From assembly GCA_022841645.1 (NCBI GenBank), contig JALHRC010000002.1:1-36845 (forward strand): a DNA stretch of 36,845 nucleotides, read 5' to 3'. Of this stretch, positions 1 to 36,845 are shown piece by piece. The notes under the pieces were generated by a model, which saw only the letters and a list, made by a program, of their open reading frames with translations, ran no database searches and was not told where the DNA came from. Position 1 is the first letter of the stretch. Each line of letters starts with the position of its first letter. A program made the translations under genes and the position numbers. The DNA is from Minisyncoccota bacterium. GTDB lineage: Bacteria > Patescibacteriota > Minisyncoccia > Phycocordibacterales > UBA918.

Positions 1-7
1 TGTAAAG

Positions 8-28
8 TCTATTCTTAAATAGAATAGA
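8..28. repeat. Small inverted repeat (8-bp arms, 5-nt loop)
   Basis: tctattct(8-15) taaat agaataga(21-28), perfect arms. Confidence 0.5.
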
Positions 29-48
29 GCGTCCATCCACAGAAACGT

Positions 49-83
49 GCGACACACCTCCCATACATTGGGAGGTGTGTCGC
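49..83. terminator. Perfect 14-bp inverted repeat with 7-nt loop (terminator-like hairpin) directly abutting a -10 box
   Basis: gcgacacacctccc(49-62) atacatt gggaggtgtgtcgc(70-83), followed at once by tataatttaaaat; no clean T-run. Confidence 0.6.
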
Positions 84-89
84 TATAAT
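84..89 (+). promoter_or_regulatory. Consensus -10 (TATAAT) for the giant gene
   Basis: TATAAT at 84-89; expected start of transcription about 96; GTG start at 112. Any -35 would lie inside the hairpin. Confidence 0.5.
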
Positions 90-111
90 TTAAAATAGCC
101 CCGCATTCTAT

Positions 112-3100
112 GTGAGTGCGTGGGTGGTGTATAACGTGAACGCTTTGCGAGTCTTTTATAAGACCAACTTTTGGTTGTTACTCGTGCCGTGTGTACTCGG
201 CGGTCTTTGGGTATACGCGACGGTAGATACGACTGTCTACACCACCACTGAGTTGGTGGTTATTCCCGGTATCGTTGAGACAACGGACTGGAAGGGTTTG
301 GATTCTGTTCTAATTCAAGACGTCGGAGAGTACGCACTACATCAAGATTTTAATATTCAAAACTCGGCCTCCCCAGAGCGTCTAGTATCTTCGCCGGCTC
401 TACCAGAGATAAATGACAATGAACCGGCGTTACCCGAAGGTGAAACTACAGGAGAAGCACGTGGGGATGAATTGCCAGCTGCTACCAGCGGTGATGGTGG
501 AGGTGGCGACACTTCCTCTCAGGTACCAGTAGTGTCTCCCGATAGCGAGGGGGGTGCAGGTCCATCGCCTGATAACGAGGAATTCACTGATGTTGTTTCT
601 GAGGAGAGTGCTGCGGAAGAATCAACTCCAGAGCCTGAGCCAGCTTCAAAACCAGAAGCTAGCGATGAATCTTCCACCACCGCCGAACCACAAGCGCGCA
701 GCACTCGAGCAGCAGAAATCGTGTGGGGTGTTTTTAGTGAGGCACGTGAGCGCTACCCACTGGCCCAGGAAGTAGAGGATACGCCACAAGAAACCGTGGA
801 GGTGACAGAAGAAGATTCTCCTTCAGATGAAGCGACAGAAGAAAGTGCTCTACTTGAGGAGACACAGGAAACGGAAGTAGAGCCGGTTGAAACGCTCGCC
901 CCGGGGGCTGATTCACTGCCTGACCCTGAGTCAGATGATGAGCTACTCGAAGAGGGAAGTGGCAACGAAGAGTCGTTGCCGACTACCTCAGAGGGTGTCG
1001 ATGAGCAGGATGTGACGTCGCCCGATCTTGGCACGGAAGTGGATGGTGAGACAGCCCAACTAGGGAATGGTGATGATGTCGCCTCTACGCTCGTGCCTTG
1101 CGAGGCCAGTGCCGATTGTTCTGCCTACGCATTGTCGTTTAGTGGGTTTACCCTACCTGAATTTGATAGTGCAAGCGTACTTGATGCAGCACAGCTAAGA
1201 CTTTCGTTGTCGGCAAAAGAGCGAGCTGGACAATCATATGAGGGACCACAGCGCTTCCGAGTCGAATACCGCTATGGATCTTCGAGCGATTACGCACTCG
1301 CCTCCGTCATTGAGGTGGATGATGAAGTGTCTAATAGTCTCAACGGCGGTTATTACCTGATAGGTTTTGGTACCCCACCTACACTGGCTGAACTGTCGGC
1401 ACTTCAGGTCCGAGTAGTGTATGAAGGAAATCTGGAGGCTATGGAAGCGGTTTATTTGGAGAGTATTTGGCTCGAGGTTACCGCCGGCAGCTTCTACGAG
1501 GATAGAACACTCGCTAGTACGACTGATGCCATTACCTATGAACGGTCTTTGGAAGCTCCGAAATTCCACGAGCTATATAATCCTGATATTGACGCCACGT
1601 TTAGTAGCCTGCCTTCTTTCACGTTGCGTTACGATCCGCAAGAAGGCTTTTTGCGGAGAGTGTTTACGGCACTTTTTAGCGAAAATGTCTATCGGGTTGA
1701 GCGTGTGCGACTCACCGACAGTGAGGGCGAGGTGGTCGACATTGCAATCGATACCGTATATCACGATGATACCACCTGGACGCTCCAGTTTAGGGAGCAA
1801 CCACAAAAGCTGCGTTCAGGTAAATATCGGTTTGAGGTAGTGGTAGGAGAGAACGACACCGAATACATCGACCACTTCGAATTCTACTGGGGTGTTTTGG
1901 CTGTAAACCCGACCAAGAGCATGTATACACCGGGTGAAGAGGTGCATCTTCACATGGCGGCGCTCACCGATAAGGGCGATACTATTTGTGATGCTAGCCT
2001 GACTCTCAAGATTATTGACCCCGAGCAAGCAGTGACCGAAGTGCCGATTGAACGCACAGGGGCTTGTGGCAAGAACAACGTCACCGATATTCCAGATTAC
2101 GTTGCACATTACACTGATACCAACAGTGAAGGGCGCTATGTGCTACAGCTCTCCCACTACAATCAGGGTGGGGAATTAGTGCACCTCATCGAAGATTCAT
2201 TTGAGGTACGACCCTTTGTTGCTTTTGACATTGAACGCACTGCGCCAACGCGTATCTACCCACTCGCACCGTACGATGTATCGATAGCTATTACCGCCAA
2301 CCATTCCTTTGCTGGCGATATTGTTGAAACTGTCCCGCGAGGCTTTGTTATTGTCGACGCCGGCGGTGCTAATGTGATTTCAAAGCCCGAGGTAACTGAG
2401 CTGGTGTGGAGTGACGTCACCCTGTCGGAGGGTGATTCACGTACCCTTAGCTACCGCTTTGATGCGCCGGATATTAGTCCCTATACCTACCTGCTCGGAC
2501 CGCTTGATATGGATGGATTTAGAGAGCTGCGTCACTGGCAAATTGCTTCTGACGCGCTCTCGGGGGTGGGGTGGTTTACCGCGACGCGGACTGTTAATAG
2601 CACGAATCTTAACAATGCACTCAGTCCCCTGCAGTGGAGCACATCAACGGTGGATGCTTACTACTATACGCACTCAACTAGTTCGAATTCTCATCAGGTA
2701 ACGTTGCGACAAGCGGGTGACTATTTACTGGCCGTGAATGTTCCAATGATTAGAACCGACGGCACGAACAGTCGTAGTCGGGTTGGCGTTGAAGTACGCG
2801 TTAATGGGGTGGCTGTTCCGGAGGGACTTGGGAGAAGTGGCTATATTCGAAACGCCAATAGCCATAGTGAATCCTCCTCGCATGTTAACTTTCTACTATC
2901 AGATGTTGCTGCCGATGATCTGCTTGAAGTGTACGTTGGTGGCGTGTCGGTGATTGAAACTACTGACATTGTAAATCCAAGTGGTGTCGCTAGCATGTTC
3001 TTGGAGTATGTAGGTGACACGAAAACAGTATTTTCTGCTACCACGACCCGTACCACAAATTCCACTAATCTTAATCAATCAACCGCCTACGCATTGCAGT

Positions 3101-6100
3101 GGACCGAGACTCGGCAGGATACTGGGTATGTGCACTCTGACTCGGTAAATCCTGAAAATATTACCCTCAGCGACTCCGGGACGTACCTCGTGCACATTAG
3201 TATCCCGCTTACAAATAGTACGGCAGATCACCAGGCCGTTCTCGGTCGCGTGCGCCTGGGTGGAGTGCAGGTGCCTGGTGGAGTGTTTGCTCAGGGATAC
3301 GCGCGACCCCTTGAAGATACCGATAGTGATGATGAGTCTTCAATCCATTGGACCGGTGTGGTTACTGCTACGACATCGAATCAAGTTTTGACAGTTACCA
3401 CTGAAAGTGAAGGAGCGGCGGGCACTACAACAGTTACGACTGGTTTTGTGGGATCGATCTACATAGAAAAACTTGCAACCACTGATACTTTGGTCTTGCG
3501 AGGAACAACCCTCTCGTCGGGGTCTGACTGGAGTCCTGCTGCGGCCACTGCTATTAACTTTAATAACCAAGTAATTATTGATAATAGTACCTACACCCAC
3601 TCCACCACAACGAACAGCCAAAATATTGTTGTGGACGAGGCGGGAAGCTACCTGCTTACCTTTAACGCGCCATTTAACGTTGCTACACAACACACCAATA
3701 CTCGAGTGACAGTTACGGTAAATGGTGTTGAGCGGACTGGTGCGCAAACAAAGCCAAATTACATACGAAACCAAGGAGGACACACTAACAGTTCTGGTCA
3801 GTTGGTATTCCTGCTCGAAGATGTTGCTGCGAGTGCCACTATTAACGTTCGTGTGCAGGAAGAGGCAGCAAATGCGACCCTTGCTTTGACAAGCGATGTT
3901 ATTGTGACACTGACGCAAAAAATTCAAAACAACGAGCGGCCAACGGCGCCAACTACATTTAATACTCCATTTAGTAATATTCGCTTTGCTTCGACAACCC
4001 CCTATTTTGATTTTGAAGCAGTTGACCCCGACGGCACATCTGATCTGACGTACGAGTTTCAAATTGGTACGTCGAGTGACTTCGTGGGGGCGATTACGCG
4101 CTATTCGACTTCTAGTACTGGTTTTTCAAACACAGCTTCTACTACCGACACCTCACCGTTCCGAGAAGACGACATGATTCGTTTTCAGCTGCAGCCAGCC
4201 GATGCTCTCACTGATCTCGCTACGTACTACTGGCGTGTGCGGGCCCGCGACGTTACTGGTTCTGGTGAATATGGTGACTGGTCAGTGACACAAAACCTAA
4301 CGGTCAATATGGCGTACGCAACTCCAAATTGGTATCAGTCGCTCACTGGTCAGTTTGATGGCAACAGTTTTGTTGGTACCGTTTCAAGTGGCAATGACAA
4401 CGTGCAGGTTGACGCAGCAATAAATGACGACATTATGGCGGTGTATGCAGAGGGGACAGTGGCTACCCCACGTTTTCGCATTTGGAATGGGACCAGTTGG
4501 GGAGTGGAAGGTAATGCGGTAGCCGTATCAAATACCATCAACTGGGTTGAAACTGCTGCTGGTGTCAGTCGTGACGAATACGTACTTGTTACTCTTGATC
4601 AGTCCAATGACGCCTACGCGCAGGTGTACAGCGCTTCCACCAGCGCTTGGGGGAGTCAGGTGGTGCTTTCGGACGTCGTAGTGAGTTCAGTCTACCGTGG
4701 GGTAGCGGTAGCGTATGAAAGTGTGTCTGGTGATGCAATGGCAATTTCCTGTACCAACAGTCCCGACCCGGTATTCCGCATCTGGAATGGTACGAGCTGG
4801 AGCGCGACGAGTACTCTCGATGTTTCCTCACTCAACAACTGTAACTACATTCAAGTCGCTTCGGACCCAGTGTCTGACGAAATTATTGTAGTGGTGCGCG
4901 ATACTGGGACGCAGTATGAGGCATGGGTGTGGGACGGCTCAACATGGATCGCCAATAGAATCATTGGGGTTCCGGCGGCAGTCGCTGTTGAAGGTATGGC
5001 TGTTGCATATGAGTCATCAGGCAATCAAGCACTGATCACTGTGTCCAATGGAACAGCTGCCAGTTTCCTCTACACTACCTGGAACGGGCTTGAGTTTAGC
5101 ACCAACGTCCCGCAATCAATTGGCAATGATTTCATGTTTGCTAATCTCGAAAGTGACCCGGCCTCAGATGCGTTAGTTCTATGCTACGTTGATGCTGATA
5201 CGGATATCGGTGTATTGCGCTGGGATGGTGGGGTTTGGAGCACTTCCTTCCAAGAACTAACCGGAACTGGAAACGCTAACACTGCGCGTCCGGTCGACTG
5301 TACTTTTGAAACATTCGCTGGCCGAAGTGGGTATGCCATTGCCCCTTATTCTGATACGGGGGTTGATGGTGATTATCATGCCACCTCCCCGACGTCGACC
5401 TGGACCACAAATCTCTCTGGATCAAACATCAACGATGCGCTTTGGGTGCAGAGTGAGCGGGCAGGTGATGGGCTTGTCATGACATTTCACTACGATGATG
5501 AGAATGACCGAATTGATGCGACCTACTGGAATGGTTCGAGCTGGTCCACAAGTGAAACCCTCGAAGCGGCTCTCCCTGCAGCTGGTGTCTATGAGGCGAT
5601 GTCACTGAGTGCAAAGCGTTTCCAGTTTACTCAGGGTTCGGTACAAACTCCACCGATTTCGTTTTCGTTCGTGCCCAATCAGCCGCGCTGGGGAGACATC
5701 ACCTTTTCAACCACAGAACCTTTTGGGACTGACGTAAAGGTTCGGGTACGCTACACCGCAACGACGACGTGTGATAGTTACATACCAAATGGAGCGCTTT
5801 CGGGAAATGGTAGTGGCTTTGACGTCACCCAGTCACCGATTGATCTTACTGGACTTTCAACTACTACCTACGGACAAATATGTTTGGAGGCTACGCTAAC
5901 GATACAGGGGAGTGCATCGGCTGGTCTCGACGAATGGACCCTTTCGTGGGTGCGTGAGCCACGGTTAGTTCAAAATAATTATCGGTGGTACGTCAATGGG
6001 AGTTTCCTCACCCCAACTGACCCGTGGCCCTCAGGGATCACCGATCTAGCTCTAAACACACCTCTCGATTCAACCGTAGCACTTAGTGTAGATGAGGCAA

Positions 6101-9100
6101 TACGTTTGCGTATCTCACTTCAGGGGCTTAATGTGGCGCTACCTACCAGTACAGAACGCTTTAAGTTGCAGTACGCTGAGGGCCTTACTTGTAGCCCTTC
6201 GCTCTCTTGGGCCGATGTTGGTAGCCCAGCTTCTACTACGGCCCTGTTCCGCGGGGTTGAGAATTCGATTGTTGGTAGTGATTGGTACAGTGCCGCATGG
6301 CCGCGTCGCGTCAAAATCACCGTTGACGACTCGGTGGTTGAAGATGACGTAACAAATTTTCCGGTATATCTCGACCTTTCGGTACTGCCGGCTGCTTTCT
6401 TTGATTCCGTTCAGAGTGACGGCGATGATATTCGGATTACTACTTCTGACGGAGTTACCGAACTACCGTACGAGCTCGTTTCGATAAATACTGGTACGGA
6501 TACCGGAGAACTTCATTTTAAGGCCACCATGGGGTCAACAACCGATAGTGAGTTTTATATTTACTACGGAAACGGCAGTGCGAGTGGTTACGCAGCGAGT
6601 GCTACCTACGGCGCTCAAAATGTCTGGACCAACAGCTACTCGATGCGCCATGCCCTGGACGATAACCCCACGACCGCCAGTCCGCAATTCCGCGATAGTA
6701 CCAGTAACAGCAACGACGCTGTTGCTTACTCGGGCATGACGGCCGGTGACGTTGTGGCGGGAAAGATTGGCAGTGCCATTGATCTCGATGGCAATGATGG
6801 CGGTACGTTTGAAACAGCACTAGCTTTTGCTGGGCAGTTTACCGCTTCGATGTGGTGGCGTGCCTCAACGACTGGTGGTGGGGACGGCAATGGTTTTGCA
6901 ATTGCCGGACCGGCGGGTGCGAATGAAAAAATGGGTCCGTGGAATACACCCGAGGGTACTGTCTTTGTGCGCACCAGTACTGCATCATCGGATAATACTG
7001 CGACTCATCCCGCGGACCGAACATGGACATATGTAGTGCTTACTCGTGACAGCAGTAACGTCGTACGACTCTTCCTAAATGGCACGACTACTACACTCTA
7101 TGGCGGAGCGGCCCAAACTGGCACGTCTGATTGGATTAACTTCGGCGGCGAAACTACCCAAGGCTTTGAAGGGCAACTTGACGAACTGCGTTTTGCGACA
7201 ACTCGACGTAGCGCGGGGTGGATTTCTACTGAATACAATAATCAATCCAACCCTCAGGGATTCTTTTCGGTATCTGCAGAAGAGCTTATTGGTGATGGCC
7301 GACGGCTTCCTAGTACTGTGCTAACGGGCTCTGATTATCGCGATACTTACGAAGAAGAGAATCCTACTCAACTAAACCAAAACCAAATTGAAGTCGGCAG
7401 CGACGCGGAGTGGGACTTTGTGCTGGAGAATCACGCCGCCCTCCCAAACACCAACTATTGCTTCCGGCTTGTATATGATGACGGGGCTACCTTCAATACG
7501 TACACTAATTACCCGCGGCTCATTACCAATTCGCCACCGCTTACTCCAATAGTAAGTGCGCCGTTTGACAACGAACGACTGGCTTCCACCACCCCATGGT
7601 TTGACTTTGCGGCTGATGATGAGCTCGAAGACCTCGTCTCGTACGAAATAGAAATTGACGATTCGGCTGATTTTAGTTCCCCGGTAGTGGCTCGTAATTC
7701 AGTTGACCACTTTGCACTCTTCACTAACATTGCTAGTCCATCCGAACGTAGTCAATACACGAGCGGCCAAACTATTCGTTTTATTCCCGCTACAGCGCTC
7801 TCCAATAATACGACTTACTGGTGGCGAGTGCGGGGTCGTGATGATTTTGGTTCCAACACGTTTGGTCCATGGTCGACACCACAGAGTGTCACGGTTGCTA
7901 CGGGTACAACTATTACCACTTGGTTCCAGACGACCGGTGAACAGTTTTTGACTAACGAATTAGCCGACGGATCGGTTTCAACGAGTACAAACGATGTGGG
8001 TATAGCGAGTGGTTTTACCATCGCTACTATAACGTCAACAGTCATCGACTACGACGATCGTGATACTGGTAATGCTTGGGGTGAACTGTCTTGGACTGAT
8101 AACGAGTCGTCGGGGGTGATTGATTATTATGTTGAATACAATACTGGCGGTGGAGTCTACGCGCTCGTGCCCGACAGTGCCCTTCCTGGGAATAGTAGCG
8201 GCTTTAATACGTCTCCGATTTCGCTCATTGGACTTAATACTACAACGTACAATGAGCTTCGGATTCGTGCCGTACTTTCCGGCAATAGCACGCTACCACG
8301 TCTTTTGGATTGGACAGTCACCTGGGGGCTGACGATTGAGGCGCCGATACGAGTGCGACCCTTTGATAATGAAAAGGTTGCAACTACTACACCCGCTTTT
8401 ACCTTCTATACGAGTGACCCGCAGGCACAAGACTTGCAGTACGAACTTCAGCTATCCAGTTCTAATAGTTTCACTTCGTCGACCACATTTCTTTCTGGTG
8501 TAGACGCTGGGTTCACCAACACCGCCTCTTCAACTGATACTTCGCCGTATCTGAGCGGTAACACCATTCGATACCGAGCACAGTCGCCACTAACAAACGG
8601 CTTGACCTACTGGTGGCGCGTCCGAGCCCGAGATCCGGGTGGTTCAAATACCTGGAGTGAGTATTCTGAGCCGCAGAGCTTTACCATCGACACTGCACTC
8701 TCAGTATCAGCGTGGTTCCAGACGACGGGTGAGCAGTTTTTGACTGGTGACACCGCTGATGTTGAAGCAACCGCTGGAGCGGCTCAAATCACCTCTACCA
8801 TCAGCGAAGTTCTGATGGCCTACGGTGAGGGGACAGGTCAAGCCCCGCGGTATCGAATCTGGGACGGTACCGCATGGGGCAGTGCCGGTACGGCTGAAAG
8901 CGTCGGTGCGCAAGTGCGGTACACCAGACTAAAGGCGTCACCAACTAGACCAGAGTATGCACTGGGAACTACCGGCACCGACAATGATGTCAATGTCCAA
9001 ATTTATAATAGCGATAGCGATACCTGGGGCAATGTACTTGAACTCCATAACAACGTTGTTGATCCGGAAAAACGAGCATTTGATCTAGCATACGAGACGG

Positions 9101-12100
9101 ACTCGGGTGATCTGTTGGCCGTTTCGTGTTTTGGTACAGACGCAGTTTCCGCAATTTGGAACGGTACCTCCTGGTCGGCGACAAGCTCAATTAATTTGGT
9201 GAACACAAACAACTGTGAATGGGTACTGATGGCATCTGATCCAACGAGCGACGAGATCATTGCGGTATTCCGTCACACGGTAGCGGCTGGCGTAGACTAC
9301 GAGGCGCGGGTATGGAATGGTTCGTCTTGGACCAGTACCACCACCCTCGGTGATTTGGTTGAAAACGCCTCAGAGGGTATGGCTCTGGCGTATGAGGAGT
9401 CTGGTAATCAGGCGGTGCTCGTGATGTCAACGAGCTCGGTAACGCAAGCAACGGCCCTCTACTTCACGACTTGGAACGGGAGTGCGTGGAGTACTCCCAC
9501 CAGTAGTGATCTGGGGGACCACATTGAGTTTGCTACGTTGCGCGCCGATGTTGGCACCGACCGCTTGGCATTGTGTTACAACGACAACGACAACGATGGT
9601 GGGTTTAAGTTGTGGGATGGTTCGGCGTGGCAAAGTTCGTTTACCGAAGTCGAGCCTGCCGATGTTAACGATCGTACGGGTCGACCGGTCGACTGCGCCT
9701 TTGAAACAACGGCCGGCCTCGATGGCGACCTTATCGTGGCCTACTCCGACACCTTGAATGTGTTCTACCGTGTCCATAACAGCAGTACGAGCGCAGAATT
9801 TGCCGTAACTACACTCACTGACTCATTTGAGCTCGAAATGGTGCGCGGTGGCAACGGTACACTGCATCTATCTGCGTACGATGACGCCGCAGCGACCGGA
9901 GACGACATCAATGCTACGTACCGTAATGGCGGGTCGTGGAATTCGCCTACCAGCATCACACTCAATTCATCGCTTGACGGTAACACGCCGTACATTGGCG
10001 GGTCGAGTATGGCTGCGCAAATATATCCGAACTTTGTTAGCGGCTCGATCCGGTCGACAGCGATTGACTTTAATGACGGTGATGGGCCACGCTGGGAGTC
10101 AGTATCATGGAACGATACGACACCAGGTGCGAGTACGATTGAATACCGAGTGTACTACCTCGCTTCCACTTCTCAGTATGCCCTGATTCCCGATAGTGCT
10201 TTGCCGGGTAATAGCGCCGGCTTCACCACCAGTCCAATCGACATCTCGGCACTTGACCGCACGGTGTATGAGGTACTCAAGCTCGATGCACAATTTATCT
10301 GTGATGCTGGTGACTGTCCTACGTTAAACGATTGGACGGTGGCTTGGGCCGAGGGCATCACCGTCTCTGGAGTAGCTCGTGAGTTTGACGGGATAGCCAC
10401 TACCACCTCCGGAACCGTTGCTGTCGCAGTAAATGGCGAGTTACAAGTCGGTAAAACCGGCAGCATCACCGCTTCAGGAACGTGGTCAATCGCCAACGTG
10501 ACTGCGTTTGCTGGTGACGCACTGACGGTGTGGGTCGATGGCGCAACGGATGCCAACGAAGCGGTCGCGGTCACTACCTACGATGGCATTGGTAATGCAA
10601 GCAACCTGGAATTAACCAAGCGTCACCTCACCATTGGAAGTGACGATAGTGCTACCACCACGAACGCAGGGTTTGCCGGTTACGATAATGCGGACGATGA
10701 AGACATATTCTTTACGGTAGGAGTAGGCAACGCTTTGGTTGTGTGTGCTGAAGCAGTGTGTGCTGATGGTCGTCTCAAGATTCGCAGTGGTGCCATCTAC
10801 CAACCTGATGCTGCCGTGACCACCCACGACTTCAGTAATTTTGGAACGTTTAGACCCGCCTCAACGACAGTACGGGTCTCGGGCTCCTGGAGTCAACAGG
10901 GAAGCTTTGTTGAAGACACGTCAACGATCATCTTTACCGCCACTTCAGGAGCTGAATCAATAACGGCAACTGGCACGACTGCCCAATTTTATAATTTGAG
11001 CATCGGTGAATCAGGCAGTAGCACCGGCACGCACAATCTCACTCAGGCGCTGAGTGTTCTAAATACACTGAATATCGCAAATGGTACGTTGTCGCGCGGA
11101 ACATCAAGTATCAGCATTTCTGGCAACTTCACTATTGGTGTTGGCGGCAATATGTCGGGACTTGGAACCACCACGTTTACTGGTTCAGGTAGTCATACCT
11201 GGAGTGACGCGAAGGCGACCAGTACGAATGTCGGTTATGCCGTGATTGATGGGACTGCCAAGACTATTACGCTTGGGGGTAGCGTGGCTGCTCAGTCCGT
11301 CACGATTGGTAGTGACGATACATTCAATGCGTCAGGTTCAGGCTACAACATTACGGTGTATGGTGGCTGGATTAATAATAATTCCTTTATCCCCCAAAGT
11401 GGGACGGTTACGTTTGCTGGTACTTCTTCAGCCGTAATTGCTCGCGGTACCTCAGCCTTTAACAATCTGACATTTAATGGTGCGGGCGGGTCGTGGTCCT
11501 TCTCAACGTCGACACTCGTACTCAATGGTTCCTTGACTATTGCGACAGGAACAGTAACGCTACCTACCGGCACAACCACGATCGCGGGCTCGTTTACCAA
11601 TTCCGGTGGCACGTTCCTTCACAATAATGGTGAGGTACGCATGACTTCGACGGTCGCTGGGCGGACTATTTTACAAAACGGCACGGTCTTCAATAATGCC
11701 TTTTATGATCTTGTTTTCACTGGTTCAGGGTCATGGACGTATAGCGGCACTGGTACCACCTCACGACATATGCGCATCACTGCCGGCACTGTAACCTTCC
11801 CTGGTAGTACGCTCACGGTTGGTGGAGATCTACTTACTTCTGGTTCAGGTGCCTTTGCGCACAATAATGGTGAGGTTATCTTGTTGGTACAAGATAGTAA
11901 TAGTGTTACGACTAATGGGTCATCGTTTAACCATGTACGTACGCGAGGTGCGGCGTCAGGTTCGTGGTACAACGATGCCTGGGACTACCGAATTCCAATT
12001 ACGATTCAAGAGGCACAGATTGATGGCGACCTCAGTAACTTCCCGGTCTACCTCAACTTGGATGACTTACCAAGCGGCTTCTGGTCGGCAGTGCAAGGAG

Positions 12101-15100
12101 ATGGTGATGATTTGCGCGTTACCCAGAGTGATGGCGTAACAGAAGTGCCGATTGAGCTGGTTTCGATTAATACTGGCACTACTGATGGCGAATTTTACTT
12201 CCGAGCCACTACACTTTCTTCGACCACGAACAGCACATACTATTTGTACTACGGTAATGGGTCGGCTAGTGCGTATGCGTCAACTAGTGCCTTTGGTGCT
12301 CGTAATGTCTGGAGTAGCAATTATCGAGTAGTTGCGCACTCAGGCGATCTCACCACTGCCACCATCCTTAACAGCGCAATGGCGACGAGCGGCACTAAAA
12401 CTAGTGCTGGGAACCCAGCCGTCACCACGAGTGGTCGAGTGGGGAGTGCACAAGACTTTAGTACTGACTCGGTGCAGTTTGCTGGTAATGTCGTAGAGAA
12501 TCAGAATCAGTACAGCGTGTCGATGTGGTTTAACGCTGACGCGTTGACGGGTGGTAATGCTGATGAACAGAGCTTCGGGCGTTCGCTGTATGGTATTTCA
12601 GCGTCAGGCGCACCGTACCAATGGCTGCGGGTAGGAGGTACAGCAAACCCTGACGAACTTACTCTTTGTGCTTACACGAACAGTACCACCTGTAATGTCT
12701 CGACTGGAGCTGACGTAGTGACGGGTACGTGGTATCACGTGTCAGTCAACGCCGTTGACGCGGGTGCCACCACACTACGTGTCAATGGAGTGGAGCGGCT
12801 TTCCTTTACCAATCCTGGGGATGGAACTGTCAGTGCCAACTTTACACTTAGTGACCTACGTCCCACCCGCGGTATTAACTGGGACGGTCGAATTGACGAA
12901 GTTCGGGTCGCCAATGTAACGCGTAGCAATGCCTGGCGTGACGCTGAGTACCGAAACATCGCTACCACCTCTACGTTCTATAGTGTCGGTGCAGCCGAGG
13001 CGTCACGAGCGCGTAATTTTAGTGATGCCACTGTAACAATGCTAGGTAACTTTGTTCTTGAAAGCGGCGGTGACGCACTCTTGCCAGCGGGCACCTTGAG
13101 CGTCGGTGGCTCATTTGATAACGACGCAACCTTCGACGCCCGTGGCGGCACGGTTCGATTTAACTCAACAGCGGGTGCTGAAACTATTGCGGCGGGTACC
13201 ACCTCACCGTTTGCCACCCTAGAATTTAATAGTGCGACAGGAGATTTCACTCTTACCGAAAACGCTACCGCAACAGTCGCGGTCAATCTGACCAATGCCG
13301 CCCAATTTACGCTTCAAAGTAGTCGGGCGCTTACGGCACTGGGTACATTTACCAATGCTGCCAGTGGAACCATCACGACCTGGACCGGGTCACTCTTGGT
13401 GCTTGGTAGTGGTAGCTCTACGACCCTCAACGCGAAGACACACGGCGGTGATAGCTACGGTACGTTGCGCGCCGCGTCTTCGACACTGGTGCGCATGTGG
13501 AATTCGCAAGCGACCACGTACCAAACCGAAGGGGCTACTGGCGCGATTTATTCCCAAGACCATGCAGCCGTCGATGGTGATCTCTACATTTATGGTAACT
13601 ACGCACGAACGACCGGAACTGAACATTGGAGCTATGCGACTGATTTCGATGGTACGGCGCTTGGTACCTCTACGAGTCGACAAGTGGACGTTAGAATTGC
13701 CTCTAGTTCATCGGTAGTAGTTGCCACCTCAACCCTGTCGGTGGTTGGAGTGGCTACTGCCTCGACAACTGTTGCCGCACAAAGTGGTGCGTACACACTC
13801 CGTGCGAGTCTGGCGACAGTCACGGCGCAATATTTTAGTGTGTCAGATACCGACAATAGTGGCCTCCAACTTACTGCTTCAACAACACTTGCTACCTTTA
13901 CCGACGGCGCGTTTACCGTAACTCCGCTTCGTACTGGCATATCGGTTGATGGGGCCACTGTAAATCGCAACGCCAGTGGGCAGTTCTTCCGCATATCGTT
14001 TAGCACGACCACCCCGGGGCTGGCGAGTAACGTCACGCTTACAAGCTCATCATCAAATTTCATTTGGTTTAGACAAGGTAGTGGTAATCTCTACGGTGAG
14101 GCGTTCGATGCTGGAGACGACAATCCGGGTTCGCTCCGCTTCGATGACTCGTCGTACCTTATTACTGTGTCGGGTACGGTGTACAGTGACGACGGCACAA
14201 CGACCATGGGTGCTCCGGTATGTAATGGAACAACACCTAATGTACGGATAATCGTAGATGGTGGCAGCTATGCTTCGTCTACTCCCTGTAACGCTAGCAC
14301 GGGGGCGTACAGCTTCCCGAGTGTGGCGTACGTTGGTGATCCAAAAGTGGTGGTATTCCTTGATCTTGGTAGCACCACGCAGCGGGCGGCCACATTCTCT
14401 AAGACACTTACCACCAACGTGACCAATATGCACATCTATGGCAATCGGCTAATTGTGCGTCACGAGGACACGGCAGCGCTTACCATTACTGACTTGGCTA
14501 ATTACGATAACGATAACGAAGCCGACCTGCCTTATATTGCAACCACTGGAGCCACCAACACCCTCACTGTTTTGCCGCTGACTGAACTATATGTTTGGAA
14601 CGGGAAGACTTTTGCGCCGGGTGGCAATGTGACACTTGCGGGCAACGGTAATAGCAATGGCTACGAAGGTACGCTGCAGCTTGGTGCAAACGCAGCATTT
14701 ACTGCTACAGGAACCGAAACCCACACGTTGGCTGGACGTTTGGTGCTGGGTTCGCTTGCAACCATTACCCCTGCTTCATCAACTATAGTTTTCAATGCGA
14801 CAACCAGTGGTAAAAGTATCACGGGTACCAGCACGATAGCTTTCAACCGCCTACAATTTAACGGCGTGGGCGGTACGTGGAATATCGGCGCCAATCTGCT
14901 GGTGTATGAAAATATGTACATTGATAACGGAATTGTGACCGGTACCGGCAGCCTCACGCTGCCGTGGGGTAGTCTTCTCGGTAATGGCACGCTCTCACTC
15001 GGCGGCGGCACTGTGCATCTCTATCGAACCAATACGCTTGGTGGTACCTCACCGTGGACGTTTAACAATCTCACCCTTGGTAACGGATCGGTTGTTGGTA

Positions 15101-18100
15101 CCACCTCGCCGGCTGGTACGGCTACCACAACCATTGCGGGTGTGCTCACCATTAGCGGTGCCCATTTCCTTGACAGCAACGATTCTCGCTGGGATCTCTC
15201 TGGTACAGGTACGGTACTGGTTGAGAGTGGCACTTTCCTTGAGGATACCAGTACCCTTCGTTACAGTGGTGCCGGCGCCAATGTAACCGCCACTGATTAC
15301 TACAACCTCGTAGTAAATGCTGGGGTGGCTGCCCCCACCTTTACAGCACTTTCAGGTGGCATAGTAGTACGCGGTGACTTGCAGGTCGGCGGGGCAACTA
15401 CCACCACTTTTACCCTTACAGCCAACGATCCACTCTTTGAAGTCCGCGGAAATGTATATGTCGCAAGCAACGGGACTCTAGTTGGTAGCAACAGTGCGCT
15501 ACTCACTGTTTTGGGTAGCTGGGACAATGACGGTGTATTTACGAGCAGTGGCGGCAGCGTACGCTTTGCCGGTACTGGTTCTACTACCATTGCAGCTGGT
15601 CAATCAAGTTTTGGATCGCTCGATGTTAATGGAACAGGAGCATTTACCTTCACCGAATCGGCCACCACCACGGGGGCACTTACGCTTACTAATCACAGTT
15701 CGTTTACCGTTGCTTCGGGACAGACACTGGCGGTAGGTGCACAATTCACCAATGTTCTGGCTGGTGCTGCTACCACCTGGACAGGTGCCACCTTGCATCT
15801 GTTTGGAAGCGGCACATTTGAGATCAACGCTTCGACCACGAGCGATACCTATAACGTACTCTCTGTTGCTGCTGGTACCCAGGTGCGAATGTGGAACTCA
15901 AGCGCGGCTTCCTATGCGGTGAATTCAACTGGCTCACTTTATTCAATGGATCATGCTGGAAACGATGGTGATCTTTATATCTACGGTCAGCTCGTGCGGG
16001 CAAGTGGTACTGATCATTGGAGCTATGCCACCGACTTTGACGGTACCGCACTGACAACTGGTCGTGGGGTAGATGTGTACTTTGCGTCAGGAGCGAGTGC
16101 TCGCTTTACAGCCGGTGGCCTTTCTGTCATTGGCTCGAGTACTGCTTCAACTACTTTACAAAACCAAGGATCAGGAACGTACGCTATGGTAGTTGAGGGC
16201 ACGGCATCAACTTCGTGGGATCGTGTCGTCATTCGCGATGTTAATGCTTCAGGTATTGTATTTTCTGGCACGCCAACGGTTGTGGACTTTTCACGGACTG
16301 ATCACTTAGTCAAAATTAACAGTGGCACCGCACTTACCATTGGTGGGACGGTGATTAATCAAAATCCAGCCAAGAACTTTGCGAGTAACATTTTTGAGGC
16401 TGATACTGGTGTTACTGGTGCCACCAACGTGACCGCGACTGGCACGGCTACTGCTGCCTGGCGCTTTACCGGTCACTCGGGTGATATTGCTGGAGAAGGA
16501 TACGATGTTGACCCTGACGGTGATCCGGGATACGTGGTATGGGACGATTCGGCGGCACTTATTACTGTTTCGGGCAATGTCTACAGTGACGAGGGGAGCA
16601 CCGTTTCCTCAGTCTGTGACGGTGTTGCAACGGTGGTACGGCTCGTGGTGGCTGGCCTCACCAATTACAACGCAACCTGTAGTCCAGCTACGGGGGCCTT
16701 TAGCATTCCTAACGTTGCTTACAATACGAATGACACGCTAACTCTTTTCCTCAACGGCACCACTCCCAAGGCAGCGACGGTATCAATCGATCCAATTTCT
16801 TCTATAGCCAATTTACATCTCTATGAACGGCGCGTAGTTGTTCGACATGAAGGAACGGACCCAATAACTATTGATGACATGGCAGTTTATGATAGTAGCG
16901 ACGATGCCGATATCCCGTTTACTGCGGTTAGTGGAGCACCCGACACACTCTCAATTTCTGCTGACCGCAAACTGATTGTTTGGACAGGCAAGACTTTTGC
17001 GCCGGGTGGCAATGTCACAGTACTCGGAGGCGGTAGCGGTGATGCGGTTGATGGTACTTTTGAAGCGCAAACCAACGCTACGTTCCGTACGTCGGGTAGC
17101 GAGGCGCACTCAATAGGGGGTAGTTTCACCTTTGCTACTGGAGCAAGTTTTGTCCCGGCCCAGTCAACAATTACGTTTACTACTTCCGGAGCCGTTCGGA
17201 CAATCGATATCAACGCTGGTAGTTTCTACAACACCACCTTCTCAGGCAGTGGCAGTTGGACAGTGACAGATCCAACACTTACGCTCGGTGGTACCTTCGC
17301 ACAGAGTGCTGGGATCGTGACCTTCCCGACCGGCACAACAACTATTGGTCGCGCATTTAACGTTACGGGTGGTACGTTTGCTGTAAACGGTAGCCCACTC
17401 TCCTTTATTGCCACGACCACGGGGCAAACCGTTCGCTTTGGTAACTCTGCTGTCGCCGCGCTTACCTTTAGTGGGGTTGGTGGTGGATGGAATATGACCG
17501 ATACACATGCCACCGCCAGTCGATCGATTACCGTGACAGCAGGCACACTGTCTCTACCTTCAGGGAACCTAGCTGTTGGTGGAAGTTTTGAAAATAGAGG
17601 CGGTACGATTGCGCACAATACCGCTGATTTGATAATGACGAGCACGTCCTCGGCAGTCCTACGTGCAAGTTCGTCAGATCTCTATGCTGTTCGGTTTGTT
17701 GGTGTGGGGCCGTTTACGCTGGCTGACCAGTCGGTCACCTTCCTTGATGACTTTGCTGTAAATGCCGGTAGTGTAACGATTGGAACTGGTACCTTGGCGG
17801 TCGGTGGTTCATTTACTGCTACCGGTGGCACCTTTAGCCACGCCTCGGGGACGGTCTTGCTCAATGCTAGTGCTGGGGGAAAAACGGTAGATCCGGGAAG
17901 CAGTTCCTTCTACAACCTACAAATTGGTGCACCGAGCGGTGGCTACACCATGGGAAGTGCAACGACCACCAATAACTTTACGATTGCGAGCGTCAACTCC
18001 CTTACCGTAAGCAGTGGAGCTCGTGTCCGGGTTGGCGGTGTCTTCACTAATAGTGTTGGCGGGGCAGCGACCACGTGGACTGGGTCGACACTCATCCTAG

Positions 18101-21100
18101 AGAGCGGTACGGCTTTTTCCGTCAACTCACGCACCAACAGCGGTGATGTTTACGGGACGCTGCAGATTGGTGCTAATACTGATGTGCGCACGTGGTACAG
18201 CAGTGCCGCTACCACCTCGGTGGCCGCCTCTGGCTCACTCTATGCCCAAGACCACAATAACGTTAACGGCCACCTTTACATCTGGGGTGATGTAGTCATT
18301 GCTACCACTACAGAGTATTGGAGTTACGCCACCGACTTTGACGGCACAACCCTTACGGGAAGTGAACGGGCTGTGAGTGTGTATATGGCCCCCACTGCTA
18401 CCACTACACTAAGCAGTGGAGCGCTCGAACTTGTAGGCGCCAGCGGTAACGTCACTTCTGTGCAAAGTCAAAGTGCCAGCACCACGTATGCACTACGCGT
18501 ACTGGGGGGCACTCTTAATGCTTCTTACTACAGTATGAGTGATGTGGGGGTAGGTGGTTTACTCCTTTCAGGGACGCCTACTATCACAGATCTTTCAAAT
18601 GGTTACTTTAACTTGGCGGTAAATAGTGAGCCACTTATAACCCTCTCGTCGACCACCCTAAATGCCAACCCCTCAAAAATCTTTGACAACGTTGGTTTCA
18701 ATGCCTCCTCCCCCCTTACGGGAAATAACATTGAATTAGTGGGAGAAACTCCCAACGCTTGGCGATTTACCAATAGCTATGGCAACCTTGGCGGTGAAGC
18801 TAATGACATCGATGGCGTTGATGCGTGTGGCTCACTCCGTTTTGATGATAGTCAGTGTTTGCTTACAGAGCAAACACACGTAAGGTGGCGTCTTGATGAT
18901 GGTGGAGAGGGCGCGCCAACCAGCGAGTGGTTTGACCTTGATTGGGATTACCGAAAACGAATACGCTTGGTATCTGACATTGCTACCAGTACCGCTACTA
19001 CGGCAGTAAAGGTGACCATTACCTACGACAGTGACATGCAGTCGGATTTTGACGACTTACGGTTTACTGCAGCAGACGGCACGACTCTGCTTTCGCACTG
19101 GGTTGAGCGCGCCACTGCATCGGTAAGTGCGGTGGTTTGGGTACGTGTTCCTTCGGTTGTTCCGGACACAACAACTGTCTTTATGTATTATGGAAATACT
19201 ACTGCCTCTACAACTAGTTCTGGAACGAGTACACTGTCAGCAATTGACGACTTTGAGGACAACAATCTTACCGAATATAGTGGTGACACATCACTGTTTC
19301 AAACTGACAGTAGTCCGGTCTATGGTGGTAGTTATGCACTTGAGCCGTCTAACACTTTGGGACGCACCATCGCCGACGGAATTTATCGTACCGATCTATC
19401 AGTAAGCCAAGGACAGGCTGTGCGCTGGATGCAGTACGTCAACGTTAGTGCCCCTGAAGATGATGCCTGTACCTTCTTCGGTGTACAGTCACCAGGTAGC
19501 AACAACCAGAATTACGCAGTTTGCTTACAGCGCTTTGGACCCGATCGTCTCATCCTTGCAAAGAATGTAACTGACAACGATAGTTCAGGAACGGTACTAT
19601 CTACAACATCAGTGACCTATGCGACGGGGTGGTATGAAGTGGAAGTTGATTGGCAAACTGACGACAGTATGGATGTTGCTCTTTACACCGAATCTGGCAC
19701 CCTGGTGGCTACGACGAGTGCCACAGACAGCTCATACACCACTGGCGGAATCGGCTTTGGCTTTTGGATTAATAAAGGGGCATGGGACAGTGTCATGGCT
19801 CGTACCGGTGGTGCGGGAAGACCCCAGGTTTACTTCGGAGCCGAGCAGGTGCCTGGCGGGGCAAGTTGGGCAGCTGACCTTGATGAACCTGGAAGTGCAT
19901 ATGAGCCAGGCAGTGTGGCTCGGCTACGGGTGGCAATTGAAAACTCAGGACTTGATATTACTAACCAGCAGTTCCGCTTAGAATATGCCGCCAAGGGAGC
20001 TGCCCCGACCTGCGAATCAGTGTCAGCAAGCAACTTCGTAACAGTTCCGATACAGGCCTCGTGCGGCAGTTCGCCAATTTGTATGGCCACCTCGTCGTAT
20101 GTCGCTGATGGAGACGTTCTGTCTGATCAGTTATTTGGTACCAACGGCACGTACGTAAGTGGACAGCTGGTAGAGAACCCATCAGTACAAACATCTGCTA
20201 TTGATATTGATCAAAGTTTCTACACTGAACTTGAGTACGTATTGACACCCACCATCAACGCCAGTGACTCTTACTGCTTTAGAGTTACTAATGCTGGGAC
20301 AGAGCTTGACTTTTACGCCAAGGTGGCAGAGCTGGGATTGCAGTTTGACCCAACAATCTCCTCCATCTCATTTAATGGAGGTGCTGCGATTACTTTGACC
20401 CCAGGTACTACCACCGCCGTAGTGGCCACAACCTCGGTCTTTGACTTCAACGGTGGTGCTGACTTGGAACATGCGACAGCTACCTTTTACCGCACGTCCG
20501 TAGGGGCTTCTTGTACCGTCGATAATAACAATTGTTACCGTCTTTCAACAGAAACGGGTGGGTGCTCGTTTAGTAGCTGTAGTGGTAACTCCTGCCAGTT
20601 GACGTGCACAGCGCATGTATACTTCCATGCCGATCCAACTGACTTTGGCACCTACGATGGTCAAGAGTGGTTTGCCTTTATTGAAGCTGAAGATCAGGGT
20701 GGTGGCTACGGCTTCAATTCATCACCTGGGATAGAGCTAGCAACGCTGCGGGCGATTAGTGTTGATGCACTAATCAATTACGGCGCTCTTGAGCCAACCA
20801 CGGACACAGGTGGAGTAAACTCTACGACCACCGTTAGAAACTTAGGCAACGTTGCGCTCGATGTGGAGGTAGAAGGGACAGATCTAAGCGATGGACAATC
20901 GTCAATTATTCCCGTCACCCAACAGAAGTTTTCGACTTCAACCTTTACGTACACGGGCTGCGTGAGCTGTGCACAGTTATCGTCGTCTACTCCTGTAGCG
21001 GCTGGTCTCAATCTCTCAAAGCCTGCCAACATTACACCGCCGGTAGCAGCTGATGTATTCTGGGGTATCGCTGTGCCGTTCGGTATTAATAGCGCCCCCC

Positions 21101-21138
21101 ACTCAGGCACCAACATCTTCACCCCGGTTGATCCATAG
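112..21138 (+). CDS. Giant multidomain surface protein (7008 aa), N-terminal TM anchor, repetitive beta-rich ectodomain
   Basis: Single open frame with GTG start and TAG stop. N-terminal hydrophobic segment WLLLVPCVLGGLWVYA; acidic S/T/P/E linker; DUF2341-like, LamG-like, Fn3-like and other repeats read from the translation. Confidence 0.95.
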   Translation: MSAWVVYNVNALRVFYKTNFWLLLVPCVLGGLWVYATVDTTVYTTTELVVIPGIVETTDWKGLDSVLIQDVGEYALHQDFNIQNSASPERLVSSPALPEINDNEPALPEGETTGEARGDELPAATSGDGGGGDTSSQVPVVSPDSEGGAGPSPDNEEFTDVVSEESAAEESTPEPEPASKPEASDESSTTAEPQARSTRAAEIVWGVFSEARERYPLAQEVEDTPQETVEVTEEDSPSDEATEESALLEETQETEVEPVETLAPGADSLPDPESDDELLEEGSGNEESLPTTSEGVDEQDVTSPDLGTEVDGETAQLGNGDDVASTLVPCEASADCSAYALSFSGFTLPEFDSASVLDAAQLRLSLSAKERAGQSYEGPQRFRVEYRYGSSSDYALASVIEVDDEVSNSLNGGYYLIGFGTPPTLAELSALQVRVVYEGNLEAMEAVYLESIWLEVTAGSFYEDRTLASTTDAITYERSLEAPKFHELYNPDIDATFSSLPSFTLRYDPQEGFLRRVFTALFSENVYRVERVRLTDSEGEVVDIAIDTVYHDDTTWTLQFREQPQKLRSGKYRFEVVVGENDTEYIDHFEFYWGVLAVNPTKSMYTPGEEVHLHMAALTDKGDTICDASLTLKIIDPEQAVTEVPIERTGACGKNNVTDIPDYVAHYTDTNSEGRYVLQLSHYNQGGELVHLIEDSFEVRPFVAFDIERTAPTRIYPLAPYDVSIAITANHSFAGDIVETVPRGFVIVDAGGANVISKPEVTELVWSDVTLSEGDSRTLSYRFDAPDISPYTYLLGPLDMDGFRELRHWQIASDALSGVGWFTATRTVNSTNLNNALSPLQWSTSTVDAYYYTHSTSSNSHQVTLRQAGDYLLAVNVPMIRTDGTNSRSRVGVEVRVNGVAVPEGLGRSGYIRNANSHSESSSHVNFLLSDVAADDLLEVYVGGVSVIETTDIVNPSGVASMFLEYVGDTKTVFSATTTRTTNSTNLNQSTAYALQWTETRQDTGYVHSDSVNPENITLSDSGTYLVHISIPLTNSTADHQAVLGRVRLGGVQVPGGVFAQGYARPLEDTDSDDESSIHWTGVVTATTSNQVLTVTTESEGAAGTTTVTTGFVGSIYIEKLATTDTLVLRGTTLSSGSDWSPAAATAINFNNQVIIDNSTYTHSTTTNSQNIVVDEAGSYLLTFNAPFNVATQHTNTRVTVTVNGVERTGAQTKPNYIRNQGGHTNSSGQLVFLLEDVAASATINVRVQEEAANATLALTSDVIVTLTQKIQNNERPTAPTTFNTPFSNIRFASTTPYFDFEAVDPDGTSDLTYEFQIGTSSDFVGAITRYSTSSTGFSNTASTTDTSPFREDDMIRFQLQPADALTDLATYYWRVRARDVTGSGEYGDWSVTQNLTVNMAYATPNWYQSLTGQFDGNSFVGTVSSGNDNVQVDAAINDDIMAVYAEGTVATPRFRIWNGTSWGVEGNAVAVSNTINWVETAAGVSRDEYVLVTLDQSNDAYAQVYSASTSAWGSQVVLSDVVVSSVYRGVAVAYESVSGDAMAISCTNSPDPVFRIWNGTSWSATSTLDVSSLNNCNYIQVASDPVSDEIIVVVRDTGTQYEAWVWDGSTWIANRIIGVPAAVAVEGMAVAYESSGNQALITVSNGTAASFLYTTWNGLEFSTNVPQSIGNDFMFANLESDPASDALVLCYVDADTDIGVLRWDGGVWSTSFQELTGTGNANTARPVDCTFETFAGRSGYAIAPYSDTGVDGDYHATSPTSTWTTNLSGSNINDALWVQSERAGDGLVMTFHYDDENDRIDATYWNGSSWSTSETLEAALPAAGVYEAMSLSAKRFQFTQGSVQTPPISFSFVPNQPRWGDITFSTTEPFGTDVKVRVRYTATTTCDSYIPNGALSGNGSGFDVTQSPIDLTGLSTTTYGQICLEATLTIQGSASAGLDEWTLSWVREPRLVQNNYRWYVNGSFLTPTDPWPSGITDLALNTPLDSTVALSVDEAIRLRISLQGLNVALPTSTERFKLQYAEGLTCSPSLSWADVGSPASTTALFRGVENSIVGSDWYSAAWPRRVKITVDDSVVEDDVTNFPVYLDLSVLPAAFFDSVQSDGDDIRITTSDGVTELPYELVSINTGTDTGELHFKATMGSTTDSEFYIYYGNGSASGYAASATYGAQNVWTNSYSMRHALDDNPTTASPQFRDSTSNSNDAVAYSGMTAGDVVAGKIGSAIDLDGNDGGTFETALAFAGQFTASMWWRASTTGGGDGNGFAIAGPAGANEKMGPWNTPEGTVFVRTSTASSDNTATHPADRTWTYVVLTRDSSNVVRLFLNGTTTTLYGGAAQTGTSDWINFGGETTQGFEGQLDELRFATTRRSAGWISTEYNNQSNPQGFFSVSAEELIGDGRRLPSTVLTGSDYRDTYEEENPTQLNQNQIEVGSDAEWDFVLENHAALPNTNYCFRLVYDDGATFNTYTNYPRLITNSPPLTPIVSAPFDNERLASTTPWFDFAADDELEDLVSYEIEIDDSADFSSPVVARNSVDHFALFTNIASPSERSQYTSGQTIRFIPATALSNNTTYWWRVRGRDDFGSNTFGPWSTPQSVTVATGTTITTWFQTTGEQFLTNELADGSVSTSTNDVGIASGFTIATITSTVIDYDDRDTGNAWGELSWTDNESSGVIDYYVEYNTGGGVYALVPDSALPGNSSGFNTSPISLIGLNTTTYNELRIRAVLSGNSTLPRLLDWTVTWGLTIEAPIRVRPFDNEKVATTTPAFTFYTSDPQAQDLQYELQLSSSNSFTSSTTFLSGVDAGFTNTASSTDTSPYLSGNTIRYRAQSPLTNGLTYWWRVRARDPGGSNTWSEYSEPQSFTIDTALSVSAWFQTTGEQFLTGDTADVEATAGAAQITSTISEVLMAYGEGTGQAPRYRIWDGTAWGSAGTAESVGAQVRYTRLKASPTRPEYALGTTGTDNDVNVQIYNSDSDTWGNVLELHNNVVDPEKRAFDLAYETDSGDLLAVSCFGTDAVSAIWNGTSWSATSSINLVNTNNCEWVLMASDPTSDEIIAVFRHTVAAGVDYEARVWNGSSWTSTTTLGDLVENASEGMALAYEESGNQAVLVMSTSSVTQATALYFTTWNGSAWSTPTSSDLGDHIEFATLRADVGTDRLALCYNDNDNDGGFKLWDGSAWQSSFTEVEPADVNDRTGRPVDCAFETTAGLDGDLIVAYSDTLNVFYRVHNSSTSAEFAVTTLTDSFELEMVRGGNGTLHLSAYDDAAATGDDINATYRNGGSWNSPTSITLNSSLDGNTPYIGGSSMAAQIYPNFVSGSIRSTAIDFNDGDGPRWESVSWNDTTPGASTIEYRVYYLASTSQYALIPDSALPGNSAGFTTSPIDISALDRTVYEVLKLDAQFICDAGDCPTLNDWTVAWAEGITVSGVAREFDGIATTTSGTVAVAVNGELQVGKTGSITASGTWSIANVTAFAGDALTVWVDGATDANEAVAVTTYDGIGNASNLELTKRHLTIGSDDSATTTNAGFAGYDNADDEDIFFTVGVGNALVVCAEAVCADGRLKIRSGAIYQPDAAVTTHDFSNFGTFRPASTTVRVSGSWSQQGSFVEDTSTIIFTATSGAESITATGTTAQFYNLSIGESGSSTGTHNLTQALSVLNTLNIANGTLSRGTSSISISGNFTIGVGGNMSGLGTTTFTGSGSHTWSDAKATSTNVGYAVIDGTAKTITLGGSVAAQSVTIGSDDTFNASGSGYNITVYGGWINNNSFIPQSGTVTFAGTSSAVIARGTSAFNNLTFNGAGGSWSFSTSTLVLNGSLTIATGTVTLPTGTTTIAGSFTNSGGTFLHNNGEVRMTSTVAGRTILQNGTVFNNAFYDLVFTGSGSWTYSGTGTTSRHMRITAGTVTFPGSTLTVGGDLLTSGSGAFAHNNGEVILLVQDSNSVTTNGSSFNHVRTRGAASGSWYNDAWDYRIPITIQEAQIDGDLSNFPVYLNLDDLPSGFWSAVQGDGDDLRVTQSDGVTEVPIELVSINTGTTDGEFYFRATTLSSTTNSTYYLYYGNGSASAYASTSAFGARNVWSSNYRVVAHSGDLTTATILNSAMATSGTKTSAGNPAVTTSGRVGSAQDFSTDSVQFAGNVVENQNQYSVSMWFNADALTGGNADEQSFGRSLYGISASGAPYQWLRVGGTANPDELTLCAYTNSTTCNVSTGADVVTGTWYHVSVNAVDAGATTLRVNGVERLSFTNPGDGTVSANFTLSDLRPTRGINWDGRIDEVRVANVTRSNAWRDAEYRNIATTSTFYSVGAAEASRARNFSDATVTMLGNFVLESGGDALLPAGTLSVGGSFDNDATFDARGGTVRFNSTAGAETIAAGTTSPFATLEFNSATGDFTLTENATATVAVNLTNAAQFTLQSSRALTALGTFTNAASGTITTWTGSLLVLGSGSSTTLNAKTHGGDSYGTLRAASSTLVRMWNSQATTYQTEGATGAIYSQDHAAVDGDLYIYGNYARTTGTEHWSYATDFDGTALGTSTSRQVDVRIASSSSVVVATSTLSVVGVATASTTVAAQSGAYTLRASLATVTAQYFSVSDTDNSGLQLTASTTLATFTDGAFTVTPLRTGISVDGATVNRNASGQFFRISFSTTTPGLASNVTLTSSSSNFIWFRQGSGNLYGEAFDAGDDNPGSLRFDDSSYLITVSGTVYSDDGTTTMGAPVCNGTTPNVRIIVDGGSYASSTPCNASTGAYSFPSVAYVGDPKVVVFLDLGSTTQRAATFSKTLTTNVTNMHIYGNRLIVRHEDTAALTITDLANYDNDNEADLPYIATTGATNTLTVLPLTELYVWNGKTFAPGGNVTLAGNGNSNGYEGTLQLGANAAFTATGTETHTLAGRLVLGSLATITPASSTIVFNATTSGKSITGTSTIAFNRLQFNGVGGTWNIGANLLVYENMYIDNGIVTGTGSLTLPWGSLLGNGTLSLGGGTVHLYRTNTLGGTSPWTFNNLTLGNGSVVGTTSPAGTATTTIAGVLTISGAHFLDSNDSRWDLSGTGTVLVESGTFLEDTSTLRYSGAGANVTATDYYNLVVNAGVAAPTFTALSGGIVVRGDLQVGGATTTTFTLTANDPLFEVRGNVYVASNGTLVGSNSALLTVLGSWDNDGVFTSSGGSVRFAGTGSTTIAAGQSSFGSLDVNGTGAFTFTESATTTGALTLTNHSSFTVASGQTLAVGAQFTNVLAGAATTWTGATLHLFGSGTFEINASTTSDTYNVLSVAAGTQVRMWNSSAASYAVNSTGSLYSMDHAGNDGDLYIYGQLVRASGTDHWSYATDFDGTALTTGRGVDVYFASGASARFTAGGLSVIGSSTASTTLQNQGSGTYAMVVEGTASTSWDRVVIRDVNASGIVFSGTPTVVDFSRTDHLVKINSGTALTIGGTVINQNPAKNFASNIFEADTGVTGATNVTATGTATAAWRFTGHSGDIAGEGYDVDPDGDPGYVVWDDSAALITVSGNVYSDEGSTVSSVCDGVATVVRLVVAGLTNYNATCSPATGAFSIPNVAYNTNDTLTLFLNGTTPKAATVSIDPISSIANLHLYERRVVVRHEGTDPITIDDMAVYDSSDDADIPFTAVSGAPDTLSISADRKLIVWTGKTFAPGGNVTVLGGGSGDAVDGTFEAQTNATFRTSGSEAHSIGGSFTFATGASFVPAQSTITFTTSGAVRTIDINAGSFYNTTFSGSGSWTVTDPTLTLGGTFAQSAGIVTFPTGTTTIGRAFNVTGGTFAVNGSPLSFIATTTGQTVRFGNSAVAALTFSGVGGGWNMTDTHATASRSITVTAGTLSLPSGNLAVGGSFENRGGTIAHNTADLIMTSTSSAVLRASSSDLYAVRFVGVGPFTLADQSVTFLDDFAVNAGSVTIGTGTLAVGGSFTATGGTFSHASGTVLLNASAGGKTVDPGSSSFYNLQIGAPSGGYTMGSATTTNNFTIASVNSLTVSSGARVRVGGVFTNSVGGAATTWTGSTLILESGTAFSVNSRTNSGDVYGTLQIGANTDVRTWYSSAATTSVAASGSLYAQDHNNVNGHLYIWGDVVIATTTEYWSYATDFDGTTLTGSERAVSVYMAPTATTTLSSGALELVGASGNVTSVQSQSASTTYALRVLGGTLNASYYSMSDVGVGGLLLSGTPTITDLSNGYFNLAVNSEPLITLSSTTLNANPSKIFDNVGFNASSPLTGNNIELVGETPNAWRFTNSYGNLGGEANDIDGVDACGSLRFDDSQCLLTEQTHVRWRLDDGGEGAPTSEWFDLDWDYRKRIRLVSDIATSTATTAVKVTITYDSDMQSDFDDLRFTAADGTTLLSHWVERATASVSAVVWVRVPSVVPDTTTVFMYYGNTTASTTSSGTSTLSAIDDFEDNNLTEYSGDTSLFQTDSSPVYGGSYALEPSNTLGRTIADGIYRTDLSVSQGQAVRWMQYVNVSAPEDDACTFFGVQSPGSNNQNYAVCLQRFGPDRLILAKNVTDNDSSGTVLSTTSVTYATGWYEVEVDWQTDDSMDVALYTESGTLVATTSATDSSYTTGGIGFGFWINKGAWDSVMARTGGAGRPQVYFGAEQVPGGASWAADLDEPGSAYEPGSVARLRVAIENSGLDITNQQFRLEYAAKGAAPTCESVSASNFVTVPIQASCGSSPICMATSSYVADGDVLSDQLFGTNGTYVSGQLVENPSVQTSAIDIDQSFYTELEYVLTPTINASDSYCFRVTNAGTELDFYAKVAELGLQFDPTISSISFNGGAAITLTPGTTTAVVATTSVFDFNGGADLEHATATFYRTSVGASCTVDNNNCYRLSTETGGCSFSSCSGNSCQLTCTAHVYFHADPTDFGTYDGQEWFAFIEAEDQGGGYGFNSSPGIELATLRAISVDALINYGALEPTTDTGGVNSTTTVRNLGNVALDVEVEGTDLSDGQSSIIPVTQQKFSTSTFTYTGCVSCAQLSSSTPVAAGLNLSKPANITPPVAADVFWGIAVPFGINSAPHSGTNIFTPVDP
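2566..3940 (+). repeat. Three tandem ~150-aa C1q/TNF-like jelly-roll-type repeats in the giant protein
   Basis: Recurring pattern: (R)T-[TV]NSTNLN...LQW....[YV]xHS......[VI]TL...G.YL[LV]...[VI]P......R..V.VNG...........YIR......SS......L.DV. Repeats start at about 2572, 3034 and 3490. Confidence 0.55.
3940..4300 (+). other. Fn3/Ig-like module, copy 1 (...FASTTPYFDFEAVDPDG...TYYWRVRARD...)
   Basis: Motif shared with modules at about 7540-7900 and 8340-8690 (ERLASTTPWFDF...TYWWRVRGRD; EKVATTTPAFTF...TYWWRVRARD). Confidence 0.6.
4320..5640 (+). repeat. 'W-N/D-G-x-S/A-W' propeller-like repeat array, copy 1
   Basis: IWNGTSW, IWNGTSW, VWDGSTW, TWNGLEF, RWDGGVW and YWNGSSW at roughly regular spacing. 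Confidence 0.55.
6284..6615 (+). other. DUF2341-like domain, copy 1
   Basis: WYSAAWPRRVKITVDDSVVEDDVTNFPVYLDLS...DDIRITTSDGVTELPYEL...FYIYYGNGSAS. Confidence 0.8.
6760..7230 (+). other. LamG/concanavalin-like domain, copy 1
   Basis: GKIGSAIDLDGNDGGTFETALAFAGQFTASMWWRA...RTWTYVVLTRDSSNVVRLFLNGT...GQLDELRFATTRRSAGWISTEYNNQ. Confidence 0.75.
8757..10040 (+). repeat. 'W-N/D-G-x-S/A-W' propeller-like repeat array, copy 2
   Basis: Same order of motifs as copy 1: IWDGTAW, IWNGTSW, VWNGSSW, TWNGSAW, LWDGSAW, YRNGGSW; ends with similar '..GS[VI][RQ]....I.F' and 'NSxGF..SPI' segments. Confidence 0.6.
11964..12290 (+). other. DUF2341-like domain, copy 2
   Basis: WYNDAWDYRIPITIQEAQIDGDLSNFPVYLNLDDLPSGFW...DDLRVTQSDGVTEVPIEL...YYLYYGNGSASAY. 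Confidence 0.8.
12436..12975 (+). other. LamG/concanavalin-like domain, copy 2
   Basis: GRVGSAQDFSTDSVQFAGNVVENQNQYSVSMWFNAD...TWYHVSVNAVDAGATTLRVNG...GRIDEVRVANVTRSNAWRDAEYRN. Confidence 0.75.
13300..18870 (+). repeat. Long super-repeat (~2.3-2.4 kb unit, two full copies plus one truncated copy) inside the giant ORF
   Basis: Anchor block 'FTN....ATTWTG..L.L.GSG' occurs at about 13345, 15747 and 18045; 'DHA..DGDLYIYG......T.HWSYATDFDGTAL' follows in all three. A 26-nt identical stretch aagacttttgcgccgggtggcaatgt occurs near 14605 and 16990. Confidence 0.75.
18928..19240 (+). other. DUF2341-like domain, copy 3
   Basis: WFDLDWDYRKRIRLVSDIATSTATTAVKVTITYDSDMQSDFDDLRFTAADGTTLLSHWVE...TVFMYYGNTTAS. 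Confidence 0.8.
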
Positions 21139-21147
21139 ACCAATGCT

Positions 21148-22656
21148 ATGATGATTACAATGACTCGGTACCTGGCGCTGTGTGTGGCACTTCTATGTGT
21201 GGGTGTGTTTGCGGCGTCGGTGAGCGCGCAATCAAACGACACCACCGCACCCGAAATTGAAAATGTGGTGATTGCCACCACCACTGGTACCAGTGTTACT
21301 ATCACGTGGGAAACCGACGAAGACGCTGATTCAGCGGTTAACTTTAGCTTGACCCCAGATTATGGAGTAGTACGCGTCCCGGTACCCGAGCGCACTGCGC
21401 ACTCCATTACCCTTGATAGCCTCGAGCAAGGTAGAACTTACTATTTCCGGGTTATCTCAGCCGATGAAAATGGCAACCAGGCAATTTCGGCTGACTACAA
21501 GTTTCAAACTGATACGGCGCCTTCAAGTGGCGATCAGGCGGGGGAAGGAGAGGGGCTCGCCGGGGATCCGTCAGCGGTACCGGCGCTCAATCCGCCGCCC
21601 ACGAGTGAAAAAATTCTTGAGCTCATTGAAGAAATTACTGACCCGAAGGAACTTAAAGAAATCGTTAATGAGGTAATTAAAGCTATCGAAGGCATTACCG
21701 AAGATCTCACTATTGTGGGGCCGCCTACAGTGATTCCCGAAACCACGTCGGCAATAGTGAAGTGGACAACTGATCGTGAGGCGACGTCAGAAGTACGTTT
21801 TTCACCATCACGCGGCTTTGACGGGACTACGTTCGAATTTTCCCAGTCTTCTACTGCTGGTCCTACCACGGACCATGAGATTCGTCTCATTGGTCTCGAG
21901 CCCTACACCGAATACAGCTTCATGGTGCGCTCAACTGACGAGTACAACATTACCGGTGAAAGTCGTGTTTTCACCTTCCTTACCAAAGCATCGCTCCCTA
22001 ATATTCGCAATTTGCGCGTACTTAAGGTCGAAGAAAACGCAGCTACGCTTGCCTGGGATACGACCGTTCCCGCTAAGGCACTGATTGAGTTTCAAGACCT
22101 GACCACCGGCGCGCAGAATTCTGTGGGTAGGCCAACCCTCGCCACGTCGCACCAGATGCGCCTCGCAGACCTTACGTTAGGCACCCGCTACGTCGCTTTC
22201 GTGATTGCTGAAAATTCAGGTGGTGACCGGGTACGTAGTCAGCCTATCCAATTCATCACCGTGCGTGACATCGCTCCGCCATTCATTTCTAACGTAACAA
22301 ACGAATCCACTATTTTTCCGGGTGGCGAGTCACGCATCCAAACCATTATTGAGTGGGCTACCGATGAACCAGCGGCCTGTCTTATGACCTACCAGGAAGG
22401 TGTGGCGGGGGGTACCGACCCAACGACACGAGAAAAGGAGACTAAGGAATACAACACTCGCCACGTGGAAGTTATCATCGACTTCGCACCAGCAACGGTG
22501 TACCAATTCTGGTTGGATTGCGAAGACGAAGCAGGCAACACAGTTACCTCAGAGAACTTTGTGCTTTTTACACCAATTCAGGAAAAAAATATCATCGACC
22601 TCATCATCGAAAACTTCCAGAGTACCTTCGGTTGGGTCAGTAATATCGGCGGATAG
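21148..22656 (+). CDS. Secreted fibronectin type III-repeat protein (502 aa)
   Basis: Signal peptide (YLALCVALLCVGVFAASVSAQ); repeated Fn3-like segments (APEIENVVIATTTGTSVTITWETDEDADSAVNF...). ATG 9 nt after the giant gene's stop; alternative ATG at 21160. Confidence 0.9.
   Translation: MMITMTRYLALCVALLCVGVFAASVSAQSNDTTAPEIENVVIATTTGTSVTITWETDEDADSAVNFSLTPDYGVVRVPVPERTAHSITLDSLEQGRTYYFRVISADENGNQAISADYKFQTDTAPSSGDQAGEGEGLAGDPSAVPALNPPPTSEKILELIEEITDPKELKEIVNEVIKAIEGITEDLTIVGPPTVIPETTSAIVKWTTDREATSEVRFSPSRGFDGTTFEFSQSSTAGPTTDHEIRLIGLEPYTEYSFMVRSTDEYNITGESRVFTFLTKASLPNIRNLRVLKVEENAATLAWDTTVPAKALIEFQDLTTGAQNSVGRPTLATSHQMRLADLTLGTRYVAFVIAENSGGDRVRSQPIQFITVRDIAPPFISNVTNESTIFPGGESRIQTIIEWATDEPAACLMTYQEGVAGGTDPTTREKETKEYNTRHVEVIIDFAPATVYQFWLDCEDEAGNTVTSENFVLFTPIQEKNIIDLIIENFQSTFGWVSNIGG
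22624..22656 (+). repeat. 3'-tail repeat, copy 1 (functional end of the Fn3 gene)
   Basis: accttcggttgggtcagtaatatcggcggatag encodes TFGWVSNIGG*. Confidence 0.9.
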
Positions 22657-22673
22657 CTTGGTGTAGTAATCGA

Positions 22674-22876
22674 TTAGCGTTGCAGTCTGCCGCCGTCACT
22701 TTTCTCGCTGTGACGCAGAAATGTGACAAGGCAGCTGTCTAAGGAAAATATAGTCGCTGCGCTCCTTGTTTCTCTTTAGCGGGTCGCCGCCGCTACTTTC
22801 TTCGCTATGAGGCTCGAAAGTAGCGAGGCGTCCGCATAAGGAAAATATAGTCGCTGCGCTCATTATTTCTCCTTAA
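22674..22876 (+). repeat. Two tandem ~97-bp units, each a hairpin plus the direct repeat taaggaaaatatagtcgctgcgctc
   Basis: The 25-nt identical stretch starts at 22740 and 22837 (97 bp apart). Hairpin stems GTCAC/GTGAC (22695-22699/22723-22727) and GCTAC/GTAGC (22792-22796/22820-22824) are also 97 bp apart. Confidence 0.85.
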
Positions 22877-22908
22877 CCTTCGGCTGGGTCAGTAATATCG
22901 GCGGCTAG
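22876..22908 (+). pseudogene. 3'-tail repeat, copy 2 (orphan TFGWVSNIGG-stop remnant)
   Basis: accttcggctgggtcagtaatatcggcggctag matches 22624-22656 at 31 of 33 positions; both differences are synonymous and the stop is kept. Confidence 0.75.
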
Positions 22909-22911
22909 TAC

Positions 22912-22960
22912 CTATTATGGGGACAGGTCCCTAATGGTGCTACTCCCCAAGGCATAATAG
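22912..22960. repeat. Interrupted palindrome around ggggacaggtccc, overlapping a possible -10 of the ABC operon
   Basis: ctattatg(22912-22919) and cataatag(22953-22960) are perfect 8-bp arms; nested ggga/tccc; ggacaggtcc inner palindrome. Confidence 0.55.
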
Positions 22961-22972
22961 AGGAAACGTCCT

Positions 22973-24295
22973 ATGGCGAAGCCACTTATCGTGTGTCGAG
23001 ATCTTTCGATTATCTACAACAAGGGTAAATCGAATGAATTTAAAGCGCTTACGGGCGTCAACACTGATATTTTTGAGGGTGAATACATCATCCTCTTCGG
23101 CCCCTCTGGTTGTGGCAAGTCAACCCTCATGTATTCCATCCAAGGCTCGCTTCCGCCGGGTGAAGGAACGCTCCTTATTCGTGGGGATGACATCTACTCG
23201 TACCCACCATCAGAACGGGTGTATTTCCAGCGCTACGTGATGGGTATCATTTTTCAGTCGTTCAACCTGATTGGTTCGCTATCAGTGCTCGACAATGTCG
23301 CTCTCCCGATGATTTTCTGTAACTCTGATAAAATAACGCGCAACCGTCGTGCGCAGTCACTACTTGACCGTTTTGGAGTTGGCCACGTCTCGCATAAAAT
23401 CCCGGCCATGCTCTCGGGAGGGCAGCAACAGCGCGTGTCGGTGGCTCGTTCGATGGTGAATGATCCTAAAATTCTCTTGGCCGACGAACCAACCGGTAAC
23501 CTTGACTCAGTTTCTACACAGCAGGTGATGGATAAAATTGATGAAATTAACACCTTCGACCGCCGCACCATCATCATGGTGTCACATAATGCGGCTCACC
23601 TTTCATATGCTCACCGCGTGTACTACCTCAAAGATGGCCGAATTATCCGTGAAGTGGTAAACCCACAACGCAAGCAAATTAAGCCAGTGCGGGAAGGGGA
23701 GACCATTGTCACCGAGCTCGAGCAGTTGGCGCGACTCTACCCGTATGATTCCATCGACACGCTGCGGGTGAAGAGTATGGTAAATTTCCTTACCCAAACA
23801 CTCACTTTTGACCAGATAGTTCGTCTCGAACACGCTACTGAGCTGTTTATTAAGGGTAAGGTAGATAAGGAAGCGTTTATAAAGTCACTCAGCTTGCCGT
23901 TTGAACGCGGTGGAGTCGAGATTCCCGAGACGCAGGCCCGAAAAATGGCTGTTATGGCAGATCGCATGATCCACCAAGCTGATGACATCAGACGTTTTCG
24001 TGCCAAAAAGGACAACGCCGGTGTGTTTTTCAGTCAGCACAAACTCGCTGAGCGTTTGCGTGATCACTTACTGCAGGCGTATCGACTCAAGCTTAATAAG
24101 GAGCAGGACGATCACTTAGTAGAAATGATCGCCGACCGGGTAACGGGCGTATCCGAGGACAATGAATTTAATGAGCGCCTTATGGTAACCGTAAAGAACG
24201 GCGGTTTGGGGCTGGCGGAAAGCGAGGCTGATGATCTCACACGGTACTTTGAAAAAATTATCGCCCAAGGAGTGGACGTAAGCTACAAAAATTAG
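22973..24295 (+). CDS. ABC transporter ATP-binding protein (MacB/LolD-type) with ~200-aa helical C-terminal extension
   Basis: Walker A GPSGCGKST, signature LSGGQQQRVSVARS, Walker B ILLADEPTG, H-loop VSHN; AGAGGA upstream of ATG. Confidence 0.95.
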   Translation: MAKPLIVCRDLSIIYNKGKSNEFKALTGVNTDIFEGEYIILFGPSGCGKSTLMYSIQGSLPPGEGTLLIRGDDIYSYPPSERVYFQRYVMGIIFQSFNLIGSLSVLDNVALPMIFCNSDKITRNRRAQSLLDRFGVGHVSHKIPAMLSGGQQQRVSVARSMVNDPKILLADEPTGNLDSVSTQQVMDKIDEINTFDRRTIIMVSHNAAHLSYAHRVYYLKDGRIIREVVNPQRKQIKPVREGETIVTELEQLARLYPYDSIDTLRVKSMVNFLTQTLTFDQIVRLEHATELFIKGKVDKEAFIKSLSLPFERGGVEIPETQARKMAVMADRMIHQADDIRRFRAKKDNAGVFFSQHKLAERLRDHLLQAYRLKLNKEQDDHLVEMIADRVTGVSEDNEFNERLMVTVKNGGLGLAESEADDLTRYFEKIIAQGVDVSYKN

Positions 24296-24296
24296 T

Positions 24297-25505
24297 ATGC
24301 GCGTGCAAGACTTGGCTCAGCTTTCTACCCGTATGTTTAAGACTAACCCACTTCGTACGTGGCTCACTATTCTTGGTATGGGAGTGGGCACGGGTGCAGT
24401 GGTAGTGCTTGTGGGTTTAGGTTTTGGACTACAAAAGATCATCCTTGAACAGATCGTGTTCGGTGAGACGCTACTTTCACTGGGTGTCTCAGCCACCGGC
24501 GCTCAGGGACTCACACTCACCAGCGAAACACTCACTGATTTTGAAAATATGGATGAAGTGCTTGACGCCTCGCCGTTAGCCCGTTTTCCGGCTCTAATAA
24601 CGTACAAGGGTCTTACCGGGAATGTTTTTGTGCAGGGTGTAGAGCCGCCCTACCTACGTTATGCGGGTATTGCAGCGAGCGCTGGTACAGCCTTTACCGA
24701 TGAAGATGCCGGCGACGCGAATTCGATTATGCTTTCGCCGGCAGTTTTAAAACTTTTCGGTATTGATGAACCCGATGAATTTATTGGTGAGCGTGTTTCC
24801 TTGCGGCTTTTGGTACCGGCAGACGACGGCACTGATGTCATTAATGAAGTAATTATCGATAAAGAATATACGGTGCGTGGTGTGACTAAAGAAGAGGGTG
24901 TACTTAATGCCATGATGATGATGCCGGAATTGCGTAATTATGTTGGCATTGAGGAATTTGAACGTATTCAAGTGCGGGTGGATACCAATCAAAATCTACC
25001 CATCGTTGAAGAGCGGCTCATCGGTCTTGGTTACCGGGTAAGTGCTCTTTCTAAGACTGTCGAGCAGGCCTCCAAGATTTTCCAAGGAGTGCAAGCGGTA
25101 CTAGCGACATTTGGCGGCATTGCACTCCTCGTTTCTGCTATTGGTATGTTTAACACCATGACAGTAACGCTCCTTGAACGGACGAAGGAAATTGGCATTA
25201 TGCGCACTCTGGGAGCCTCACCAAATGACGTTAAATATCTCTTCGTGTCTGAATCGATCGTTGTAGGCTTTATGGGGGGCGTCAGTGGTATCGTGATGGG
25301 GGTATCCTTAGGTGTGGCTGTTAATGTTTTTCTCAATCTTCTCGCTAGTCAATTCGGTGGTCAGGCAGTTGCTCTGTTTTCCTTTCCGCTCACGTTTTTA
25401 TTGTTCATCGCTCTCTTCTCCGCGGCAGTGGGGTACCTTACTGGTATCTTTCCAGCCCGTCGAGCCTCTAAACTGAATCCACTCGACGCCATTCGTTATG
25501 AATAG
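24297..25505 (+). CDS. ABC transporter permease (MacB/FtsX family)
   Basis: MacB-like N-terminus (NPLRTWLTILGMGVGTGAVVVLVGLG), FtsX core (ALLVSAIGMFNTMTVTLLERTKEIGIMRTLGAS..), end FPARRASKLNPLDAIRYE; one nt after the ATPase stop. Confidence 0.95.
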   Translation: MRVQDLAQLSTRMFKTNPLRTWLTILGMGVGTGAVVVLVGLGFGLQKIILEQIVFGETLLSLGVSATGAQGLTLTSETLTDFENMDEVLDASPLARFPALITYKGLTGNVFVQGVEPPYLRYAGIAASAGTAFTDEDAGDANSIMLSPAVLKLFGIDEPDEFIGERVSLRLLVPADDGTDVINEVIIDKEYTVRGVTKEEGVLNAMMMMPELRNYVGIEEFERIQVRVDTNQNLPIVEERLIGLGYRVSALSKTVEQASKIFQGVQAVLATFGGIALLVSAIGMFNTMTVTLLERTKEIGIMRTLGASPNDVKYLFVSESIVVGFMGGVSGIVMGVSLGVAVNVFLNLLASQFGGQAVALFSFPLTFLLFIALFSAAVGYLTGIFPARRASKLNPLDAIRYE

Positions 25506-25589
25506 AGTATCCATGTGTGCATAAGTAGTGCATAACCCTGTTGAAAGTCGCGTACAATGATGTGGACTAATTAGCAACCATTTTTAAGT

Positions 25590-27446
25590 ATGTCGTACAA
25601 CGTAGATAATCTTCCGCAGTTCGTGAACACCGCTGGAAAAATCACCATTCTCACCGCTGTCGTAGGCTTGGCGGTGTTTGTCCTAGCGTTTTTGTTTAAC
25701 GCTGGAACCAATGAGCTCATGAAAGCTGAAGCGACCTCTACCGCCTCGACGACACTCACAGTGCTCAACACTCCCCCACAATGGGATATTTTTGCTTTTG
25801 AGGAAACGGAATCCTCAACCTCGTCTCCAACAAACTCTGGACGGCAAATCGCCTGGGTGGGCACTGCGTCAGACTCAAATGCTCAGCCGTACTTCCTTAT
25901 TGTTTGTAGCAGCAGCGCGACACCAACTGCTCGAGCTAATAACACCCCATATTGTAACGCTACCTCGTCGCTGTGGGCGGTGTCAGCGTCTACTACCAGT
26001 GGTACACAGGCTCGAGCAGCAACCACAACAACTGAGGTCGCACCGTACGCAGAGCTTAACGACTGGTATGCCTGGGTATGTGACTACGATACTGTAAACC
26101 CACGTTGCAACAACGTGGCCTCACAGGGTATCTCAGCAACAAACTCCTCACCATTCCATGTAAATCGTCGCCCTGTCTTTACAGACTTCTATAACAACTC
26201 ACCGGCAAATCCCGGTGCATCGTTCACCTTCTTCTCGACATCCTCAGATCCTGACAGTACCGGTGGCGATGATGTGATTAGGCTACACGTTTGTAACGAA
26301 AATGACTTCAGCACCACCACATCTATGTGTGGAGCCGGTGGCTACATAGCTAGTACGAGTCCAGCCGTGACTGATGATGCAACAGCTGTTTATACCCTGC
26401 CGCCAGTTATTCAGGACCAGCTTTACGACGCATACGGATTTATTGTTGACCAGCACGGTCACGTGGCAATCGGTTCCATCCAGGGTTCAAACGAACCATT
26501 TGAAGTAGCAAATGTTGCACCGACTGTCACTGCTGACTCAATTAATATCAATGGCGGTCTGGATATCTCCCTCACAAATCCTGCTGGGCAAACTACCGGC
26601 TACGCACTTGAGTTTGTCACCTCCGATGCCAATAGCTGCATAAACTATTTGAGTAACCCAGAAGTGGACGACGTCATTGTCTCGCTTCTCAGATCGGATA
26701 TCGGTTCAACTACCTGCAATGGTACGGCTGGGGCTTACAACCCAAATAACTGCTACCCCAGTGGCGTCGGTACTTCAACCTGGAACCTCTCTTGTGTCTC
26801 AGCTACATCCACTACTTGTGGTGGCGCTACTGACCCAACGGTTGAGTGGAACTGCACCTTCCCGCTCTGGTTCCTTACTGACCCAACTGACGCTGGCTCG
26901 CAGTTTGCCACAGCGTCATGGACAGCGTCTATTGCAGCCATTGATGACAATAATGCAACAGGAAGCTTTGCAGTCGGTACCTCAAGTACCTGGATTGATG
27001 TGCTGACGTTCCCGGCTTTGGACCTTCTCACTGATGAAATTACCTACGGTGCTCTCGAACCAGGTCAGCCCGCTGGTCCGCTGGTGGCAACGACTACCAT
27101 CGCGTCAGTTGGTAACGCAGGACTCGACCAAGACGTTGAAGGGGAGTCAATGTGTACAACATTCGGTATCAGCACGCCATGTCCTGTTTCTGCAACCTCG
27201 ACCGTCCCTGATAGCAGTCAACGCTTCTCTACGTCATCGGTAGCCTACAGTAGCGGACTCACTCTCTCATCGACCACTCCGTTTGAACTCGAAATCAATG
27301 TTCTGAAGAGCACAAGCACCTCGCTGTTCGCTCAGGGCATCACATACTGGGGAATCCAAGTACCTGGAACGGTAACCCTCGCAGGCTCGTATACTGGCCT
27401 TAACACCTTCTACGCAGTGGTGTCGGAACCTGACGAGTGGGATTAA
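25590..27446 (+). CDS. Membrane-anchored Cys-containing surface protein (618 aa) sharing its C-terminal module with the giant protein
   Basis: N-terminal TM (ITILTAVVGLAVFVLAFLF); C-terminus DEITYGALEPGQ...IASVGNAGLDQDVEG...QRFSTSSVAY...ITYWGIQVP parallels the giant C-terminus DALINYGALEPTT...VRNLGNVALDVEVEG...QKFSTSTFTY...VFWGIAVP. Confidence 0.9.
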   Translation: MSYNVDNLPQFVNTAGKITILTAVVGLAVFVLAFLFNAGTNELMKAEATSTASTTLTVLNTPPQWDIFAFEETESSTSSPTNSGRQIAWVGTASDSNAQPYFLIVCSSSATPTARANNTPYCNATSSLWAVSASTTSGTQARAATTTTEVAPYAELNDWYAWVCDYDTVNPRCNNVASQGISATNSSPFHVNRRPVFTDFYNNSPANPGASFTFFSTSSDPDSTGGDDVIRLHVCNENDFSTTTSMCGAGGYIASTSPAVTDDATAVYTLPPVIQDQLYDAYGFIVDQHGHVAIGSIQGSNEPFEVANVAPTVTADSININGGLDISLTNPAGQTTGYALEFVTSDANSCINYLSNPEVDDVIVSLLRSDIGSTTCNGTAGAYNPNNCYPSGVGTSTWNLSCVSATSTTCGGATDPTVEWNCTFPLWFLTDPTDAGSQFATASWTASIAAIDDNNATGSFAVGTSSTWIDVLTFPALDLLTDEITYGALEPGQPAGPLVATTTIASVGNAGLDQDVEGESMCTTFGISTPCPVSATSTVPDSSQRFSTSSVAYSSGLTLSSTTPFELEINVLKSTSTSLFAQGITYWGIQVPGTVTLAGSYTGLNTFYAVVSEPDEWD

Positions 27447-27468
27447 AACTCTCTCAAGTTAATTTGCA

Positions 27469-27508
27469 AAAGCAACAGCCACTGTTATCCAACAGTGGCT
27501 GTTGCTTT
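27469..27508. terminator. Perfect 18-bp inverted repeat, 4-nt loop (probable bidirectional terminator)
   Basis: aaagcaacagccactgtt(27469-27486) atcc aacagtggctgttgcttt(27491-27508), shortly after the stop of the 25590 gene. Confidence 0.85.
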
Positions 27509-27531
27509 ATGCTGGCAACGTTTGCGATAAT
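27502..27531 (+). promoter_or_regulatory. Candidate promoter overlapping the terminator 3' arm
   Basis: TTGCTT (27502-27507), 18-bp spacer, GATAAT (27526-27531); ATG at 27544 gives a leader of only a few nt. Confidence 0.45.
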
Positions 27532-27543
27532 AGTGTATCTCTC

Positions 27544-28503
27544 ATGAAGCTCTTCTGTGCACAATGGAGGCAGGCTTTTAGTTGCTTGTTGTTCTTATTT
27601 ATTCTGTTTGTGCCAGAGCTGGCTTCTGCCAGTTTTGGCATTACCCCACCGTATGTTCGCAATACCAGTCTGACGCGCAATACCACCTATGAGCAACAAA
27701 TCCTTCTTGTTCGTGGTGATCCCAGTATTCCTCTGCGTGCACAAATAATTGTTGATGCCCCGGAAATTGCTAGTTGGATTGAAATCGTTGAGGGTACATC
27801 GGTGCCGCTTCCGCGGGGGGAGCAAAAGGTTCCTATGACTGTGCGCGTTAAAGTTCCCAGTGATGCTGAGTTTAAGGATTACGAAGGTATCATTCGTATT
27901 CGCACCGTGCCTGATACTGACGCGGTTAATGCAGGTGCGGTAAATATTTCACTCGGTGCTCAGGTAAAAATTGATCTTAGTGTGATTGACCGGGTGATCG
28001 AAGACTTCCGCATCCGTAAAGTGTCGCTGTCGGACCTCAATGAGGGTAGTAAGTTGGCGTGGCTCTTCTTCCCAGGAAAGATCCGCTTCGGCATGTTGCT
28101 TGAGAATACCGGGAATGTTGACATTGCTCCCTCACGAGTGGAGTTTAAAATTTACGACTTTGCTGGAAATGTTCTCTTGGAAGAAACACGCAACCTCGGG
28201 AAAATTACCAAAGTGGCACCGTATGCTACCGAGGAGGTGATTGCTGAATTGCCCACCCGTCTCCCTGAAGGTAACTACTTTGTGCGCTTCAGTATATTTA
28301 ACGGTGACGAGTTCAAGCATGGCGGAGAGCTCAATATGTCTATTCTTCCATACGGAACACTCGAAGCAGCGGGCTTTGGGTTCATGGGACTGTCTTTCAT
28401 GCACAAGCTGTCTCTTTTGATACCACTCTTTACGCTCGTCATACTTGTCCTGTATGGCCTCTATAACGTCCGTGAGCGTAGACGACGTACTTCGCGTGCG
28501 TAG
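27544..28503 (+). CDS. Secreted, C-terminally membrane-anchored protein, DUF916/DUF3324-like (WxL-interacting-protein-like) architecture
   Basis: Signal peptide from MKLFCAQWRQAFSCLLFLFILFVPELASA; ectodomain FGITPPYVRN...LRAQIIVD...KVPSDAEFKDYEGIIRIRT...; second domain LLENTGNVDIAPSRVEFKIYDFAGNVLLEE...LPEGNYFVRF; C-terminal TM then RERRRRTSRA. ORF track start 27502 judged too early. Confidence 0.8.
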   Translation: MKLFCAQWRQAFSCLLFLFILFVPELASASFGITPPYVRNTSLTRNTTYEQQILLVRGDPSIPLRAQIIVDAPEIASWIEIVEGTSVPLPRGEQKVPMTVRVKVPSDAEFKDYEGIIRIRTVPDTDAVNAGAVNISLGAQVKIDLSVIDRVIEDFRIRKVSLSDLNEGSKLAWLFFPGKIRFGMLLENTGNVDIAPSRVEFKIYDFAGNVLLEETRNLGKITKVAPYATEEVIAELPTRLPEGNYFVRFSIFNGDEFKHGGELNMSILPYGTLEAAGFGFMGLSFMHKLSLLIPLFTLVILVLYGLYNVRERRRRTSRA

Positions 28504-28506
28504 TTT

Positions 28507-29613
28507 ATGCGTCTCGCTCTTATCATTGCCGCACTTTCAATCGTGTCGGTCCCGCTCGTTACGAGCGGAGCCACTATAGCAACTACCACCACATCACTGT
28601 CAGTAAGTATTTGCGGTAATTCTATCGTTGATGATGGCGAACAGTGTGACGTACCTGGTGAGACGGGTGTCTATAGCACAACCATCACGGGACGACAGTG
28701 CAATGCCGTGTGTTCATTTGGTCCATACTGTGGAGATGGTATTTTGCAAACTACCTATACCGAAGAGTGTGACGACGGCAACAACGACAACGCTGACTTT
28801 TGTTCAGCTACCTGCAAAATTGAGCCAGCAGGCTCGGGTGGCGGCGGCGCCTCCGGCGGTGGCTCGGGTGGCGGCGGTGGCTCTAGTCGTGACCTTGGTG
28901 AATCGCAAATTAGTATTTCAGGGCGTGCTTACCCTGGTCGAACTATTAACATCCTGCTTGATACAGAGTCAGTGGGATCAGTGCAGGCTGATTCGCAAGG
29001 TCGTTTTGAATTTACAACTGATGCCTCACCTGGCACAGCTACGCTTGGTATTTGGGCAAACGATAGTAGTGGTACCCGTTCGATTACGCTCAACTCTACC
29101 TTTGACGTTACTCAAGGAGCAATCACTAACGTTAATGGACTGATACTGCCTCCCACCATTCGCGTTTCCAACACCAATCCAAATCCTGGTGACACCGTCA
29201 CAGTAAGTGGGCAGTCAATCCCGAACGCACGAATTGAAGTACAGGTAGGTAGTGGTGCACGCACGCTTACGGCGAGCTCATCGCCGGCGGGGCAATGGCA
29301 GGCAACACTAAATACTTCCGGATTGTCGGCCGCTGAGTACACCTTGCGGGCTCGTTCCCTGAGCGGTAGTGGGTCACTTTCCGGTCAAAGTAATTTTAGT
29401 AGTGCCATTCAACTCTTCTTGGGAGTAGACGGTGAGGCGGCCGCCCCTTCAGACCTCAACCGTGACAATAAAATTAACTTAACAGACTTCTCAATCCTCA
29501 TTTTTTGGTGGGGAACTAACGGTGGTGATTCAAATCCGAGTGCAGACATAAATGGAAATGGTCGTGTTGCACTCGAAGATTTTTCGATTTTACTTTTTAA
29601 CTGGTCTGGCTAA
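28507..29613 (+). CDS. Secreted protein with DUF4215-like Cys-rich repeat, Gly/Ser linker, Ig-like repeats and C-terminal dockerin-like domain
   Basis: CGDGILQTTYTEECDDGNNDNADFCSATC; GSGGGGASGGGSGGGGGSS; C-terminus DLNRDNKINLTDFSILIFWWG...ADINGNGRVALEDFSILLFNW (paired Ca-loop motifs). Confidence 0.9.
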   Translation: MRLALIIAALSIVSVPLVTSGATIATTTTSLSVSICGNSIVDDGEQCDVPGETGVYSTTITGRQCNAVCSFGPYCGDGILQTTYTEECDDGNNDNADFCSATCKIEPAGSGGGGASGGGSGGGGGSSRDLGESQISISGRAYPGRTINILLDTESVGSVQADSQGRFEFTTDASPGTATLGIWANDSSGTRSITLNSTFDVTQGAITNVNGLILPPTIRVSNTNPNPGDTVTVSGQSIPNARIEVQVGSGARTLTASSSPAGQWQATLNTSGLSAAEYTLRARSLSGSGSLSGQSNFSSAIQLFLGVDGEAAAPSDLNRDNKINLTDFSILIFWWGTNGGDSNPSADINGNGRVALEDFSILLFNWSG

Positions 29614-29657
29614 CACAAATTTTGTGTATAACTCACGCGTGTGCACGAGTAACCGCG

Positions 29658-29663
29658 TAGAAT
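29658..29663 (+). promoter_or_regulatory. Candidate -10 (TAGAAT) ahead of the structured leader
   Basis: TAGAAT 7 bp before the 5' arm of the closing stem; no convincing -35. Confidence 0.3.
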
Positions 29664-29669
29664 GAAGTT

Positions 29670-29882
29670 GTATCTGCTACGGAGGTGAACAATTAGTGTC
29701 ACTGCATCGCAGTCGCGAGCGATGGATGCTTCAGCCGAGTGTTACGTCGCAGATACGTTTACGGTTTATTTCGGTAGGTTGGTGTGGAGACCGTCCTAGC
29801 GAGGGAGTAATCCCAAATTCTGTTCTACGTGGTGTGTCGCGCACTCAAAGACCAGACCGTAGGCTAACAACGTAGAGAAACC
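29670..29882 (+). ncRNA. Structured 5' leader candidate of the 29883 surface-protein gene
   Basis: gtatctgc(29670-29677)/gcagatac(29749-29756) perfect 8-bp closing stem; inner catcgc(29705-29710)/gcgatg(29719-29724) stem; further ctacg..cgtag and gtgtg/cgcac pairings downstream; no credible ORF. Confidence 0.5.
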
Positions 29883-31028
29883 ATGAGTACAACGAGAACC
29901 TCGTTCTCGTTGCTCCAAGCTACTGCTTTGATTGCAATTCTGGCGACCATTTTATGGTCAATTGGATTGTCATCATTCCGCTACGCGGAAGCAGCAAATG
30001 TCACGTCGTTTAGCGACACCCTGAGCGATTCAGCACCAAGTGTCGTTTCAAACCACACCCTCACGTTCAATACTCCAAACGGAGTAGCGGCAGGAGGTAC
30101 AATTGTTATCACGTTCCCAGGCGGCTTCGGAGGAATCACCGGCATCGATTTTGGAGATATTGACCTCGCGGTCAACAGCTCTGACGTCACTCTTGCTGGA
30201 AGTCCATCTGGCGCTACATGGGGAGCAACCACCACTGCTACCACGATTACGCTCACAAGCGGATCTGGTACGATCGCGAGCAGTGCGACGGTTACAATTG
30301 AAGTGGGAACAAACGCTACGTTTGGTACTACTGGAGACGAGCGCATCACTAATCCTGGTGTAGGTTCGTATGAAATCAATGTTGCCGTTGGGACCCTCGA
30401 TGGTGGCGCTACCCGCGTTGCTATCTTAAGTCCAGTAGAGGTAACTGCTTCAGTAGACACCATTCTAGAGTTTGAAGTAAACGGTCTCGGGGAAGGAAAT
30501 ACCATCAACAGTACAACCACCACCGGTTCATCATCGGCCACCGCCATTCCATTTGGTGAGTTGCAAGCTGGTGTAGCAACTACGGTTGCGCAAGAATTGA
30601 TAGTGTCGACAAACGCAAGTAACGGCTTTGTCGTTACCGTGCAAGTTGACGGCCAACTCGTTTCAGCTACTGGAGCTGACATCGACGGCTTTATCGAGGG
30701 CGCGTACACTAGTACACCAACTCTGTGGCAAGGACCAGTGCCCTCTATCGGGAACGAAGAAACCTATGGACACTGGGGTATAACCACAAATGATGATTCA
30801 GTAGGAGTTGGACTGACCGACCTCTTCGGTGTCGGTGGTTCTGGCAACCGCTACGTCTCAGCCTCAACCACACCGGTTGAAGTATTTAGACACAACGGCC
30901 CAGCCGATGGTACTAGCCCTAGCATCGGACAGACCGAAGTGGGCTACCAGATCCAGATTTCGTCGCTGCAAGAGGCGGGTGACGACTATAGCGCTACGCT
31001 GACATACGTAGCAACGCCAGTGTTCTAA
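29883..31028 (+). CDS. Secreted surface protein (381 aa), possible S-layer or abundant envelope protein
   Basis: N-terminal hydrophobic/signal segment; beta-rich S/T/G-rich body; C-terminus IPFGELQAG...LIVSTNASNGFVVTVQ...GDDYSATLTYVATPVF. Confidence 0.9.
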   Translation: MSTTRTSFSLLQATALIAILATILWSIGLSSFRYAEAANVTSFSDTLSDSAPSVVSNHTLTFNTPNGVAAGGTIVITFPGGFGGITGIDFGDIDLAVNSSDVTLAGSPSGATWGATTTATTITLTSGSGTIASSATVTIEVGTNATFGTTGDERITNPGVGSYEINVAVGTLDGGATRVAILSPVEVTASVDTILEFEVNGLGEGNTINSTTTTGSSSATAIPFGELQAGVATTVAQELIVSTNASNGFVVTVQVDGQLVSATGADIDGFIEGAYTSTPTLWQGPVPSIGNEETYGHWGITTNDDSVGVGLTDLFGVGGSGNRYVSASTTPVEVFRHNGPADGTSPSIGQTEVGYQIQISSLQEAGDDYSATLTYVATPVF

Positions 31029-31061
31029 CGAGATCATAGGCTCTAAGCTTGGAGTTAACAC

Positions 31062-31097
31062 AAAAAACCCAATCTCCCACCACGAGGTGGGTTTTTT
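31062..31097. terminator. Rho-independent terminator
   Basis: cccacc(31076-31081) acga ggtggg(31086-31091) tttttt; flanking aaaaaa upstream makes it bidirectional. Confidence 0.9.
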
Positions 31098-31152
31098 GTT
31101 TCTAAAAAAGTGGTGTCCACAAAGCTAAAACTGATTTCATCGAGGGGCGGGG

Positions 31153-31158
31153 TATACT
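31153..31158 (+). promoter_or_regulatory. Candidate -10 (TATACT) for the cohesin gene cluster
   Basis: TATACT 12 nt upstream of ATG at 31171; implies a very short leader. Confidence 0.4.
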
Positions 31159-31170
31159 CTATACATAAAC

Positions 31171-32205
31171 ATGGCCAGATTACTCTGTGTGGTGTGTGGT
31201 GTACTCGTATGGTTTTCACCAACTGTTGCCGACGCTGCGAGTCTATATCTTGATCCCGCCTCCAGCACCATTAATCGTGGTGATTCTGTTACTGTGGCGA
31301 TCCGTGTCGATACTGATGAGGCCGCCGGTGAATGTATCAACGCCGTCGATGGCACCATCGTCTTTGATGACAGTATCCAGCCAGTTGACGTGTCGCTCGG
31401 ACAGTCGATCATCAGCCTGTGGGTGGAAGCTCCGGTCCTTGCCCCTGGCGCTCGTTCAATAAGTTTTGCGGGTGGAATTCCAAACGGCTATTGCGGACGC
31501 ATTGCTGGCGACCCACGGCTCTCAAATGTAATTGCTGAGGTGGTGTTTCGTTCGCCCGGACTACAAATTGGAGGTGGTGAGTCGGTAAACCAAGCCACGG
31601 TAAGTCTTAGAGAAGATTCGGCCGTGTATCTCAATGACGGAGCAGGTACCAAGGCTACACTTTCTCTCTATCCTGCTGTCATCTATCTCTCGCCCGGCGC
31701 TGGCTCTACTATCAATGACACCTGGCGAACTGCAGTTCAAAATGACTCGACCCCACCACAAGAATTCAGCATCACCTTGGGGCAATACGGCTCGTCATTT
31801 AACGGGCAATATTTCATTGAGTTTAATACCACTGATAAGGAAACTGGCCTGAGCCATTACGAAGTAATGGAAGAAGCTTCTGGAGAGTTTGCTCGTTTTC
31901 GCTGGGGCCGCACTGACGCACCGTGGGTAGCGGCACGTAGTCCGTATGTTCTTAAGGATCAGTCACTGAATTCTGTTATTTTGGTGCGTGCCATTGACAA
32001 AGCAGGTAATGAATACGTGGCAACATTAATTCCAGAGGAATCCCTCCGTACGATCTCTCGTGAGCGGCTTCTTATGGTAGGAATTGCCGTTGCTTCGCTC
32101 ATGGTACTAATTGCAGTTGTCGTGCTTTCACTGTGGTGGTACCGCCGCCGCATGCGGGGTAGTGAGGATAATGTAGTCACCCCGCAGTCACCAGATCACG
32201 TATGA
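31171..32205 (+). CDS. Cohesin-like domain protein with C-terminal TM anchor (344 aa)
   Basis: Signal peptide; ASLYLDPASSTINRGDSVTVAIRVDTDE...INAVDGTIVFDDSIQPVDVSLGQSIISLWVEAP...ISFAGGIPNGY; C-terminal TM LLMVGIAVASLMVLIAVVVLSLWWYRRR. Confidence 0.85.
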   Translation: MARLLCVVCGVLVWFSPTVADAASLYLDPASSTINRGDSVTVAIRVDTDEAAGECINAVDGTIVFDDSIQPVDVSLGQSIISLWVEAPVLAPGARSISFAGGIPNGYCGRIAGDPRLSNVIAEVVFRSPGLQIGGGESVNQATVSLREDSAVYLNDGAGTKATLSLYPAVIYLSPGAGSTINDTWRTAVQNDSTPPQEFSITLGQYGSSFNGQYFIEFNTTDKETGLSHYEVMEEASGEFARFRWGRTDAPWVAARSPYVLKDQSLNSVILVRAIDKAGNEYVATLIPEESLRTISRERLLMVGIAVASLMVLIAVVVLSLWWYRRRMRGSEDNVVTPQSPDHV

Positions 32206-33986
32206 GTAGCTCCTTGGTGAACTCTTGGCACTCAAGAGGTGCAAAGTATACAGTTCTTTCACTCGCAGTCATTTTTTGGTGTGCCAGTAGTAGTCTTGCC
32301 TATGGCGCGAGTCTTTCGATATCACCAGGAACTGGTGTGTACACGACCGGAGCCAGCTTTACGGTGGCAGTAGTCGTAAATACTGAGGGTGAGTCAGTCA
32401 ACGCCGCTGAAGGAACTATCAGCTTTAATCCACGCGAACTATCGGTGGTGTCGGTAAACCGCTCTAGTTCTATTTTTAGTCTGTGGGTGACCGAGCCAAC
32501 CTTTTCAAACAGTGCTGGTACTATTAGTTTTAGTGGCGGTTCGCCTGGTGGATACAAAGGTGGTGGTGGCACTGTAATGTCGATAACTCTGCGTGCAACT
32601 AATGCTGGTACTCCGAAGTTGTCATTTACCTCAGGAGCTGTACTAGCAAATGACGGCCGGGGTACTAATGTTCTCTCAGGAATGAAGGGGGGCACGTATA
32701 CTATAGGCGCAGCTACCAGCGCTCCTGCCCCAGAAGTCATTGAGTATGTAGCTCCCGCCAACACTCCCCGAGCACCTCGCGTTACCTCTTCAACTCACCC
32801 TGATGAACGCCTATGGTATGCAAAGAACGAAGCTGCGCTAGCTTGGGAGTTACCTTCCGGAGTTACTGCGGTACGCACGTTACTAGATAGGTCGCCTAGT
32901 ACTATCCCCACAAAAGTGTACGATCAGCCGCTCCGTAATATTACGCTCAGTGACCTACCCGATGGTGTTTCTTATTTTCATGTTCAATTTCAGAATGCAG
33001 ACGGCTGGGGAGGTGTCACCCATTATCGGCTAGCAGTAGACCGTGACCGGCCTACGTCACTTATACTCTCACTCCCTGAGGGCGCTGACTTGAATAACCC
33101 TGCTCAGACCCTGATCGCCACCGCGGTTGATGCAACGTCTCGTATACTGCGTTACCGAGTGCGGATTGACGCCACTGAACCTTTTGATGTTGAGGACAAA
33201 GAAGCTACTGGGCGTATCGTCCTGCCCGCGCTGCCACCTGGATATCACACGGCAATTATTGAGGCTTTTGACGAGGCAGGTAATAGCATTATTGAGTCAA
33301 TCTCTTTCACGACCGTAGCGTTTGCTGCCCCCGTCTTTACCGCTTACCCAGAGGAGCTCAATGCAGGGGTGATTCCGGTAATCCGTGGTACCACTAGGGC
33401 TAGTTCTACGGTCGTTGTCACACTCACGCCGCTCGGTGCTGATTTTCGGGAGTACACTGTACGCAGCGATAGTGAAGGCAATTTTACTTTTATCCCCGAG
33501 CAGGCACTTGGTACTGGTGTCTATGAGCTTTCTGCCCGTGCAACCGACAGCTATGGTGCCCAAAGTGATACATCAGTGCCGGTCCGAATTGCTGTACAAG
33601 AGCCTGGTCTCCTGCGCATCGGAACTTTTCTCGTGAGTGTGATGTCAATCGTTCTTTCACTTCTCGGCTTACTTATACTCACGATAATGGGCACGCTCTA
33701 CACACTTCGCTATGTGCGCCAATTCCGCCGACGTTTGACCATAGAATCAAAGGAAGTTAGTGCTATGGCGCGCCAAGAATTTGCCACTTTACGTAAAGCT
33801 ATTTCCCAGTACGAAGTTGATCTGCTTGATGGTAGGCGAGGTGGTAAACTTACCCGGGCTGAGTCAGCGATGCTGGAAGATTTTCAGTCCCTTCTTAGCA
33901 CTGCCGAACGTCGGGTAGAGAAGGAGGCAGCTGACGTTGAACATTTAGCTGAGGGTACCTCGTCGCGCACCACTAATCGTAAGTAA
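32202..33986 (+). CDS. Cohesin-like domain + Fn3/Ig-like protein with TM and cytoplasmic coiled-coil tail (594 aa)
   Basis: SLSISPGTGVYTTGASFTVAVVVNTEGESVNAAEGTISFNPRELSVVSV...SLWVTEP...ISFSGGSPGGY...; TM FLVSVMSIVLSLLGLLILTIMGTLYTL; K/E/R-rich tail. ATG overlaps the TGA of the preceding gene (ATGA). Confidence 0.9.
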   Translation: MSSSLVNSWHSRGAKYTVLSLAVIFWCASSSLAYGASLSISPGTGVYTTGASFTVAVVVNTEGESVNAAEGTISFNPRELSVVSVNRSSSIFSLWVTEPTFSNSAGTISFSGGSPGGYKGGGGTVMSITLRATNAGTPKLSFTSGAVLANDGRGTNVLSGMKGGTYTIGAATSAPAPEVIEYVAPANTPRAPRVTSSTHPDERLWYAKNEAALAWELPSGVTAVRTLLDRSPSTIPTKVYDQPLRNITLSDLPDGVSYFHVQFQNADGWGGVTHYRLAVDRDRPTSLILSLPEGADLNNPAQTLIATAVDATSRILRYRVRIDATEPFDVEDKEATGRIVLPALPPGYHTAIIEAFDEAGNSIIESISFTTVAFAAPVFTAYPEELNAGVIPVIRGTTRASSTVVVTLTPLGADFREYTVRSDSEGNFTFIPEQALGTGVYELSARATDSYGAQSDTSVPVRIAVQEPGLLRIGTFLVSVMSIVLSLLGLLILTIMGTLYTLRYVRQFRRRLTIESKEVSAMARQEFATLRKAISQYEVDLLDGRRGGKLTRAESAMLEDFQSLLSTAERRVEKEAADVEHLAEGTSSRTTNRK

Positions 33987-33996
33987 ATTCTGTCAT

Positions 33997-34674
33997 ATGA
34001 CCACACGTCTTTGGGTAATTACCGCCGTCACCGCAGTACTTTTGGGTTCTATTGCTGGTGGGCTCGTAGGATCATTTGTTGTAAATGACCGCCTCGATGA
34101 GGCGCGTTCGGCCGCGCTGGTTGATATCGCTGATCAGCGTACGGTCATGCAGTCCCTTTCGGAGGTGATGGCGCGCGGGGGAGCCGATACAATTACCGAG
34201 GCCGTTATTAAAGATTGCGAACCAGCTGAGCGCCAACGTTTTGATGCCTTACTCGGTAAACTAAGCGCCACCATTAGCCGCGCCGAACTAGTCGAGCTGT
34301 CACGACTTTTTGATCGCTGCGCTTATTTTTACGCTCGCCAGAAGGCAGTTATGGCGGCACGGTTAACGCGTGAGGTGGATGTTTACAAACTTCTCATAGA
34401 CCGTCTCAAGCGTCTTGAGCCAACAGCAGACCCCGCGACGTTTTCTGAGACCGTCTGGGATGAATTAGCGAAGCTAGAGCGTGAACAGAGCCGTTATTTT
34501 AACGACTTAGTCTCTATCCAGGGTAAAATTATTTCTGCTATGGTAAATGGAGCTCAAGCCACTTCACCGGAGCTCGATGCATTACGTAAGGAAGCGGGCG
34601 AGGCTCAAGAAATGCTCACCTTCAATGCCATTCAAATGAATGAACAGCGCACTAGCCTGCCCGGCAGCCTCTAA
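33997..34674 (+). CDS. Membrane-anchored helical/coiled-coil protein of unknown function (225 aa)
   Basis: N-terminal TM (VITAVTAVLLGSIAGGLVGSFVV), then helical charged sequence; tightly packed in the cohesin gene run. Confidence 0.8.
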   Translation: MTTRLWVITAVTAVLLGSIAGGLVGSFVVNDRLDEARSAALVDIADQRTVMQSLSEVMARGGADTITEAVIKDCEPAERQRFDALLGKLSATISRAELVELSRLFDRCAYFYARQKAVMAARLTREVDVYKLLIDRLKRLEPTADPATFSETVWDELAKLEREQSRYFNDLVSIQGKIISAMVNGAQATSPELDALRKEAGEAQEMLTFNAIQMNEQRTSLPGSL

Positions 34675-34680
34675 TCGGAC

Positions 34681-35448
34681 ATGTGGAAGCACTTCCAAAC
34701 ATGGTGGAATGTACTAACTGGCCGCTCCGATCGAGGGCCGGTGCGGTACATGTTTCCATTCGTGATTGGCATAGCGACCTTTTTGAGCGCGGCATCTCTC
34801 AATTCGGTCGAGTACTCTTACATCAGAGTTTCTCCTTCTGATACTACCCTAGAAATTGGTGAGCGTTTTTCGCTTGATATCTATGCCTACGCACACCAAC
34901 CTGTCAACGCTGTAGATATATCGGTCGCTTACTCTGATAGTGCGGTCAAAATCTTAGGCGTCGACACCGGTCAGTCGGTAATTACACTCTGGACGGAAGA
35001 GCCAGCCGTCAAAAACGGTGCAATTACATTGCGCGGGGGAACCTTTCAGCGTGGTTTTCGTGGGGAACACCTCGTTGCTACAGTAAACGTCGAAGCTAAG
35101 CAGGCTGGGCAAGCAGAATTCTTTATTTCGAACGTCCAGCTACTGGCTGGCGACGGCCGCGGCACCCCAGTTCTTACGGGCAAGCCGTCACTGAGTCGAG
35201 CCGACGTTAAAGTGGTGACAGAAACCAGTGAAGATGAAGGCGTTGCTAGCCTTGAGGCCAATGTGACCCTACTTATTGTTACGGATATTGACGGTGATGG
35301 GAAGGTTAGTCTGCGCGACGTAACTGCCTTTTTGAGTGCCTGGCACAGTCGTGATTCTGTTTATGACTTTAACAGTGACGGCAAAATGACGTTTCGTGAT
35401 TTTGCCATTATTCTCTCGGACTCATTTTTTGGAGCTAGGCCACGATAA
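34681..35448 (+). CDS. N-terminally anchored protein carrying both a cohesin-like and a C-terminal dockerin-like domain (255 aa)
   Basis: VSPSDTTLEIGERFSLDIYAYAHQPVNAVDISVAYSDSAVKILGVDTGQSVITLWTEEP...LLAGDGRGTPVL; DIDGDGKVSLRDVTAFLSAW...YDFNSDGKMTFRDFAIILSDSF. Confidence 0.9.
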   Translation: MWKHFQTWWNVLTGRSDRGPVRYMFPFVIGIATFLSAASLNSVEYSYIRVSPSDTTLEIGERFSLDIYAYAHQPVNAVDISVAYSDSAVKILGVDTGQSVITLWTEEPAVKNGAITLRGGTFQRGFRGEHLVATVNVEAKQAGQAEFFISNVQLLAGDGRGTPVLTGKPSLSRADVKVVTETSEDEGVASLEANVTLLIVTDIDGDGKVSLRDVTAFLSAWHSRDSVYDFNSDGKMTFRDFAIILSDSFFGARPR

Positions 35449-35521
35449 TTGGGGATAAGCTGTTGATAAGGCAGTGATTTATAGGTTGAAAAACTGTTAA
35501 AATATTTATGTGATGGGAATA

Positions 35522-35540
35522 ACGCACATCTAATGTGCGT
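35522..35540. terminator. Hairpin with 8-bp perfect stem, 3-nt loop, weak T-tract
   Basis: acgcacat(35522-35529) cta atgtgcgt(35533-35540) then acttttgctt; 20 nt before the next start codon. Confidence 0.5.
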
Positions 35541-35559
35541 ACTTTTGCTTACAAATGAA

Positions 35560-36845
35560 ATGAATTTCAGAGCAACAAATTCAACCTCGTCCCGGTCTAC
35601 TCTTTACCGCCTTGTGTTTGGGGCACGCATTTCAACGTGTGTGTTATTTTTGCTCTTCATTTCCTTCCTTCTACAACCTTTCCATCGCCTGCAGGCCGAA
35701 GAACTGGGTGATGGCTCCAATGAGGACACCTCAACTCTTGAGATTACGAGTTCAGACGATGAGTTGGTTGTGTCACCCGAAATTCCCGTCCCACCACCTG
35801 AGACTGAGGCGTTAGTAAATGAGACAAATGCTGACGTGCAAGAAGATCACGAGCCTGACCAATTTCCTGATGGCGAAGCTGGAGCTGATCCGGAATCAAG
35901 TAATGGTGATCATTATGAAGACGTCTCTCCCACGGCTACTTCTGCCGATTTAGTTTCTGATCGCCCGGACGAGGTAGTGGAACTAGCCAGCACAACCACT
36001 ATTAGCACCACTACCGGTGAGCTCTCTTCTACGACACCGCCTGAGGATATTTCAGGTATTTCAACTGATTCAGGTTCAGAGCCTACAAATCCAGAAATTA
36101 CTCCAGGCACAAGTAGTACTTCACCACTTGAGGGCCAGGAATTATCTGAAGAGATCGCTGTGCCCACTACTACCGAGTCGCTTCCGCTGGTGCACGAGTC
36201 ATACAGTGATAGGGAAGTGCGTTTTCTCAAGTCTGACTGTGTGCAGGTTGGTAATGGGTCGTACTACTGCCAGCCTGCCGGCAGTGCCGCCAGCACCCGC
36301 GACGCACTTGTCGCAGAACCCGATAGTGATGGAGATCTTGAAATATTTCTTATAAAAGATGGCCAGTATTACCAACTTACCCATAACACAGTTGATGACG
36401 CCGCCCCGTATTACGACGGTCGATCAAAAACCATGGTGTGGCATCGACTTCATCATAACGACCGCTACATCATCATGGAATATGATTTTGAAACCGCGAC
36501 CGAATCCATCGTTTCAGAAACGGGATACAACGAAATGGAGCCGACACGTTTCGGCAACAAAACTGTCTGGCAGCGTTGGGTTGAAGACCGTTGGCACATA
36601 GTGCTCAATGTTGATGGTAAAGAAACCCTCCTTACCACAGCCGACGCGCACCACCTAGCCCCACACATACGTGGTGACTTAGTGATGTGGCAAATTGTCA
36701 CAGCAGAAGGAAGTAAGCACCTTGAAATTTATGATTTGCTGTCGGGAGTATATACCACCATTGACGACGCTGAGGGTTCAGCAATGACCAATCCGCGTAT
36801 GATGATGGTGTACGAAGCTGTCTACGAAAATGGAGATGTGGTCAC
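35560..36845 (+). CDS. Surface protein with N-terminal TM, acidic S/T-rich linker and TolB/WD-like beta-propeller repeats; truncated at the window edge
   Basis: Own translation: MNFRATNSTSSRSTLYRLVFGARISTCVLFLLFISFLLQPFHRLQAEELGDG...DDAAPYYDGRSKTMVWHRLHHNDRYIIMEYDFETATESIVSETGYNEMEPTRFGNKTVWQRW...; open to 36845. Absent from the ORF track, presumably because there is no stop in the window. Confidence 0.85.
   Translation, partial: MNFRATNSTSSRSTLYRLVFGARISTCVLFLLFISFLLQPFHRLQAEELGDGSNEDTSTLEITSSDDELVVSPEIPVPPPETEALVNETNADVQEDHEPDQFPDGEAGADPESSNGDHYEDVSPTATSADLVSDRPDEVVELASTTTISTTTGELSSTTPPEDISGISTDSGSEPTNPEITPGTSSTSPLEGQELSEEIAVPTTTESLPLVHESYSDREVRFLKSDCVQVGNGSYYCQPAGSAASTRDALVAEPDSDGDLEIFLIKDGQYYQLTHNTVDDAAPYYDGRSKTMVWHRLHHNDRYIIMEYDFETATESIVSETGYNEMEPTRFGNKTVWQRWVEDRWHIVLNVDGKETLLTTADAHHLAPHIRGDLVMWQIVTAEGSKHLEIYDLLSGVYTTIDDAEGSAMTNPRMMMVYEAVYENGDVV

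Follow-up and report, generated by a model that had tools for sequence, protein, structure and literature searches.

A conserved, non-cellulosomal cohesin-dockerin operon of Patescibacteria with a probable role in surface anchoring

Little is known of the means by which Patescibacteria with genomes of about 1 Mb keep proteins attached to their surface, and cultured members are few in the class to which the source of the DNA analyzed in this work belongs. The window, i.e., the whole stretch of 36,845 nucleotides that was analyzed (positions 1-36845 of contig C2 of a draft genome of 1,116,385 bases, assembled into 56 contigs with a completeness of 97.9%), raises this question in a specific form, as several of its genes encode products resembling cohesins and dockerins, the socket and plug partners known above all from protein complexes that digest cellulose. 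A preliminary description had read these genes as a self-contained set with membrane anchors, forming a surface assembly and not a classical cellulosome. The question is whether the modules are genuine, where they would be located, and what they would hold.

Cohesin and dockerin modules of the window

The features of the locus are summarized in Table 1.

Table 1. Genes, domains and terminator-like elements of the cohesin-dockerin locus (coordinates of the window)
Feature	Coordinates	Strand	Remarks
27502-family secreted protein	27502..28503	+	Signal peptide, C-terminal TM; putative start TTG
Doc1 (28507 gene, dockerin protein)	28507..29613	+	ORF intact
Doc1 dockerin domain	29443..29610	+	Two Ca-loops (DLNRDNKINLTD, DINGNGRVALED); Pfam and profile searches
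29883 gene, secreted 381-aa protein	29883..31028	+	
Terminator-like hairpin between the 29883 gene and the cohesin transcription unit	31076..31091	+	Consensus match only
CohA (31171 gene)	31171..32205	+	ORF intact
CohA cohesin domain	31237..31692	+	Class-excluded HMM, AlphaFold fold match
CohB (32202 gene)	32202..33986	+	ORF intact
CohB cohesin domain	32307..32705	+	Pfam scores, class-excluded HMM
225-aa protein	33997..34674	+	TM helix at the N-terminus, followed by a charged and probably helical region
CohC (34681 gene)	34681..35448	+	ORF intact
CohC cohesin domain	34816..35190	+	Class-excluded HMM, AlphaFold fold match
CohC dockerin domain	35275..35424	+	Two Ca-loops (DIDGDGKVSLRD, DFNSDGKMTFRD); profile searches
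Terminator-like hairpin 3' of CohC	35522..35540	+	Consensus match only

The total of the terminator scan, to which both hairpins belong, exceeds that of shuffled sequences only modestly.

The three cohesins proposed earlier (in CohA, CohB, and CohC) were all recovered, and so was their common motif, in which the alignment columns N-A, S, L-W, P, G-G, and D-G-x-G-T are invariant; the pattern LA.DGRGT.VL, noticed in two of the genes, is that of CohB and CohC, and CohA has LNDGAGT instead. In Pfam searches, the cohesin family PF00963 gave CohB a score that straddles the cut-off of 24.1 bits depending on the search mode (24.0 bits in hmmscan, 27.1 bits in a genome-wide frame search), while no Pfam cohesin match was obtained for CohA and CohC; a further cohesin of the same genome, on contig C20, scored 39.2 bits. 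To guard against circularity, each cohesin class was also searched for with HMMs newly built from the sequences of relatives without that class (database size 100,000), and these class-excluded models found CohA (E-value 1.5e-19), CohB (9.4e-37), and CohC (8.3e-24). Structural data point in the same direction. The AlphaFold2 model of CohA has a mean pLDDT of 92.2, and nearly all of its best 50 PDB structure matches are cohesins, from an E-value of 9.8e-11. For CohC, with a pLDDT of about 83-93 in the cohesin part, 49 of the best 50 matches are cohesins (best E-value about 1e-8), the remaining one being a CLIPPER domain. Both proteins are thus modeled with the cohesin beta-sandwich fold, at an identity of 7-17% to solved cohesins in the structural matches listed, and the CohB cohesin profile groups with theirs. 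Searches of PDB sequences with the CohB profile mostly brought up matches to its Ig (Big) domain instead of the cohesin, and those with the CohC profile brought up EF-hand proteins first, then dockerins. Chance similarity was considered and was ruled out by the class-excluded HMMs together with the structure search.

The two dockerins with paired Ca-loops, in Doc1 and in CohC, were confirmed too, as was the presence of both modules in the single chain of CohC. The Dockerin_1 family (PF00404; cut-off 22.9 bits) matched Doc1 with 28.9 bits, whereas the CohC dockerin scored 22.5 bits in hmmscan and 25.0 bits in the genome-wide frame search. An HMM built exclusively from Doc1-type dockerins finds the CohC dockerin (E-value 6.6e-6), and the reverse search gave 1.1e-5; the best PDB match for the dockerin of the set is 2y3n_B (E-value 1.9e-11). 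Both F-hand loops (DxNxDxxxxxxD) are complete in each protein, with Asn at position 5 of the second Doc1 loop. In relatives, positions 3 and 5 of the loops are conserved as well as positions 1 and 12, at which Asp had been demanded by the selection pattern. The halves of the Doc1 dockerin are 58% identical, those of CohC dockerins 34%, and the recognition positions of the latter differ from Doc1. Dockerins with dual binding modes have similar halves (cf. entries such as 2vn5), and Doc1 resembles these.

Receptors, exported cargo and the genomic complement

CohA consists of a signal peptide, the cohesin, a second extracellular beta domain, a C-terminal predicted TM helix (residues 300-318, about 32068-32124), and a short basic tail. 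In CohB, the signal peptide and cohesin are followed by an Ig-like region, a Big_13 domain (about 33375-33590), a predicted TM helix (residues 477-495, about 33630-33686), and a conserved cytoplasmic coil of about 100 aa. In both proteins the cohesin lies N-terminally, distant from the membrane helix. Judging from hydropathy and the CohA model, both appear to be type I membrane proteins, in line with the earlier view of them as TM-anchored scaffold candidates as far as the anchoring is concerned; since each has one cohesin, they are to be regarded as receptors or anchors, not scaffoldins.

Their presumed partner, Doc1, comprises a signal peptide, a Cys-rich repeat (DUF4215/TIGR02232), a Gly-rich linker, Ig (Big_6) domains, and, at its extreme C-terminus, the dockerin. 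Neither a TM helix beyond the signal peptide (by hydropathy) nor any other recognizable anchor was found in it. The 27502 protein encoded upstream has no confident Pfam domain. A giant gene elsewhere in the window (112-21138, 7008 aa) was inspected for cohesin, dockerin, 29883-family, and 27502-family sequences, none of which was found.

Profile searches of all contigs of the genome, proposed earlier as a check for other dockerin proteins, revealed five cohesin genes with one cohesin each and four dockerins, two of the latter outside the window. On contig C20, an HSP20-like gene separates a gene resembling CohB (L008 65-1612) from one for a 652-aa dockerin protein (L008 2144-4102), and contig C6 encodes a second small protein with both modules (L009 9844-10566). 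The set of the window is therefore self-contained only in part.

These counts also bear on the idea that the locus encodes, or once encoded, an enzyme complex of the cellulosome kind. The two domain families are the same, and enzyme complexes built with them are known in other candidate phyla (PMC8542988). However, no enzyme domain was recognized by profile searches on any of the four dockerin-bearing proteins of the genome, and the receptors are single-cohesin proteins with no scaffoldin among them. In a wider set of 66 dockerin proteins, almost all of which come from relatives, Dockerin_1 (58), Big_6 (53), DUF4215 (20), and Big_13 (15) were identified; the cargo is made of Ig domains, and a polysaccharide deacetylase, present once, is the sole catalytic enzyme domain that was detected. 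A vestige is opposed by the strict conservation described below. In the absence of dockerin enzymes and of a multi-cohesin scaffoldin, the cellulosome reading was rejected as extremely improbable, in agreement with the preliminary description.

Giant dockerin proteins were also encountered, i.e., one of 5,194 aa (L097) and an open frame of 5,027 aa (G271).

The operon in other Patescibacteria

For the comparative analysis, 59 genomes were searched, and gene neighborhoods were collected both in relatives and at 80 loci of named genomes. The best named relatives of CohB were found in MAGs labeled Patescibacteria, Kaiserbacteria, Paceibacterota, and Parcubacteria, at no more than 60% identity, which places the source of the window among the Patescibacteria on the Paceibacteria/Parcubacteria side, probably near Kaiserbacteria. 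In close relatives, the gene order is 27502-type, dockerin gene, 29883-type, CohA, CohB, 225-aa gene, and CohC. Beyond them, CohC and the 225-aa gene (the latter conserved in the closest relatives only) are lost, and a core of dockerin gene, CohA, and CohB remains, often after a 27502-type gene, which, as traced with a family HMM at many loci, is the usual immediate upstream neighbor of the dockerin gene. This core operon was identified in Wolfe-, Magasanik-, Falkow-, Uhr-, Nealson-, Portnoy-, Komeili- and other bacteria. A co-directional dockerin gene lies upstream of the cohesins in 54 of the 55 loci with at least 3 kb of upstream sequence (52 scored automatically, plus L136 and L172, in which the dockerin gene overlaps the chosen start), L180 being the only one without it, and on the opposite strand it was seen in none of the 80 loci. 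In 41 of 65 scored loci, the end of the dockerin gene and the first cohesin gene are no more than 60 nt apart.

Within the class sample (286 genomes), 111 genomes encode cohesins and 113 dockerins, with both in 100, cohesin only in 11, dockerin only in 13, and neither in 162. In the phylum sample cohesins were present in 112 of 287 genomes, i.e., about 39% in both samples alike. The co-occurrence in the 286 class genomes corresponds to a Fisher p of 6.6e-49, which is only descriptive because it ignores shared ancestry, the loci and genomes behind the co-occurrence and synteny counts not being phylogenetically independent. A single dockerin gene alongside at least two cohesin genes is found in many genomes, the opposite of a cellulosome. 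A FastTree phylogeny of the cohesin domains separated CohA, CohB, and CohC into long-standing groups, with a support of 1.0 for CohC and of up to 0.93 at inner nodes for CohB, which is weak at the base. The dockerin gene, CohA, and CohB travel together across the phylum.

CohC stands apart from this core. It has an N-terminal signal-anchor, a cohesin, and a C-terminal dockerin, and the preliminary description had suggested that it could chain-assemble. In such an assembly its dockerin would enter the cohesin of the next CohC, or of CohA or CohB, to give a surface polymer or lattice. Both modules are kept in all 18 aligned orthologues, contig C6 encodes a second protein of this type, and in a relative (G032, 98% complete) the only cohesin and the only dockerin belong to one and the same CohC-like protein. 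This count holds at E-values up to 1 in a draft MAG from which a gene may be missing; if the draft is complete, the only cohesin open to this dockerin is that of the CohC-like protein, in cis or in trans. On the other hand, the hydrophobic N-terminus has no clear signal-peptidase site, so that, if uncleaved, it would confine a polymer to the plane of the membrane, and the CohC model has no ordered arrangement of the two domains (dockerin part with a pLDDT of about 56-62, linker disordered). Moreover, the orthologues are confined to the closest relatives, so polymerization is not the core function of the system, and chain assembly of CohC itself seems to us possible, if rather doubtful. An autoinhibited CohC, whose dockerin would fill its own cohesin in cis until displaced by a partner, is unlikely: the two modules do share one short chain, joined by a poorly ordered linker, but this linker is short (about 20-30 residues), and the low-confidence model contains no confident cis docking. 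More tentatively than for the core, and in view of recognition residues unlike those of Doc1, pairing of CohC-type proteins with their own copies, with clustering at the membrane, rather than service as the main receptor of Doc1, appears most likely.

The 29883 protein is linked to the dockerin system by a fusion, as the 652-aa dockerin protein of contig C20 consists of a 29883 N-terminal domain (BLAST E-value 1.6e-9; 145 bits with the HMM) joined to the Ig-dockerin module of Doc1 (E-value 1.4e-53), and the same domain is fused to a dockerin module in two other lineages (L149 and L190). The 29883-type protein is probably a part of the same surface assembly as the Ig-dockerin protein. It has its C-terminal domain in common (190.7 bits) with a neighboring 2049-aa protein, and both show matches to the NCBIfam family CPR_Pam_pilin_C (NF058581), with 20.7 and 29.6 bits, respectively, vs a curated cut-off of 55. 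These matches and the fusions could fit a pilus operon, in which the 29883 protein would be a Pam-pilin-like subunit and the dockerin-cohesin pair would fix the base of the fiber to the membrane. Every Pam match is under the cut-off, however, a 29883-type gene is missing from most loci outside the closest relatives, and literature searches returned no paper on a Pam pilus; we consider a pilus improbable.

Proposed surface anchoring and related systems

Taken as a whole, the locus is probably a non-cellulosomal cohesin-dockerin anchoring operon of Patescibacteria. The exported Doc1 would bind, through its dockerin and with Ca2+, the cohesins of CohA and/or CohB. This capture would tether an adhesin-like protein, in other lineages a giant one, on the external side of the membrane, and CohB may couple the tethered protein to its conserved cytoplasmic coil. 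Capture by a membrane receptor fits the anatomy, since Doc1 is exported and otherwise unanchored and CohA and CohB are single-cohesin membrane proteins. A broader proposal, which we advance with more reserve as plausible at best, is a Patescibacteria-wide display system, in which an exported dockerin protein, sometimes of 1,000-5,000 residues, would be clamped by a coil-tailed receptor pair, with lateral clustering added by self-pairing proteins of the CohC type. If this is true, host- or surface-contact proteins would have a mechanical link, and perhaps a signaling one, with the interior of the cell.

The type I and type II pairs of clostridial cellulosomes (1ohz, 2vn5, 2y3n) share with the present set the cohesin fold and the internally duplicated, two-loop Ca dockerin; they differ in that Patescibacteria often combine one dockerin with several single-cohesin TM receptors and have neither the enzymes nor a multi-cohesin scaffoldin. 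Among the best structural matches are non-cellulosomal modules of Clostridium perfringens (2w1n, 2vo8, 2jh2), whose cohesin adjoins an Ig-like domain; those modules are carried by glycoside hydrolases, whereas the Patescibacterial cohesins are TM-anchored and their presumed partner is an Ig-domain protein. Non-cellulosomal use has a further parallel in archaea, i.e., the Archaeoglobus cohesin (2xdh) and the dockerin/cohesin proteins of ANME archaea, for which, in microbes living in close partnership, an extracellular assembly was proposed, with scaffoldin-like proteins of up to five cohesins and dockerins on ABC binding proteins (PMC9012536); the fixed Doc-CohA-CohB operon distinguishes Patescibacteria from these. 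Cohesin-dockerin modules outside cellulosomes were also described in Omnitrophota (PMC10066038) and Cloacimonadota (PMC8542988). The eukaryotic TMEM132 proteins (PMC6030884) resemble CohB in having an extracellular cohesin, then Ig-like domains, one TM helix, and a cytoplasmic tail; the likeness is architectural only, and no dockerin partner of TMEM132 is known. WxL and WxL-interacting proteins (PMC10599100) likewise form clusters at the surface, in which secreted proteins have a partner anchored by a TM helix. By eye, the 27502 type was suspected to be a DUF916 protein and the 29883 type a WxL protein, and both assignments were dropped, as neither Pfam family gave a match.

In the open-access literature, searched by title and abstract with incomplete coverage, no paper treating these domains as a conserved system of the clade was found, and they have probably been annotated as single hits in databases. 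The apparently new element is a fixed, phylum-wide operon that combines a single exported dockerin protein with two cohesin receptors in the membrane. Patescibacteria carrying it are probably epibionts, for which the conserved dockerin-receptor operon offers a concrete, testable mechanism of anchoring. The C-terminal dockerin provides a handle for finding exported host-contact proteins, giants of about 5,000 residues included, and the operon is also a source of orthogonal small cohesin-dockerin pairs.

Further cohesin and dockerin genes in the genome

Genes of the window (bare coordinates) and further cohesin/dockerin genes of the same genome
Feature	Coordinates	Description
Giant protein gene	112-21138	7008 aa; domains Ig_Rha78A_N and DUF2341
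ABC transporter ATPase (LolD/MacB-type) and FtsX-type permease	22973-25505	upstream
Second set	L008 65-4102 (contig C20)	CohB-like gene, HSP20-like gene in between, 652-aa dockerin gene
Second small Coh-Doc protein	L009 9844-10566 (contig C6)	

The dockerin protein of contig C20 is a fusion of the N-terminal domain of the 29883 type with an Ig-dockerin module of the 28507 type, and the cohesin of the contig C6 Coh-Doc (cohesin-dockerin) protein clusters with that of L103 5939-6673, the sole Coh-Doc gene of the relative G032. The giant of the window contains neither cohesin nor dockerin. In several relatives, a multi-TM permease-like gene was found at the position matching the ABC transporter genes.

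Secreted protein families

The secreted products of 29883-31028 (381 aa) and L010 1223-7372 (2049 aa) share a C-terminal domain, which bears a weak likeness to NCBIfam CPR_Pam_pilin_C. A further gene of the signal-peptide protein (27502) family (L010 7385-8392) adjoins L010 8322-10025, which encodes a LytR_C domain fused to the 27502-family domain.

Cohesin and dockerin genes in other genomes

In an order-level relative, the 5,194-aa product of L097 707-16291, a gene located immediately 5' of the CohA and CohB genes, carries a dockerin at its C-terminus. At least four cohesin genes are clustered in each of the runs G338:C1, G177:C7, and G136:C3; dockerin genes in these genomes number only 1-4. 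The cohesin-dockerin operon was also identified (L165) on a contig named Lokiarchaeota Loki_b32, which is probably a misbinned patescibacterial contig.
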